Source of the DNA: Opitutia bacterium
GTDB taxonomy: Bacteria > Verrucomicrobiota > Verrucomicrobiia > Opitutales > Opitutaceae
Length of the DNA: 64,000 nt
Direction: 5' to 3'
NCBI GenBank assembly: GCA_016217595.1
Contig: JACRHS010000015.1
Span: forward strand, 1 to 64,000
Under the pieces are notes generated by a model that searched no databases, was not told the origin of the DNA, and saw nothing but the letters and a program-made list of their open reading frames with translations. Positions 1-64,000 of the stretch are shown in pieces. Within the stretch, counting starts at the first letter, position 1; each line of letters begins with the position of its first letter. The position numbers were made by a program, and so were the translations under genes.

Positions 1-1
1 A

Positions 2-56
2 GCGCGGTGCTTTAGCCCGCGCCCTGTTACGCCATGCGCGGGCTAAAGCACCGCGC
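2..56. repeat. Perfect 21-bp inverted repeat (REP-like hairpin)
   Basis: Two perfectly complementary 21-base arms (2-22 and 36-56) flank a 13-base loop. The arm core reads GCTTTAGCCCGCG. No run of T follows, so an intrinsic terminator is unlikely. It lies upstream of the ABC importer genes, at a gene boundary like most other hairpins in this window. It is probably a repetitive extragenic palindrome, but only one copy of this exact sequence is present here. Confidence 0.7.
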
Positions 57-158
57 CACGCCGATCCACGCCACACGTCCAAAGCTCCCACGCGTGGCGC
101 AGCGGAAGCCGTTCCCCGCTTGCGTCGCCGCGCGGGCTCGGTGTGCTGGGAAACCAAC

Positions 159-935
159 ATGTCCGCATCGCCGCCGCCCATTGTCGAATTCCGCGCGGTC
201 GAGAAGCGCTTCGGCGACGGCCCGCGCATCCTCGACGGAATCGACTTTGTCGCGCAACCGGGCGACTTCATCACGCTCATCGGCCCGAGCGGCTGCGGCA
301 AAACCACACTCCTCCGCCTCCTCGCGGGGTTGAGCCCGGTCACGCAGGGCGATTTGCTGATCGCCGGCCAGCCGCCCGCCGCCGCTCTCAACGAACTGGC
401 CTACGTTTTCCAGGAGCCCACGCTGCTGCCCTGGCTCAATGTTCAGCACAACGTCGAACTGCTCCTGCGGCTGCGCGGCGTCCCCGCGGCCGAGCGCGCC
501 ACCGCGTGCGCCCGCGTGCTCCACCTCGTGCAGCTCGCCGGCAAGGAGCGCTGCTACCCGCGGCAACTTTCCGGCGGCCAGAAAATGCGCGTCTCCCTGG
601 CCCGCGCTCTCTCGCTCTCGCCGCGAATCATGCTGCTCGACGAACCTTTCGGCGCGCTCGACGAAATGACGCGCGAGCATCTCAACGAGGAACTGCTGGC
701 CGTGCGCGAACAGCAGACGTGGACCGCGTTTTTCGTCACGCACTCGGTCGCCGAAGCTGTGTTTCTCTCCAACCGCGTCTTCGTGATGTCCGCCAACCCC
801 GGCCGCCTCCACGCCGAGGTGCGCATCGACCTGCCGTACCCGCGCACACCGGAAACGCGCGAATCCGCCGACTATCTGCAACTCGTGGCCGGCGTGACCC
901 GCCAGCTCCGCTCGGTCGAGTGCTATCAACCGTGA
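159..935 (+). CDS. ABC transporter ATP-binding protein, NitT/TauT (SsuB/TauB) type
   Basis: Cytoplasmic ATPase of a nitrate/sulfonate/taurine-type importer, 258 residues, the usual length for SsuB/TauB. It shows the Walker A motif GPSGCGKTT, a Q-loop in FQEP, the signature LSGGQ, Walker B IMLLDEPFGALDE and the H-loop (VTHS). The start chosen is the ATG at 159; an in-frame TTG at 120 would add 13 residues that do not resemble the family. The stop overlaps the GTG start of the permease by four bases, so the two are translationally coupled. No periplasmic binding protein is in the window; it could lie upstream of base 1. The substrate cannot be read from the sequence. Confidence 0.9.
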   Translation: MSASPPPIVEFRAVEKRFGDGPRILDGIDFVAQPGDFITLIGPSGCGKTTLLRLLAGLSPVTQGDLLIAGQPPAAALNELAYVFQEPTLLPWLNVQHNVELLLRLRGVPAAERATACARVLHLVQLAGKERCYPRQLSGGQKMRVSLARALSLSPRIMLLDEPFGALDEMTREHLNEELLAVREQQTWTAFFVTHSVAEAVFLSNRVFVMSANPGRLHAEVRIDLPYPRTPETRESADYLQLVAGVTRQLRSVECYQP

Positions 936-1732
936 AACTTCCCGCTCTCACGCCCAAACAATTGCGCCTGCTGCTGCCGGTCCTCGCCGCGCCGCTGCTG
1001 CTCGGCGTTTGGTACGGCGCTTTCCTGCTTTTCTCGCCGGAGCAGCGGTTGTTCCTCCCAGCGCCGCACCAGATTTTCCACGCGCTCATTGCCAATCACA
1101 CCGAGCTCTTCTCCGCCGCGCTCAACACCGGCGCTGGTGCTTTGGCCGGTTTCGTCCTCGCGATTGTCGTCTCCAGTTTTTGCGCGCTTTTGCTCTCCCT
1201 GTCACCCTGGGTGCGCGCCAGTTTCTACCCGTACCTGATGATCCTCCAGATGACGCCCGTCATCGTGCTCGCGCCCATCCTGATCATCTGGGTCGGCGCC
1301 GGCTTCAAGAGCGTGACGGTGATCACGTTTCTCATTTGTGTGTTCCCGCTGGTCGTCAATTCCACGCAAGGCCTGATCTCGGTCGACAGCCGCTTGGTCG
1401 AACTCTTCCGCATGGCGCGCGCCTCGCGTTGGCAGGAAGTGTTCGTGCTGCGCGTACCGGCCGCCTTGCCCTACTTCTTCACCGGCCTGCGCATCGCCGC
1501 CACGCTCGCGCCGATCGGCGCCGTCGTGGGCGATTTCACCGCCGGCAATTCCGCCCGCGCCGGCCTCGGGTTCCTCACCATCATTTACAGCGCCAACTTC
1601 CGCTATCCCGAGCTGTTCGCCACCGTCGTCACCACCTGCGCACTCGGTTTCTTTTTCACCGGCGGTGTCATCTGGCTGAGCTGGCTCGCCCTGCACCACT
1701 GGCACGATTCCTACGGTCGCTCCGACAACTAA
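932..1732 (+). CDS. ABC transporter permease, NitT/TauT (SsuC/TauC) type
   Basis: Inner-membrane permease of the importer whose ATPase is encoded just upstream. The 266-residue protein has about six hydrophobic segments, with an N-terminal one in LLLPVLAAPLLLGVWYGAFL. The cytoplasmic coupling region is visible around SRLVELFRMARASRWQEVF and the EAA-like loop that follows (RVPAALPYFFTGLRIAATLAP), as in BPD_transp_1 permeases. Translation probably begins at the GTG at 932, which overlaps the ATPase stop (GTGA). Family membership is clear; substrate is unknown. Confidence 0.88.
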   Translation: MKLPALTPKQLRLLLPVLAAPLLLGVWYGAFLLFSPEQRLFLPAPHQIFHALIANHTELFSAALNTGAGALAGFVLAIVVSSFCALLLSLSPWVRASFYPYLMILQMTPVIVLAPILIIWVGAGFKSVTVITFLICVFPLVVNSTQGLISVDSRLVELFRMARASRWQEVFVLRVPAALPYFFTGLRIAATLAPIGAVVGDFTAGNSARAGLGFLTIIYSANFRYPELFATVVTTCALGFFFTGGVIWLSWLALHHWHDSYGRSDN

Positions 1733-1738
1733 CCCATC

Positions 1739-2944
1739 ATGCCCGCCCCCACGCCCACCGCTCGCGACCGGTTTCTCGCCCTGCTTCGCACCGCCACCGA
1801 CGACGGCTCGCTGGTAAAACTCACCCTCGGCAAGCCCCGCGGCGCCGACCCGACGCTGCACAACCTTTTCGTGCGCCCCGTCGTCCTCAAATCCGGCCCG
1901 CACCTCTGCTTCGTGTGGCGCCACGCCACGCGCGACGTCACCAAAAACCTCGCGCCCGCCGCCGCCCTGGCACAATTGGAGCCGCTCATCGGCGGCGATT
2001 TTCTCGACGCGCACCTTTTCACCGCTGCGCAAACCGCCCAGCTCCAATGCCAGCCCGACGGAACTTCGCGCCTCGTCGTGAAAGCCGCCGCCCCGACTGC
2101 TGCGCCCGCAGTAGAAGCGGCCGGTCACGACCGGCCGAAACAATATCTCATCGCCGCCGAGAGCCCGTGGCTGCGCGCCCTCGGCATCACCAACGACCGC
2201 GGCCAGCCGCGCGCCGAGATGGCGGCAAAATTCCGTCAGATTCAGAAATTCGCCGAGCTCCTGCGCGATTTGCTCGAACAAGCCGGTAGCCACGAACGCG
2301 AGGGTGAAGCCGCTCGCCGTCTCCGCATCGTCGACATGGGCTGCGGCAAGGGTTACCTCACGTTCGCCATCGCCGCGCTCCTCGGCGAACGCGCCGACGT
2401 GCTCGGCATCGAGTCCCGCCCCGAGCTGGTCACCTTCTGCAACGGCGTCGCACGCACGCACAGTTTGGCCAATCTGCGTTTCGCAGCCGGCGCGATTGCC
2501 GATGCCCCGCTCGCCGGCATCGACGTGCTCATCGCGCTGCACGCATGCGATACCGCCACCGACGACGCCCTCGCCCGCGGCATTCAAGCCGGCGCGCGCC
2601 TCCTCCTTGTCGCCCCGTGCTGCCAGAAGGAACTGCGCCCGCAACTCACCGCCCCGCCGGTGTTGGCTGAGCCGCTCCGCCACGGAATTTTTCAGGAGCG
2701 CCAGGCCGAATTTGTCACCGACGCCCTCCGCGCGCAGCTTCTCGAATGGGCCGGGTACCGAACGAAGGTGTTCGAGTTTGTCACCACCGAACACACCGCG
2801 AAAAACCTCATGATCGCCGCGATCAAATCCGGCCCGGCCGGCCAACCCGACGACGCCCACGCGCAACGCCTCCGCGAGCTGGCCCGCTTTTACGGCATCC
2901 GCCGCCAGCGCCTCGCGGAACACCTCGCTTTCCCGCTCACATGA
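1739..2944 (+). CDS. Class I SAM-dependent methyltransferase (Methyltransf_32-like)
   Basis: A 401-residue protein with a SAM-binding motif I, IVDMGCGKGYLTFAIAALL, near residues 198-216 and a later LIALHACDTATDDA segment followed by APCCQKEL. This combination is typical of the Methyltransf_32 group. The N-terminal ~110 residues form a separate domain of unknown role. An Ala/Pro-rich linker near residues 115-135 contains a palindrome (2118-2137). It starts six bases after the permease stop but is functionally unrelated to it. Its stop codon overlaps the ATG of a tiny open frame at 2941. The methyl acceptor is unknown; RNA or protein are both possible. Confidence 0.8.
   Translation: MPAPTPTARDRFLALLRTATDDGSLVKLTLGKPRGADPTLHNLFVRPVVLKSGPHLCFVWRHATRDVTKNLAPAAALAQLEPLIGGDFLDAHLFTAAQTAQLQCQPDGTSRLVVKAAAPTAAPAVEAAGHDRPKQYLIAAESPWLRALGITNDRGQPRAEMAAKFRQIQKFAELLRDLLEQAGSHEREGEAARRLRIVDMGCGKGYLTFAIAALLGERADVLGIESRPELVTFCNGVARTHSLANLRFAAGAIADAPLAGIDVLIALHACDTATDDALARGIQAGARLLLVAPCCQKELRPQLTAPPVLAEPLRHGIFQERQAEFVTDALRAQLLEWAGYRTKVFEFVTTEHTAKNLMIAAIKSGPAGQPDDAHAQRLRELARFYGIRRQRLAEHLAFPLT
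2118..2137. repeat. 9-bp-stem palindrome inside a coding region
   Basis: Arms CGGCCGGTC and GACCGGCCG flank a two-base centre. The palindrome falls within the methyltransferase gene, in the codons of an Ala/Pro-rich interdomain linker. The position suggests an intergenic-type repeat tolerated within a coding sequence. Confidence 0.6.
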
Positions 2945-3072
2945 ACCGCCCGTTTGTCACGTATTACGTTACAAACTCCCTGCCGCTCCGCAGGGGCCAA
3001 TCCACGCTTGTTACGTATTACGTAACATTGCGGTTTGGGCGCAATGCGATGCCGATGGCGCTTTTCCCATGA
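2941..3072 (+). CDS. Possible 43-residue leader or bridging ORF
   Basis: The frame opens at an ATG overlapping the upstream stop (ATGA at 2941-2944). It closes at a TGA overlapping the ATG of the Rsm22-like gene (ATGA at 3069-3072). The two larger palindromes each encode VTYYVT. No domain is recognisable, no good ribosome-binding site was seen, and the DNA is dominated by hairpins. It may be a real coupling peptide, or merely an open frame through a structured spacer. Protein-level conservation is unknown. Confidence 0.22.
   Translation: MNRPFVTYYVTNSLPLRRGQSTLVTYYVTLRFGRNAMPMALFP
2952..3045. repeat. Cluster of four adjacent palindromes
   Basis: Four stem-loops follow one another. At 2952-2976 is a 25-base palindrome with one mismatch. 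At 2978-2995 is a 6-bp stem (CCCTGC/GCAGGG). At 3009-3027 is a perfect palindrome, TGTTACGTATTACGTAACA. At 3027-3045 is a 6-bp stem (ATTGCG/CGCAAT). The first and third share the core ACGTATTACGT and are 54 bases apart. The core is AT-richer than the surrounding genes. It could be a two-site operator, an RNA processing element or a repeat cluster. Confidence 0.65.
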
Positions 3073-4079
3073 ACTGGACCGAGCTCGATTGGCCGGCGCT
3101 CGACCGGCTGCGCGACAAATTTCTCTCCGGCTCCGCCGCGGGCGGCCCCTACTGGCAATCGCCCGCCGATCTCGCCAACTACGATCTCACCTACGGCGCG
3201 CGCATCGGCTGGAAATGGGACGCCGTGCTGCGCGAGCTGAAGCTGCGCGGTTGGACGCCTCCATTGGGCCGCGTGCTCGACTGGGGCTGCGGCAGCGGCG
3301 TGGCCATCCGGCGCGTGCTGGCCGCCCTCGGGGCCGAGCGCTGTGGCGAACTGCTGGTGTGGGATCACTCGCCGTTGGCCGCCGATTTCGCGGCGGCGAC
3401 AGCAGAAAAAGCGTTCCCCGGCCTGCGCGTTTCCACCGTCACCCCGGGCTTTCTCGCCGGCAACACTCCGCTGGATCTTCTGCTCGTCAGCCATGTGCTC
3501 AACGAACTCTCAACCGAGGCGCTCGCCGAGCTGCGCGGGTTGATCCTGCGCTCCTCGGCCGTCCTGTGGGTTGAGCCCGGCACGCATGAAGTCGCCCGCG
3601 GTCTGCAAACCATCCGCGACGAACTGCGCGCCGAATTTCGCCTGATCGCGCCCTGCACACACCAAGGCGCCTGCGGCTTGCTCGCGCCAGAGCGCACGCG
3701 CGACTGGTGTCATTTCTTTGCGCCACCGCCCTCGGAGATTTTTGCCAACCCCGATTGGGTGAAATTTGGCCAACGCGCCGGCGTCGATCTGCGCAGTCTG
3801 CCGTACTGCTTTGTGGCGTTGGAGCGCAAAACCGCCGCCAGCGCCGCGCCAGCGGACACCGGTCTTTCGCGGGTGATCGGCCGGCCGGAGCATTTCAAGC
3901 CCTACGCCCGCCTGCTGAATTGCGACGCCACCGGCGTGGCCGAACTCACTTTGCCCAAACGGGCCGCGCCCGCGCTCTACAAAGAGTTGGACCGCTCCAA
4001 AGCGCCCCTCGTGTACCGCTGGCAACGCGACGGCAACGTGATCAGCCAAGGTTCGTCACTATCTGCGGCCGCTCCTTAG
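3069..4079 (+). CDS. Rsm22/METTL17-family ribosome-associated methyltransferase-like protein
   Basis: A 336-residue protein with a SAM-binding motif VLDWGCGSGVAI (residues 69-80) and the family hallmark SHVLNEL (141-147). The C-terminal half has four cysteines: C196 and C202 five residues apart, C214 within DWCHFF, and C247. This matches the iron-sulfur-binding pattern described for the mitochondrial METTL17/Rsm22 family. The family acts in small ribosomal subunit assembly, and not all members are shown to be active methyltransferases. The start ATG overlaps the stop of the small upstream frame. Downstream is a convergent receptor gene. Fe-S binding here is inferred from the cysteine pattern only. 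Confidence 0.82.
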   Translation: MNWTELDWPALDRLRDKFLSGSAAGGPYWQSPADLANYDLTYGARIGWKWDAVLRELKLRGWTPPLGRVLDWGCGSGVAIRRVLAALGAERCGELLVWDHSPLAADFAAATAEKAFPGLRVSTVTPGFLAGNTPLDLLLVSHVLNELSTEALAELRGLILRSSAVLWVEPGTHEVARGLQTIRDELRAEFRLIAPCTHQGACGLLAPERTRDWCHFFAPPPSEIFANPDWVKFGQRAGVDLRSLPYCFVALERKTAASAAPADTGLSRVIGRPEHFKPYARLLNCDATGVAELTLPKRAAPALYKELDRSKAPLVYRWQRDGNVISQGSSLSAAAP

Positions 4080-4184
4080 GGCCGACCAACGCGCCAGCCA
4101 AAAGGATATGCGCGCCGGCCATAACCGACGCGTATTCTTTTCGCTATTTGGAACGCGCCCAATCTGTACCTACAGGCGTGGCAA

Positions 4185-7100
4185 TCAGAACTTAGCTTTC
4201 ACGCTGAGCTGATAGATGGTGCCTTCGCGCTGCGCCATGTGCAGGTAGTGCTGCCCCGCCAGGTCGAAGGAACGAGACAGGCTGTACTCGTTGGTCAGGT
4301 TGTAGACGTCAAAATAAAGGGAGAAAACCCGGTTGATGCGGAAGCTGGTTTTCACGTCATAGGTCAGCCGCGAGTCGTTGTATAGGTCGATGTCGAACGG
4401 CCCCTGCCAGCCGCCGCTGGCTGCGGCGCCAAAATTGGCGATCTTGGTGTTGGAGACGAAGGTGCGCCCGCGATAATTGGCCAGAAGGCGCACATCCACG
4501 CGATCACGATGGTAATTGAGGCCCGCGTTGAACGTTTTCGGCGTGAAGTTGGGCAGTTTGGTGGTGATCGCCAGCGTGCCGAAATCGCCCTTCGTATCCA
4601 GGAAGGTGGCGTTGGCGTTGACGCTAAAGCCGCGCGCCCAGTCGGGCAGGAAGTTCAGCTGCTGCACGTATTCGAACTCCGCGCCCCGGATGCGCGCATT
4701 GCCGACGTTGCGGTTCATGCCCAGCGAATAGCCGGCGTACAGGCCCTCGAAGCCATTGTCCGGCCCCTCCGGCACCACCGTGGTAAACGAGCGGAAGTAA
4801 TTTTTGATTTCCTTCAGGAACACTCCCGCCGACACCTGGCCGATCGATCCGAGGTAATATTCCAACCGGAAATCGAAGTTGTCGGAGGTGTAGGGCTTCA
4901 ACGCCTCGTTCTGTTTGCTGATCGAGCGCGTAGTGTCGTTGACGAACGCCTTGCCGGAAGTCTCGGCCGGGCTGGGCCGCGTGATCGAGGTGTTGTAGCT
5001 CGTGTGCGCCTGGAAGTTTTTCGAAAGCTGGTACACCAGATGCAGCCCGGGGAAGACATTGCGATAGTCGGATTTCCGGGTCGTCATGTCCGGATAATTG
5101 GCGCGACCGCGGCGGGCGTTTTCCGCCAGCGAGACAGCGTTGTCATACACGTTGTATTCCGGATTGTTCCTGTCGGTAACTTGGCGGCGGCGACTGGCCG
5201 TGGCTTTGTTGTTGGTAAACTCCATGCGAACGCCGCCCAAGACGCGCAACTTGCCGAATTTCACCTGCCCCATCGCGTACGTTGCATCCAAAACCTGCCG
5301 CACATCGGCGATCGGATCCAATTGCTGGTATTCGCTGATCCATGCCTGCGCACCCGTCTGATAAAAGTTCGACGGATCGTTCCAGATGTCGCCCGGCAAG
5401 CCGCTGCCCGGCACCTGCAACATGGGGATGGGGCCGTAAGCGCCGTTCTGCCCCACCTTGATCGTCGGTCCGAGATATTTGGTGATGCCGCCGGTGGCCG
5501 GTGTGCCGCCACCTTGCCAGGTGAAGCTGTCGACGGTTTTACGCAGCATGCTGGCCCGGATCGAGCGTTTCGCGCCCACCTTGAAATACATCGGCCGGGC
5601 TGTTGCCAAATCCATCTTAAAATCGAGCTTCAAGGTCGAGTACGTTGCGGGCGCATTCTGCGACACGCGACGCACGCCGCCCGTCACGCCGCTGATGTAG
5701 GGCATCACCGTGTAGTTGGCCGGGTCAGACCAGTTGGGCCCGGCTATCTGAGTGATCGCGGGAACCCAGGGATCGCGCCCCCGCCGGTCGAATCTGATCC
5801 CGACATTGGACAAGGTCGCATAGGCTTCATTGATCGCCGGGAAATTGTTGGTGTCGTCATTATACGTGCCTTCGAGTGTCAAGACACCCGTCCCGGAAAA
5901 ATATTTCTGCTCCAGCCCTGCACTGAGTCCTGTGGTCCTGCGTTCCTGCACGTAAAGACGAGACAAAATATTTACCGTGCCCACCGGATTGGTCTCGATC
6001 AGATCGTAAGTCGAGCCGGCCTTGAAGCTGGTGCTGGTCTGCGGAAACTGCAGGTACCAGCGGAAGTCGCCCGGAAACGCGCCCTTCTCCGGCCCCACAT
6101 CGCTCAGGGTTGTTTTCAGCCAGAGGACGGTGTTGGGGCCCGCCTTGTAGTCGAAATTGAGCCCGAAATTGCGCGTGAAATTCTGCGCGGTGTTGGTGTT
6201 GACGTGGCCATCGCCCCAAAATCGCGCCAAAGCTACCGGAGGTCCGCCAGCAGTGGGCGGCATAATGAAATAGTCACCAGAGGGATTGGCCGCACTGCCC
6301 GCCACCCACGGTCCGGTCAGATGAGTGTAACCGGCATAGCCCGCGCCGGAAATTTGGCTGAACGTCGCGGCGACGCCCAAGTTATTGGTCCGGCCCAACA
6401 CGCTGAAAACATTCGTGTAGCTGAGCGTCAGCAGATCAATTTTGGGCAGATCGCGCCCCGGGACGCTTTTGTCGACTTTCGTGTCCGCCCACTTCGTGCC
6501 GACGGTGACGGCGACATCCTGCCCGGGCGCTTTGTCGAACGCGCGCTTGGTGCGCAGATTAATATACCCGGCGATCGCATTGGCATCCATGTCGGGCAGC
6601 GGTGCCTTGATGACTTCCAGCGCTTCGAGGTTGTTGGTGCTCACCGTGCCCAACGTCGTATAACGCGCGTCGAGCGACTGGCCGTCCGTCTGCGGAATCG
6701 CCGCGCCATCGACCATCATCGAGGTGAAATTCTGCGACATGCCGCGCAGATATATCGCATTGGGTTCGCCGCCCGCTCCGATATCCACGGCGACGCCAGA
6801 GAGACGCTGGATCAACTCGCCCGTCGACGCGCCGGGATTTCCGTAGGCGTCGATGGCGGCCATGGATTTCACGTTCATCGCATGCCGCTGCTCCTGGATG
6901 GCGGCTGCCTGGCCTTCACGCAGACCTGTGACGGTGAAGGTTTCCAATACGTAAATGTCGGAGTTGAGCGGCACGTCCACGAAAGTCGTTTTTCCCGAAC
7001 GCACCATGATGGACACTCGCGCCTGCTTCAGGCCGGCATAGTCAACCAGCACCACCTGATGGCCTGGCGGCACCGCGAGGTTGAACTCTCCGCCACCGCT

Positions 7101-7778
7101 GCTGACTGTCTCAAAGCTGGAATTCTCAATCCGGATTGAGGCGCCTTTCAGGTAATCCTTGGTAGCCTCGTTCTGCACGCGGCCGGCAACCACGCCGTAA
7201 CCTTCGCGTGCATGTGCGCCGGCACTGGTGCCGCCTGCAGCAGGATCAGCCGAGCCTGTGGCTCCGCCGATGATTAAGGCGGCAAATGCCCCCATTACCC
7301 GCTGGAACGCGGGTGTGCGTCTGTTCGTTGTCATAGTTTGAGGATTAGGGTTTGTGCTTGAAGCTGCTGTCGGCGTTTCCGGGCGGTCGCTGCTCTCGCG
7401 CAGCGCCGCCCGATCGGCGTTTGGGTCTATGCGGATGGCAAAGGCATCTGGCTTTTCGTCGCGCACCACGATGAGCGGTGTGCCCGCCAGTAGTTTTTCC
7501 AATGCGTCTACCGGGCGAAAATCTCCCTGTACCGCATTCGTGCGAATGCCACGCACCTGATCGGTCGGATATACCAGCTGCACCACGGCCTGCACCGCAA
7601 ACCGCTTCAAGGTCTGCTCGGCCACGCCCGCCGGGATATCAAAATGACGCACTCCCGCCTCGGCCGCAGGGGATGCCATGCATCCAAGCGGCGGCGCGAA
7701 CAGGCAGAGAAGGAGGAGTATCGCGCCATCGATGATAGCGCTTCGTCGGTAGCTCATGAAATCGGTCAGGTCTACCAT
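4185..7778 (-). CDS. TonB-dependent receptor with N-terminal STN signalling domain
   Basis: Outer-membrane active transporter of 1197 residues. In order: a signal sequence (~1-35), an STN domain (~45-118), a low-complexity linker rich in Ser/Pro/Thr, a carboxypeptidase-regulatory-like domain (~193-275), a plug (~280-410) and a long beta-barrel ending in Phe. The plug contains IKAPLPDMDANAIAGY. The STN domain normally contacts a FecR-type regulator, and fecR and sigma genes lie immediately upstream on the same strand. A second signal-peptide-like stretch starts at an internal Met (residue 149, base 7334). The chosen start has a GAGG motif upstream; an ATG at 7757 is an alternative. The ligand is unknown. 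Confidence 0.9.
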   Translation of the reverse strand: MVDLTDFMSYRRSAIIDGAILLLLCLFAPPLGCMASPAAEAGVRHFDIPAGVAEQTLKRFAVQAVVQLVYPTDQVRGIRTNAVQGDFRPVDALEKLLAGTPLIVVRDEKPDAFAIRIDPNADRAALRESSDRPETPTAASSTNPNPQTMTTNRRTPAFQRVMGAFAALIIGGATGSADPAAGGTSAGAHAREGYGVVAGRVQNEATKDYLKGASIRIENSSFETVSSGGGEFNLAVPPGHQVVLVDYAGLKQARVSIMVRSGKTTFVDVPLNSDIYVLETFTVTGLREGQAAAIQEQRHAMNVKSMAAIDAYGNPGASTGELIQRLSGVAVDIGAGGEPNAIYLRGMSQNFTSMMVDGAAIPQTDGQSLDARYTTLGTVSTNNLEALEVIKAPLPDMDANAIAGYINLRTKRAFDKAPGQDVAVTVGTKWADTKVDKSVPGRDLPKIDLLTLSYTNVFSVLGRTNNLGVAATFSQISGAGYAGYTHLTGPWVAGSAANPSGDYFIMPPTAGGPPVALARFWGDGHVNTNTAQNFTRNFGLNFDYKAGPNTVLWLKTTLSDVGPEKGAFPGDFRWYLQFPQTSTSFKAGSTYDLIETNPVGTVNILSRLYVQERRTTGLSAGLEQKYFSGTGVLTLEGTYNDDTNNFPAINEAYATLSNVGIRFDRRGRDPWVPAITQIAGPNWSDPANYTVMPYISGVTGGVRRVSQNAPATYSTLKLDFKMDLATARPMYFKVGAKRSIRASMLRKTVDSFTWQGGGTPATGGITKYLGPTIKVGQNGAYGPIPMLQVPGSGLPGDIWNDPSNFYQTGAQAWISEYQQLDPIADVRQVLDATYAMGQVKFGKLRVLGGVRMEFTNNKATASRRRQVTDRNNPEYNVYDNAVSLAENARRGRANYPDMTTRKSDYRNVFPGLHLVYQLSKNFQAHTSYNTSITRPSPAETSGKAFVNDTTRSISKQNEALKPYTSDNFDFRLEYYLGSIGQVSAGVFLKEIKNYFRSFTTVVPEGPDNGFEGLYAGYSLGMNRNVGNARIRGAEFEYVQQLNFLPDWARGFSVNANATFLDTKGDFGTLAITTKLPNFTPKTFNAGLNYHRDRVDVRLLANYRGRTFVSNTKIANFGAAASGGWQGPFDIDLYNDSRLTYDVKTSFRINRVFSLYFDVYNLTNEYSLSRSFDLAGQHYLHMAQREGTIYQLSVKAKF

Positions 7779-7850
7779 CTAAGACGCCTCACCGAAAAAA
7801 AACTTTACGCTAATCCCGCCCCACGCTCCAACTTGGCGCGCGCAAACGAT

Positions 7851-8885
7851 CTACGGCTTGCTCAACACCAGCTCGCCGTCGCCACGCGCCTCGACTTTGA
7901 GCCCGAGCGAAGCCGCCATCAACCGGGCAAACGTCCGCGGATCATTGCGCAAAAATGTGCCGCTCACATGCAGGGCCTGCAGTGTCGGATCAGCGACGAC
8001 TATTTGGAGCTGGTTTTCACGATTCATCTCATGCGCCGCCTGCGCGAGCGTCACGCCGTCGAACTCCAGACGCGGCTGGCGCCAGGCCAGGCTCTGTGCG
8101 ATCTCGGCTGCCGCCACGGGTGCGATTTGTACCGAGGGCGCAGCCCCGGCGTCCGCGGGTGCCGCCACCACCAGACGTTGCCCGGCCTCCAGCACCGGCG
8201 CCGCTGCGGTCGGAGTCTGTGGCAACAGCGACTGGTTGCGCTTCGTGTCGTCGACCCCGACTTTACCCTCAGTCACGAGGACTTCGACGGCCGAGGATTG
8301 GATGCGCACGTTGAACGCCGTGCCCACGGCGCGCACTTCGATCTCTCCAGCGCGCACAATGAACGGCCGCCCTGGATCTTTTTCCACCCGGAAAAGCGCC
8401 TCACCGCGCACCAGCTCGACCCGGCGCACATGCTTGTCGTACCGTACTGCGATTTCCGCCCCGGTGTTCAACTCCACCATCGAGCCATCGGTTAATCGCC
8501 GGATCGGCTCGAAAGCGTTGGCAACTGCAAGCGCGGGCTGGGCGGCGGGCCACAAACTTCCCTTGGCCCACCAACCGACAGCGGAAAAAAGCACCACTGC
8601 GGCCGCGGCTGCGACCAGCCGCCGTTGCCGCCGTCGGTGTTGCCTGGCTGACAGCTGGGTCACCACCGCGTAACCGACTCCAATGCCGCGAGCTCGTTTG
8701 AGCGCTTCCGCCATCCCCGTCATACGCGCGAAAGCGGCGGCGTGCGCGCCGTCCTCCGCCAGCCAGGTCGCCAACGCCTGTTCTTCGCTCGCGGTCAATC
8801 CCTCGCTGCGCCGCACAGCCCACTGCGACGCCTGCGCCTCGACGACGTCGGCCTTTTCCCTTCCGGAGTGGAGGACGGGTTTCAT
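7851..8885 (-). CDS. FecR-type anti-sigma/transmembrane regulator
   Basis: Inner-membrane regulator of 344 residues. Visible are an N-terminal cytoplasmic DUF4880-type helix region (QASQWAVRRSEGL ... TWLAEDGAHAAAFARM), one transmembrane helix (~88-108), a periplasmic FecR domain with VRAVGTAFNVR, and a C-terminal domain that would meet the receptor STN domain. The ATG at 8885 overlaps the stop of the sigma gene (ATGA), showing translational coupling. It lies 72 bases before the STN receptor. Together the three genes form a FecI-FecR-FecA-like relay from outer membrane to RNA polymerase. Confidence 0.9.
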   Translation of the reverse strand: MKPVLHSGREKADVVEAQASQWAVRRSEGLTASEEQALATWLAEDGAHAAAFARMTGMAEALKRARGIGVGYAVVTQLSARQHRRRQRRLVAAAAAVVLFSAVGWWAKGSLWPAAQPALAVANAFEPIRRLTDGSMVELNTGAEIAVRYDKHVRRVELVRGEALFRVEKDPGRPFIVRAGEIEVRAVGTAFNVRIQSSAVEVLVTEGKVGVDDTKRNQSLLPQTPTAAAPVLEAGQRLVVAAPADAGAAPSVQIAPVAAAEIAQSLAWRQPRLEFDGVTLAQAAHEMNRENQLQIVVADPTLQALHVSGTFLRNDPRTFARLMAASLGLKVEARGDGELVLSKP

Positions 8886-9433
8886 GGCTGCTTCAGGCGT
8901 TGCCGGATAAATTTCTCGCAACGCTGCAAGCCGCGCGCCGATTGCACGGCCACGGTGCTTTCCGAGAGACCAAGCCTCTGGGCGACTTCCTTCTGCGTGC
9001 AGCCTTCAATTTGACAAAGTACGAAAATTTCGCGGCACCGCGCAGGCAGGGAATCGATCGCATCGACCAGCATTTGCACGTCTTGCGTTCGACTGACCAC
9101 CTCTGCGGCATGCGGCGCATCATCTATGACGAATAACTGCTCGATTTCCTTTACTGGCGCGATGGGCGAACGCCGGTCGCGACGCAACAAATCGAGCGCC
9201 ACACGCCGTGCCACCGTGAACAGAAAGGCTTTGGCCGACCGGATAGGTGCAGCCGCCCGATTACGCCATATGCGGAGGTACGACTCCTGCACCACATCCT
9301 CCCAGTCGTGCACCGCCGGAAACGAACTGCGCAGATAGGCCTTCAGGGAGGCATCGTGCGGATACACCTCGGTGGCAAACCAACGAACTTCGTCGTTGTT
9401 CGGAAGAGGCTCAGTTGTGCGGGGAGGGTTCAA
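8882..9433 (-). CDS. ECF-type RNA polymerase sigma factor (FecI-like)
   Basis: Sigma region 2 is seen in AVHDWEDVVQESYLRIW and the following FLFTVARRVALDLLRR. Region 4, with a helix-turn-helix, is seen in EGCTQKEVAQRLGLSESTVA. The length from the TTG at 9433 is 183 residues, normal for the family. The open frame extends to an ATG at 9595, but those 54 extra residues have unselective third-position bases and no sigma similarity, so the longer start is less likely. The start remains uncertain. It is coupled to fecR and probably drives transcription of the adjacent receptor; autoregulation was not read from the sequence. Confidence 0.85.
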   Translation of the reverse strand: MNPPRTTEPLPNNDEVRWFATEVYPHDASLKAYLRSSFPAVHDWEDVVQESYLRIWRNRAAAPIRSAKAFLFTVARRVALDLLRRDRRSPIAPVKEIEQLFVIDDAPHAAEVVSRTQDVQMLVDAIDSLPARCREIFVLCQIEGCTQKEVAQRLGLSESTVAVQSARGLQRCEKFIRQRLKQP

Positions 9434-9611
9434 TTTGCCTTGGTATCCTCGCCCGGAGTGCGCCAACCGTATCCAGATTTCAAGCCTGCTTTTTCGGTCT
9501 TTTGGTTCTGTCTGTCGCGTAACCGCCAATGAATAAATAACCGCCCGCAGTCGCCACGCGGATGCGCAAACTGGCCATGCGCAAACCGCATACATTGCAT
9601 AGGCCCTATAT

Positions 9612-9649
9612 GTTTCGTGGGCGGAGACCGGAGTCCCCGCCCACGAAAC
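9612..9649. repeat. 13-bp-stem palindrome between the sigma and second receptor genes
   Basis: Perfect arms of 13 bases (GTTTCGTGGGCGG and its complement) surround a 12-base interior that can itself form a 3-bp stem with a CGGA loop. It sits in the 297-base gap between the second receptor's stop and the probable sigma start. There is no T-run. It could protect transcript ends or be a REP-type element. Confidence 0.65.
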
Positions 9650-9730
9650 GATTCGCTATGAATCAGAGCGCCAGATCACGTCCAAATGACCCGGCGCTCA
9701 AGTTATTGAGCAGCTATTGCTGCTAATGGT

Positions 9731-12700
9731 TCAGAAGCGCGCTTTCACACCGGCGCTGAAAGCGATACCTGTGCGCTGCGCCGTCCATGGACTTTCGAAG
9801 TCAAAGGCCTTGACCACGCGCTCGAAATTCCAGCCATTCGTCAGATTGAAGACATCGAGATAGACTGAATAGATTCGGTTGATGGTATATTCAGTCTTCA
9901 GATCGAACTGAAGCCGGGCACGGTTGTAATAATCGAAGGTGTGGATGCCGATGATGCCGCCGCTGGTTCGTCCGTAAATGCTGTTGGTTTCAGCCGGTGC
10001 GGAACCCGAGACGCGGATGGAGCCCATGTAGGTTTCGCCGCGATAGTTGGCCAGCAGGCGCAACGACAGGCCGTACCCCTTGAAGGTGAGGCCGGCATTC
10101 ATCGTGCGCGGCGTGAAGTTGGCCAGCTGCGTAACGGTGGTCACGCCACCGAAATCTCCCTTGGTCTGGAGCAGGGTGATGTTGGCGTAGGTGCCCAAGC
10201 CGCGCAGGATCCCGGGGAGGAACGTGTACTGCTGGCTATAGTTCAACTCGATGCCACGCACATGCGCGCCGCCGACATTACTGGTCTTGTTCCAAGTGTA
10301 GCCGGCATAGTCGCCATTGAAACCGTTATCCGGGCCTTCCGGCACGACCGAGGAAATGGTGCGGGTGTAATTGCTGATTTCCTTCAGGAAAACCGTGGCC
10401 GACAACGTACCGACTGGCTCGAAATAATACTCCACGCCGGCATCGAAATTGTCCGAGGTGTAGGGCTTCAGTTCCACGTTGTTCGCCGTCAGCGTGCGGG
10501 CAACGTCGTTGGCCGTGATGCCAGGAGTGTAATTGGCGGCGCCCGGACGGGAAATCGACACGTTGTAACTCGCCCGTGCCTGGAAGTTCTTGTTGAACTG
10601 ATACACAAAGTGAATGCCCGGGAAAACATTGGTGTATTCCGCCTTGCGCGTAACCCAACCGGTAAAGGTTGAGCGCGCCCGCGCCCGGTTTTCTTCCACC
10701 GAGAGGGATTCATTGGCGTTATTGGTGGCATCGGTCGGCTTGCGTTTGAAGCCGGCGCCGATCGCCTCCGTTTCTTCCACGCGCAAACCGCCCAAGATGC
10801 GCAGCCTGTTGAGCTTCACTTGCGACTGCACATACGCGGAAGAAATCTGTTCCCACGTTTGGACGTGGCCAGCCAAGGCGTCGGACTGGCTGTTCCAGAC
10901 CTGCGCCATCGTCTGCCTGAAGTTGGCCGGATTTTTCCAGAGATCACCGGGCAAACCGGTCGTGGGAATCTGCAACATTGGGAATGGACCGTAACGGCCT
11001 TCACCAAAGGTCGCATTGTACGCCACGTACGGCGCGATGCCGCCGGTGGTGGGTCCGTTCCAGGTGTACACGTCGACGAAGCGATCAGACTCTTTCTTTT
11101 CCATACTGCGCTTGACGCCGACCTTGATGTAAGCGGGAACGATCGCATCAAAGTCCTTTTGGAAATCGGCCTTAATGTTACGCGTCGTCGAGGGCACGTT
11201 GAAGTGGATGATGCGGGACGCGCCATTGGCTGCCACCGGCGCCGACACGTTGTAATTGGCCGGGTCGCTCCAATTCGGGCCGCCGACTTGTGTGACCTTG
11301 GGCAACCAGCGGTCCTGGCCGCGCCGATCGATCTGGAACGCCACACCCGTCACCTGCGCGTGCACTTCGTTGATGGCCGGATAGGTGGAAATGGTCTCAG
11401 AGAAGCTGCCGTCGATGTTGAACTTGGCCGAGCCCGAGAAGAGCTTCTGCTCGTAACCGGTGGCGAAGGTGGCCGACTCCGAGAAGCGACCGTACAACGT
11501 CGAGTGCAGATCCACGGTCCCGACCGGCTTGGTCGTGGTCAGATTCCACGTGCTGCCCGGCTCGAAGGTGGTGACATTCGCCGGCGCTGTCAGTTGCCAG
11601 CGCATGTAGGAAGGCCGCGCCTTCTTCTCGTACTTGGAGGTATTGTAGCTCGATTTGAAATAAACGATGGCATCCTTGTTGATCTTGTAGTCGGCATTGA
11701 ACGTCATGCCGGTGACATAGCTGGGATCGCCTGAACCGGACCAGTGCCCTTCATTCCACGCTGTTGGCAGCGGATTCTTCGGATCGGCCGCAGCAATAAA
11801 GTAATGCCCATACGCCGTTGCCAGGAACGGACCCGCCTCGTGAATCGTGCCGCTGGAGGCGGTCACGTTAATCTGGGCGAGCAGGCCCAGATTATTTTTA
11901 CCGCCGAGCACGCTGAGCACGTCGGAATACGAAACACTGAACAAATCCAGCTTGGGACGATCGCGACCGGGCAGACTCTTGTGTTCGCCGTTGTCCGCAA
12001 ACTTGGTGCCCACGGTCACCATGATGTTGCGGCCGGGTGCGCGGTCAAAGGCCCGCTTGGTTTTCAAATTCAGATAACCGGAGATGGCGTTGCCATCCAT
12101 GTCCGGCAAAGGGGCCTTGATCAACTCCACCGATTCCAAATTACCGGTGGCCACCTGCCCCAGGTAGACATATTTGCCACCGACGGTCTGACCGTCGCTC
12201 ACCGGCATGGTATTGCCGTCGAGCATCATGGTGCTGAACGACTGATTCAAACCGCGGATGTAGATCGCGCCAGTCTCGCCGCCACCGCTCACATCGACCG
12301 CGACGCCTGCCATGCGCTGGATCAACTCACCCACCGAGGAGGCGGGATTGCCGAACGCGTCGATGGCTGTGACGGTTTTGGAATTCATCGCTTCGCGTTG
12401 CCGCATGATGGCGGCCGCCGATCCTTCCAGGACGCCCTTCACGATGAACGGCTCCAGGCTGTAGATCTCGGTCGTCAACGCGATGTCGCTCTGCTGCATC
12501 TGCCCGGCCTGCACTGTCACCGGAACCCGTTTGGTGGTCAGACCCGAGTAGCTGACAACCAACGTGTGATTGCCGCTCGGCAGCGAAAGGCGGAAGCCGC
12601 CCGTCTCATTGCTGACGGTCGCGATCGTGGAGCCATCGACTTGGATGACCGCGCCTTGCAGGTAATCCTTGGTGCCTTCGTTGGAAATCTGGCCGATGAC

Positions 12701-12844
12701 CAGTCCGGTATTTTCGCGACTGCCTGTTTGTGCTGTCGCCGAGGGAACGGCGGATTGAGCGATACCGACAGTGGCGCTCAAGAGCAATGCGGCGCATGCG
12801 CTCATGAGCCGCAGAGATGAAGGATTACTACGATTTATTTTCAT
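9731..12844 (-). CDS. TonB-dependent receptor (no STN domain)
   Basis: Outer-membrane receptor of 1037 residues, clearly paralogous to the receptor at 4185-7778. They share TKDYL.GA in the carboxypeptidase-regulatory-like domain, IKAPLPDMD..AI.GY in the plug, and KPYTSDNFD and VPEGPDNGF in the barrel. A signal peptide (LRLMSACAALLLSATVGIAQ) follows the ATG at 12844. An upstream in-frame start at 12964 would place residues before the signal peptide and is disfavoured. It ends in KARF, an aromatic barrel terminus. Without an STN domain it should transport but not signal. The ligand is unknown; carbohydrates or chelated metals are typical for such families. Confidence 0.9.
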   Translation of the reverse strand: MKINRSNPSSLRLMSACAALLLSATVGIAQSAVPSATAQTGSRENTGLVIGQISNEGTKDYLQGAVIQVDGSTIATVSNETGGFRLSLPSGNHTLVVSYSGLTTKRVPVTVQAGQMQQSDIALTTEIYSLEPFIVKGVLEGSAAAIMRQREAMNSKTVTAIDAFGNPASSVGELIQRMAGVAVDVSGGGETGAIYIRGLNQSFSTMMLDGNTMPVSDGQTVGGKYVYLGQVATGNLESVELIKAPLPDMDGNAISGYLNLKTKRAFDRAPGRNIMVTVGTKFADNGEHKSLPGRDRPKLDLFSVSYSDVLSVLGGKNNLGLLAQINVTASSGTIHEAGPFLATAYGHYFIAAADPKNPLPTAWNEGHWSGSGDPSYVTGMTFNADYKINKDAIVYFKSSYNTSKYEKKARPSYMRWQLTAPANVTTFEPGSTWNLTTTKPVGTVDLHSTLYGRFSESATFATGYEQKLFSGSAKFNIDGSFSETISTYPAINEVHAQVTGVAFQIDRRGQDRWLPKVTQVGGPNWSDPANYNVSAPVAANGASRIIHFNVPSTTRNIKADFQKDFDAIVPAYIKVGVKRSMEKKESDRFVDVYTWNGPTTGGIAPYVAYNATFGEGRYGPFPMLQIPTTGLPGDLWKNPANFRQTMAQVWNSQSDALAGHVQTWEQISSAYVQSQVKLNRLRILGGLRVEETEAIGAGFKRKPTDATNNANESLSVEENRARARSTFTGWVTRKAEYTNVFPGIHFVYQFNKNFQARASYNVSISRPGAANYTPGITANDVARTLTANNVELKPYTSDNFDAGVEYYFEPVGTLSATVFLKEISNYTRTISSVVPEGPDNGFNGDYAGYTWNKTSNVGGAHVRGIELNYSQQYTFLPGILRGLGTYANITLLQTKGDFGGVTTVTQLANFTPRTMNAGLTFKGYGLSLRLLANYRGETYMGSIRVSGSAPAETNSIYGRTSGGIIGIHTFDYYNRARLQFDLKTEYTINRIYSVYLDVFNLTNGWNFERVVKAFDFESPWTAQRTGIAFSAGVKARF

Positions 12845-13149
12845 GGTTTTTTGGGTTAGGTGTAAGGAACCGAGCAAAGAACGGACGTAAGCCTGCATAC
12901 CAAAAACAGGTGCACAGCACAACGCCGCGCCCCGCCGACCGCATGCGGGGGAAACGTCCGCCACACACCGCCGAAGGTCACAAGCTACGACCTGAGGTTA
13001 TATCCTAGTGCTTCCCGCAAACGCCGGGAATGGAGGAAAGGCTCGCAAATATGGTTTTTCGGCCTGCCCGCCTCCATGTGCCGCCTCCGCCGGCAAACAC
13101 GCGCCGCGTGCTTGACTCCGCCGCGCGGCTCACAACAACTGTTTCCACC
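12845..13149. other. Intergenic region between divergent genes
   Basis: This 305-base gap separates the divergent second receptor and the small basic protein gene, so it must hold promoters for both. On the plus strand TTGACT at 13112-13117 is a plausible -35 box for the small gene. The matching -10 (around 13135-13140) is weak. Nothing else was recognised. Confidence 0.4.
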
Positions 13150-13251
13150 ATGGGCCAACAAACCAACAAAGTTCAGAAACGCAGTCGCCGCGCCGCATAT
13201 TTGAAGCGCAAAAAAGAAGCCACGAAGAAGGTGGCGAAGGCCAAGAAATAA
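13150..13251 (+). CDS. 33-residue lysine/arginine-rich small protein
   Basis: The frame starts at ATG 13150 and ends in a TAA. The product begins MGQQTNKVQKRSRRAAYLKR and continues with a Lys/Ala-rich tail. More than a third of residues are Lys or Arg, with almost no acidic ones. It has its own terminator (13257-13284) and precedes rimO, which modifies ribosomal protein S12. The composition resembles small ribosomal or nucleic-acid-binding proteins. I recall similar short basic frames in related bacteria, but this is not verified here. Function unknown. Confidence 0.65.
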   Translation: MGQQTNKVQKRSRRAAYLKRKKEATKKVAKAKK

Positions 13252-13256
13252 CTTCG

Positions 13257-13284
13257 AACCGCGGCCGACCCGCCGCGGTTTTTT
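13257..13284 (+). terminator. Intrinsic terminator after the small basic protein gene
   Basis: Arms AACCGCGGC (13257-13265) and GCCGCGGTT (13272-13280) form a 9-bp GC-rich stem with a six-base loop. A T-run follows (13279-13284). It lies five bases after the stop codon, so the small gene is probably a separate transcript from rimO. Confidence 0.85.
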
Positions 13285-13353
13285 GTTTTCTGCCCCCGGG
13301 AGTGGCGCCGGCGCGTTTTCCGCGCACTGTCACGGCGTCGTGGTTGTCTCCGC

Positions 13354-14766
13354 ATGATCAAAGTCAGTCTCATCTCCCTCGGTTGCGCCAAGAATCTCGT
13401 CGATAGCGAGATCATGGTCGGCCATCTCCATCAGGCCGGCATGCAGGTGATCCCGGAGGCCGACAAGGCCGACGTCGTCATCGTCAACACCTGCTCCTTC
13501 ATCGACTCCTCCAAGGAAGAGTCGATCAGCCAGATTCTGGAGGTGAACCAGCAGCGCGGGATGCGCAAACGCCGCCGCGAGCAAAAGCTCATCGTCGCCG
13601 GTTGCATGGCCCAACGCTTCTCCAAGGAGCTGCCCGACGCGATGCCCGAGGTCGACGCCTTCATCGGCCTCGATCAAGTGACCAAAGTCGCGCCGATCAT
13701 CGAAGCGATCTTTGCCAAGGAACGCAGCCGCCATGCGGCCCCGGAGACGTTCACCACGCCGCGCTCCACGTTCATCCCCGACTACGACACGCCGCGTTTC
13801 CGGCTCACGCCGCGCCATTTCGCTTACGTAAAAATCGCAGAGGGCTGCAACCATCCGTGCACGTTCTGCATCATCCCGCAGATTCGCGGCCGGCATCGCA
13901 GCCGCACCATCGCCAGCGTCGTCGCCGAGGCGCGCCAGCTCGTCGCCGAGGGTGTGAAAGAACTGAACCTGATTTCCCAGGACACGACGTACTTCGGCAT
14001 GGACACCTGGGCCGAAAAAGCCGGTCCGCGCGCGCGCGTCGATTCCGAGCGCGGCACAGCGCTGACGACGCTGTTGCGCGAATTGCAGGCCATCGAGGGC
14101 GATTTCTGGATCCGGCTGCTCTACACGCACCCGGCGCATTGGAGCGACGAACTTATCGCCACCATCGCCGCGTGTCCAAAGGTCGCCCGCTACGTCGACA
14201 TGCCGCTGCAACACATCAGCGACCGCATGCTCGCCGCGATGCAACGTGAGACTGGCGGCGACTACATCCGCGACCTGATCCGCCGCATCCGCGCCGGCAT
14301 CCCGGGCATCGCCCTGCGCACGACCTTCATCGTGGGTTTCCCCGGGGAAACCGAGGCCGACGTCACCGAGCTTTGCGATTTCATCCGGGAAACGAAGTTT
14401 GAGCGGCTCGGCGTCTTCCGTTTCTCGCAGGAAGAAGGCACGCGCGCGGCAAAGTTGCCGCATCAGATTTCCGACCAGGAAAAGGAACAGCGCTGGCACC
14501 GCACGATGGCGCTGCAAAAAGAGATCGCCGCCGATGTCAGCCGCACACACGTCGGCCAGAAACTGCGCGTGCTCGTCGAAGAGCCCGGTGTCGCGCGCGG
14601 CGAAGCGGACGCGCCGGACATTGACGGCCGCGTCTACGTACCGGCGAAACTGAAGGTCGGCGAATTTGCCGAGGTAAAGATCACCGGCTATCACGATTAC
14701 GATTTACTCGCCCTCCCTCCCGGAGAAAAACCGGCGCACTGGAAAATCGCCAAGCCCGCGCAGTAA
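13354..14766 (+). CDS. rimO: Ribosomal protein S12 methylthiotransferase RimO
   Basis: Radical-SAM enzyme that adds a methylthio group to an aspartate of ribosomal protein S12. The 470-residue protein has the UPF0004 domain, with SLGCAKNLVDSE and cysteines 11, 47 and 84 for one iron-sulfur cluster. The radical-SAM motif CNHPCTFC (C165, C169, C172) binds the second cluster. A TRAM-like domain is at the C-terminus. SLGC.KNLVDSE and the CIIP.IRG stretch favour RimO over the related tRNA enzyme MiaB. Length is slightly above typical, with an extra stretch around residues 125-150. Confidence 0.93.
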   Translation: MIKVSLISLGCAKNLVDSEIMVGHLHQAGMQVIPEADKADVVIVNTCSFIDSSKEESISQILEVNQQRGMRKRRREQKLIVAGCMAQRFSKELPDAMPEVDAFIGLDQVTKVAPIIEAIFAKERSRHAAPETFTTPRSTFIPDYDTPRFRLTPRHFAYVKIAEGCNHPCTFCIIPQIRGRHRSRTIASVVAEARQLVAEGVKELNLISQDTTYFGMDTWAEKAGPRARVDSERGTALTTLLRELQAIEGDFWIRLLYTHPAHWSDELIATIAACPKVARYVDMPLQHISDRMLAAMQRETGGDYIRDLIRRIRAGIPGIALRTTFIVGFPGETEADVTELCDFIRETKFERLGVFRFSQEEGTRAAKLPHQISDQEKEQRWHRTMALQKEIAADVSRTHVGQKLRVLVEEPGVARGEADAPDIDGRVYVPAKLKVGEFAEVKITGYHDYDLLALPPGEKPAHWKIAKPAQ

Positions 14767-14841
14767 GCTTTTCGGAGGCACTGCGGCAAACGCCGTCGCC
14801 GACTTTGACATTGCTCCGCGACGCGCCATTTTGCGGCCGTC

Positions 14842-15525
14842 ATGCCTGTTGCCGCTCCCATCGTCCAAGTCCGCGAGCTCACGAAGGTTTTTCGCCAGGG
14901 CGAAATCAACGTCACCGCACTGCACCGCATCAATCTGGAGATCGCCGCGGGCGAATTCCTCACGCTCATGGGGCCGTCGGGCTCCGGCAAATCCACCCTG
15001 CTGCACATCATCGCCGGCATCGACCGGCCGACCAGCGGCGACTGCATCGTGCAGGAGCGCAATATCGGCGCGCTCAACGAATCCGAGCTCGCCGACTGGC
15101 GGAACCAAAACGTCGGTTTCGTTTTTCAAACGTTCAACCTCATCCCCGTGCTCAGCGCGTTCGAGAACGTGGAGCTGCCGCTGTTGCTCACTCAGTTGAG
15201 CGCGCGGGACCGCCGTCGGCAGGTCACCACCGCACTGGAGCTCGTGGGTCTCAGCGACCGCATGAAACACTTGCCGCGCCAGCTCTCCGGCGGACAAGAA
15301 CAGCGTGTCGCCATCGCCCGCGCACTCGTCACTGATCCGCAGCTCATCGTCGCCGACGAACCGACGGGCAATCTCGATTCGCACTCGGCCGCCGACGTGC
15401 TCGACATCCTCCGCCGCCTCAGCCGCGACGCGCGCAAAACCGTCATCATGGTGACGCACGATCCGAAAGCCGCTGCCTACGGCACCCGCAGCATTCACCT
15501 CGAAAAGGGCGAGCTCACGAACTGA
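14842..15525 (+). CDS. ABC transporter ATP-binding protein, MacB/LolD type
   Basis: Cytoplasmic ATPase of 227 residues with Walker [10 protein letters not shown] (44-52), signature LSGGQ, Walker [14 protein letters not shown] and H-loop VTHD. The TGNLDS extension of Walker B is characteristic of LolD/MacB/FtsE-type proteins. Two FtsX-like permease genes follow within 25 bases of each other, so the three probably form one mechanotransmission-type complex. It could extract lipoproteins, export a small molecule or act on the envelope. Nothing identifies the substrate. Confidence 0.9.
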
Positions 15526-15546
15526 GCCCGCGCCGCCTCTCCGCCC

Positions 15547-16692
15547 GTGACCGTCTCCGGCTTCATCATCAAAAACGCCTTCCGCAACAAGCGCCGCGCC
15601 GCGCTGTGCGTGCTCAGCGTGGCCATGAGTCTCTTCCTGCTCGTGACGCTGCTGGTCGTGCTCAACGAATTCACCAACCCGCCCGAGGACGCCGGCGCTT
15701 CGCTGCGCATTGCCGTGCGCAACAAAGTCTCTCTCGCCAACCCGCTGCCCGTGCGCCAGCGCGCCGTCATCGAAAAAATGGCGGGCATTGACGGCGTCAC
15801 CGCGCTCACGTTTTTCGGCGGCAAGTACAAGAACGACGAGAACACGTTCTTCGCCCAGTTCGCCATGGACCCGGAGAAACTCACCGCGGTGTTCGGCGAG
15901 GCCAAGATGCCGGCCGACCAGCTCGCCGCGTGGATCAAAGACCGCACTTCCGTCATCGTCGGTTACGACACCGCGCAGCGCTATCAGCTCAAGATCGGCG
16001 ACAAGTTTCCCCTCGTCGGCCAGATTTATCCCGTCGATCTCGACCTCACCATCGCCGGCATCTACCGCGGCACCACCGATGATCGCAACGTGTTCTTCCA
16101 CCAAAAATATCTCGACGAGCTGCTCGGCGATCCCGGCACCGTCGGCATGTGGTGGGTGAAAGCGCGCTCGGCCGAGGAGGTCCCCGGGCTCATCGACCGC
16201 ATCAACGCCGCGTTTGCCAACACCTCCGCCGAAGTGCTCGCCGAGACGGAGCGGGCGTTCCAGATGGGCTTCATCTCGATGTGGGCGAATATCAAAATCC
16301 TCATCGGCTCGATCTGCTCGGTGGTGGTGTTCGCCCTCGTGCTCGTCACCGCCAGCACGATGAGCATGGCGGTGCGCGAGCGGTTGCGGGAACTCTCGGT
16401 GCTCAAGGCGCTGGGCTTCCGCCGCCACGAGCTCTTCGCGTTCATCCTCGCCGAAAGCTTCGGCCTCGCCGTGGTCGGCTTGTTGCTCGGCGGCGGCGGG
16501 GCATGGTTGCTCTACAACTCGCTCTCTGCGTCCGCGCTCACCGGCGGACTTTTCGCCACGCTCACGGTCACGCCGCGCATACTCGGCACGGCGGCGCTGG
16601 TGGCGACCGGACTTGGCGTGGTCTCCAGTCTGGCTCCCGCGTGGTCCATCATGCGCCTGAGCGTCGTCGAAGGCCTGAAGACCCTGGATTAA
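15547..16692 (+). CDS. FtsX-like ABC permease (first of two)
   Basis: A 381-residue inner-membrane protein with the MacB/LolC topology. One N-terminal transmembrane helix follows the basic IKNAFRNKRRAAL, then comes a large periplasmic domain (~60-255), then three helices with VRERLRELSVLKALGFRR between them. That cytoplasmic stretch is the usual FtsX coupling helix. The start is a GTG, 21 bases after the ATPase stop. Together with the next gene it would give a heterodimeric permease like LolC/LolE. Confidence 0.85.
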   Translation: MTVSGFIIKNAFRNKRRAALCVLSVAMSLFLLVTLLVVLNEFTNPPEDAGASLRIAVRNKVSLANPLPVRQRAVIEKMAGIDGVTALTFFGGKYKNDENTFFAQFAMDPEKLTAVFGEAKMPADQLAAWIKDRTSVIVGYDTAQRYQLKIGDKFPLVGQIYPVDLDLTIAGIYRGTTDDRNVFFHQKYLDELLGDPGTVGMWWVKARSAEEVPGLIDRINAAFANTSAEVLAETERAFQMGFISMWANIKILIGSICSVVVFALVLVTASTMSMAVRERLRELSVLKALGFRRHELFAFILAESFGLAVVGLLLGGGGAWLLYNSLSASALTGGLFATLTVTPRILGTAALVATGLGVVSSLAPAWSIMRLSVVEGLKTLD

Positions 16693-16717
16693 ATCAACCC
16701 ACGCTCGCGCCTCCCTC

Positions 16718-17881
16718 ATGTTGCCGCTGTTCAAATACCACCTTCGCTCGATCTTCATCCGCTGGCGCTCGACGGTGGCCACCATTCTCGGCCTCGCGCT
16801 GGTCATCGCCGTCTTCGTGCTCGTGCAGTCGCTCGCCGTGGGCATCGAGAAAGCCAGCGCCAACAGCGGCGATCCGCGCAACCTGCTCATCACCCGCCAG
16901 GGCGCGCTCGCCGAGACCACCAGCGTCATCACCCGCGAGCAGTTCAACATCATCCGTTACCTGCCCGGCCTCGCGCAGGACAACGCCGGCCAGCCGCTCG
17001 CCTCGGCCGACGTGCTACTGATCATCAATCTCCCGCGCCGCGAGGCCACCGGCAATGCCAACGTCATGCTCCGCGGCGTCGCCCCGGCGGGCCGCGCACT
17101 CCGGCCGCAGGTCACGCTGGTCGAGGGTCGCTGGTTCGAGCCGGGCCGCCGCGAGGCCGTGGCCAGCCGCCGGCTGGCGGGACGTTTCGCCAACTTGCAG
17201 GTCGGGCAAAAATTTAAAACCGGCGGTGTCGAGCTGACCGTGGTCGGGCTGTTCGATGCGGCGCGCAGCGCCTTCGATTCCGAGCTCTGGATCGATGCCG
17301 ACGAAGCCCGCAGCGCGTTTGACCGCCCCGATTATTCCAGCGTGCTGGTGCGCCCCGAAAACGAGGCCGCCGCCGCGCGCATCAAAGCCGCGCTCGAAGC
17401 CGAGCGCCGGCTCAAGGTCAAAGCCGTGCGCGAAGTCGATTACTACAAGGAGCAGACGCGCACCGCCGGCCCGATCCGCTGGCTGGGCAACGGCCTCGCG
17501 GTGGTCATGTCGATCGGCGCGATGTTCGCCGCGATGAACACGCTTTACGCCAGCGTCGGCGCACGCACGCGCGAGATCGGCACGTTGCGCGTGCTCGGTT
17601 TCCGCCGTCGCAGCATCCTGCTGGGTTTTCTGCTGGAGGGCGGCCTGCTCGCCGGTTTCGGCGGCGCGCTCGGCTGTGTGTTCGCCCTGCCGATGCACGG
17701 CTACAGCACGGGCACGCTCGGCTGGGAAACGTTTTCGGAAATCGTTTTCGATTTCCAAATCACGCCGATTCTCGCGGCCCAAGCCGTGGCCTTTGCCATC
17801 GTGGTCGGCCTGCTCGGCAGCTTTTTGCCCGCGCTGCGCGCGGCGCGCCTGCCAGTCATCGCCTCGCTCAAATCAGTCTGA
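16718..17881 (+). CDS. FtsX-like ABC permease (second of two)
   Basis: A 387-residue protein with the same layout as its upstream neighbour: an N-terminal helix, a periplasmic domain (~45-260) and three C-terminal helices around VGARTREIGTLRVLGFRRRS. It ends with PVIASLKSV, typical of the family. It starts 25 bases after the previous stop and closes the three-gene operon. The next gene is convergent. Two different permeases with a single ATPase suggest a LolCDE-like arrangement; substrate unknown. Confidence 0.85.
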   Translation: MLPLFKYHLRSIFIRWRSTVATILGLALVIAVFVLVQSLAVGIEKASANSGDPRNLLITRQGALAETTSVITREQFNIIRYLPGLAQDNAGQPLASADVLLIINLPRREATGNANVMLRGVAPAGRALRPQVTLVEGRWFEPGRREAVASRRLAGRFANLQVGQKFKTGGVELTVVGLFDAARSAFDSELWIDADEARSAFDRPDYSSVLVRPENEAAAARIKAALEAERRLKVKAVREVDYYKEQTRTAGPIRWLGNGLAVVMSIGAMFAAMNTLYASVGARTREIGTLRVLGFRRRSILLGFLLEGGLLAGFGGALGCVFALPMHGYSTGTLGWETFSEIVFDFQITPILAAQAVAFAIVVGLLGSFLPALRAARLPVIASLKSV

Positions 17882-17917
17882 GCGAGGCGGGAGAAATCAT
17901 CGCGCCCGGCGCGACGC

Positions 17918-19009
17918 TCAGCCCTGGTAGCCGAGCGCCAGGGCCACCGCCGCATTAACGATGACGCCGTCGCGGGTGTTGACGCCGCGCGCGAGGCCGC
18001 GGTGCTCTTCCAACGCCCGCCGCACGCCCTTTTCGGCAAACGCCACCACGTATGGCTCCGTGGCCTGCGTGAGGCCGATGGTCGAAGTGTGCCCGACGAG
18101 CGCCGGCATGTTGGGCACCGCATAGTGCACCACGCCGTGCTCCTTGTACACCGGCGCGTGATGCGACGTCGCGCGGATCGTCTCCACGCAACCACCTTGA
18201 TCGATGGCGATGTCCACCACCACGCTGCCCGGACGCATCGAGTTGACCATTTCCTTGGTGACGACGACCGGGGCCTTGGCCGCCGGGATCAGCACCGCGC
18301 CGATCAACAAATCGGCCTGCGCCACCGCTTCCTCGATGTTGCCGGGATTCGCCACCAACGTGACCACCGCGCCGCGATATTCCTCGTCGAGAAGCTCCAG
18401 CTTGCGCGTGTCGAGATCGAGAATGGTCACGCGCGCGCCCATGCCGGCCGCCATGCGACAAGCATGCGCGCCGGAGTTGCCCGCGCCGATGATCGTCACC
18501 CGGCCCGGCCGCGTGCCGGGAATGCCGCCGAGCAACACGCCGGAGCCGCCGTTCTGCGTTTGCAGGAAATACGCGCCGATCTGGATCGAGAGCCGGCCCG
18601 CGATTTGCGACATCGGCTTGAGCAGCGGCAGCGAACCGTCCTGTGCCTCCACGGTTTCGTAAGCCACGCCCAAAATTTTCTTTTTCACCAACACCTTCGC
18701 GAGCTCGGGCCCGGCGGCGAGGTGCAGATAGGTGAACAGTGCCTGCCCGGTCTCCATCCGCGCGTACTCGCTCGGCAGCGGCTCCTTCACCTTGAGAATA
18801 AGCTCGGCATCGCTCCACACCGCCTTCGCGGTTTTGACCAAGCGCGCGCCAGCGGCGGCGTACTCGGCGTCGGTGAAGCCCGCGGACAAGCCCGCGCCTT
18901 TCTCGACGAGAACCTCGGCGCCCAGCTTTACGCAACGGCGGCAGAGATTAGGGGTAAGTGAGACGCGAGTCTCACCGTCTTTGATTTCCTTGGGGACTCC
19001 AATTTTCAT
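17918..19009 (-). CDS. ald: Alanine dehydrogenase
   Basis: NAD-dependent enzyme that interconverts L-alanine with pyruvate and ammonium. The 363-residue protein starts with MKIGVPKEIKDGETRVSLTP, the conserved family N-terminus, so the ATG at 19009 is preferred over 19021. The Rossmann nucleotide-binding motif is GAGNSGAHA. Lys and His residues expected at the active site fall in the conserved LKVKEPLPSEY and TYLHLA stretches. It stands alone, convergent with the ABC operon. Confidence 0.92.
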   Translation of the reverse strand: MKIGVPKEIKDGETRVSLTPNLCRRCVKLGAEVLVEKGAGLSAGFTDAEYAAAGARLVKTAKAVWSDAELILKVKEPLPSEYARMETGQALFTYLHLAAGPELAKVLVKKKILGVAYETVEAQDGSLPLLKPMSQIAGRLSIQIGAYFLQTQNGGSGVLLGGIPGTRPGRVTIIGAGNSGAHACRMAAGMGARVTILDLDTRKLELLDEEYRGAVVTLVANPGNIEEAVAQADLLIGAVLIPAAKAPVVVTKEMVNSMRPGSVVVDIAIDQGGCVETIRATSHHAPVYKEHGVVHYAVPNMPALVGHTSTIGLTQATEPYVVAFAEKGVRRALEEHRGLARGVNTRDGVIVNAAVALALGYQG

Positions 19010-19139
19010 CGCCGCTAACATGGCTAATCACCGCGCACTAGCAAGTCGTCTCCGGACCATGCTTTGTGGAATTGACGCATCCGAGTGGAACGACTCGCGG
19101 CTTGGAATCACCGCTCCGCTGCGCCAGTAATCGAGCGCG

Positions 19140-20462
19140 ATGAACGGCGAATCCCTCGGTCTCACAGCGGCGGGCGCAGCGCTCGGCCTGGTCTTTCTCG
19201 GTTTCAGTCTGCACCTGCGCCGCAAGCAACGCCTGCTGGACGATCTGCCGACCTCGAAAACCCACGGCGTGTTCATCGGCCTCGTCGAACTCAAGGGCGC
19301 GGCCGAATGCGAGGCGCCGCTGCGGGGTTTTCTGAGCGAGCGCGCCTGCGTCCATTATCGCTATACCGTGGAAGAGCACTGGTCGCGCACCGTCACCGAA
19401 ACGTACACCGACAAGGATGGCAAAACGCGCACCCGCACCCGGCACGAGAGCGGTTGGAAAAACGTGGATACTGGCGGCGAAGAAACGCCGTTTTACCTGC
19501 GCGACGACACCGGCGCCGTGCGCGTGCAGCCCGCCGGAGCGAAGATCGAGCCGCTCGAACTTTTTTCTCAAACGGTCGAGCGCGGCCACCCGCTCTATTA
19601 TGGCAAGGGACCGGCCGGCGCCGTCTCGCACTCGGATCACCGCCGGCGCTTCGTCGAATGCGGCATTCCGTTGCATGCGCCGCTCTACCTCGTCGGTCAG
19701 GCCCGCGAACGCGCCGACGTGGTCGCCCCGGAGATCGCCGCCGACAAGGAGGCCCCGCTCTTTCTCATTTCCACGCGCACCGAGGAGAAAGTGAAAACCG
19801 GCTTCAGCATCGGCTCGTGGGTTTGTTGGACGATGGGCCTGCTGGCCACGCCCGCCGGTTTCGCGGTGGTGCTCTATAATAGCACTGGCCCGCGCGACCC
19901 GGCGCAGATCGCACGGCAAGCCGGCGGGCTGGTGGCGGGCTACCTGCTGCTCTGGGGCCTGTGCTGGGTGTGGATGGCGTATAACAGTCTCGTCAGCCTG
20001 CGCCAACGCGTGCGCCAGGGTTGGTCGCTCATCGATGTGCAGTTGAAACGCCGCCACGATCTGATCCCGAACCTCGCCGCCGCCGTGGCCGGCTTGAGCG
20101 CGCACGAACGCGAGACGCAGACCGCCGTCGCCGCCCTGCGCGCCCAGCAAACCGCCACACCTCCGGGCGTCGCCGGGCCGGATTACGCGGGCGTGGCGGG
20201 CGCGCTGCGCGCCGTGGTCGAGCGTTACCCGCAGTTGATGGCCCAGGAGAGTTTCGCCCGGCTGCATCGCGAGCTGGTGGAGACTGAACAGCGCATCGCG
20301 CTCGCCCGAACTTACTACAACGACATCGCCACCCAATTCGCCACGCGCCTCGAACAAGTGCCCGACCGCTGGGTCTCCGCGCTCGGCGCGATGCGCCCGG
20401 AACCGTTGCTTCAAGCCGCCGACTTCGAGCGCGCCACCGTCACGGTGAAGTTCGCCGACTGA
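19140..20462 (+). CDS. GIDE-domain/LemA-domain fusion membrane protein
   Basis: A 440-residue protein. It has a short N-terminal helix (7-24), then a domain like the GIDE region of MUL1/MAPL-type proteins (~35-215), with RYTVEEHW and a charged TDKDGKTRTRTR loop. Two helices follow (~224-246 and 262-283), then a LemA domain (~283-440) with YNSLVSLRQRV and IDVQLKRRHDLIPNL. GIDE domains in eukaryotes precede a RING finger; none is present here. LemA proteins are membrane proteins with a helical bundle and no firm function. The fusion suggests both act in one membrane-linked process. The GIDE assignment is by pattern only. Confidence 0.75.
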   Translation: MNGESLGLTAAGAALGLVFLGFSLHLRRKQRLLDDLPTSKTHGVFIGLVELKGAAECEAPLRGFLSERACVHYRYTVEEHWSRTVTETYTDKDGKTRTRTRHESGWKNVDTGGEETPFYLRDDTGAVRVQPAGAKIEPLELFSQTVERGHPLYYGKGPAGAVSHSDHRRRFVECGIPLHAPLYLVGQARERADVVAPEIAADKEAPLFLISTRTEEKVKTGFSIGSWVCWTMGLLATPAGFAVVLYNSTGPRDPAQIARQAGGLVAGYLLLWGLCWVWMAYNSLVSLRQRVRQGWSLIDVQLKRRHDLIPNLAAAVAGLSAHERETQTAVAALRAQQTATPPGVAGPDYAGVAGALRAVVERYPQLMAQESFARLHRELVETEQRIALARTYYNDIATQFATRLEQVPDRWVSALGAMRPEPLLQAADFERATVTVKFAD

Positions 20463-20495
20463 GCAGCGACGTCCCGCCGCACCCGTTTTTGCGTC

Positions 20496-20981
20496 ATGCC
20501 GAAGCCGCTCAATCTCGTCGTCGCTTGTGCTGAAAACCGCGTGATGGGTCGCGCCGGCCGCCTGCCGTGGCGCATTCCGGAAGACCTCGCGTGGTTTCAC
20601 GAACACACCCGTGGTCAAACCGTCGTGCTCGGTCGCATCTGCTACGAGACTTGGCCGCGCGTCGATCTCGACGGCCGCCAACCCATCGTACTCACCAGCC
20701 GCCCAGAGATCGCGCGCCCCGGCACGCGCGTCGCGCACTCCGTGCCGGAAGCGCTGGCCATCGCCGAGACGTTGCCCGGCGAGATTCTCGTCTGTGGCGG
20801 GCAACGCATCTTCGAGGAAACGCTGCCACTGGCCACGCGGCTATACCTCACCCTCGTCCACGCCGAAGTGCCGGGCGACGTGTATTTCCCCGAGTGGCGT
20901 CACCTCCCCTGGCGCGAAATTTCCCGACGCGAAAGCCGCGACGCCAGCTACCGGTACACGTTTTTCGTGCTGGAGCGCTGA
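20496..20981 (+). CDS. folA: Dihydrofolate reductase
   Basis: NADPH-dependent reduction of dihydrofolate to tetrahydrofolate. The 161-residue protein shows the N-terminal VVACAENRVMGRAGRLPWRI, the catalytic acidic residue in PEDLAWF, the nucleotide-binding stretch GQTVVLGRICYETW, and CGGQRIFEE near the C-terminus. Length is normal. No thymidylate synthase gene is adjacent. It ends convergently with the gamma-carbonic-anhydrase-like gene, 22 bases away. Confidence 0.9.
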   Translation: MPKPLNLVVACAENRVMGRAGRLPWRIPEDLAWFHEHTRGQTVVLGRICYETWPRVDLDGRQPIVLTSRPEIARPGTRVAHSVPEALAIAETLPGEILVCGGQRIFEETLPLATRLYLTLVHAEVPGDVYFPEWRHLPWREISRRESRDASYRYTFFVLER

Positions 20982-21003
20982 GCGCTGGCCGCACGAAAAC
21001 CCA

Positions 21004-21537
21004 TCACTTGCCCTGCGCTCGCGCTGCGTGAGCCGCGGAGACGTGGACGTACTTCTCCGCCCATTTGCGCAGGTCTTTTTGATCCTGCTCGCTGAGCGTG
21101 CGCGCCACTTTTGCCGGCGCGCCCAGCACGAGCGAGCCCGGCGGAATCTGCGTGCGCGGCGTCACCACCGCCCCGGCGCCGACAATCGAGCGCGCGCCGA
21201 TGCGCGCGCCGTCGAGCACGGTCGCTCCCATGCCGATGAGACACTCGTCCTCGATGGTGCAGGCGTGGATGATCGCGCCGTGGCCGATCGTGCACCACGC
21301 GCCGATGATTGCATCGAGATCATCCGCGAGATGGACGATCACGTTGTCCTGCAAATTTGTACCCTCGCCCACCACGATGCGGGCGATGTCGCCGCGCAAC
21401 ACGGCGCCGTAGAAGACGCTGGATTTGGGCCCGAGCGTCACATCGCCAACCACGGTGGCGTTGGCGGCCACCCAGTTGGCCTGGGCGGTGTCGGGCGTGC
21501 GGGCGAGATGCTGGGCGAGGCGTTCTTGGACGGTCAT
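21004..21537 (-). CDS. Gamma carbonic anhydrase-like hexapeptide-repeat protein
   Basis: A 177-residue left-handed beta-helix protein built of hexapeptide repeats (for example VTLGPKSSVFYGAVLRGD). Three histidines in VHLAD, GHGAI and IHAC match the zinc ligands of the gamma carbonic anhydrase family (YrdA/CaiE group). The start is taken at MTVQERL (21537). The open frame extends to 21627, but that part overlaps the divergent nucleoside transporter gene. Carbonic anhydrase activity is not certain, as many family members lack it. Confidence 0.85.
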   Translation of the reverse strand: MTVQERLAQHLARTPDTAQANWVAANATVVGDVTLGPKSSVFYGAVLRGDIARIVVGEGTNLQDNVIVHLADDLDAIIGAWCTIGHGAIIHACTIEDECLIGMGATVLDGARIGARSIVGAGAVVTPRTQIPPGSLVLGAPAKVARTLSEQDQKDLRKWAEKYVHVSAAHAARAQGK

Positions 21538-21609
21538 GGCAAACTTGTTCTCGCGCCGTCCGCCGGCCTCCGCAAGCTCGGCGTGCGTTCGCTTTTTTGC
21601 CTTTTCTCC

Positions 21610-22941
21610 ATGGAACAGTTCATCCACGTGCTCCGCGGCCTGCTCGGCATCGCCGTTCTGCTTTCCCTTGCATGGCTGCTCAGCGAAAACCGGCGCGGCA
21701 TCCCCTGGCGGGTCGTCGCCACTGGCCTGGCCCTGCAGCTGATCTTTGCCGCGTTGGTCCTCTACTTTGGTCCGGCGCGCACCGTCGTCGAATGGGTGGG
21801 CAAACGGTTCGTGGATCTCCTCGGTTTCACCGCGGAAGGGTCACGCTTCGTCTTTGGTTCGCTCGCCCAGCAGGAAAAGCACGGAGTGATTTTTGCCATC
21901 GGCATCCTGCCCTCGATCATTTTCTTCTCTGCGTTCACCTCCCTGCTCTACTATCTGGGGATTCTGCAAAGAGTCGTTTATTGCTTCGCCTGGGTCTTCG
22001 CCAAGACGATGCGGCTCTCGGGCGCCGAGACGCTCAGCGCATCGGCCAACATCTTTCTCGGGCAAACGGAGGCGCCCTTTCTCATAAAACCTTATCTGCC
22101 CGCCATGACGCGGTCGGAGATGCTCACCATCATGATCGGAGGCATGGCCACGATCGCCGGAGCGGTGATGCTCGCCTACATCACCTTTCTCGGCGGCGCT
22201 GACGATCAGCAAAAGATTTATTTCGCCACGCACTTAATCACCGCCTCCGTCATCAACGCCCCCGCCGGCCTGCTGATTTCCAAGATGATATTGCCGCAGA
22301 CCGAGTCGGTGAACCGCGATCTCGCCGTCTCCCGCGAGAAGCTCGGCACGAATCTCGTGGACGCCATCTGCCTAGGCACGACGGACGGCCTGAAGCTTGC
22401 CGTCAACGTGGGTGCCATGTTGATCGCCTTCACAGCGCTGATCGCCCTGGGCAACGCGCTCCTCGGCTGGTGCGGCGCGCCTCACACGCTCACGCTCGGC
22501 AACACGACGGTGTTCGCCACGCCCGGCTGCAACGCCTGGATCGAGCACGCCACGGGCGGCGCGTTCAAAGGGCTCTCGCTGGAATTCCTCCTCGGTCTGC
22601 TTTATGCGCCCATCGCCTGGTTGATCGGCATCGACTACGGCCACCTCATGCAGTCCGGCGCGCTGCTCGGAACCCGCACCGTGCTCAATGAGTTCGTCGC
22701 GTTTCTCCAGCTCGGTCAGCTCAAAGCCAACGGCACGTTCACCGACCAGCGGAGCATCGTTATCCTGACCTACGCGATGTGCGGCTTTGCCAACATCGTG
22801 TCGATCGGTATCCAGATCGGCGGTATCGGCGCACTTGCTCCCAGCCAACGTCCCAACCTGGCCAGCCTCGGCGTCAAAGCCATGATAGGCGGCACCCTCG
22901 CCTGCTATCTCTCTGCCTGCGTCGCCGGCATGCTGACGTGA
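21610..22941 (+). CDS. Concentrative nucleoside transporter NupC family
   Basis: Inner-membrane nucleoside:cation symporter of 443 residues, about the normal length for CNT/NupC. It has many hydrophobic segments and the family signatures IFLGQTEAPFLIKPYL and ISVASNIF-like regions (here LSASANIFLGQTEAP), plus GFANIVSIGIQIGG near the C-terminus. The start is the ATG at 21610 (MEQFIHVLRGLLG); the frame is open further upstream, where it overlaps other genes. Substrate range and coupling ion cannot be read from the sequence. Confidence 0.88.
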   Translation: MEQFIHVLRGLLGIAVLLSLAWLLSENRRGIPWRVVATGLALQLIFAALVLYFGPARTVVEWVGKRFVDLLGFTAEGSRFVFGSLAQQEKHGVIFAIGILPSIIFFSAFTSLLYYLGILQRVVYCFAWVFAKTMRLSGAETLSASANIFLGQTEAPFLIKPYLPAMTRSEMLTIMIGGMATIAGAVMLAYITFLGGADDQQKIYFATHLITASVINAPAGLLISKMILPQTESVNRDLAVSREKLGTNLVDAICLGTTDGLKLAVNVGAMLIAFTALIALGNALLGWCGAPHTLTLGNTTVFATPGCNAWIEHATGGAFKGLSLEFLLGLLYAPIAWLIGIDYGHLMQSGALLGTRTVLNEFVAFLQLGQLKANGTFTDQRSIVILTYAMCGFANIVSIGIQIGGIGALAPSQRPNLASLGVKAMIGGTLACYLSACVAGMLT

Positions 22942-23071
22942 GGCGGGCGGAAGCTGTGGGCTGTGGGTTATAGGCTGTAAGCGTACGACGCTCGCAAACA
23001 AACGTCCAAGTGGAGCGGAAGCCTGCTGAGCCATCCGCCTACTGCCTATTGCCTACCGCTTCAGCGATCCG

Positions 23072-23461
23072 CTATTTCTTATACCACTCGCCGTTTTCGC
23101 GCTGGAGCCAGACGCCGGCTTTACTGCCCTGGGCGATCTGCTTGGCGCGCGCGCGGCCGACGGCATCAGACGAGGAACCGGTCTGCTGAGCGAGCGCCGC
23201 GTATACCGCACTGCGATCCGCATTCTCGGCCGCCACGGTCTTGTTTTCCTCGGCCGAAAGCGCGCCGCGGGCTTCGACAAAGCCCCGGTTGTTCTCGCCC
23301 GCCGCCCCGCGGTCCCGCAGCGCATCGATCGCGCCCAGCCGTTGCGACATGCGTTGTTTCACCGCATTGAGATCCTCGGCGCGCACCACAGCCGACCCTA
23401 GAAACGCAAGGGCCGAAAGCGAAAAGAGCAGACGGAAAAGGAGAGTATTCATGGTGGTCAC
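23072..23461 (-). CDS. ydbL: YdbL-family (DUF1318) exported protein
   Basis: A 129-residue protein with an N-terminal signal peptide (LLFRLLFSLSALAFLGSAVVRA) and a DUF1318 core: NAVKQRMSQRL ... NRGFVEARG ... VAAENADR. It ends in a Trp-rich tail, GVWLQRENGEWYKK. It starts at GTG 23461, overlapping the ynbE-like stop by four bases (GTGA); an ATG at 23452 is an alternative. YdbL belongs with YdbH and YnbE, which act in phospholipid transport between the membranes in E. coli. Here it is the last gene of that operon. Confidence 0.82.
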   Translation of the reverse strand: MTTMNTLLFRLLFSLSALAFLGSAVVRAEDLNAVKQRMSQRLGAIDALRDRGAAGENNRGFVEARGALSAEENKTVAAENADRSAVYAALAQQTGSSSDAVGRARAKQIAQGSKAGVWLQRENGEWYKK

Positions 23462-23643
23462 TTTTTGGCGGGAGTTTCGACGATGGTGGTGGATTTCTTG
23501 TCGAGGTCCCCGAAGAAGTCATCCAGGGCCTTGTCGACCTTGACGTTCACATCGAGGGTGGCGTGCACCTGGATCGGATCCAGTTTCACATGGATGCAAC
23601 CACCGAGCGGGAGGATGCCGACGAGGAGTAGAAGGCGGTACAT
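23458..23643 (-). CDS. ynbE: YnbE-family outer-membrane lipoprotein
   Basis: A 61-residue lipoprotein. The signal peptide ends in a lipobox LGGC (residues 12-15), with the mature protein starting at Cys15. The body IQVHATLDVNVKVDKALDDFF matches YnbE. In E. coli YnbE forms an outer-membrane partner for the YdbH bridge. The start at 23643 gives a clean lipoprotein signal; an upstream ATG at 23682 would place residues before it. It is translationally coupled to the ydbL-like gene. Confidence 0.8.
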   Translation of the reverse strand: MYRLLLLVGILPLGGCIHVKLDPIQVHATLDVNVKVDKALDDFFGDLDKKSTTIVETPAKK

Positions 23644-23691
23644 GGCGGAGAATTTCGGATAACTGACAGCTGGTGGCAACAAAAGTTCTCG

Positions 23692-24984
23692 TCACCGCAT
23701 CTGCACCGACACGGTCTGGTTCAGGCCGAAACGCAGCACAGTGTCGAGCGGTCCCGCCAACGCGACTTCGACTGTCACCAGTTCGACATGGCTGTCGGCT
23801 TTGACCGGACGGCCGATCAGTTGCACCACGGCCGAGCGCCCGCGCGAGTCGCCCCCGGGCGTCAACTTGATAGTGAGCGTCTTCACCTGGAGTTCGGTGC
23901 GCCCGAGCTCGATCTCGCGCAACTCCGGGAAGGCGGGATTTTTCGGCGCGAGCCAGCGGGCCAGCAGCCCAAACGAACGCGGCAGCAGCTCGAAACGCTC
24001 CGGCACGCGTTTGGTCAAAAACCCCGGCGTCGGCGCCAGCCGCACCACCGCGGGCTCCTCGGAGCTCACCGTCAAACCGCCCGCGCCAACCTTCAAGCCG
24101 GCCTTCGAGCTCCAGCCCACCTGCACCGTGCCCTCGATCAGGCCGCGCGCGTCGGACAACCCGCCGGGCGCCAGCGCCACGATGTCCGGCAGTCCCACGC
24201 GGTGCAGGTGCATGTTCACCTCGTACACCGGTGGCAGCAACGAAAGGGTGCAGGGATCGACCACCGCTTCGCCGCCGGCGATCTCCACACGTCCGGCCGC
24301 CAACGCAAATTGCCAGTCGTCGACGAGCACGCCGCGCGCGAAAAGGTTGCGCGCGCCAAACCGCGCCGTGCTGATCGTCTTCGCCGTGAACTCGCACGGA
24401 CCGGCGCTGACCAGCCGCGGACCGACCGAGTCGAGGTCGAACTGCCCGTGAAACGCCACGCCGTCGAGCGTCCAGCCCATGACGGCATCGCGCAACACGC
24501 CATCGCGCCACTCCGCGTCAATCCGCCCGGTGAGCCGGCCATCGCGGATGACACCTCCGCCCGTGAACAGAAAAAATCCCTGCCCGGTGAGATTGGCGGC
24601 CTTGGGGCTGAACTGCGGCGCGATCATCCCCAACCAGAGCGCCGCGTCGAAACGGCCGGTTTCGAGACGCCACGTGCCGGCGGTGCCCGTGGCATCAAGA
24701 TCGGCGTGCACCACGATCTGCGTGCTCTCGTTGCGCGCCGACACTTTGACGCGCAACCGTCCGGCGTCGGCCGGCAGCAAGGCGACATCCCACGCCAAAG
24801 GCGGCAAACCGGGCAACGCGTTCAGCGCGATTTTGCCCGCGAGCTCGCCGACGAGCGGCGGCAGACTGGCAGGAGCCGACCAGCCGACAGCCATAAGCCC
24901 GAATCCAGCGAGCCCAAGGAGGAGTAAGAGTCGGCGTCGGAACACGCCGCCAGCGTGCGGATTCGCCCGCCGGTGGCTAGCCAA
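23692..24984 (-). CDS. ydbH: YdbH-like AsmA-type intermembrane lipid transport protein (short form)
   Basis: A 430-residue protein with an N-terminal membrane anchor (RRRLLLLLGLAGFGLMAVGW) and a beta-rich periplasmic body, identified as YdbH mainly by its context before ynbE- and ydbL-like genes. The E. coli protein is about twice as long, so this is a compact version with a shorter predicted beta-groove. The frame begins at TTG 24984; GTG 24945 would give a tidier signal anchor. YdbH-type proteins bridge inner and outer membranes for phospholipid movement. The ynbE gene follows after 48 bases. Confidence 0.7.
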   Translation of the reverse strand: MASHRRANPHAGGVFRRRLLLLLGLAGFGLMAVGWSAPASLPPLVGELAGKIALNALPGLPPLAWDVALLPADAGRLRVKVSARNESTQIVVHADLDATGTAGTWRLETGRFDAALWLGMIAPQFSPKAANLTGQGFFLFTGGGVIRDGRLTGRIDAEWRDGVLRDAVMGWTLDGVAFHGQFDLDSVGPRLVSAGPCEFTAKTISTARFGARNLFARGVLVDDWQFALAAGRVEIAGGEAVVDPCTLSLLPPVYEVNMHLHRVGLPDIVALAPGGLSDARGLIEGTVQVGWSSKAGLKVGAGGLTVSSEEPAVVRLAPTPGFLTKRVPERFELLPRSFGLLARWLAPKNPAFPELREIELGRTELQVKTLTIKLTPGGDSRGRSAVVQLIGRPVKADSHVELVTVEVALAGPLDTVLRFGLNQTVSVQMR

Positions 24985-25008
24985 AGAATCGCGTATTCAG
25001 GACACGGA

Positions 25009-25031
25009 AGTGCGGGCTGAAGACCCGCACT
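25009..25031. repeat. REP-like hairpin between glgP and ydbH
   Basis: Arms AGTGCGGG and CCCGCACT surround the seven-base loop CTGAAGA. It sits in the 86-base gap after the glgP stop and before the ydbH start on the minus strand. It may act as an mRNA 3' end stabiliser. No T-run is present. Confidence 0.6.
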
Positions 25032-25070
25032 ACACGTGGCGCAGCACTTCGGCATGCATCGCAGCCCGAC

Positions 25071-27605
<2,535 letters not shown>

Positions 27606-27664
27606 ACGGAAAGAGATTCGCGGTGTATCAGGAACCGTGCCACCGCAAGCGCGCGGTCACGAGT

Positions 27665-29509
27665 TCATTTTTGAAACCGCCGGGCGAGTTCGCCGTGGTT
27701 GAACTCAATGTAAGTCGGCCGGCCCGCCGGGCTGGTGAGCGGATGGCGGGTGGCGAACAAGCGCGCCACGAGCGATTGCATCTCGGTTTCGCTGGCGGAA
27801 GCGGGCAACCGCACGCCCTTGGCCGCGGCGAGCCGGGCCAGCTCTTCGCGGGCGAGATTCACGTCGCGCTCCTGCAGCCGGCCCTCACGCAACGCCCCGA
27901 GCACATCGCGCACGAATGGCTCGGCATCGGCCGGCTCCATCCACGCCGGCACCGCCTCGATGCGGAAAAAATGCCGCCCGAATTCGCCCAGCTCGAAACC
28001 GTGCGAGTTGAGAAAATCCAGCCGGTCGAGCAGCAACGCGCTGGCGATGGGGTCGAGCTCCAGCGGCACCGGCAGCAGCAGCCGCTGGCTCGGCACCGCC
28101 CCGGCGCGAAATTGTTCCTGCAACTGTTCGAACCAAACGCGCTCATGCGCCGCCCGACGGTCGAGCAGCACCAACCCGGCCGGCGTCTCGAACAACGCAT
28201 ACGATCCGTGCGCCAGCCCGACGAAACGCCACGCGGGAGTCGGCGAACCGGCGGCGCGCGCTTTCGGCGGCGGTACTGCGGCCAACGCACTCGCGCCCGG
28301 CGCGGCCACCGGCGCAGACAGGGCCGGCGCAGTTCGCACGGGAGCCGGTGATAGCACAGGAAGACGCGGCGCGCCCAGCGCCGTCACCGCGCTCGGCGCC
28401 GGAGCCTGCGGCGCCACCGGCACGGGTTGCGGAGCCAGCGCTGGCGGACGGAGATTTTCCCCCGACGATGGCGGCGCTCCGGTCGGCAGCGGCGCGTTGC
28501 CCGCCAGCGTCGGCGCGGCCCCCGCCTCGCGCAAGCGTTGCAGCACGGCGCGAATCACAAAACCGCGCACCTGCGCCTCGCTGCGGAAACGCACCTCGCG
28601 CTTGGCCGGGTGCACGTTCACATCGACCGCCGCCGGATCGAGCTCGAAGAAGACAAACGCCAGCGGATAGCGCCCCTTGGGCAACGACTCGTGATAGCTC
28701 TCGATCAGCGCGTAGTTGAGCGTGCGATTGTCGACCGGGCGCGCGTTGACGAACGTGATCATCTCGTGGCGCGTGGCGCGGCCGGTGCCGGGCCGCCCGA
28801 TCAATCCGCGCAGGCTCATCCCCGCCTCCGTCGCCTCCAGCGGCATGAGCTCGGCCGCGAGTTGCCGGCCAAAAATCTCCGCCACGCGCTCGACCAGCGT
28901 CGCGCACTCCGGCGAGCGGAACACCACGCGCCCGTCCTCCAGCAAGGTGAACGCCACGCGCGGACTCGCCAACGCGTACAGCCGCACGCACTGCACGATG
29001 TGCGCGGCCTCCGTCTGGTCGCTCTTGAGAAATTTGCGGCGCGCCGGCACGGGATGAAACAGCTGCGCCACCTCGATGCGCGTGCCCACCGGCCGGCCGC
29101 ATTCGCGCACATGCAGAAGCTTGCCGCCGTTGACGAGCACCTCGGTGCCGACATCCGCATTCGTTTCCCGCGTTTGCAGTGTGAAACGGGAAATGCTGGC
29201 GATCGACGGCAACGCCTCGCCGCGAAAACCGAATGTGCCCAGCCGGTTCAAGTCGTCAGCCTCGGTGATTTTGCTCGTGGCGTGGCGCTCGAGCGCAAGC
29301 AGGGCGTCGTCGCGCGCCAGTCCACAGCCGTTGTCTTCCACGCGCAGCAGCGCCCGCCCGCCCTGGCGAAACTCCACCTCGATGCGCGTCGCGCCGGCGT
29401 CGAGGGAATTTTCCACGAGCTCCTTGATCACGGCGGCCGGGCGCTCGATCACCTCGCCGGCGGCGATTTGATTGGCGACACGGTCGGGCAGGATGCGAAT
29501 TTTCGACAT
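27665..29509 (-). CDS. mutL: DNA mismatch repair protein MutL
   Basis: Mismatch-repair ATPase of 614 residues that couples MutS to downstream factors. The N-terminal GHKL ATPase is clear: IAAGEVIERPAAVIKELVEN, DNGCG and TFGFRGEAL. A Pro/Ala-rich linker (~340-430) leads to the dimerisation domain. The endonuclease motif DQHA.2E.4E appears as DRRAAHERVWFE, and the usual CPHGRPT appears as SPAGRPT, so the metal-dependent nicking site is probably lost. The start MSKIRIL at 29509 is the conserved one. No mutS or mutH is in the window. Confidence 0.92.
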   Translation of the reverse strand: MSKIRILPDRVANQIAAGEVIERPAAVIKELVENSLDAGATRIEVEFRQGGRALLRVEDNGCGLARDDALLALERHATSKITEADDLNRLGTFGFRGEALPSIASISRFTLQTRETNADVGTEVLVNGGKLLHVRECGRPVGTRIEVAQLFHPVPARRKFLKSDQTEAAHIVQCVRLYALASPRVAFTLLEDGRVVFRSPECATLVERVAEIFGRQLAAELMPLEATEAGMSLRGLIGRPGTGRATRHEMITFVNARPVDNRTLNYALIESYHESLPKGRYPLAFVFFELDPAAVDVNVHPAKREVRFRSEAQVRGFVIRAVLQRLREAGAAPTLAGNAPLPTGAPPSSGENLRPPALAPQPVPVAPQAPAPSAVTALGAPRLPVLSPAPVRTAPALSAPVAAPGASALAAVPPPKARAAGSPTPAWRFVGLAHGSYALFETPAGLVLLDRRAAHERVWFEQLQEQFRAGAVPSQRLLLPVPLELDPIASALLLDRLDFLNSHGFELGEFGRHFFRIEAVPAWMEPADAEPFVRDVLGALREGRLQERDVNLAREELARLAAAKGVRLPASASETEMQSLVARLFATRHPLTSPAGRPTYIEFNHGELARRFQK

Positions 29510-29754
29510 GCGGCGAGGCGCATGAGAACGCGGTCGGGGCACCGCCGACAACCTCTTTTCCGCGCGCCGCTCTTTCGCGACGACGGCAACGACGCGACCG
29601 GGATCGCCGATAATTTGTGACGCCACGCAGGAATTAATGTTCGCCACCGCCGAAACTGCTTCGCACCATTGCGCCAAGTACAAGGCGCATTACGGTATTT
29701 CCGAATCTTTCGGCCCACCCCGCTTCTGTCTGCCAACATCAACCAAGGAAAAAC

Positions 29755-29853
29755 ATGTCGAAATCGAAAGACGCCAAGAAACAGACCAAAAAAGCCCCGC
29801 TGAAAACGCCAAAGGAAAAGAAGGCCGCCAAGAAGGCCAAGAAAGCGCGTTAG
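29755..29853 (+). CDS. 32-residue lysine-rich small protein
   Basis: The frame starts at ATG 29755 with a good ribosome-binding site (AAGGA, about five bases upstream) and ends at TAG 29851-29853. The product begins MSKSKDAKKQTKKAPLKTPK and is about half Lys, with Ala. It resembles the small basic protein at 13150 in composition but not in sequence. A strong hairpin follows 14 bases after the stop. The protein may bind nucleic acid. Its size and biased composition keep confidence moderate. Confidence 0.55.
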   Translation: MSKSKDAKKQTKKAPLKTPKEKKAAKKAKKAR

Positions 29854-29867
29854 TCAGCATCGAAATT

Positions 29868-29898
29868 CTCGGCCGTGGCCTGTGTGCCACGTGCCGAG
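29868..29898. other. Strong stem-loop after the lysine-rich gene
   Basis: Twelve base pairs (CTCGGCCGTGGC with GCCACG-T-GCCGAG, one bulged T) enclose the six-base loop CTGTGT. No long T-run follows, so it is a poor classical terminator but could stabilise a transcript end. The rest of 29854-30153 shows no gene on either strand that I would support. Confidence 0.5.
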
Positions 29899-30153
29899 TT
29901 CGCGATGAGATCGGGCCGGCTTCTCCGCCAAAGTGATCCGGGCAAAGAAGCGGGCAAAGCGCGAGGTGGGAGCGGAACCGCGCCGAATGCGCGTGGATTG
30001 TCCCACTACCCACCACCTCGGCGGGCGACACCGTCAACCGGATTTCGGTCGGAATCGCGCCGCTCCCTGACGGGACGCCATTGCGCTTGCGCGCAACAAA
30101 GGGGAACGAAAAACGCCGCGACGTCGTTGTCCGACAGTTCGCGGTACGCGTGT

Positions 30154-30372
30154 TCAGCGCCGGGCGATCTCTTCCGGCGTGGCGAGTTCGAAACTGATTT
30201 TGCGTTCGGCAATCTCGCGCAATGCCGTGTCCTCAGCGGAAAGTTTCTCCAACGATTCCACCAGCGGCCGGTTGCCGCGCCTGAGCTGCTTCACACGCCG
30301 GGAGACGACATTGATCAGGATGTTGGGATCATCGATGACTTTGAGTGCGCTTTGCAGGTAATCGTCTCTCAT
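30154..30372 (-). CDS. rpoZ: RNA polymerase omega subunit
   Basis: A 72-residue protein matching the omega subunit, which helps assemble RNA polymerase. The family pattern is visible in NVVSRRVKQLRRGNRPLVES, followed by DTALREIAERKI. The N-terminus MRDDYLQSALKVIDDPN is a somewhat diverged form. It is the last gene of the minus-strand block, 153 bases after the small methyltransferase gene. No relA/spoT or gmk, its common neighbours in proteobacteria, is adjacent. Confidence 0.85.
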   Translation of the reverse strand: MRDDYLQSALKVIDDPNILINVVSRRVKQLRRGNRPLVESLEKLSAEDTALREIAERKISFELATPEEIARR

Positions 30373-30525
30373 TCCGAGATTTTGGAAGTGCCGAGACGCG
30401 AACGCGACGCATATCGCATCCGCCTGGAACCGACTCGGCCAATCCGCTCGCCGGCGATGCGGTTGAAACGATTATAACCCGAGCCAGCTCCGAATTCCCG
30501 AAATCCATTCCACGCGCGCGCACCT

Positions 30526-31164
30526 TCAGCTTCGCCCGGGCTTGGTGAAGACAATGGTGTAGGCGAGGCCGTTGCCGATGCAGCTTTGCTCCACAAATCC
30601 GGCGGCGACAGCCCACGCGGTCACCCGCTTCCGCCGGAGGAAGTGCGGATCGAATACACTCTCTGCCATGAGCAACCGCCCGCCTGGTTTCAGCGCCGCG
30701 TACACTTGCGCGATCACCCGCGGGGGCTCCGGCATTTCGCCCAAGGCCATCACCATGACCGCGCCGTCCAACGATGCCTCCGGCAGCAACCGCTCACGCG
30801 CATCGCCGCACACGGGCTGAATGTTGGTCAGCCGTTGCAGCGCGGCTTTGGCGGTCAACTTTGCCAACATCTCGGCCTGCAAATCCAACGCGACGACCTT
30901 GCCCGTCGGTCCGACCGCATGCCCCAGCGGGAGCGTCACACGACCAGGTCCGCAGCCGACATCCGCCACCCGCGCGCCTGTGCCCAGTCCGAGCTGCGCG
31001 ATCACTTGCGCCGAGCGCGTCACCCGCGCCAAAGGATTTTCCATCTCAACCAGCCAGCTGATCGATGCCGGGCACGGCAGCAACCGGCTTCGCGAGGCGA
31101 GCCGCCAGAGAATCCATACCGCACCGCCAAGGCCCACAACCAACGCGCATGATGTCCAACTCAT
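30526..31164 (-). CDS. Membrane-anchored class I SAM-dependent methyltransferase
   Basis: A 212-residue protein with one N-terminal hydrophobic helix (SCALVVGLGGAVWILWRLA) and a Methyltransf_11/25-type core. Motif I is VADVGCGPGRVTLPLG, followed by VVALDLQAEML and LKPGGRLLMAES. A UbiE-like small-molecule or lipid substrate is plausible because of the membrane anchor, but nothing fixes it. It lies 107 bases after lepB on the same strand. Confidence 0.78.
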   Translation of the reverse strand: MSWTSCALVVGLGGAVWILWRLASRSRLLPCPASISWLVEMENPLARVTRSAQVIAQLGLGTGARVADVGCGPGRVTLPLGHAVGPTGKVVALDLQAEMLAKLTAKAALQRLTNIQPVCGDARERLLPEASLDGAVMVMALGEMPEPPRVIAQVYAALKPGGRLLMAESVFDPHFLRRKRVTAWAVAAGFVEQSCIGNGLAYTIVFTKPGRS

Positions 31165-31271
31165 GCCCCAGACATCAAGGGCACGACCGCTGGCCTGTCC
31201 ACGCGGATAATCGACCGCCGCATGCCCCGCCGCGGCCAGGCGAGCATCCGGCGGCGCGCGGCGAAAACAAA

Positions 31272-32558
31272 TTACCGCACCGGACCCCAGCGGCGGGTAA
31301 AGGGGAAATAGATCACCAGCGGGCGACCAATGGCGTCCTTCTTCGGCACGAAGCCCCAGTAGCGGCCATCCATGCTGTTGGCGGAATTATCGCCGAGGGG
31401 CAAAAATTCATCGGCCGGCACCGTCATCGTCTGGCCTTCGGACATCTGCCGCTCTTTGCGATAGCCAACGTAGTTGTCCTCCCGGCGCGCGTTCTTGCCG
31501 AAGGCCACGCTGCCTTCGATCGGCCGGCCGTTGCGGTAGAGCGTAAAATCCCTGATCTCGAGTTTGTCGCCCGGCACGCCCACGAGGCGCTTGATGTAGT
31601 ACTGTTCAGACGGCGGGCCCTCAGGACGACCGACGAGATTGCGCGTGTTGAACACAAAACCGTCGCCGACCTTCGGCCGCATGAAGTGATAGCTCACGCG
31701 ATCGACGAAGAGCTGGTCGCCGGTCAACACATCGAAGGACAGCACGCGTTCACCTTTGCGTACCTGTTTGCCGGTGCGGAGAAATTGCACGCGCCCGCTG
31801 GGGTCGGTGAGTTTTTCCGGCTGCGCGGCCCAGAGCCGGGCCAGATCGACGCGCGCCGAATCGCCCGACTTGGCGGCTTGCGGGAAAAACGCATCGCGCA
31901 CCGCCCACTCGAAATCGAACTCCGCCGGCACCTTGACGGTGACCGGCTGGCGACCCACCAGAATCGTGTATTCTTTCAGCGTCGTCGGCAGCACGAGCCA
32001 GGTGCGCCCGGGGACATCGCGATAGGGAATCTGGGCATGCCGGCTACTGGCGAACATCGGGATCATCACCTCGCCATCGTCCGGAGCATCGACGCGCCGG
32101 GAAGTGGCGCCGAACGTCACGAACCGCAGCGCCTGCATCAGATAGCCGGGCTCGTCGGCCGGGCGTGTGAAGACCTCGGGCGTCATCCCGTAATAGGAAG
32201 GCCACATCGAGTTCGTCGGGATCTTGAACGGCTGCACGAAATACGTGCGGATGCCGATGATCACGATGGCGGCGATGAGGAAGAATTCCACGTTCTCGAT
32301 CAGCGCGGTCTTCGGATAAACTTTGCCGCCGACGCGCCGGAGCACGGGTTCGAGGCGCTCGATGCCGAGCTTGAGTTTGTTGGCGTCGGCCTTGGCGGCC
32401 ACCTGCACGCGCAACTCATCCGTCAGGCCGCGCAGTTCGCGGGTATCCGCCTCGTTCAGTTGATCGCGCCGGTAGTGCCAGACCTTGTCGGCCAGTTCGA
32501 GCCAGTTGCGGGCATTGGTCCGCATCTTTTTGTCCGGCGAGGCGAAGAGTCCAAACAC
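31272..32558 (-). CDS. lepB: Signal peptidase I
   Basis: Membrane serine protease that removes signal peptides from exported proteins. The 428-residue protein has one clear transmembrane helix (~91-108), then the catalytic serine box PTNSMWPS (Ser117). The catalytic lysine box YYIKRLVGVPGD (Lys323) follows, and GDNSANSMDGRYWG lies near the C-terminus. About 205 residues separate the catalytic Ser and Lys, much more than the ~55 in E. coli, so there is a large insertion (~125-275). It starts 18 bases after lepA, the classical lepA-lepB arrangement. Confidence 0.9.
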   Translation of the reverse strand: MFGLFASPDKKMRTNARNWLELADKVWHYRRDQLNEADTRELRGLTDELRVQVAAKADANKLKLGIERLEPVLRRVGGKVYPKTALIENVEFFLIAAIVIIGIRTYFVQPFKIPTNSMWPSYYGMTPEVFTRPADEPGYLMQALRFVTFGATSRRVDAPDDGEVMIPMFASSRHAQIPYRDVPGRTWLVLPTTLKEYTILVGRQPVTVKVPAEFDFEWAVRDAFFPQAAKSGDSARVDLARLWAAQPEKLTDPSGRVQFLRTGKQVRKGERVLSFDVLTGDQLFVDRVSYHFMRPKVGDGFVFNTRNLVGRPEGPPSEQYYIKRLVGVPGDKLEIRDFTLYRNGRPIEGSVAFGKNARREDNYVGYRKERQMSEGQTMTVPADEFLPLGDNSANSMDGRYWGFVPKKDAIGRPLVIYFPFTRRWGPVR

Positions 32559-32576
32559 GGCGGGGTCCTCGGTGAG

Positions 32577-34376
32577 TTAGGAATTGTTGCGAAGCACTTG
32601 AATGAAGGCATCCGGTGGGATCGAAACTTTGCCGATTTGTTTCATCTTCTTTTTGCCTTCCTTCTGCTTGTCGAGGAGCTTGCGCTTGCGGGTGATGTCG
32701 CCGCCATAGCATTTCGCGGTGACGTCCTTGCGCATTTCGCGGACGTTGCCGCGGGCGATGATCTTGCCGCCGATGGCGGCCTGCACGGCGATCTTGAACA
32801 TCTGCGGCGGGATGATGTCGGCGAGTTTCTCGCACATCACGCGGCCCTGGCCCTCGGCTTTCGTGCGATGCACAATGCTCGAAAACGCGTCGACCGGGTC
32901 GCCGTTGACGAGGATGTCCATCTTCACGAGATCGGACGCGCGATAGGCTCCCAGCTCGTAATCCATCGAACCGTAACCGCGGGTGATGCTCTTGAGGCGG
33001 TCGTTGAAATCGACGAGGATTTCGTTGAGCGGCAGCGTGCAGGTGAGCATGACGCGCGCCGAATCGAGCGTGTCGGTGTGGTCACAGGTTCCACGCTTTT
33101 CCATGACGAGATTCAGGATGTCGCCAAGGTACTCGTTGGGGATGTGGATCGCGGCCTTGATCGTGGGCTCGGAGATGTACTCGATGGTGCCGGGATCGGG
33201 CAGGTTGACGGGGTTGTCGACCTCGAACTCCGGACCGCCGTGCGACTTCACTTTGTAGACGACGCTCGGGTACGTGGAGATGATCTCGACGTCGTGCTCG
33301 CGGCGGATGCGTTCCTGCACGACTTCCATGTGCAACAAGCCGAGGAAGCCGCAGCGGAAACCGAAGCCGAGCGCCACCGACGACTCCGACTGGTAGATGA
33401 ACGCCGAGTCGTTGAGCCGCAGGCGGGCCAGCGCGTACTTGAGTTTCTCGAAATCGGAAGTGTCGAGCGGGTAGAGACCGCAAAACACCATCGGATGCAC
33501 TTCCTTGTAGCCAGGCAGCATCTCGGTGGCCGGACGGATCGAGTGCGTGATGGTGTCGCCGATTTTGATGTCCTCGGTCGCCTTGATGGTGCTGACGATA
33601 TAGCCGACATCGCCGGGCCCGAGCTCCTGGCAGGCTTCCATCTTCGGACGGAACACGCCGACTTCCTTCACCTCGGCCTTCTGGCCGGTGCTCATGAGCA
33701 TCATCATTTCGCCGGCCTTGATCGTGCCGGAGAAGACGCGCACGTAGGCGATGACGCCACGGTACGAATCGTACTTGGAATCGAACACCAGAATGCGCGT
33801 GCCCTTGACGTCGGTCCAACGCGGTGACGGCACGCGGGCGATGATCGCTTCGAGAATATCGACGATGCCAATGCCGGACTTGCCGCTGGCGAGAATGACT
33901 TCCTCGGACGGAATCGTGAGGATGTCTTCGAGCTGGCGGGTGCAGAGTTCGAGATTGGCGCTCGGCAGGTCGATTTTGTTGATGACCGGAATGACCTTGA
34001 GGTGCTGGCCGAACGCGAGGTGGGCGTTGGCCACCGTCTGCGCCTCCACGCCTTGCGCGGCGTCGATGAGAAGCAGCGCGCCTTCGCAGGCCGCGAGCGA
34101 ACGCGAGACTTCGTAGGAGAAGTCCACGTGTCCGGGCGTGTCCATCAGGTTGAGCTGATAGACTTTTCCGTCCTTCGCCGGGTACGACATCGACACCGGG
34201 TGCATCTTGATGGTGATGCCCCGCTCCTGCTCCAGATCCATGGAGTCGAGGTGCTGGGCGGTCATCTCGCGCATCGAGACCGTGTTGGTGAACTCGAGCA
34301 GGCGGTCGGACAGCGTCGTCTTGCCGTGATCGACGTGCGCGATGATGCAGAAATTGCGTTTAAGGGAGACGTCCAT
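32577..34376 (-). CDS. lepA: Elongation factor 4 (LepA)
   Basis: Ribosome-binding GTPase of 599 residues, the usual length. The G1 motif AHVDHGKTTL is at the N-terminus, followed by RGITIK (G2), DTPGHVDF (G3) and NKIDLP (G4). The LepA-specific C-terminal domain contains KCYGGDITRKRKLLDKQKEG. The gene lies 18 bases after fabD and 18 bases before lepB, all on the minus strand. Confidence 0.95.
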   Translation of the reverse strand: MDVSLKRNFCIIAHVDHGKTTLSDRLLEFTNTVSMREMTAQHLDSMDLEQERGITIKMHPVSMSYPAKDGKVYQLNLMDTPGHVDFSYEVSRSLAACEGALLLIDAAQGVEAQTVANAHLAFGQHLKVIPVINKIDLPSANLELCTRQLEDILTIPSEEVILASGKSGIGIVDILEAIIARVPSPRWTDVKGTRILVFDSKYDSYRGVIAYVRVFSGTIKAGEMMMLMSTGQKAEVKEVGVFRPKMEACQELGPGDVGYIVSTIKATEDIKIGDTITHSIRPATEMLPGYKEVHPMVFCGLYPLDTSDFEKLKYALARLRLNDSAFIYQSESSVALGFGFRCGFLGLLHMEVVQERIRREHDVEIISTYPSVVYKVKSHGGPEFEVDNPVNLPDPGTIEYISEPTIKAAIHIPNEYLGDILNLVMEKRGTCDHTDTLDSARVMLTCTLPLNEILVDFNDRLKSITRGYGSMDYELGAYRASDLVKMDILVNGDPVDAFSSIVHRTKAEGQGRVMCEKLADIIPPQMFKIAVQAAIGGKIIARGNVREMRKDVTAKCYGGDITRKRKLLDKQKEGKKKMKQIGKVSIPPDAFIQVLRNNS

Positions 34377-34394
34377 TCGTACGAGGTGCGCAGC

Positions 34395-35300
34395 TCAGGC
34401 CGAGAGATCGGCGAATTCCGAATAACTTTTCACCACCCAGGTTTTCTCGGTGCGCCGGGCGAGGCCCGAGAGCACACCACCCACGCCGAGTTCCCAATAC
34501 TCCGTGGCCCCGGCGGCGGCGGCGCTGCGCATGCAGTCCTCCCACAGCACAGACGACACGACTTGTTTCACCAACGCGGCGCGCAGATCGTCAGGGGCGC
34601 TGACGGCCTGGCCGGTGGTGTTGGTGAAGACGGTGTACTTCGGCGTGGCGAACGGCACGGTCTTCAGAAATTCGGCAAACGCGGCGCGGGCTGGTTCCAT
34701 CAAGCGGCTGTGGTACGCGCCGGCGACGTTGAGCGGCATGACTTTTTTCCAGCCCTTGGCCTTGGCGCCGGCGACGGCGGCATCGACCTTGGCCTTTTCG
34801 CCCGAGACGATGATCTGGCCGGGGGCGTTGAAATTGGCCGCCTCGATGTCGAACTCGCTGCACAGTTGCGCCACTTCTTCGCGCGTCTGGCCGACCACGG
34901 CGGCCATCCCGCCGAGACTCTGCTCGCACGCCGACTGCATCAGCCGGCCGCGTTCCGCCACGACCTTCAAACCCGTGGCAAAATCGAAGACGCCCGCGGC
35001 GGTGTAAGCGGTGATTTCACCCAGGCTGAGACCGAGCGCGAACTTCACCTCGGGCAACTTGCCCTGCTCCCGCAACGCGGCCAGCAACGCCATGCCGTGC
35101 ACGAACAGCGCCGGCTGACAGGCCTTGGTCTGCGTGAGCTCGGCGTCCGGCCCCTCGAAGCACAGTTTCGTAATCGACCAACCGAGCACGCGGTTCGATT
35201 CGTCGAAAACGGCACGCGCCGCCGCCGACTGGTCGTACAGCGACTTGCCCATGCCCACTTTTTGAGCGCCTTGACCGGAGAAAAGAAGTGCCAATGCCAT
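34395..35300 (-). CDS. fabD: Malonyl-CoA:ACP transacylase
   Basis: Loads malonyl groups onto acyl carrier protein for fatty acid synthesis. The 301-residue protein has LFSGQGAQKVGMGKSL at the N-terminus, the nucleophile motif GLSLGE (His replaced by Leu compared with the common GHSLGE), and the catalytic His in GAYHSRLM. The start MALALLF at 35300 is preferred over an upstream ATG at 35342. No other fab genes are adjacent; it is followed by lepA. Confidence 0.92.
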   Translation of the reverse strand: MALALLFSGQGAQKVGMGKSLYDQSAAARAVFDESNRVLGWSITKLCFEGPDAELTQTKACQPALFVHGMALLAALREQGKLPEVKFALGLSLGEITAYTAAGVFDFATGLKVVAERGRLMQSACEQSLGGMAAVVGQTREEVAQLCSEFDIEAANFNAPGQIIVSGEKAKVDAAVAGAKAKGWKKVMPLNVAGAYHSRLMEPARAAFAEFLKTVPFATPKYTVFTNTTGQAVSAPDDLRAALVKQVVSSVLWEDCMRSAAAAGATEYWELGVGGVLSGLARRTEKTWVVKSYSEFADLSA

Positions 35301-35345
35301 AGTGAAACCGCCGAGAAAATGGGCCGGCGGCCCAAAAACCAAGCC

Positions 35346-36281
35346 CTAAAAACGCTTCAACTGGGGGAAGTACTTTTTGTCGTCCGCCGGCTTGAGCAGC
35401 GGCGGCAACGTCGACACCGGCTTCGGGCGGGGCGGTTCGGCGATTTCCGCGACCGGCGGGGCCACCGCAGGCGGCGGCTTCTGGAGCACGACCGGCGCGG
35501 GCAACGTCGCGGCGACTCCAGCCCGCGGCGCGAGCGCATTCGAGCTGGTTGGCAAGGACTTCAGGTAAGGGTTTTCGCGCGGACTGCGGTTCGCCGGATC
35601 CGGATTGGTCGCAACCGGCGGCATCACGCCCGGCCGCGCCAACTCCACCGGCGTGTCTGCCGCCGGCAAGCGCAGCGACAGCCGATCCGTTTCCTGCGAG
35701 GTGCCAATGCTCCCCTTCGCCGGTTTCACCAACAACGCGTAATCGTGCGGCGACAACCACGACGCCATATAACCGCGCATCGGATCGGGCGTCGCAGGCG
35801 TCGAGGTCGCAGCATCCAGCGGCGAGGCACTGCGCGTGTCGCGGCCGGCCGGATCTCTGCGCGACAACGATTGCTCCCGCGCGTCGCGCTCACCGGAATG
35901 CTCGGTCGAATCGTCGCCCCGGCGGCCGCTGCGACGCTCGTCGCGTTTCTCGGGGCGGCGCATGGCGTCGAGCAACCAATCGCGCTTGGCGCCGGACTTG
36001 GCGGCATCGTCGGGTTTGGCGGACGGTGCCGACGGCAGCGGCAGCGACTCCGTGGCGGGCATCGCGGGCACAGCGAGGTCGAGCTTGAGCTTGCCGTCAG
36101 CAGGCAAATCGCGGCGCTGACCGCGGACCGCCTCGAACTGGCGTTTGGCCTCGGCGATGGGATCGGGCGCCGCCGATGTAGTGGTGGCGGGCGGTGAATT
36201 TTCGGCGGCCGTTAGCGCCAGCACCGCCGCCGCCCAAAAGGCGACGCCCGCAGAGAAACGACGGTGAACGCGCGGCGGCAT
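35346..36281 (-). CDS. Exported proline-rich protein of unknown function
   Basis: A 311-residue protein with a signal peptide (VAFWAAAVLALTAAE). It then has a charged, low-complexity segment (~95-150, rich in Arg, Asp, Ser) and a Pro/Ala-rich C-terminal half (~215-300). A less biased stretch around YMASWLSPHDYALLV may be a small folded part. I recognise no family. It starts nine bases after the pilT stop and ends 45 bases before fabD. The composition suggests a periplasmic or envelope-spanning disordered protein. Confidence 0.65.
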   Translation of the reverse strand: MPPRVHRRFSAGVAFWAAAVLALTAAENSPPATTTSAAPDPIAEAKRQFEAVRGQRRDLPADGKLKLDLAVPAMPATESLPLPSAPSAKPDDAAKSGAKRDWLLDAMRRPEKRDERRSGRRGDDSTEHSGERDAREQSLSRRDPAGRDTRSASPLDAATSTPATPDPMRGYMASWLSPHDYALLVKPAKGSIGTSQETDRLSLRLPAADTPVELARPGVMPPVATNPDPANRSPRENPYLKSLPTSSNALAPRAGVAATLPAPVVLQKPPPAVAPPVAEIAEPPRPKPVSTLPPLLKPADDKKYFPQLKRF

Positions 36282-36290
36282 CGTGGCCGG

Positions 36291-37379
36291 CTACGATTTG
36301 ATGAAGATCCCCTTCAGGTTCATCTCAAGCTGCTGCGGATTGGGCGAGAAGCGGATGCCGTCCGCCTTGCTGATGAGCCCGGCCTTGATGAGGCGGTAGA
36401 GGTCCTTGTTGAAGGAGAAGCTGTTGGTGTCCACGCCGCTTTCGAGGATTTGCTGAATCTTGTCGAAATGCCCTTCGAGGATGAGGTTTTTGACCGTGGC
36501 GTCGGCGTTGAGGATCTCGTTGGACGGCACGCGGCCGCTGCCTTCGAGCTTCGGGATGAGCTTCTGGCAGATGAATCCGCGGAGGGAGCCGGCGATCTGC
36601 CGCCGCGCCTGAATCTGCTGCTCGGGCGGAAAGAACTCGAAGAGGCGCGTGAGCGATTGCGCCACCGTGGCGGCGTGCATCGTCGAGAACACCAGGTGGC
36701 CCGTCTCGGCCGCGCTGATCGCGGTCTCGAACGTTTCCCGGTCGCGCATTTCGCCGATGAGAATGATGTCGGGGTTCTGGCGCAGCACGGATTTGATCGC
36801 CAACTCGAAACTCGGCACGTCGAGCCCGATCTCGCGTTGCTGGAAGAGCGACTTGTCGTCGGAGAAGGTGTACTCGATAGGGTCCTCGATGGTGACGATG
36901 TGCTTGTCGAGATTGGTGTTAATCCAGTTGAGCATCGCGGCCATCGTGGAGCTTTTGCCCGAGCCGGTCGCGCCGCACACGAGGAGAATGCCGTCCTTGG
37001 CCTGGCAGAGTTTGAGCAACGGATCCGCGGTCAGACCCAGATCCTCGAACGACGGCACGCGGCTTTTGATGTGACGGAAAACGAGGCTCACCAGCCCGCG
37101 CTGGTGGAAGGCGTTGACGCGAAAACGCCCCACGCCATCGGCCGAATACGCGAAGTCCACCTGACCGTTATCCACCCAGAGCTGGCGAAAAACCCGCGGC
37201 ACATGCTCGTCCACAAACGCCTCGCCCTCGGCCGGCGTGATGGGGTCCATGTCCACCGGCTTGAGGCGGCCGGAGAGCCGGACGTAGCCGGGTTTGTTGG
37301 ACTTGATTACGATGTCGCTGGCGCCGCTTTCAACCGCGAGCCGCAACAGATCGTTGAAGATTTCAGTATGGGGAGTCAT
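36291..37379 (-). CDS. pilT: Type IV pilus retraction ATPase, PilT-like
   Basis: Cytoplasmic hexameric ATPase that powers pilus retraction. The 362-residue protein has Walker A GATGSGKSS, an Asp box in IVTIEDPIEYTF, Walker B ILIGEMRD and the His box TGHLVFSTMHA. The C-terminal TVKNLILEGHFDKI resembles the PilT AIRNLIRE motif, which favours PilT over PilU. No other pilus genes are in the window. It is the first gene of a tight minus-strand group and is divergent from dapA, with 81 bases between them. Confidence 0.88.
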   Translation of the reverse strand: MTPHTEIFNDLLRLAVESGASDIVIKSNKPGYVRLSGRLKPVDMDPITPAEGEAFVDEHVPRVFRQLWVDNGQVDFAYSADGVGRFRVNAFHQRGLVSLVFRHIKSRVPSFEDLGLTADPLLKLCQAKDGILLVCGATGSGKSSTMAAMLNWINTNLDKHIVTIEDPIEYTFSDDKSLFQQREIGLDVPSFELAIKSVLRQNPDIILIGEMRDRETFETAISAAETGHLVFSTMHAATVAQSLTRLFEFFPPEQQIQARRQIAGSLRGFICQKLIPKLEGSGRVPSNEILNADATVKNLILEGHFDKIQQILESGVDTNSFSFNKDLYRLIKAGLISKADGIRFSPNPQQLEMNLKGIFIKS

Positions 37380-37460
37380 GGCACGGTACAGTCAGAAAAA
37401 CGTTGCGCCGGATGTAATCCCCCCTGCTTTCATCAGCAAGGCAACATTCCGCCCGCATCC

Positions 37461-38354
37461 ATGAAACTTCGTTCGCTCACCGGTACCATCTCGGCACTCG
37501 TCACGCCCTTTCGCAATCAGCAGGTCGATTATACCGACCTGAAGAAACTGGTCGATTTCCAGATCAAGGGCGGCATCGACGGCCTCGTGCCCGTGGGCAC
37601 CACCGGCGAGTCCCCCACCCTCGATCATCACGAGCACATGGATGTGATCCGCGCCACCGTCGAGTACGCCCGCGGTTTCGTACCGGTCATCGCCGGCACC
37701 GGCTCCAACTCCACCCAGGAAGCGATCGAACTCACCAAGCTCTCCCACGAAGCCGGCGTCGACGCCATGCTCGTCGTCGCCCCGTATTACAACAAGCCGA
37801 GCCAGGAAGGCGTCTTCCGGTATTTCGCCACGCTCGCCGACACGACCGACAAGCCCATCATCATCTACTCGATCCCCGGCCGTTGCGGCATCGAGGTCTC
37901 CGTGCCGGTGATCGAACGCCTCCGCGCCAAATATCCGCACGTCCGCACGGTCAAGGAAGCCGGCGGCAACGTCGACCGCGTCGACCAGTTGAAACAAGCC
38001 ATGGGCTCTGACATCACCGTGCTCAGCGGCGACGATTCGCTCACGCTGCCTTTCATATCCGTCGGCGCGGAAGGCGTGATCAGCGTCGCCTCCAACCTTT
38101 TCGTGCGCGAGACCTGCCTGATGGTCCGCCTCGCCCGCAACGGCGACTTAACCAAAGCCAGCAAGATTCACCGCCAGCTTTATCCGATCTTCAAGGCCCT
38201 GTTCATCGAACCGAATCCCGTGCCGATCAAGACCGCGCTCGCCCGCGCCGGCGTCATCGCCAGCGCCGAGGTCCGTCCGCCGCTCTGCGAGATGACCGCC
38301 GCCAACTGCGCCATTCTGGAAGCCGCGCTCGCGGCGATCGACCGGAAAAAATAA
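37461..38354 (+). CDS. dapA: 4-Hydroxy-tetrahydrodipicolinate synthase
   Basis: Condenses aspartate semialdehyde with pyruvate in lysine and diaminopimelate synthesis. The 297-residue TIM-barrel protein has GTTGESPTL near the N-terminus, the active-site Tyr in IYSIPGRCG and the Schiff-base Lys in TVKEAGGN. The start at ATG 37461 fits the family. dapB follows after 22 bases, forming a two-gene lysine/peptidoglycan operon. Confidence 0.94.
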   Translation: MKLRSLTGTISALVTPFRNQQVDYTDLKKLVDFQIKGGIDGLVPVGTTGESPTLDHHEHMDVIRATVEYARGFVPVIAGTGSNSTQEAIELTKLSHEAGVDAMLVVAPYYNKPSQEGVFRYFATLADTTDKPIIIYSIPGRCGIEVSVPVIERLRAKYPHVRTVKEAGGNVDRVDQLKQAMGSDITVLSGDDSLTLPFISVGAEGVISVASNLFVRETCLMVRLARNGDLTKASKIHRQLYPIFKALFIEPNPVPIKTALARAGVIASAEVRPPLCEMTAANCAILEAALAAIDRKK

Positions 38355-38376
38355 GCCCGCCCCGTCCGATCCTTCC

Positions 38377-39108
38377 ATGTCCCTCTCCATTCTTCTCAAC
38401 GGCGCCAAGGGGCGCATGGGTCACGCGATTGCCGCCGCCGCCGCCGAGGCTGGTCTCGTCATCTGCGCCGCCACGGATGTCGGTGACAATCCCGCTGCGA
38501 GCATCGCGCGCTGCGATGCCGTGATCGATTTCAGTTTCCACGCCGCCACGCGCCCGATGCTGGAGCTGGCCGTCGCGCACCGGAAGCCGATCGTGATCGG
38601 CACCACCGGTCACAGCCCCGCGGATAAGGCGGAGCTCTTGAAACTCGCCGCGCAAGTGCCCTGCGTCTGGGCGGGCAACTACTCGGTGGGCGTCAACCTC
38701 CTCTTCGCCCTCACCCGCCGCGCCGCCCAGGTGCTCGGCAGCGATTACGACGCCGAGGTCGTGGAGATGCACCATCGTTTCAAAAAAGACGCTCCCAGCG
38801 GCACCGCCGAGCGCCTGCTCGAGATCATCCTCGCCGAACGCAAACTCGAACGCTCCGCGCTCCGCCACGGCCGTCAGGGCATCACCGGCGAACGCACGCC
38901 GACGGAAGTCGGCATCCATGCGTTGCGCGGCGGCGACGTGATTGGCGACCACACGGTGATGTTTGCCGCGCTCGGCGAACGCGTGGAGCTCACCCACAAG
39001 GCCAGCGACCGCGGCATCTTCGCGCGCGGCGCCCTGCGGGCCGCCCAGTGGGTCGTCAGCCAGCCGCCCGGCGTGTACGACATGCAGGACGTGCTCGGGC
39101 TGAAGTGA
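38377..39108 (+). CDS. dapB: 4-Hydroxy-tetrahydrodipicolinate reductase
   Basis: NAD(P)H-dependent enzyme directly after DapA in the pathway. The 243-residue protein begins with the nucleotide-binding GAKGRMGHAIA and contains GTTGHS and the signature MHHRFKKDAPSGTA. It is shorter than E. coli DapB (about 270) because the early Rossmann part is compact; the active-site residues are present. Confidence 0.93.
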   Translation: MSLSILLNGAKGRMGHAIAAAAAEAGLVICAATDVGDNPAASIARCDAVIDFSFHAATRPMLELAVAHRKPIVIGTTGHSPADKAELLKLAAQVPCVWAGNYSVGVNLLFALTRRAAQVLGSDYDAEVVEMHHRFKKDAPSGTAERLLEIILAERKLERSALRHGRQGITGERTPTEVGIHALRGGDVIGDHTVMFAALGERVELTHKASDRGIFARGALRAAQWVVSQPPGVYDMQDVLGLK

Positions 39109-39199
39109 CAGTCCGGGCGTAGTTTTACGTGAGATTTAAGCATTGGCGCAGGTGCATCTGCTGCCAAGATGCCGCCATTGCTTTTGCCTCAATGTTATC

Positions 39200-39805
39200 A
39201 TGACCCCGCGCTCCCTCACGTTCTCGGAATATAAGACTCTTGTCGAACAGTCCCCCATTCTGATTTGGCGGGCCGACCTGACGATGGGCTGCGACTATTT
39301 TAACGAGCGCTGGCTCGCCTTCACCGGGCGCACCATGGAACAGGAATTTGGCAACGGCTGGGCGGTGGGTGTCCATGCCGACGATCTCGACCGCTGCCTC
39401 CAGATTTACACCGACTCCTTTGCCGCCCGCAAAGTTTTCACGATGGAGTACCGCCTACGCCGACACGACGGAGCGTTCCGTTGGATCAGCGACCACGGCG
39501 AACCCTTCTACGACGAAAAGGGCCAGTTTGCCGGTTACATCGGCAGCTGCGTCGATGTGACCGAGCGGGTTGAGGCGCAGGACGCCTTGGTGGCCGCGCA
39601 CGAAGCCGAGGTGAAAACCTTGCATGGCCTGCTCCCCATCTGCTCCGCGTGCAAAAAAATCCGCGACAAACAGGGGCGGTGGACCCAGATCGAGACCTAC
39701 ATCAAGCAACGCTCGGAGGCGGATTTCACCCATGGCATCTGCCCCGACTGCGCCAAGGTCTACTACCCCGATGCCGATCTGACCGGGCACGACACCGGCC
39801 GGTAA
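39200..39805 (+). CDS. PAS-domain protein with C-terminal double-CxxC module
   Basis: A 201-residue soluble protein. A PAS/PAC sensor domain covers ~10-125 (VEQSPILIWRADL ... YRLRRHDGAFRWISDHGEPF). A short helix (~125-142) leads to a C-terminal module with CSAC (148-151), KKIRDKQGRW and CPDC (181-184). The paired cysteines could hold a metal ion. No kinase, cyclase or output domain is present, so signal passage must occur through partners. The start MTPRSL at 39200 is preferred over 39143. Neighbours dapB and ruvA give no hint of function. Confidence 0.78.
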   Translation: MTPRSLTFSEYKTLVEQSPILIWRADLTMGCDYFNERWLAFTGRTMEQEFGNGWAVGVHADDLDRCLQIYTDSFAARKVFTMEYRLRRHDGAFRWISDHGEPFYDEKGQFAGYIGSCVDVTERVEAQDALVAAHEAEVKTLHGLLPICSACKKIRDKQGRWTQIETYIKQRSEADFTHGICPDCAKVYYPDADLTGHDTGR

Positions 39806-39890
39806 CGGGTCCACGCGTTCCCCGGCACGGACCGCCGGGAGCGCGCGAAATCTCCTTGCCCCGGCCCGCCAGTCCGGCGGCTATTGCGCC

Positions 39891-40502
39891 ATGATCGTCT
39901 CGCTGCAAGGCACGCTCGTCTCCGCCACCCCGTTGCACGCCATCATCGAAACCGGCGGCCTCGGCTACGAGGTGCACATTCCGGTGACCACCGCGGAAAA
40001 GCTGCCCGCCGCCGGCGCGCAGGTGAAGTTGCACACCCACGCCGTGTACCGCGAAGACGCGCAGACGCTCTACGGTTTCGCCACCATCGCCGAGCGCGAT
40101 TTCTTCCGCCTGCTCATCGAGAACGTCACCGGCATCGGCCCGAAAAGCGCGCTCACCATCATGAGCAAACTGTCGTTGCCGCTGCTCGAAGGCGCGATCC
40201 GCTCCGGCGATATCGCCACGCTCGCGAAATGCCCCGGCATCGGCAAAAAAACCGCCGAGCGCCTCGTGGTGGAGTTGAAAAACAAGGTCGGCGGCGTGGG
40301 CCTGTCCGGCGCCATCGACGCCGGCACCGGTGGCGCCGAGTCGTCCGGCAGCACCGGCGATACGCGCCAACGCGACGCCGTGGCCGCCCTGATGGCGCTC
40401 GGTTACAAAGCCGCCGACGCCGATCAGGCGATCCGCCGCGCCGCCCTTGCGCTCGGCGCCACCGCGACCACCGAGCAGTTGATCAAAAAAGCGCTGAGCT
40501 GA
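39891..40502 (+). CDS. ruvA: Holliday junction branch migration protein RuvA
   Basis: DNA-binding subunit of the RuvAB helicase that processes recombination junctions. The 203-residue protein has an N-terminal OB fold, tandem helix-hairpin-helix motifs (VTGIGPKSALTI and CPGIGKKTAERLV) and a C-terminal domain III (AVAALMALGYKAADADQAI). Its last ~50 bases occur again at 43032-43080. No ruvB or ruvC is in the window. Confidence 0.93.
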   Translation: MIVSLQGTLVSATPLHAIIETGGLGYEVHIPVTTAEKLPAAGAQVKLHTHAVYREDAQTLYGFATIAERDFFRLLIENVTGIGPKSALTIMSKLSLPLLEGAIRSGDIATLAKCPGIGKKTAERLVVELKNKVGGVGLSGAIDAGTGGAESSGSTGDTRQRDAVAALMALGYKAADADQAIRRAALALGATATTEQLIKKALS

Positions 40503-40503
40503 G
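40454..40503 (+). repeat. Direct repeat, copy 1 (3' end of ruvA)
   Basis: These 50 bases are the functional end of ruvA, including its stop codon. They recur with the same orientation at 43032-43080, differing by one base in an A-run (six here, five there). Identity begins at CGGCGCCACC and ends at CTGAGCTGAG in both copies. Confidence 0.9.
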
Positions 40504-40561
40504 GCGGTCTTCGCCCTCCATTGGCGTCGAAACTTCGCCCGCAGCAACGTCCGCAAGCCTC

Positions 40562-41302
40562 TCAAACCGCGGCGGCGGCCGACGTCTTTGCACAGGGCTG
40601 ATTCAGCACTCGGTAGAGGCGAACGAAGAGGCAGGCATACCCGATGATGATGATCGCGATCCACGCCTTGGGCGCCAGCCAGTGCTGCGACAGCCGATGG
40701 AGATTGAAACCGACCATGTCGTGCAGGAAGTGCCAGCTCATGGCGACGAAGAGCCAGCGAATCTGCGAACGGACGAAGCAGAGCATCACCACCCCGGAGA
40801 AGCAGGCGTGCATGAACAAACCGACGGTGAGGCGCTCGCCGGCATTATACATTTTTGCGCCGGCTCCGAGCGCCAGCGCGGCTTTGCACTGTTTCAAGAC
40901 CGCAGGATCCGAGATTGCGGCGGGCAGGTATTTCACGACCGCGTAGATCAGGGCCAAGGTGAGCCCGACGATCACCGTTTCCATGCCATGATGGCCGAGC
41001 GCATACATCGTGCTCGCACGCCCGTTGCGGTTGCCCTGGAACGCGCCGCACCGGCGGAAGATGACGTAGCGCGCCGACTCTTCGCAAAAGCCGGCTGAGA
41101 GGGACACGAACAAAGCATAGAGAAACGATCCCTCGGCGAGGCCGAAGCCCTTGGTCGCGATGGCGGCCAGGATCGTCATGACAACCCAAGCGACAAAGAA
41201 AGCGCCGAATCCGAGCAGGAAAACGGTGAAGCGTTGCCGGAGAATTTTCGCACCGGCGAGTCCGAGCAGCAGCGGGCCGAGAAAGTAAACCAGATAGTCC
41301 AT
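40562..41302 (-). CDS. YhfC/PrsW-like intramembrane metalloprotease
   Basis: A 246-residue integral membrane protein with about seven hydrophobic segments. Putative metal-binding and catalytic residues are placed as in the CPBP/PrsW/YhfC superfamily: the EE pair at Glu74-Glu75 in GFCEESARY, His104-His105 with Glu108 in GHHGMET, His165 in FMHACFSG, and His191/His194-Asp195 in SWHFLHDM. PrsW of Bacillus cuts the anti-sigma factor RsiW, so the sigma gene 24 bases upstream is a natural candidate partner. Proteolysis is inferred from motifs only. Confidence 0.75.
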   Translation of the reverse strand: MDYLVYFLGPLLLGLAGAKILRQRFTVFLLGFGAFFVAWVVMTILAAIATKGFGLAEGSFLYALFVSLSAGFCEESARYVIFRRCGAFQGNRNGRASTMYALGHHGMETVIVGLTLALIYAVVKYLPAAISDPAVLKQCKAALALGAGAKMYNAGERLTVGLFMHACFSGVVMLCFVRSQIRWLFVAMSWHFLHDMVGFNLHRLSQHWLAPKAWIAIIIIGYACLFVRLYRVLNQPCAKTSAAAAV

Positions 41303-41326
41303 GGTGGGAACGTGGCGCGGTCGCCA

Positions 41327-42983
41327 TCAGGGGGTGGGCGGCGTTCCACGCGGTCGCGTTTGGCGCAGCCATCGAGCGCGGAAGCAATGGCCGGCGACGA
41401 GCGCTAGCGCCGGCAACCAGACGAGGCTGAACAGCGCTTTGCCCGCCCGGCTGCGCAGGTCGAGCCAGGGGTGCTCGGCGAAGAACAATTGCGCGGCCGC
41501 ATCGTTGGCATGCCGTGCTGCGGCGTGGACGCCGCAGGCGAATTCGCGCGCGATGGCATATCTGCCCTCGGCGGCCAGCCACCCGAAGGAGAAAGCGCCG
41601 GTGGCGACGAAACCCACCGCGACGCCTCCCATGGCAAAGGCGCCGATCGCCAGCCCGCCCCACGCCAGAAAGCCCAGGCTCACAGCCCCGATCGAGACGA
41701 GGCCGGCAGAGAGTCCGCCGACACTCACCGCGCCGACCGCCACGCCGCCGTAAGCAAACAACACCCCCAAAAGCGTAGTTGCCGATCGCGATCCAGCCCA
41801 GCGCCGGCCGCACGGCTTCGTTACGCCGTGGAAAAAGGCTGACGTGAACCAAGGGCAGCCCGAGCAGCGTCCAGCGGCTGCGGTATTCCTTGGGCCACCC
41901 CAAGAGGTCTCCGGGCATCTGCGTTGACGTCCCGGGGTGAAGCTCGCGCCGCAACTGCTGCTGCGTGCGCTGCAGTCGTAGCGCGAGAATCACCACGCAG
42001 ACAACATCGGCCACCAACAGCGCAAGCCACAGGAACATGACCTCCGGGCTTAATCCGCCGTGCGCTTTGGCCATGAGGCTTAACGGAATGCTGGCAATCG
42101 TGAACAGCACGGTCCCTGCGGCTACCAGGAGGAAATACCGTTTCACCAGCGCTCGTTCCCGCGGGGTCCGCGCGTCAGCCAGCGAAGCACGCACGCCGAT
42201 CCAAGCCGCGAGGAGGCAGAGCAGCGGACCGATCGCGACATTGAGTGCCAGAAGAAATTTTCCGCCCAAGGTGGCGGCGCCGGTCTTCATCGCGACGCCG
42301 CCCGCGCCGCCTGCGGTCGCCATGCCTGACGCCGCAAATAACGGCAGCGCGCCCATCACACTGAGCGTGAATGCCGGGCCGGGAGCGGTCTGCTCCAACG
42401 AGCCTTCGACAAACGCGACGACCTGCGCGTGCAGTAGTTTGCGCCCGCGCGAGAGCCGCTGCTTGACCGCATCCTCGCTCAATTCGAGGTCGCGCGCAAC
42501 CCGCTCAATCGAACGATGCTCGCGATAGAAAAGAATCAATGGCTCCCGATACGTTTCCGGCACGCGCTCCAGGGCCTGCCATAGAATCGCCTGATGCTCG
42601 CGCGCAATGACCGCGTCGGAAGGCCCTGGTCCGACCGCCGGCATGTTGGCGGCGAGTTCGAGTTCCCCCGCGCCATGGGTCAGATCGCGCTTGAGGCAGC
42701 GGCGCCGATTGTTGCTCAGGTTACGCGCGATGCCGCAAAGCCAGGATCGTAACTTCGCCGGCTCCCGGAGATCGCGCAAGTGCTGCCATGCCCTGACGAA
42801 CGTCTCCTGGGCAAGATCCTCGCTGCGGGCGACGTCGCCCGTCGCGTTATAGGCGAGCGAGCAAACCAGCGTTTGATACCGGGCCACGATCGCGCCAAAC
42901 GCAGTCCGGTCGCCTGCCGCGCTGCGGCCCACCAATTCCGCATCGGTCACTTCATCTGGCACCATCGTAGCGTTGGTTTGCAT
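41327..42983 (-). pseudogene. ECF sigma factor with C-terminal membrane and pentapeptide-repeat domains, frameshifted
   Basis: The start at 42983 has an excellent ribosome-binding site (AGGAG, five bases upstream). Sigma region 2 is at ~25-95 (SEDLAQETFVRAW) and region 4 at ~130-185 (LELSEDAVKQRLSRGRKLL). Four predicted transmembrane helices follow at ~204-222, 243-264, 283-305 and 315-337. Then comes a repeat of about 12-14 five-residue units, G-x-[VLF]-[AS]-x. The reading frame breaks inside the repeat at a run of five C on the plus strand (41764-41768). With one base fewer the gene reads as 551 residues to the stop at 41327. As given, translation would continue out of frame across the protease gene. 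The cause could be mutation, slippage or a sequencing error. Confidence 0.75.
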
Positions 42984-43031
42984 GTTATCTCCTATGTGGT
43001 CAATCCGCCCGCACAGGTGACAAATGGAAAC

Positions 43032-43080
43032 CGGCGCCACCGCGACCACCGAGCAGTTGATCAAAAAGCGCTGAGCTGAG
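43032..43080 (+). repeat. Direct repeat, copy 2 (duplicate ruvA 3' end)
   Basis: A 49-base near-identical copy of the end of ruvA, with five instead of six A in the A-run, so its ruvA frame would end early. It lies just upstream of the sigma gene's leader and is not part of any gene. The remaining sequence to 43223 shows no other recognisable element. Confidence 0.9.
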
Positions 43081-43223
43081 CTGCTCCCGCGGAGTGGTTA
43101 AAAATCCCGCTTTGCGGCCTTGTCCCGCCGCGGAGGTCACGCATAGTAAGCGCACCCCCGGTTTCACCGTAGCTAGTTACCTGCGATGGCCGGGGTTGCT
43201 TCTAAACTTCATCTTCCCTGCCC

Positions 43224-45701
43224 ATGACCGCCAGCCTGCATGGCGTACGCATAGCTTGCTTCTTTCCGTGGAAGTCGTTCGAGCCTTCCGGTGCTTGGAG
43301 CCGCTTCACTTGTTTGTGGCAATTTCTCCACAACGAAGGGGCCGAAATCACCCTCCCCTTCATCGAGCGCGGCAATGATGCCAGCTTGCACGGCATCACT
43401 GTCCGCAATTTGGGCGACTACGCGACTTACCTCGATGCCGCCATTTTCAATCCCATGGTGGAAGCGATGAAGGCCGCGCCGGATCTTCGCGATGCCACCG
43501 ACCAGGAAATACTGTTTCTCCTGATGTTCGACCCGGCCACTCATCTGAAGAACCCCAAACTCGGTCCGTGGCTCGACGATATCATCCGGCAGCAGGATCT
43601 GGTCACGTGTGACTACCCCATGTACACCCCGCTGCTTTCCACCTACTGCAAAAAGTGGAACAAGCCGCTTGTGCTCAGCTGCCTTGATATCCTGCACGAG
43701 TTGCACGCCACCAGCCCCAAGCGCAAGCAGCGCCTGAAGCAGCTGGAAATTCAAGCGATGGGAATGGCCGATGCCCGGGTCTATTGCAATGACCGTGAGC
43801 GCGCGGCCTTCGCCGCCCTGGGACTCGACGGCATCACCGTGCTCAACACCGGCGATGCGCTGGCCGTCACCCCGGGCCAGGAGGACAAATGCCGCGAAGA
43901 GATCCGCTCCTTCCTCCAGCTGAAAACTCCGCAGTACTGCCTCTTTGTGGGCGGCCGGCACCTGCCGAACATCGAAGCCGCCGCGAGTGTGCGGCAGCTC
44001 GCCAAGACGATGCCCGAGCTGTCCTTTGTCGTCGCCGGCAACTGCGTGGCCAAAACGGTCGAAAATAATTTCCACGCCATCGGTGCAGTGACAGACAGAT
44101 ATCTCGACACGTTGCACCGCGGCGCACTGGCGGTACTCGTACCCCTCCTCAGCGGCACGGGCATCTCAGTGAAACTGTTTCACGCCTTTACCTACGGCAA
44201 ACCGGTGGTCGCGACCCCCGTCGGTGCGCGCGGCTACGCTCTCACCCATGGCAAAGAGCTGCTCATCGTCCCCACGCCACAGGAATTTCCCGCCGCCCTC
44301 CGGCGCCTGCGCGGCGAACCAGCCCTGCGCCAACAGCTCGGCGAAGCGGCGCGCGCCTTCGCCGTGGCGCTCGATTATCGCACCCACTTCCAACCCTACC
44401 GCGATATCGTTTTACAGCTCCTACATCGCTCACCATCCGCGGCCGCCAAGCGCCAGCGCGCCCTCGTCTTCATCGACAACAACCTCACCGACCGCATCGG
44501 CCACCACTTCAACTACGCCCTTTCGCTCAAAGCTGAATGCGCCGCGCAAGGTCACGCTTTCGTCGCCCTGATCAAACGCGGCGCGTTGCCCGATGTGGTG
44601 GAGGAACTCTCGGCGGTGGATGCCTTCTCGTTCGGGATTCATGAGGAAGCGCCCGACAACCCCTACCCGCCACAGTGGGGCACACTGCGCGCCAACTACG
44701 ATTTCCTCCTCGCCAACGACCGGTTCTCCCGCGAGCTCGCCACCAGCCTCGCAGTGCAAGCCCGGCCCGGCGACCTCGTGTTCCTGCCCAACGCCACGCC
44801 GCGCCAGATCCTCGGCCTCGCCCTGTTGCTGCTGCGCAGTCCGCTCTACCGCACAATGCATTACGTGCTGTTGCTGCGTTATTCGGTGTTCTACGCCATC
44901 GGTCCTGTCGCCGAGCGCAAACTCACCCTCGATAAAGGCATCGCCGAGAAATACGCCATCGCGCTCGGCAACCTGCCCTCCATCGATCCCGAAGGCCGAA
45001 TCCGCCTCGCCACCGATAGCGAAGAACTCGCCAAAGAGTACGCCAACTTCACCAAGCTGCCCATCGAGGTGCTGCCCATCCCCCATACCCTGCACGCCGC
45101 GTCGCCGATGACGCCTGCGATCCCGCCCAAGAATCCGAAAAAATGCCGGCTCGTGTATCTCGGCGACGCCCGCGAGGAAAAAGGATTCGAGCTACTGCCG
45201 GCCGTGCTTCGTGCCAGCCGAGAAAATCCGGCGTTCGCCGCCACCGAACTCGTGTTCCAGGCTTACATCAGCAGCCATTACCACCAGTCGATGAACCAGT
45301 ACATCGACGAGCTCGCGCGGCATAAATTCTCTCACCTGCACCTGTTGCGCGGTTCGCTCAAAACCGACGACTACCATGCGCTGCTCACCAGTGCCGACAT
45401 CGTGCTCATTCCCTACGACACGCACACGTATCGCGCCCGCACCTCCGGCTCCTTTGTCGAGGCAATCTGTGCCGACAAGCCTGTGATCGTGCCTCGCAAC
45501 TCCTGGATGAGTGCGCAACTCGGCGAGTCCGGCGCCGGGGTAACGTTTGTTTCGGGCAACACCCAAGATTTCGTGCGCGCCGTGCAAACCGTCGTCGCCG
45601 ACCTGCCCCGCTACGCCGCCGCCGCCGCGGCGCTGGGACAGAAATTCCGCGCTTACCACAACCCCGCCAATTTCCTCCAGCGGCTCATGCACGCCCCCTA
45701 A
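43224..45701 (+). CDS. Tandem glycosyltransferase (two GT4-like halves)
   Basis: An 825-residue cytoplasmic protein. The N-terminal half (~1-400) is a GT-B fold enzyme with YCLFVGGRHLPNIEAA and LVPLLSGTGISVKLFHAFTY, GT4-like features for nucleotide-sugar binding. The second half (~410-825) restarts with RALVFIDNNL and ends with a GT4-like donor domain: RLVYLGDAREEKGFELLP and then SADIVLIPYDTHTYRARTSG. The two halves are not close copies. It may add two sugars in succession to a surface polysaccharide. Next to it, convergently, is a polysaccharide lyase gene. No other sugar-assembly genes are near. Confidence 0.8.
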   Translation: MTASLHGVRIACFFPWKSFEPSGAWSRFTCLWQFLHNEGAEITLPFIERGNDASLHGITVRNLGDYATYLDAAIFNPMVEAMKAAPDLRDATDQEILFLLMFDPATHLKNPKLGPWLDDIIRQQDLVTCDYPMYTPLLSTYCKKWNKPLVLSCLDILHELHATSPKRKQRLKQLEIQAMGMADARVYCNDRERAAFAALGLDGITVLNTGDALAVTPGQEDKCREEIRSFLQLKTPQYCLFVGGRHLPNIEAAASVRQLAKTMPELSFVVAGNCVAKTVENNFHAIGAVTDRYLDTLHRGALAVLVPLLSGTGISVKLFHAFTYGKPVVATPVGARGYALTHGKELLIVPTPQEFPAALRRLRGEPALRQQLGEAARAFAVALDYRTHFQPYRDIVLQLLHRSPSAAAKRQRALVFIDNNLTDRIGHHFNYALSLKAECAAQGHAFVALIKRGALPDVVEELSAVDAFSFGIHEEAPDNPYPPQWGTLRANYDFLLANDRFSRELATSLAVQARPGDLVFLPNATPRQILGLALLLLRSPLYRTMHYVLLLRYSVFYAIGPVAERKLTLDKGIAEKYAIALGNLPSIDPEGRIRLATDSEELAKEYANFTKLPIEVLPIPHTLHAASPMTPAIPPKNPKKCRLVYLGDAREEKGFELLPAVLRASRENPAFAATELVFQAYISSHYHQSMNQYIDELARHKFSHLHLLRGSLKTDDYHALLTSADIVLIPYDTHTYRARTSGSFVEAICADKPVIVPRNSWMSAQLGESGAGVTFVSGNTQDFVRAVQTVVADLPRYAAAAAALGQKFRAYHNPANFLQRLMHAP

Positions 45702-45719
45702 ACGGTCAGCGCCATCGGG

Positions 45720-47798
45720 CTATAAAGATAACGGCGGCGAACTGCTGCCATCTGCCGGACACGCCACCGTCACGGACCGGTCGCCGACGCGGAGCTGCAC
45801 CCGGCTACCGCGCTGCGTCGGATCGCTCGCCCGCAACTCACCGCCGCGCCAGAGCACCAGACAGGGCGCATCGGCGGCCAGCCGCGGCGCTCCGGCTCGC
45901 GCCACCTCGCCCGCCGCGTAAAAAACCGCCATCAGCGTGCCGTCGGCAAACTGCACCGCCTGCGCGGTCGAGTCGTTGCGCAACACATGCCACGGTGGCG
46001 CGGCAAACACCGCCGCGGTATCCGCCGTCGTGACACACGCACGCACCGCAAAACCCGTCGCCGCATTGGCCGGCGCCGGACCGTGTTCGAGGATCGGCAG
46101 GAACACCCGCTCCGTCACCGGCGCGTCCGACTGGCCGCGGTTGATCGCCGCCCACGAGCCGTTCGCAGCCGTCAACCGCACCGCCACCGGCGTCGCGGCG
46201 AGCGGGAAATACGCGAATCCCGCATGATGGAGCCAGCGCGTTGCCGCCGCCGCGTGTTCGCCTTCGGACAGCTCGCGGACGTCGCCGCGCGCGTCGGCCA
46301 CGGTGACCGGACCACGCCAGCGGCATTGATCGAGCGCCGTGCGCACCGGTCCGAGTTTCCCGTTCGTTTGCAACCCGCCCATCAGGCAAACGATCGTGCC
46401 GTCGTGACACGCCCAGAATTTGCGCGCCGCGAGCGCAGTCCGGTCTTTTTCGCCGCAACGATAATCGAGCGCCATCGCTCCGCTCGTGCCGTCGCCCACC
46501 GCGCCGGTAAACGCCTGCCGCTGGATCACTCCGGCCCCGGCGGCCCACGTGACTCCGGGCAGCAAATCCCAATCCCATACCGGCGGTAGATCGGCGTACT
46601 CCGCGCCATCGCGCAGCAAATAGTGATCGCCGTAATGCAGTTTCCCGCCGCGCAGATTTTCACGGTTGATCGACTCGGTTAACGCCGTGCGCGTCGAAAC
46701 GGTTTTCAGGAAGAAGCTGAAATCCTTCCGGTGGTAGGCGGCAAAGTCCGCGCGCGGAAACGCCCGGAAGCCCGTCAACGGTTCGCCTCCGCCCGCCTGC
46801 CGCGCGGCGAACGCATCGAATTCCGACGCGCGCTCCGGCAGCACGTCGCGCAAGAACCGCAATGCCGCGCACAGGTCGGCGCCGCGCAGCGCGCCCGGCC
46901 GGCTCACCATGCGATCGAGCGTGCCCGGCACGGTGGCGGTGCCCCGCACCATCCATTGCGCGCCCTCCAGCAAACATTGGCTGAGGAGCCAGACTTTTTC
47001 CTCCGGCAAAGCCCATGGCGTGCCGCGCAACTGCCACGCGAGCCGCGCCGTCGCCTGAAAAAATACCGCGCCATAGTGATATAGCTGCAACCGCGGCCCA
47101 TGTTGATAAAAGCTGAAGTCCGCCTGAATGCCCTCGCCGGTGGTCACGCGAATTTCACCGGCGATCACATCGCGCATCGCCGCCATCTGCGCGGTGTCGC
47201 CCTGGATCGCGGCGATGAACAGCCCGAGGTCCGCCGCCCAAATCGTATTGGCCCCCTGCCCGACCGGCTTCACCCGCGCCTGCCGCAGCACCGCGAGTAC
47301 GCCGGCCCGGCGTTCGCCTGTGAGTCGCTCGCCCAACAGCACCACAATGTCACGCATCGCCCCTGGAATTCCGATCTCATTGAACCACCAATTGTGGCTC
47401 TGGTAGCGATGCCGGTTCCAGTGATCGAGCGCGCGATCGATGGCGGCCATGAGTTGTGGCGGCACCGAGGTGTCCGGCATGCTCGCGAGCGCGAGACACA
47501 TCGCCCGCACCCGGTCCAGGTGAAAGAAGACCTGCCACGCACTGGGATCCTGTTGCGCGTAGTCGATGTCCGGCCAGCGGTCGTCGATGCCGAGCGTATC
47601 CGTCCAGATTTTCACCTGCGCGGCCGACGGCATCTTTACGGGGGCGGGCTGCAACACCTCGGACAACAGCACCTCGCGCTGCCGCTCAAGCAATACACCT
47701 GGCCCGAGTTCTGCTCCGCGCATTATCGCCACCCATAGCAACGCCATCACTGACACCACGACCGCGGAAAAGAGTTTTGATCTAAGCGAGAAGCACAT
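45720..47798 (-). CDS. Polysaccharide lyase family 8-type protein
   Basis: Predicted exported beta-eliminating lyase of 692 residues, acting on acidic polysaccharides such as chondroitin, hyaluronan or xanthan. After a signal peptide (~6-27), an alpha/alpha-toroid holds NWWFNEIGIP (Asn), FYQHGPRLQLYHYG (His and Tyr), and an Arg in DRMVSRPG. A beta-sandwich part follows. The start MCFSLRSKL at 47798 places the signal peptide correctly; the open frame extends to 47951. The substrate cannot be told. It is divergent from an ABC exporter. Confidence 0.8.
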   Translation of the reverse strand: MCFSLRSKLFSAVVVSVMALLWVAIMRGAELGPGVLLERQREVLLSEVLQPAPVKMPSAAQVKIWTDTLGIDDRWPDIDYAQQDPSAWQVFFHLDRVRAMCLALASMPDTSVPPQLMAAIDRALDHWNRHRYQSHNWWFNEIGIPGAMRDIVVLLGERLTGERRAGVLAVLRQARVKPVGQGANTIWAADLGLFIAAIQGDTAQMAAMRDVIAGEIRVTTGEGIQADFSFYQHGPRLQLYHYGAVFFQATARLAWQLRGTPWALPEEKVWLLSQCLLEGAQWMVRGTATVPGTLDRMVSRPGALRGADLCAALRFLRDVLPERASEFDAFAARQAGGGEPLTGFRAFPRADFAAYHRKDFSFFLKTVSTRTALTESINRENLRGGKLHYGDHYLLRDGAEYADLPPVWDWDLLPGVTWAAGAGVIQRQAFTGAVGDGTSGAMALDYRCGEKDRTALAARKFWACHDGTIVCLMGGLQTNGKLGPVRTALDQCRWRGPVTVADARGDVRELSEGEHAAAATRWLHHAGFAYFPLAATPVAVRLTAANGSWAAINRGQSDAPVTERVFLPILEHGPAPANAATGFAVRACVTTADTAAVFAAPPWHVLRNDSTAQAVQFADGTLMAVFYAAGEVARAGAPRLAADAPCLVLWRGGELRASDPTQRGSRVQLRVGDRSVTVACPADGSSSPPLSL

Positions 47799-47925
47799 GA
47801 GCGTAATAGCGTTGCCGCCACGTTGGGCATTCTCCCGCCGAGGCCAAGCCGCATCCGGCTGCGATCGACTGTAACCTTTCCACCCTGCCGCAGTTCTCCT
47901 AGAAATCGCCCGCCTTCCCGACGCC

Positions 47926-48843
47926 ATGCTCACCCTCACCTCTGTCACCAAGCGCTACGGCGACACCGTCGCGCTCGATAACGTCTCGCTCCGGATCGCG
48001 CCGGGAGAGTTTTTCGGACTGCTCGGGCCGAATGGCGCGGGCAAAACCACGCTGATGTCGCTCGTCGCCGGCTTGCGCCCCGCAGATGCCGGCGACATCG
48101 CGCTCGCCGGTCAGTCCCTCGCGGCCTCCGCCGCCACTGGGCGCGGTCAACTGGGCCTGGTCCCGCAAACCATCGCGCTCTATCTGGATCTCACCGCCGA
48201 GGAAAATCTCCGGCTGTTCGGCGGCTTGCAGGGTTTGCGTGGCGACGAGCTGAGCGCGCGGGTCGAGGAGGCATTCACCGCCGCCCAACTCGCCGACCGC
48301 CGCCACGCGCGCGTGAAGACGTTTTCCGGCGGCATGCAGCGCCGGCTCAACCTCGTCGCCGCCACGCTCCATCACCCCAAACTGCTGCTTTGCGACGAGC
48401 CCACCGTCGGCGTCGACCCGCAATCGCGCAACGCCATCTTCGAGTACCTCCAGCGTCTCAACCGCGAGGGCACCACCGTCATCTACTCGACGCACTACAT
48501 GGAGGAGGCCGAGCGGCTCTGCTCGCGCATCGGCATCATCGACCACGGCAAAATCCTCGCGCTGGGCTCGCTCGACGAGCTGCTCACGCGACTGCCGTTC
48601 GAGGACGAGATCGCGTTTCCCGCCACGGCCGCCACGGAGCCGTTGCGCGCCCCGCTCGCAGCGCAGGGCGAACTCCTCGCCACCAACGGCACCCTGCGTT
48701 TCCGCCCGCGCGCCGGCTATCCGCTCTCGGCCTTCTTCGCTCTGACTGAGTCGCTCGGTCTTTCGCCGCGCCTCTTCGCCAGCCAGCGCCCCACGTTGGA
48801 AAATCTCTTCCTCCACCTCACCGGCCGCAACCTCCGCGAGTAG
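47926..48843 (+). CDS. ABC-2 type exporter ATP-binding protein
   Basis: A 305-residue ATPase with Walker A GPNGAGKTT, signature FSGGMQRRLN, Walker B LLLCDEPTVGVDPQ and the H-loop STHYMEEAERLC. FSGGMQRR and DEPTVGVDPQ place it with the drug/lipid-export (DRR/CcmA-like) group. A C-terminal extension (~215-305) is typical. The permease gene begins 53 bases downstream. Confidence 0.88.
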   Translation: MLTLTSVTKRYGDTVALDNVSLRIAPGEFFGLLGPNGAGKTTLMSLVAGLRPADAGDIALAGQSLAASAATGRGQLGLVPQTIALYLDLTAEENLRLFGGLQGLRGDELSARVEEAFTAAQLADRRHARVKTFSGGMQRRLNLVAATLHHPKLLLCDEPTVGVDPQSRNAIFEYLQRLNREGTTVIYSTHYMEEAERLCSRIGIIDHGKILALGSLDELLTRLPFEDEIAFPATAATEPLRAPLAAQGELLATNGTLRFRPRAGYPLSAFFALTESLGLSPRLFASQRPTLENLFLHLTGRNLRE

Positions 48844-48896
48844 CACCACCGGCCCGGGCCCGCCGCGCCACCAGTTCCACGTCCTCTTTTTTCTTC

Positions 48897-50306
48897 ATGC
48901 GCCTCGTTCTTCTCCTGCTCCGCAAAAGTCTGCTCGGCTTCTGGCGCGCCAAGGCGGCCGTCGCCATCACCTTCCTGGTGCCGATCGTCCTGATTTACCT
49001 CTTCGGCCATGTCTTCGGCCTCTACCGAAAGGACACCGGTCCCACCGGCATTCCCATCGCCGTGGTCAACGCCAGCCCAGATCCGGCCGCCACCCAGTTG
49101 ATCGACGCACTCAAAGCCGAAAAGGCCTTCCGCATCCGCACCGTGACCAAACTCGCTGACGGCACCACCCGCCCGCTCACCGAGGCCGACGCCCGCGCCG
49201 GTTTGAAAAACAACGACTACCGCTTCGCCGTCATCCTGCCCGCCGATTTTCTCTCCGCCGAACGCTTTGGTTTGCGGGTGAAATTTCTCTCCAATCCGCG
49301 CAACGAGATCGAGGCGCAGACGGTCAACGGCATCCTGCAAAAAACGATTTTCTCCAACGTCCCCCAACTGCTCGGCCAGTCGCTCCGACAAAGCGCCCGC
49401 CATCTGATCGGTGAGGAAAACCTCACCAAGTTCAACCGCGCGCTCGCCAACGCTTACGCCGATTATTTCAACTTCGACCGCGAGGAGACGTTCCGCCGGC
49501 TCGACTCCGCCGACTTCGGCTTCGGCGATCTCAAGCATCTCCCCAGTGCCAAGCCACCGCCGGCCGACCCCAATCTCCGACGCCTCGACACCGCGCCGGC
49601 CACCACCACAACCACCGCCGCAGCGGAGAAAAATACCAACGACGTGTTTTCCAAGATCGTGAAGATCGACAACGAACAGGTCGCCGGCAAGCAGGTCGCC
49701 AACCCGATGGCGGCGCGCATGGTGGGCGGTTACGCGATCATGTTTCTGCTCATGGCGGTGAGCGGCTCGGCCTCCACCCTCTTTGAGGAAAAGAGCACCG
49801 GCATCTTCCACCGCCTGTTGTCGTCGCCGGTGCGGCCGGGGCACATCCTGTGGGCGCGATTCCTTTTCGGTATCCTCCTCGGATTAGTGCAAACCTCGGT
49901 GCTCTTTCTCGCCGGTCATCTGTTCTTCGGACTGGAGATCTTCCGCCATGCCGTCGCACTGCTGGCGGTCAGTCTGAGCGCGGCGGCGGCGTGTTCGTCG
50001 TTCGGCATGTTGATCGCTGCCATCGCGCCGAGCGCCGCGGCGGCCAACGGGCTCTCAACCCTGGTGGTGATTTCCATGAGCGCCATCGGCGGCGCATGGT
50101 TTCCGGTCAGCTTCATGCCGGAGTACATCCAAAGCATCAGCCGCTGCACGATCGTGTACTGGGCAGTGGAAGGCTTCACCGATGTGCTCTGGGCGGGCCA
50201 GTCTCTCTTCGAGGTGATGCCGCGAATCGGGATGTTGCTGGCCATCACCGCCGGCGTGATGGCCGTGGCGCTCTGGCGCTTCCGCAAGGGCAAACTCTTC
50301 GACTGA
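48897..50306 (+). CDS. ABC-2 type transporter permease
   Basis: A 469-residue membrane protein. One N-terminal helix ([20 protein letters not shown]) precedes a long extracytoplasmic domain (~45-285), then five to six helices: [14 protein letters not shown] ... [13 protein letters not shown] ... [15 protein letters not shown]. This is the YhgE/NodJ-like ABC2_membrane_3 layout. It works with the ATPase upstream to export an unknown substrate. Confidence 0.85.
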
Positions 50307-50321
50307 GCCCGCGCGAATTTT

Positions 50322-50357
50322 CTTTCGTGTCTTTCGTTTCTTTCGTGGTTTCTTCGG
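50322..50357 (+). repeat. 9-base tandem repeat upstream of proA
   Basis: Units of the form CTTTCGTxx recur every nine bases (TTTCGT at 50323, 50332 and 50341), with a degenerate fourth unit. The block ends just before the proA ATG (50362), so it occupies the leader of that gene. It is pyrimidine-rich on the coding strand. Confidence 0.6.
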
Positions 50358-50361
50358 TGCC

Positions 50362-51639
50362 ATGTCTGCCGATCTCGCTGCACTCGTCACTGCCATCGCC
50401 CAACGCGCCCGCGCCGCGTCGCTCGTGCTTGCCACCACGCCGACCGCCGCCAAAAACGCCGCGCTGCTCCGGCTCGCCGAGCTGCTCCCGACCGCGACCG
50501 ACGCCATTTTCGCTGCCAATCAGCGCGACCTCGCCGCCGCCCAGGAAAACGGCCTCACCGCCGCGCAGATCGACCGGTTGACCCTCAATCCCGCCCGCCT
50601 CGCGCAACTCGCCGAGAGCGTCCGCCAGGTTGCCGAGCTGCCCGATCCCGTCGGCGAGGAGCTCGACCGCACCACGCGGCCCAACGGCCTCGCCATCCGC
50701 CGCCTGCGCGTGCCCATCGGCGTCATCGGCATCGTCTATGAGGCGCGCCCCAACGTCACCATCGACTGCGCCATCCTCTGCCTGAAGAGCGGCAACGCCT
50801 CCATCCTCCGCGGCGGCAAAGAAATTTTTCACACCAACACCGCGCTCGCCGCGCTCATCCAGCAGGCGCTCGCCCACGCCGGCCTGCCCGCCGACGCCGT
50901 CCAGCTCATCCCCACCACCGACCGCGCCGCGCTCAACACGCTGCTCAAGCTCGACCAGTACATCCATTGCTTCATCCCGCGCGGCGGCGAGAGCCTCATC
51001 CGGTTCGTGACGGCCAACAGCACCATCCCCGTCATCAAACACTACAAGGGCGTGTGCTGCGTGTACGTTGACCGCGCCGCTGATCTCGCGATGGCGGAAA
51101 AAATCATCGTCAACGCCAAGACCCAGCGGCCCGGCGTGTGCAACGCCGCCGAGCAGCTCCTCGTGCACCGCGACGTCGCGGAACAATTTCTGCCCGCCGC
51201 CGCCCGCGCGTTGATCGCCGCGAAAAACGTGCAGCTCCGCTGCGACCCCGCCAGCGCCGCCATTCTCGCGCGCGCCGGCCTGCCGCACACCGCCGCCACG
51301 CCGGAGGATTTCTCCGCCGAGTTTCTCGATTACATCCTCGCCGTGCGCGTCGTCGACGGGCTGGAGACCGCCATCGCCACCATCAACCGCGACAGCTCCG
51401 CGCACAGCGACGCCATCATCACCACCGACGAAAAGGCCGCGCAGCGATTCCTCGCCGCGGTGGACAGCTCGGCGGTGTTTTGGAACGCGAGCACCCGCTT
51501 CAACGACGGCTTCGAATTTGGCCTCGGCGCCGAGATCGGCATCAGCACCGACCGGTTGCATGCCCGCGGACCGATGGGTCTGCGCGAATTGTGCAGCTAC
51601 AAGTGGCTGGTGGTCGGCGACGGACAGGTGCGTGGCTGA
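50362..51639 (+). CDS. proA: Gamma-glutamyl phosphate reductase
   Basis: NADPH-dependent reduction of glutamyl-5-phosphate to glutamate semialdehyde in proline synthesis. The 425-residue protein has [28 protein letters not shown], the nucleophilic Cys in [17 protein letters not shown], and [11 protein letters not shown] near the C-terminus, all family hallmarks. No proB is adjacent. Confidence 0.93.
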
Positions 51640-51705
51640 CACGGCGCTTGAGATTTTCGGCTCCTCGCCTGAACTTTTCGGCGCTTTCCGCGTCTTAAGA
51701 ACCCA

Positions 51706-52371
51706 ATGAAACGTCCGCACCTCACGCTTCTCGCGACCGCGCTGCTCGCCCTCGGCGTCACGGGCGCTTACGCGCAGGCACCCGCCGCCACTCCCAAGCC
51801 GCCGCTCCCGGCGGTGAAGGAGACGCCGGTCGAGGTGAGCGGGCCGACCAAGCGCGTGTCGTCCACGTTGTCCTCGGCGATCGCAGCCGGGTTGCCCCGT
51901 TACGCCCCGCCGCCGAAGGAGCCGCCCAAGCCGATTGCCACCTCCACCTCAGAGACCGAAGAGGAGGAAGCGATCCCGGAGGACAAACCCCTGGGCCCGG
52001 ATCAACCGAAGAACAAAATCATCCGCCTGCCGCGCTACATCGTCGAAGGCGACCGTCCGCCGATCTTCCGCGAACGCGATATCTACACGAAGCAGGCGCT
52101 GGCGAAAGTGGCGGTGAAACGCTATCTCAGCAAACTAGATACCAGCGTGCTCAACCGTTACTCGATCCCGTTCGTCGGCCAGTCGGCCAGTGAGCGCGCG
52201 ATGGCGATGTACGCCGAGGACGAGCGTCTGCAAAACATGTCCGATCTGCGCGGCGCCGCGAGCGATGCCGCCAAGGCCGGCGACCGCGCCGGCGCGGAGT
52301 ACATCATGCGCGAGACGAATTCCACCTACCAGCGTTCCGGCGGGATGGATTGGAATAACTGGAGCAAGTAG
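51706..52371 (+). CDS. Exported protein of unknown function
   Basis: A 221-residue protein with a signal peptide (LTLLATALLALGVTGAYAQA) and a Pro-rich, acidic stretch (~30-100). A C-terminal part contains KIIRLPRYIVEGDRPPIF and YTKQALAKVAVKRYLSKLD. I recognise no family. The gene stands alone between proA and the tricorn-like protease gene. IIRLPRYIVEG resembles a short motif seen in exported proteins of related bacteria, but that is memory, not evidence here. Confidence 0.65.
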   Translation: MKRPHLTLLATALLALGVTGAYAQAPAATPKPPLPAVKETPVEVSGPTKRVSSTLSSAIAAGLPRYAPPPKEPPKPIATSTSETEEEEAIPEDKPLGPDQPKNKIIRLPRYIVEGDRPPIFRERDIYTKQALAKVAVKRYLSKLDTSVLNRYSIPFVGQSASERAMAMYAEDERLQNMSDLRGAASDAAKAGDRAGAEYIMRETNSTYQRSGGMDWNNWSK

Positions 52372-52484
52372 TTTCCGGCCGCAGAGCGCCGCTGGTTGTG
52401 ATTGAAGCCACGAGGCCGTGGCGCGGAAAGTTTTCTTGCAACTTTCTCCGCATGAGCGGGTGCTGACAGCACACAAAGGAAGCC

Positions 52485-55400
52485 ATGAAACTCCCGCTCG
52501 TCCTTGCCGCCCTGTTTGGTTTCGCCCTTGCCTCTGGTCCGAATTTCGCCGCCGCGGACTCCTCCCCGCCGCCGCTGTTGCCGCAATCGCCCGCCCTCAA
52601 TCGCACGCACATCGTCTTCGTGCTCGGCGGACAAATCTGGAGCGTGCCGCGCGCGGGCGGCGAAGCGAAACGACTGGTTGCCGGCGCCGGCGTGCTCAGC
52701 GGCCCGCATTTCTCGCCCGACGGCACGCAGCTCGCGTTCACCGGCGATTACGACGGCAATCAGGACGTCTACATCGTGCCGGCCGGCGGCGGCGAACCGC
52801 GGCGGCTCACGTATCACCCGGGCAGCGATGTCGCCGTCGGCTGGACGCCCGACGGGCAGTCCGTGCTCTTCCGTTCGACGCGCACGGCGCACTCGCGTTT
52901 TGAAACGCTGTTCACCGTGCCGGTGACCGGCGGCCTGCCCACCGAGCTGCCGCTCCCGCTGGGCGTGCAAGGCGCCTACTCGCCCGACGCGACGCGCCTC
53001 GCCTACGTGCCGTTTTGGAACCGCCGCCTCGGCGCGGCCGACGATTACATCGCCATCAAACAATACCGCGGCGGCAAAACCTCGCCCATCTGGATCGCGC
53101 ACCTCGCCGACTCGCGCGTCGAGAAACTGCCGCACACCGACGCCGACGATTTCAACCCGATGTGGATCGGCGACCAGGTTTACTTTCTCTCCAGCCGCGA
53201 CGGCTCGACCGGCCTGTACCGTTACAATCCCGCGAGCCGCGCCGTAACGCGCCTCGTGCAGCAACCCGGCCAGGACCTCAAGTCCGCCAGCGCCGGCCCC
53301 GGCGCGAGCGTCTGCGAGCAGCTCGGCGCGCTTCAGCTCTACGATCTCACCTCCGGAAAACTCACGCCGGTCCCGCTCACGATTGCCGCCGACTTGCCGC
53401 AAGCCCGTCCGCATTTCGAGCGCCTGAGCGCGAAAATGCTCCGCAACGCCGATCTCTCGCCCAGCGGCGCGCGCGCCGTGTTCGAGGCGCGCGGCGAGAT
53501 TTTCACCGGGCCCGCCGAGAAGGGCGACATCCGCAATCTCACCCGCTCGCCCGGCGCCGCCGACCGCAACCCCACGTGGTCGCCCGACGGCAAGTGGATC
53601 GCGTATTTCTCCGACGCTTCCGGCGAATATGCGCTTTATCTGCAAGAGCCGTCCGGCCTGACGCCGCCGCGCAAGATCGAGCTCGGGAGCCCGCCGTCGT
53701 TTTTCTACGATCCGATCTGGTCGCCCGACAGCCGCAAGATCGCCTACCGCGACAAGCGCCTCAACCTCTGGTACGTCGATTGGGAAAAAGGCGCGCCGGT
53801 CAAAGTCGACACCGACCGTTTCGAGACGCCGCTCCATCGCTTCGACGCCACGTGGTCGCCCGACAGCCGCTGGCTCGCGTACACCAAACAACTACCCAAC
53901 CACCTGCGCGCCGTCTTCGTCTACGCGCTGGAAAACACCCAGGTCACCCAGCTCACCGACGGCATGAGTGACGCGCTGTACCCGTGTTTCGACGTCAACG
54001 GCAAGTACCTCTATTTCGCCGCCAGCACCGACATGGGCCTGAGCACCGGCTGGCTCGACATGACCAGCCAGGCGCGCCCGGTGACGCGCAGCGTTTATGT
54101 CGCCGTGCTCCGCGCCGATCTGCCCTCACCGCTCGAACCCGAGAGCGACGAGGAAAAACTCGACGAGCCGAAGAAAGACGCCGAGAAAAACAAAACCGCC
54201 GAATCCACGGGCGAGAAGGCCGTCGCCAAAACCAAAGAGGCTGCCGCCGAGCCCGAGAAGCCGGTGGAAAAAGTCGCCGCCAAGGAAAAGGACAAAGAGA
54301 AGGAGAAAAAAGACGGCGAGGCGAAGAAGGATGCGGTCAAAGTCACCATCGATTTCGAGCGCCTCAACCAGCGCATCCTCGCGCTGCCGGTGCCGGCGCG
54401 CCGTTACCAGAATCTCACCGCCGGCAAGGAAGGCATCCTGTACTTGCTGGAAGCGCCGCCGATCGACGGCGCCGACGACAACGGCCGGCTCGCGTTGCAG
54501 CGTTTCGAGCTCAAGACGCGCAAGACCGAGAAACTGCTCGACGGCGTCACCTCGTTTGTGGTCGCCGCGAAGGGCGAGAAGATGCTCTGGCAGGCGGACA
54601 ACAAGTGGTTCATCGCCCCGGCCGACAAAGCGCCCAAGGCCGGCGACGGCGCGCTCAAGCTCGACACGCTGCAAGTCTACGCCGTGCCGCGCGACGAGTG
54701 GCAGCAGATGTTCGACGAAGTCTGGCGGCTCGAACGCGATTTCTTCTACGACCCGCATTATCACGGACTGGATCTCGCTGCGGCCCGCCGCGCCTACGCG
54801 CCGTACGTCGCCGGCCTCGCGAGCCGCGCCGACCTGAATTACCTCTTCGCCGACATGCTGGGGAATTTCAACGTGCTCCACATGTACGTGCGGCCCAGCC
54901 CGCGGCCCGATGCCCGCACCGTGACAGTGGGTCTGCTCGGCGCCGATTACCGGATCGAGCAGGGCCGCTATCGTTTCGCCCGCATCTACGACGGCGAAAA
55001 CTGGAATCCGCAGCTCAAAGCGCCGCTCACCCAGCCCGGCGTCGATGTGAAAACCGGCGAGTACCTCCTCGCCGTCAACGGCCGCGAGCTCCGCGCGCCC
55101 GAGGAGATTTACAGCCTGTTTCTCGAAACGGCGGGCCGGCAGACCGTGCTCAAAGTCGGCCCGACGCCCGACGGCGTCGGCGCGCGCGAGGTCAAGGTCG
55201 TGCCGGTCGAGAGCGAGACGACGTTGCGCCATCTCGCCTGGATCGAGGGCAACCGCCGTCAGGTCGCCGCGCTCAGCGGCGGGCGCCTCGCCTACGTTTA
55301 CCTGCCCGACACCACGACGGGCGGCTTCACCAGTTTCAACCGCTACTATTTCGCGCAGGTCGACAAGCAGGGCGTCGTGCTCGACGAGCGTTTCAACGGC

Positions 55401-55904
55401 GGCGGCCAGCTCGCCGACTACATCATCGACCATCTCCGCCGGCCGCGCATGAGCTACATCCTCGGCCGCGAAGGCGAGGCGACCAGTTCGCCGCAACAGA
55501 TTCTCCATGGCCCGCGCGCGATGATCATCAACGAATTTGCCGGCTCGGGCGGCGATGCGATGCCGTGGTATTTCCGCCAGGCGCAACTCGGCCAGCTGAT
55601 CGGCAAACGCACCTGGGGCGGGCTGGTCGGCATCGGCGGTTATCCGACGCTGCTCGACGGCACCGCCGTGACCGCGCCGCGCTGGGCGCTCTACGGATTG
55701 AAAGGCGCGTGGGAGGTGGAGAACGTCGGCATCGCGCCCGACATCGAAGTGGATTACGACCCGCAACTCGTCCGCGCCGGCCGCGACCCGCAGCTCGAAA
55801 AAGCGGTGGCGGTGGTGCTGGAGGCGTTGCAGAAAAATCCGCCCGCCACGCACCCGCGTCCGCCCTACCCGGACTACCGCCCGCAGCTGCCGCCGGCGCG
55901 GTAA
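52485..55904 (+). CDS. Tricorn-like S41 family protease
   Basis: A 1139-residue exported peptidase. After a signal peptide (~1-24) come WD40/TolB-like beta-propeller repeats (~30-540) with recurring SPDG/SPDS motifs. Next is a Lys/Glu-rich low-complexity insert (~553-620), then the tricorn core C1, a PDZ domain (~845-905) and the S41 catalytic domain. The nucleophile Ser is near residue 1021 in NEFAGSGGDAMPW, followed by GKRTWGGLVGIGG. A ribosome-binding site, AAGGA, lies just upstream. Tricorn cuts peptides from other proteases; an extracytoplasmic peptidase is likely here. Confidence 0.9.
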   Translation: MKLPLVLAALFGFALASGPNFAAADSSPPPLLPQSPALNRTHIVFVLGGQIWSVPRAGGEAKRLVAGAGVLSGPHFSPDGTQLAFTGDYDGNQDVYIVPAGGGEPRRLTYHPGSDVAVGWTPDGQSVLFRSTRTAHSRFETLFTVPVTGGLPTELPLPLGVQGAYSPDATRLAYVPFWNRRLGAADDYIAIKQYRGGKTSPIWIAHLADSRVEKLPHTDADDFNPMWIGDQVYFLSSRDGSTGLYRYNPASRAVTRLVQQPGQDLKSASAGPGASVCEQLGALQLYDLTSGKLTPVPLTIAADLPQARPHFERLSAKMLRNADLSPSGARAVFEARGEIFTGPAEKGDIRNLTRSPGAADRNPTWSPDGKWIAYFSDASGEYALYLQEPSGLTPPRKIELGSPPSFFYDPIWSPDSRKIAYRDKRLNLWYVDWEKGAPVKVDTDRFETPLHRFDATWSPDSRWLAYTKQLPNHLRAVFVYALENTQVTQLTDGMSDALYPCFDVNGKYLYFAASTDMGLSTGWLDMTSQARPVTRSVYVAVLRADLPSPLEPESDEEKLDEPKKDAEKNKTAESTGEKAVAKTKEAAAEPEKPVEKVAAKEKDKEKEKKDGEAKKDAVKVTIDFERLNQRILALPVPARRYQNLTAGKEGILYLLEAPPIDGADDNGRLALQRFELKTRKTEKLLDGVTSFVVAAKGEKMLWQADNKWFIAPADKAPKAGDGALKLDTLQVYAVPRDEWQQMFDEVWRLERDFFYDPHYHGLDLAAARRAYAPYVAGLASRADLNYLFADMLGNFNVLHMYVRPSPRPDARTVTVGLLGADYRIEQGRYRFARIYDGENWNPQLKAPLTQPGVDVKTGEYLLAVNGRELRAPEEIYSLFLETAGRQTVLKVGPTPDGVGAREVKVVPVESETTLRHLAWIEGNRRQVAALSGGRLAYVYLPDTTTGGFTSFNRYYFAQVDKQGVVLDERFNGGGQLADYIIDHLRRPRMSYILGREGEATSSPQQILHGPRAMIINEFAGSGGDAMPWYFRQAQLGQLIGKRTWGGLVGIGGYPTLLDGTAVTAPRWALYGLKGAWEVENVGIAPDIEVDYDPQLVRAGRDPQLEKAVAVVLEALQKNPPATHPRPPYPDYRPQLPPAR

Positions 55905-55953
55905 ATAGATAGATCGGCTGCTGATACTCGCAACCAGTGCCAGCAGCCTGCGA

Positions 55954-56307
55954 TCAGCCTCTCCATGCTATGCTGCCTGTCTTCGCAACGCGCTCCGTTT
56001 CGTCTGGCTGAAGGCCATGACTGCGTAGGCGCGAGTGGTGCGCCAACCAGTAAATCGCGAAGCCAAAGATACCGGAAAGAAGGACAATAAAGGACCACGA
56101 GGCTGAATCGAAAACGAACAATTTGCCTTTTCTGCGCACAATGTTCTTCGCGTCCCAGTATGTGCCGAAGGCCAGTACAATCACCAGGATTAGCACCGCG
56201 ATGGCCATGACGATGACAGGAGCCATCGTGGCGATACGCAGAAAGTCGTTCGCCGATGGTGCCGGAGGAATATGGATGCTGTAATGCGAAGGAGCGGGCA
56301 AGTTCAT
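55954..56307 (-). CDS. Small membrane protein of unknown function
   Basis: A 117-residue protein with two predicted transmembrane helices (MAPVIVMAIAVLILVIVLAF and SFIVLLSGIFGFAIYWLAHH) separated by a basic loop (GTYWDAKNIVRRKGK). I recognise no family. A longer overlapping frame on the same strand (55874-56368) is less hydrophobic in the right places and less likely to be real. The gene is AT-richer than its neighbours. It lies between the tricorn-like gene and birA. Confidence 0.6.
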   Translation of the reverse strand: MNLPAPSHYSIHIPPAPSANDFLRIATMAPVIVMAIAVLILVIVLAFGTYWDAKNIVRRKGKLFVFDSASWSFIVLLSGIFGFAIYWLAHHSRLRSHGLQPDETERVAKTGSIAWRG

Positions 56308-56476
56308 GGGTATGGCTGGGGCAAATGAGATAGGGGCAACGCCCGCACCCTAAAGTCGAAGATATCATTGTCCATCAAGATAAGCCTTATACTCGCAATC
56401 GCGCTCGCGCGCGTCTGCTGGCTTGAAAAAGGGCGCGGGTCTGCACTCTATCGGGCAGCCCCCCAATAAATCCGAG

Positions 56477-57481
56477 ATGTCTTCCCATTCGCCGTCTTCC
56501 GAACTCGTCATCCTCCGCGAACTGCTGGCCCACGATCCCGGGTTCGTCTCCGGCAGCAAGCTGGCCGACAAACTCGGCGTCAGCCGCGTGGCGGTATGGC
56601 AACACATGGAGAAGTTGCGCGCGCAAGGCTTCGCCTTTCATGCCGTGCGCGCCCGCGGCTACCGGCTGACCCGCCGCCCCGCCGGCCTCAATGCCACGTT
56701 TGTCGAAGCCCTGTTGCATGGCCGCGCGCAGGATTGCCAGCTCGTGTTGCTCGATGAGATCGACAGCACCAACGACGAAGCCTCGCGCCAGCTCGGCTCC
56801 GGGCGGGAAGTGCCGTTCGTGGTGATCGCCCGCCGGCAGACGCGCGGCCGCGGCCGTTTCGGCCGCACCTGGCACAGCGACAAAGTGGGCAACATTTACG
56901 CCAGTTTCGGTTTCCGGCCGCTGCTCTCGCCCGAGCGGATGCAGACGTTCACCCTCTGGATGGGCGTCAACGTCTGCGAGCTCGTGTCCACCTTCAGCAA
57001 GTCCGTCCCCGGCCTGAAATGGCCCAACGACCTGCTCTTCGGCGGCCGCAAGGCCGGGGGCATGCTCACCGAGGCGCGCATCGACTCGGACCAGATCCGC
57101 GACCTGGTCTTCGGCGTCGGCCTCAACGTCAACGCCGCCTCCGACTCCTGGCCGGCCGAGATCGGCCGCCGCGCCACCACGCTTGCCGAGGAGGCGCAGG
57201 CGCCGCTCGACCTGAACCGTTTCACCGCGGCCCTCATCGACCGGGTGCTGGCGGCTTACGACCAGTTCGTCGCCGGCACGTACCGGGAAAACTTCGCCGA
57301 TCTCTGGCACCGTTTCGACCTGCTGCGCGGCAAGAACGTCGCCGTGCTACAAGGCGCCTGCCGCTTCGCCGGCACCGCGGCGGGCATCGACGACGAGGGC
57401 TCGCTGCTCCTGCGCGACGACGGCGGCCGGCTCCAGCGTTTCCGCGCCGGGGAAGTGACGCTGGAAAAGAACGCGAGTTGA
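56477..57481 (+). CDS. birA: Bifunctional biotin-protein ligase/biotin operon repressor
   Basis: Activates biotin and attaches it to carboxylase carrier proteins; the N-terminal domain may repress biotin genes. The 334-residue protein has a helix-turn-helix (GSKLADKLGVSRVAVWQHMEK), the central ligase domain with DSTNDEASR and GRGRFGRTWHS, and a small C-terminal SH3-like domain. The start MSSHSPSSEL at 56477 is preferred over an upstream one at 56423. No biotin operon is adjacent. Confidence 0.93.
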   Translation: MSSHSPSSELVILRELLAHDPGFVSGSKLADKLGVSRVAVWQHMEKLRAQGFAFHAVRARGYRLTRRPAGLNATFVEALLHGRAQDCQLVLLDEIDSTNDEASRQLGSGREVPFVVIARRQTRGRGRFGRTWHSDKVGNIYASFGFRPLLSPERMQTFTLWMGVNVCELVSTFSKSVPGLKWPNDLLFGGRKAGGMLTEARIDSDQIRDLVFGVGLNVNAASDSWPAEIGRRATTLAEEAQAPLDLNRFTAALIDRVLAAYDQFVAGTYRENFADLWHRFDLLRGKNVAVLQGACRFAGTAAGIDDEGSLLLRDDGGRLQRFRAGEVTLEKNAS

Positions 57482-57527
57482 GGGTTGAGAGTTGGGCGGC
57501 GAGCGTTGAGAGTCGCGGGCCTTCCCA

Positions 57528-58565
57528 ATGCCCGAGTCCACCGCGCCTGCCATTGCCGTTTCCCATCTCGTCAAAACCTACGCCGGAGTGACGGCGGTCA
57601 ACGACATCAGCTTCACGGTCGCGCGCGGCGAAATTCTCGGTTTTCTCGGCCCCAATGGCGCGGGCAAATCCACCACCATGCGCATCCTCACCGGCTATTT
57701 GCCGGCGACTTCCGGCCACGCCCATGTCTGCGGCGTGCCGGTGGCCACGCGCGGCGACGAGGTGAAACGACTCGTCGGCTACATGCCCGAAAACAACCCG
57801 CTGCCCGAGGACATGCGGGTGAGCGAGTACCTCTATTACCGCGGCCGGCTCAAGGAAATGACGCGCCGCAAGCTCGGACCGCGCCTCGACGAGGTGCTCG
57901 AAGTCTGTGACTTGAAACGCGTGCGGCACCGCATCATCGGCAAGCTGTCCAAGGGCTACCGCCAGCGCGTCGGGATCGCCGAAGCCATCCTGGCCGAACC
58001 GCCCGTCATCATCATGGACGAGCCGACCATCGGCCTGGACCCGCATCAGATCCTGATCGTGCGCGACCTCATCGCCAGTCTGCGCGGGCGCATGACCTTG
58101 ATCATCTCCAGTCACATTCTCCCGGAAATCGAAGTCACCTGCGACCGGGTGTTGATCATCAACAGCGGCCGCGTGGTGGCGCAAGGCACGCCCGCGGAGT
58201 TGCGCCGCGAGATCCTCGGCCATTCCAGCTACGAGCTGGAGCTCGCGGGCGACCCCGACGCGCTCGCCCCGGTGCTCGCCACCGCCGAGCCGAGCCTGCA
58301 AATCGCCCAGGTCGGCGCGCCCGACGCCCACGGTTTCCGCGCCGTGCGCCTCACCACGCCGCGCGACGAGGAGCTGGGCGAGACGTTAATGCGCGCCCTC
58401 GCCGCCGACAGCCGGTTCCGCCTCCGCGCGCTGAGCCGCTCGCATCCGACGTTGGAGGACGTGTTCCTCGCCGCCACCCGCCGCAGCTGGGATGTGGTGG
58501 ATAAGAAGGCAAAGGAAGAAGGCAGAATGCAGAATGGAGAATCCGAGCCGCCCAAACATCCCTAG
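57528..58565 (+). CDS. ABC transporter ATP-binding protein, GldA-like
   Basis: A 345-residue ATPase with Walker A GPNGAGKST, signature LSKGYRQRVG, Walker B IIMDEPTIGLDPHQ and the H-loop SSHILPEIE. The variant signature LSKGYRQR is typical of GldA/NatA-like proteins. The next genes encode a GldF-like permease, a GldG-like protein and a DUF4340 protein. The last ~12 residues come from a repeat sequence (58525-58591), so the natural C-terminus may be shorter. Such clusters occur widely in non-gliding bacteria; the substrate is unknown. Confidence 0.85.
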   Translation: MPESTAPAIAVSHLVKTYAGVTAVNDISFTVARGEILGFLGPNGAGKSTTMRILTGYLPATSGHAHVCGVPVATRGDEVKRLVGYMPENNPLPEDMRVSEYLYYRGRLKEMTRRKLGPRLDEVLEVCDLKRVRHRIIGKLSKGYRQRVGIAEAILAEPPVIIMDEPTIGLDPHQILIVRDLIASLRGRMTLIISSHILPEIEVTCDRVLIINSGRVVAQGTPAELRREILGHSSYELELAGDPDALAPVLATAEPSLQIAQVGAPDAHGFRAVRLTTPRDEELGETLMRALAADSRFRLRALSRSHPTLEDVFLAATRRSWDVVDKKAKEEGRMQNGESEPPKHP

Positions 58566-58591
58566 ACGCCGTCTTCTTCCATTCTGCATTC
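58525..58591. repeat. Inverted repeat at the end of the GldA-like gene
   Basis: Arms GAATGCAGAATGG (58525-58537) and CCATTCTGCATTC (58579-58591) are perfectly complementary, with a 41-base interior. The motif CATTCTCC is repeated further right (to 58607). The left arm encodes the RMQNGE tail of the upstream protein. Such CATTCTGCATTC-type repeats look like intergenic elements. Confidence 0.6.
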
Positions 58592-58619
58592 ATCATTCTC
58601 CATTCTCCATTTTCCGATC

Positions 58620-59381
58620 ATGCGTCACCTTCCCACCATCCTCAGCCACGAGGTCAGAATGCTGCTCGTCAGCCCAAGCACGTACGTCGCGTCGGTGCTG
58701 TTTCTGCTGGTGATGGGCGTTTTCTTCGTCGGCATCCTCGACAGCTACAGCGCGGCGCCGCGGGAGATTTCGCCCGCGTGCGTGTTCCTGCAACTGTTCT
58801 GGGTGCCAGTGTTTTTCATGGTGCCATTGCTCACGATGAAGTGCCTGGCCGAGGAGCGCCGGCAGGGGACGATCGAGACGCTGCTCACCACGCCGGTGAC
58901 CACCACCGAGATCGTGCTCGGCAAATACGGCGCGGCCTACCTGCTGTACCTGTTGCTCTGGGGCTCGACCGGCGGCTTTTTCTACATCCTGCACCGGTTC
59001 GCCAACGACGCGCGGTTCCTCGATCTCGGGCCGCTGTTCGGCGGCTACCTGTTCGTCGCGTTGTCCGGGCTGTTGTTCATCGCGGTCGGGGTGTTCGCCA
59101 GCTCGCTCTCACGCAACCAGGCCGTGGCCGGCATCCTCGCCTTCACCATGCTGCTGCTGCTGATCGCGGGCGTGCGCTACCTCGCCGACGTGCAGGCGCT
59201 GCAAGCCGACGCGCTCCAGCCGGTGAAAGCGGCCGTGGACTACGCCCAGGTGTTCAACCACCTCGACGACTTCACCCGCGGCATCGTGGACACCCGGCAG
59301 ATCCTGTTCTACGTAAGCGGCACTGTGCTCATGCTGCTCTTCAGCATCCTGAGCGTCGAAGCCAAGCTCCTGCATAGCTGA
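58620..59381 (+). CDS. ABC-2 permease, GldF-like
   Basis: A 253-residue inner-membrane protein with six predicted helices, the first in LVSPSTYVASVLFLLVMGVF. MKCLAEERRQGTIETLLTTP is the conserved loop of ABC2_membrane_2/GldF-type permeases. It starts 54 bases after the ATPase gene and is followed after 10 bases by a GldG-like gene. Together they form a complete exporter-type core. Confidence 0.83.
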   Translation: MRHLPTILSHEVRMLLVSPSTYVASVLFLLVMGVFFVGILDSYSAAPREISPACVFLQLFWVPVFFMVPLLTMKCLAEERRQGTIETLLTTPVTTTEIVLGKYGAAYLLYLLLWGSTGGFFYILHRFANDARFLDLGPLFGGYLFVALSGLLFIAVGVFASSLSRNQAVAGILAFTMLLLLIAGVRYLADVQALQADALQPVKAAVDYAQVFNHLDDFTRGIVDTRQILFYVSGTVLMLLFSILSVEAKLLHS

Positions 59382-59391
59382 GGCGCGCCCC

Positions 59392-60882
59392 ATGTCCTTC
59401 TTCGAAAGCTTCCGCGCCACCCGCTGGCTCCGCACGCTCAACCTCGTGTTGCAGGCGATCCTGTTCACCACGTTTTGCGGCGGGCTCAACTACCTCGCGC
59501 TCCACTACCCGTCGCGTTTCGACCTCACCTCGTCGCGCCGCTATTCGCTCTCGCCCGAGACGCTCTCGTACCTGCGCAATCTCCAGCGCCCGGTGCAGAT
59601 CGTCGTCACGGTCACCGAGGAGCAGGACACCCAGGTCTTCGCCGACATCCGCAGCCTGCTCAAGGAATACGCCAACGCCGCCGCGGCCAACGAAGCCGGC
59701 GGCCGGCTCGCCATCGAATACCTCGACATCTACCAGAACCGCCGCAAAGCCGAGCAATACGGCATCGAGCAATCCAACCCGCTCATCCTGTTTCTCAGCG
59801 GCGACCAGCGCCGCGTCGTCACCGCCGGCGACCTGTACCGCGTCGTCGGCTCGGAGAAAAAAGACTTCCGCGGCGAGCAGGCCTTCACCGCCGCCATCCT
59901 CGACGTTTCCTCACCGGAGCGGAAAAAAATCTACTTCCTCACCGGCCACGGCGAGTACCGCATCGACAAGGTCGACCCGCGCAACGGCCTCTCCGCCCTG
60001 GCCGACGAGCTGCGCCTGCGCAACTTCGCCGTCGACACGCTCGACGTCAGCTTCAGACGCAAAGTCCCCGAGGACGCCGCCCTCGTGATCGTCACCGCGC
60101 CGCAAAGCGTGGAGCCCTTCGTGCAGGAGCAGCTCCGCCAATACCTCAGCAACCGCGCCGGCCGCGTCATCCTCATGCTCGCCCCCGGCCTCCCCCACGG
60201 GCTCGACGATCTGCTCTACGACTGGGGCGTGATGGTGGACGACGATGTGATCTATGACACCAGCCCCGAAGATGTCACCGAAGAGGGCGATTTGAAGATC
60301 CGCTGCTTCGCCGAGAACCATCCCATCGTGCAAAGCCTCGTCGACCGGCAGATCGCGCTCCGCGTCGGCCCGAGCCGCAGCGTGCGCCCCGAGCCGGGCC
60401 GGGCGCAGGGCAGCGGCCTCACCCTCACCACACTCGCCGCCACCTCCGCCACCGCCTGGGGCGAGCGCAGCTACCGGTTGCGCCAAACCCCCGTTTATAA
60501 CGAAGGCGTCGACATCAAGGGCATCGCCCAGATGGAACCCAAGAACCGCCTCGGCCTCGCCGTCGCCTCCGAGCGCGTGCAGGCGCGCGGCAACCTGCCC
60601 TTCAGCGTGCGCGGCGGCCGGCTGGTGGTCTTCGGCACCGCCGACCTCGTGACCAACAACCGGCTCCAAGGCGCACAGGGCAACTACAACCTTTTCTTCA
60701 ACGCCATCAACTGGACCGTCGACCGCGACACCCAGCTCAACCTCCCGCCGCGGCCCATCGAGAAATTCCAGCTCGCACTCAGCCAGCAGGAGCTGCTCCG
60801 CCTGCGCTACTGCCTGCTCCTGCTCGTGCCCGGCATCGCCGCCCTCCTCGGCATCATGGTCTACTGGACCCGCCGCTCCTAA
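59392..60882 (+). CDS. GldG-like ABC system accessory protein
   Basis: A 496-residue protein with a helix near each end (LNLVLQAILFTTFCGGLNYL and LLLLVPGIAALLGIMVYW) and a large extracytoplasmic domain between them. The central part contains KIYFLTGHGEYRIDK and DVSFRRKVPEDAALVIVTAP, matching ABC_transp_aux/GldG-type proteins. It partners with the permease upstream. The DUF4340 gene follows after 18 bases. Confidence 0.82.
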   Translation: MSFFESFRATRWLRTLNLVLQAILFTTFCGGLNYLALHYPSRFDLTSSRRYSLSPETLSYLRNLQRPVQIVVTVTEEQDTQVFADIRSLLKEYANAAAANEAGGRLAIEYLDIYQNRRKAEQYGIEQSNPLILFLSGDQRRVVTAGDLYRVVGSEKKDFRGEQAFTAAILDVSSPERKKIYFLTGHGEYRIDKVDPRNGLSALADELRLRNFAVDTLDVSFRRKVPEDAALVIVTAPQSVEPFVQEQLRQYLSNRAGRVILMLAPGLPHGLDDLLYDWGVMVDDDVIYDTSPEDVTEEGDLKIRCFAENHPIVQSLVDRQIALRVGPSRSVRPEPGRAQGSGLTLTTLAATSATAWGERSYRLRQTPVYNEGVDIKGIAQMEPKNRLGLAVASERVQARGNLPFSVRGGRLVVFGTADLVTNNRLQGAQGNYNLFFNAINWTVDRDTQLNLPPRPIEKFQLALSQQELLRLRYCLLLLVPGIAALLGIMVYWTRRS

Positions 60883-60900
60883 CCCGCCTCTCCGCCCGCC

Positions 60901-62964
60901 ATGCGCACCAAAGTCACGCTCGTTCTGCTCTTCCTCAACGTCGCGCTCTTCTTCTTCATTTTCTATCTGCGTCCGCAATGGCTCACCGAGGAGCGCCTGA
61001 AGGAAACGCGCAGCAACGTCCTGCCCAGCGAGGCCGCCAACATCCAGGCGCTCGAAATCGTCGCCGGCACTCAGACCGTGCGCCTCGTCAAACGCGGCGA
61101 GACTTGGGCGCTGACCCAGCCCTTCGACTGGCCCGCCAATCCCCATGCCGTCAGCCCCATCCTCAACGCCCTGCAATTCCTCAAGCACGAGACGAGCTTC
61201 GCCGTCGCCGACCTGGCGAAAAACGGCCAGTCGCTCGCCAGCTACGGCCTGGAAAAACCGACGCTCACCGTGACCATCGTCACCGGCGCGCCCGCCGGCG
61301 CCGAGCCGCCGCGCCTCACCCTGCGCATCGGCGACACCACCAAGGACGGCAACCGCCTCTACGTGCTCTCGCCCGACGGCAAACGCATCCACGTGGTCGA
61401 GCGTTCGCTCGCCGAGAGCCTCACGCTCCCCCTCGAACAGCTGCGCTCCGACGAGCTCCTCACCATCCAGGTGTTCGAGGTGCGTTCCTTCAACCTCGAA
61501 GTCCGCGCCGCCAACCCCCAGAGCGTCTCCCCCGCCAACCGCATCCGGCTCCGCCACGACGGCAACCGCTGGTTGTTCGAGACGCCCATCACGGCGCGCG
61601 CCAGCAAAACCGCCACCGAACTCGCGATCAAGGACCTCAACGGTCTGCGCGTAAAATCGTTTGTCCCCCAGCCGCCCGCGCCCGAGCTCAACCCCGCCAC
61701 CAGCCCCACCCTGCGCGTCACGCTCGAAGGCAACAACCGCCGCGAGACGCTCCTGCTCGGCGGCCAGCTCCCGGCTGCGCCGACGGCCGCGGGCGCCAAG
61801 CCCGCCGACGCCCACGAGTTCTACGGCCAGATGGAAGCCCGCGAAGGCAAGCCCTCCGTCATTTTCACCGTCCTCGTGAAAGACGACCTCATCAAAGCCT
61901 TGCGCAAAGCGCAGGATGAGCTCCGCGAACGCCGCCTGTTCGAGTTTGAGCCCGCCGCCGTCACCGCCATCACGCTCCGCGCGCCCGACGCCCCCGAGCT
62001 CATGCTGCAACGCCTGGAGTCCGCCGCCGGCAGCGAATCCACGCCGTGGCAGATCGTCCGCCGCGACGGCGCCCAGGCCCCGGTCACCCAGCCCGCCGAC
62101 CGCGGCGCCGTGCAACGCCTTTTGGAGAAGCTCGGCCAGCTGGCCGCGCGCGATTTCCTCAACGACGCCCCCACCTCGGCCGACATCGAAGGCTGGGGCT
62201 TCAACCGGCCCGTGCGCGAAATCGCCGTCACCACCGCCAACGCCGGCTCCGCCGCCGCCCCGGTGACCACCACGCTCAAGATCGGCGTCGGCCCCGCGCG
62301 CGGCGCGACCGCCTTCGCCAGCTTCGGCAACCCGCCCTACGTTTACGCGATCGACGCCGAAATTCTCCGCGACCTCCCGGTGGAGCTCCGCGCGTGGCGC
62401 GACCGCCGGCTGCGCGAACTCCCCGCCGGCGCCCAGATCACCGGCCTCAAGCTCACCGAACCCGCCACCAAGGCCGTGCTCCTCGAAAAAACGCTCGCGC
62501 CCGCCACGCCGCCCGACGCCGCCGTGCAAAAGCTCCTCGAACCGTTGCGCTCGTTGCGCGCCCAGGCGTTTGTCGCCGACCGCTTCACCCCCACGGCAAA
62601 CGTCGCCGGCGAAGAGCGTCCGTGGAAATACCAGCTCGACCTCACCGTCACGCTCGTGGGCGGCGCCAGCGCGCAGACGACCACCTCCACGCTGTTTTTC
62701 ACCGAACGCCTCGGCGGCGGCACCCAGCTGGCCGGCTCGCCCGACCTCGATGCGGTGTTCGAGATCGAGCAACCGCTGCTCGACGCGCTCTGGACGATCA
62801 CTTACGGCCCGCACGATCCCGGCCCGGTAACTTCCCCCGCGGCCCAACCGGCTGCGCCCGCACCCGCGCCCGCCACGCCGCCTGTGACGCCGCCCGCCGC
62901 CACGCTGGCGACCCCTGCGCCTGCGCCCGTCACCACTCCGGCCGCGCCCGCCGCCAAGACCTGA
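60901..62964 (+). CDS. DUF4340 protein
   Basis: A 687-residue membrane-anchored protein. The N-terminal helix (TLVLLFLNVALFFFIFYL) is followed by repeated DUF4340 units, with RGETWALTQPFDWPAN and RHDGNRWLFETPI-like motifs. The last ~45 residues are Ala/Pro/Thr repeats and look disordered. DUF4340 proteins regularly accompany GldA/F/G systems; their job is unknown. A hairpin and the next gene follow. Confidence 0.82.
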   Translation: MRTKVTLVLLFLNVALFFFIFYLRPQWLTEERLKETRSNVLPSEAANIQALEIVAGTQTVRLVKRGETWALTQPFDWPANPHAVSPILNALQFLKHETSFAVADLAKNGQSLASYGLEKPTLTVTIVTGAPAGAEPPRLTLRIGDTTKDGNRLYVLSPDGKRIHVVERSLAESLTLPLEQLRSDELLTIQVFEVRSFNLEVRAANPQSVSPANRIRLRHDGNRWLFETPITARASKTATELAIKDLNGLRVKSFVPQPPAPELNPATSPTLRVTLEGNNRRETLLLGGQLPAAPTAAGAKPADAHEFYGQMEAREGKPSVIFTVLVKDDLIKALRKAQDELRERRLFEFEPAAVTAITLRAPDAPELMLQRLESAAGSESTPWQIVRRDGAQAPVTQPADRGAVQRLLEKLGQLAARDFLNDAPTSADIEGWGFNRPVREIAVTTANAGSAAAPVTTTLKIGVGPARGATAFASFGNPPYVYAIDAEILRDLPVELRAWRDRRLRELPAGAQITGLKLTEPATKAVLLEKTLAPATPPDAAVQKLLEPLRSLRAQAFVADRFTPTANVAGEERPWKYQLDLTVTLVGGASAQTTTSTLFFTERLGGGTQLAGSPDLDAVFEIEQPLLDALWTITYGPHDPGPVTSPAAQPAAPAPAPATPPVTPPAATLATPAPAPVTTPAAPAAKT

Positions 62965-63009
62965 GCCACCGTTGCACCCGCTCGGCACAGAAAAAAAATC
63001 AGGCCGTGG

Positions 63010-63030
63010 GGGCGCAGTCTTGCTGCGCCC
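63010..63030. repeat. Hairpin after the DUF4340 gene
   Basis: Arms GGGCGCAG and CTGCGCCC enclose TCTTG. It lies 45 bases after the DUF4340 stop and 22 bases before the next start. A run of A upstream (62991-62998) lacks a matching T-run downstream, so it is not a clear terminator on the plus strand. Confidence 0.55.
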
Positions 63031-63051
63031 TTCGCGCCTCCCCGCCGCACC

Positions 63052-64000
63052 ATGCGCCCGCTGCTGAACTATTGCCGGCAAGGCGCCTGTCTCTGCCTCC
63101 GGGGCGTCGGCACCTGCGTGCTCTGGACGCTCTGGCTGGCGCTGCTGCTGCTGCTCGCCGTGCAGATCTGGATCGCGACCTCGCGCGAGCTGACCGTGCC
63201 GCAACCGGTGTTACGCCGGCTCGAAAGCCAGCTCGCCAACTCGCAGCTCGCCGTGCGTTGCGGCCGGGCAACGTTCGATCCTTTCGGCCGGCTGTTGTTG
63301 GAAGACTTCGCGATTTCCGCCACCGGCAGCAACGAGCCGATCATGACCGGGCGGCTGCTTTACACGAAACTCGATCCGTGGGCGCTGCTCGCCGGGCATT
63401 TCGAGGCGCGCAATCTGGAGATCGCCGGCGTCGATCTGTACGTGCCGGCGATGTTTTCGCGTTCGGGCCAGCCCGAGGCGCTGGTGCGCGAGCTCGACGT
63501 CACGCTCCAGCCGGGCGCCAAGCATCTGCTCGTTGGCACGCTCCGCGCCCGTCTGGGCCGGCTGGCGTTCAACCTCCGTGGCGCCGTCGACACCTCGGTC
63601 TGGCGCGATCCGCGCCGCGCCGCGCTCTCGCCCGAGGAACTGTTTGCCCGGCACTACGCCGCTTTGGCGCGTCAGCTCGCCGAGCTGGCGCCGCGACTGG
63701 AGGCGTTGGAGACGGCGCACATCGATTTGGAGCTCGCCCCGTCCGATACCCGCGGCGCGATCGTGCAGGCCGAGGTGCAGCTCGCCGGCCTCCACCTGAC
63801 CGAGCCATTTCCCGTGCAGACCGGCCCGCTGCGGTTCAGCACCCGTTTCCCGCTCACCGGCCCGACCGCCACCATGGCCGGCATCGATGCCCAGGTGGAA
63901 TCGCTCAACATCGCCGGCCACGCCGCCCGCGGCGTGCGGGTGCAGGCGCGCGGCCTGCTCCGGATCGCCGAGGGCGCGTTCGATCTGCGGGAAGCGGACA
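63052..64000 (+). CDS. AsmA-like envelope protein (partial, runs off the window)
   Basis: The ATG at 63052 opens a frame that stays open to the last base, giving 316 visible residues. There is one N-terminal helix (LWTLWLALLLLLAVQIWIA), then an AsmA/YhdP-like beta-rich region with repeats of amphipathic strands (RCGRATFDPFGRLLLEDFAI, then ARNLEIAGVDLYVP). AsmA-like proteins bridge the periplasm and help move phospholipids. Relation to the GldA/F/G operon is positional only. The C-terminal part lies outside this window. Confidence 0.7.
   Translation, partial: MRPLLNYCRQGACLCLRGVGTCVLWTLWLALLLLLAVQIWIATSRELTVPQPVLRRLESQLANSQLAVRCGRATFDPFGRLLLEDFAISATGSNEPIMTGRLLYTKLDPWALLAGHFEARNLEIAGVDLYVPAMFSRSGQPEALVRELDVTLQPGAKHLLVGTLRARLGRLAFNLRGAVDTSVWRDPRRAALSPEELFARHYAALARQLAELAPRLEALETAHIDLELAPSDTRGAIVQAEVQLAGLHLTEPFPVQTGPLRFSTRFPLTGPTATMAGIDAQVESLNIAGHAARGVRVQARGLLRIAEGAFDLREAD

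Follow-up and report, generated by a model that had tools for sequence, protein, structure and literature searches.

How did the genes for an ECF sigma factor and a membrane protease come to lie between two copies of the ruvA 3' end, and do the two genes travel as a mobile regulatory switch? The locus lies in the window, i.e., bases 1-64000 of the 88.6-kb contig C6 of an Opitutaceae bacterium MAG (3.59 Mb in 32 contigs, 68% complete), from which all data on the block and the repeat pair come. RuvA and the proteins encoded by neighboring genes have their best matches in Opitutaceae. For comparison, we used 252 Opitutaceae genomes, the ruvA loci of 80 relatives, and three congeners; the nearest relatives share ~77-80% DNA identity with this genome, and none is at strain level. 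The features of the locus are as follows.

39891..40502, plus strand: ruvA, intact, ending in ...IKKALS and the stop codon, with RuvA_N, HHH_5, and RuvA_C above the Pfam cut-offs
40454..40503, plus strand: repeat copy 1, 50 nt, comprising the final 46 coding nt of ruvA, the stop codon, and 1 nt
40504..43031, no strand: the block between the copies, 2528 bp
40562..41302, minus strand: gene for a YhfC-family intramembrane metalloprotease (PF10086), based on Pfam profile and motifs
41330..42983, minus strand: ECF sigma gene with regions 2 and 4, no region 3, and a membrane C-terminal extension
42996..43022, minus strand: predicted autoregulatory ECF promoter, TGTCACC-N14-GACCAC
43032..43080, plus strand: repeat copy 2, 49 nt, a free ruvA 3' end with one A fewer
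43224..45701, plus strand: gene for a two-domain glycosyltransferase, the right-hand neighbor, which adjoins ruvA in no relative

The ruvA-end repeat pair is real and far above chance (self-match E ~1e-19). As in the original prediction, the last 50 bases of ruvA recur in direct orientation ~2.58 kb downstream (2578 bp from start to start) with one A-run difference, which pairwise comparison resolved as A6 in copy 1 versus A5 in copy 2; the longest exact run shared by the copies is 36 nt. Also in agreement with that prediction, only the sigma and protease genes lie between the copies, both opposite to ruvA, and copy 1 completes ruvA by covering its stop codon (40500-40502, with the repeat boundary 1 nt beyond), while copy 2 is a loose 3' end. 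The core 26-mer of the repeat, allowing up to 3 mismatches, occurs in this 68% complete MAG at two sites, copies 1 and 2. Neither a tRNA nor an Rfam RNA was found at the repeats, and a hairpin or terminator was rejected, as folding was no better than that of shuffles.

To gauge how unusual such a pair is, we drew the background from samples comprising 449 kb of the own genome and 1.6 Mb of relatives. Requiring a length of ≥40 bp, an identity of ≥95%, and a distance of 0.8-6 kb, we identified five pairs of close direct repeats at three places in the 1.6 Mb. With slightly looser limits (≥35 bp, ≥93%), the 449 kb contained two pairs, one being the ruvA-end pair and the other belonging to a genuine three-copy repeat family. 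Close repeats of this size are therefore uncommon yet not unheard of in Opitutaceae, and short repeats flanking small inserts are not rare in genomes of this kind.

The block encodes an ECF sigma factor with a fused regulatory extension, as judged from its domains: Sigma70_r2, Sigma70_r4_2, and TIGR02937 all scored above cut-off, and the extension, in which several membrane segments are predicted, also carries a Gly-rich repeat. A one-base frameshift, absent from the description in the original prediction, falls within the C-terminal extension at a G5/C5 run (~41763-41770), where the homologs are uninterrupted; it may represent either real decay or a sequencing error. Long homologs (E ≤1e-30, own genome included) are present in 64 of the 252 Opitutaceae genomes; the three congeners have none. 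These homologs are free-standing genes in unrelated places with varying neighbors. The ECF sigma factors ECF48, ECF52, ECF53, and IutY have fused membrane C-terminal extensions, and proteolytic activation has been demonstrated or suggested for them (PMC8999054). The block sigma resembles these proteins in that a long extension containing membrane segments follows ECF regions 2 and 4, a likeness of architecture and not a group assignment. It differs from them in that no zinc-finger anti-sigma domain was detected, in its several membrane segments and Gly-rich repeat, and in its occurrence in Opitutaceae rather than Actinobacteria.

Upstream of the sigma gene, the predicted promoter belongs to a conserved type. 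A TGTCA-type box precedes 37 of 39 sigma homologs, in most cases at a distance of 30-50 bp from the start, and is often followed at a fixed spacing by a (G/C)(G/C)CAC-like box. Because TGTCACC-N14-GRSCAC has a single match in the 68% complete MAG, at the sigma gene, the predicted regulon of this sigma factor in that genome is its own unit, and we predict from these motifs that the promoter is autoregulated. The -35 box of ECF41 promoters is TGTCACA (PMC3426412). Both systems have a TGTCAC -35 box ahead of the unit that encodes the sigma factor itself, whereas the -10 box here is GRSCAC-like instead of CGTC and the extension is membrane-borne instead of SnoaL-like.

The protease scored 37.3 bits against PF10086 (gathering cut-off, 24.2), has the motifs EESAR, HGME, and HFLHD, which are of the EExxR, HxME, and HxxxD types, and contains five predicted membrane segments. 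Genes of this family are present in 2 of the 252 Opitutaceae genomes; the second gene, 57% identical, has a VOC-domain gene on one side and a hydrolase gene on the other, with no sigma gene beside it, and no homolog was found in the three congeners. PrsW acts in sigma-factor release. The block protease is similar to PrsW/YhfC proteases in carrying PF10086 with the expected motifs and in being encoded beside a sigma gene; in contrast to those systems, a separate anti-sigma substrate was not found and the pairing with a sigma factor is not conserved. In the proposed working of the cargo, the C-terminus would anchor the sigma factor in the membrane, transcription by this factor would be limited to its own unit, and proteolysis may set the factor free. 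The adjacent protease may make this cut, although the pairing of the two genes is not conserved.

The block opens 9 bp from the promoter -35 box, which lies that far from the edge of copy 2, and closes 58 bp past the protease stop codon; thus, it consists of one whole transcription unit and little else. A foreign origin by composition was rejected, since base composition and tetranucleotides are unremarkable and continuous across the block.

The gene order upstream of ruvA (31-40.5 kb) is common to dozens of relatives, while downstream of ruvA we found nothing in common with their gene order. In ~62 of the 80 relatives, an anti-sigma/ECF pair faces ruvA ~1-1.5 kb behind it. In the present genome, this pair is located apart from ruvA, on contig C9 at ~48.7-49.4 kb (L214). 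The congeners also have the pair, and other genes lie behind their ruvA where this region is readable. The separation of the pair from ruvA, also in congeners, suggests that rearrangement had already broken the gene order at the ruvA end by the time the block arrived. We rejected the block sigma as a homolog of the ancestral ECF pair, as it belongs to a different ECF family (~30%) and the pair is on another contig. Between dapB and ruvA lies a PAS-domain gene (39143-39805) that is near ruvA in none of the 80 relatives; no direct repeats flanking this gene were found.

Based on these observations, our preferred explanation, held tentatively and at slightly less than even confidence, is that the region behind ruvA received a complete transcription unit in a single, fairly recent, one-off event that duplicated the ruvA end. 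The inserted unit would have comprised its own ECF promoter, the gene for the membrane-tethered ECF sigma, and the membrane protease gene, and the duplication would have covered the final 50 nt of ruvA. Copy 1, or a restored equivalent, would complete ruvA, and copy 2 would mark where ruvA formerly met the downstream DNA, so that the joined site before insertion would read ruvA...GCTGAG followed directly by CTGCTCCCGCGG, with the block absent. The right flank of copy 2 has TGAGCTG in common with the ruvA end of the congener G003, while the flank of copy 1 lacks it; as a short sequence match, this weakly favors copy 2 as the old junction. The event was probably recent, as 49 of 50 positions are identical although copy 2 is under no coding constraint. 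The route may have been one-off recombination or repair by a staggered break, a template switch, or fragment capture with target fill-in.

The insertion envisaged in the original prediction is supported indirectly, namely by the unique repeat pair, which ends at the ruvA stop, by the whole-unit block, by the free-standing sigma homologs, by the congeners lacking both sigma and protease, by synteny that is kept up to ruvA and lost after it, and by the location of the ancestral anti-sigma/ECF neighbor on another contig. The empty site that the prediction proposed as a check did not come to light. Three points count against a single insertion: there is no empty site from a close strain, rearrangement behind ruvA had already affected the whole genus, and the evidence is from one MAG. 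Against a one-off event counts that the repeat ends at most 1 nt from the ruvA stop, where a random break would rarely fall and a gene-restoring integrase often would. Nevertheless, a dedicated element appears less likely than one-off recombination or repair. A real insertion would show that a housekeeping gene can, without harm, receive behind it a complete autoregulated sigma unit that is independent of host promoters. The sigma family itself (membrane-tethered, self-promoting, and without a fixed partner) looks little studied, and its spread could be followed.

Among the alternatives, the best surviving one, which we nonetheless consider unlikely, is a site-specific element, i.e., a recombinase-less, CIME-like passenger at the ruvA 3' end that was moved by a tyrosine recombinase in trans, the two copies being attL and attR. 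The 50-bp direct repeats, which restore ruvA and end at its stop codon, fit this explanation, and like CIMEs and other elements at gene 3' ends, the block is bounded by direct repeats tens of bp long, of which one restores the gene end and the other is free, with no recombinase inside. The genome moreover encodes an integron-type integrase and XerC/XerD-type recombinases, and about one-third of it is missing. However, the only tyrosine recombinases in the 68% complete MAG are of the XerC/XerD type and IntI, and none (PF00589) is on contig C6, which for this recombinase class agrees with the statement in the original prediction that no integrase is present. The 9 bp between copy 2 and the sigma -35 box are too few for arm sites there, the repeat core has no close match elsewhere in the genome, and integron recombination does not produce 50-bp gene-end repeats. 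Unlike CIMEs, the ruvA block lacks a recombination or transfer module and does not recur in the 80 relatives, and its cargo has not been seen as a unit elsewhere. The 80 RuvA loci yielded no shared or empty attachment site, and neither a cognate integrase in cis nor another element at the same site was found.

A transposon with target-site duplication was set aside, because the block contains no transposase ORF and no terminal inverted repeat, its TIR score being no better than that of shuffles. Carriage by a plasmid, phage, or virus was rejected: the block had no phage match, the protease had no plasmid or viral-contig match, and no long sigma was found in viral contigs, while plasmid matches were to ordinary ECF domains only; the lack of relevant matches also speaks against the site-specific element. 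An integron cassette was rejected as well, given that no attC candidate is near the block. The genome's integron integrase (TIGR02249, 376 bits), which has a long N-terminal extension, is encoded on contig C19 at ~113.6 kb (L192 829-2142); no attC candidates were found in the 40 kb scanned around it.

According to the original prediction, sigma and protease would travel together as a switch if the block is a real element, and empty ruvA sites in relatives and blocks flanked by other repeats could reveal this. A recurring sigma-plus-protease element is not supported. The ruvA-end repeat was found downstream of ruvA, within a stretch of up to 8 kb, in none of the 80 relatives, the nearest of which are only ~77-80% identical; on this basis, recurrent integration at ruvA was rejected, and the site-specific element also loses ground. 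No sigma homolog examined had the 3' end of a neighbor repeated across the gene, and sigma and protease did not occur together elsewhere among the 252 Opitutaceae genomes.

The main caution is an assembly or library artefact, in which a chimeric join added the second ruvA end at 43032; we consider it improbable. The MAG is only 68% complete, and two single-base homopolymer differences in 2.6 kb, in the A-run and at the G-run frameshift of the sigma gene, are compatible with such an error. Yet the longest exact stretch of 36 nt is short for a graph mis-join, the conserved genes on the left are intact, composition is continuous through the block, and the 449 kb of assembly contain just one other such pair, which is a genuine repeat family.

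Somewhat more doubtful still is a Campbell-type event, in which a small circle carrying the ruvA end and the block was integrated by one homologous crossover via the 50 bp. This event yields exactly one direct repeat per side with nearly identical copies, but it requires a donor with the block already beside the ruvA end, and the 80 relatives include none. A free ruvA end would also have arisen at this spot if the ruvA end, protease, and sigma had been duplicated in tandem and the second copies of protease and sigma had then been lost. This course is very improbable, as it needs two events with a deletion ending exactly at the repeat edge and no remnant of a second block is present from 43081 onward.

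We give equally little credence to a broader speculation, in which genes for membrane-tethered ECF sigmas would be minimal mobile regulatory cassettes inserting at the 3' ends of genes with the aid of a recombinase in trans, the copy at ruvA being fresh and that on contig 63 of G018 older. The latter, 57% identical, is the only repeat-flanked sigma homolog elsewhere among those examined, and its repeats belong to a dispersed ~215-bp family and are not a gene end. On this contig (L183-L185), diverged ~215-bp repeats near 1, 3974, 5773, 7153, 10264, 12236, 15182, 20605, and 23646 lie between single small genes, including those for an RDD membrane protein and VOC-domain proteins, and two strong attC-like hairpins are located at 11590 and 20030.

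The other close repeats that we read were of different kinds. At locus L023 (G022), a 46-bp direct repeat (GCATAAGGGGTCAATCTTATATCC..., at 582-627 and 2425-2470) has one copy at the end of a LuxR-type gene and the other past an opposite-strand gene encoding 561 aa; its motif recalls the ends of Y1/REP-type transposase elements. At L081 (105-3470), in the congener G003, a 1121-aa ORF contains many in-frame copies of the palindromic element TTAACAGGGATGGAGGGGATG and its complement, insertions reminiscent of the protein-coding palindromic elements of Rickettsia. In the own genome, contig C2 carries at 20.1-22.5 kb (L195 136-2490) three ~80-bp repeat copies with small ORFs between them; this array also contains a 197-bp, 92% repeat and is cassette-like and degenerate, with no attC consensus.
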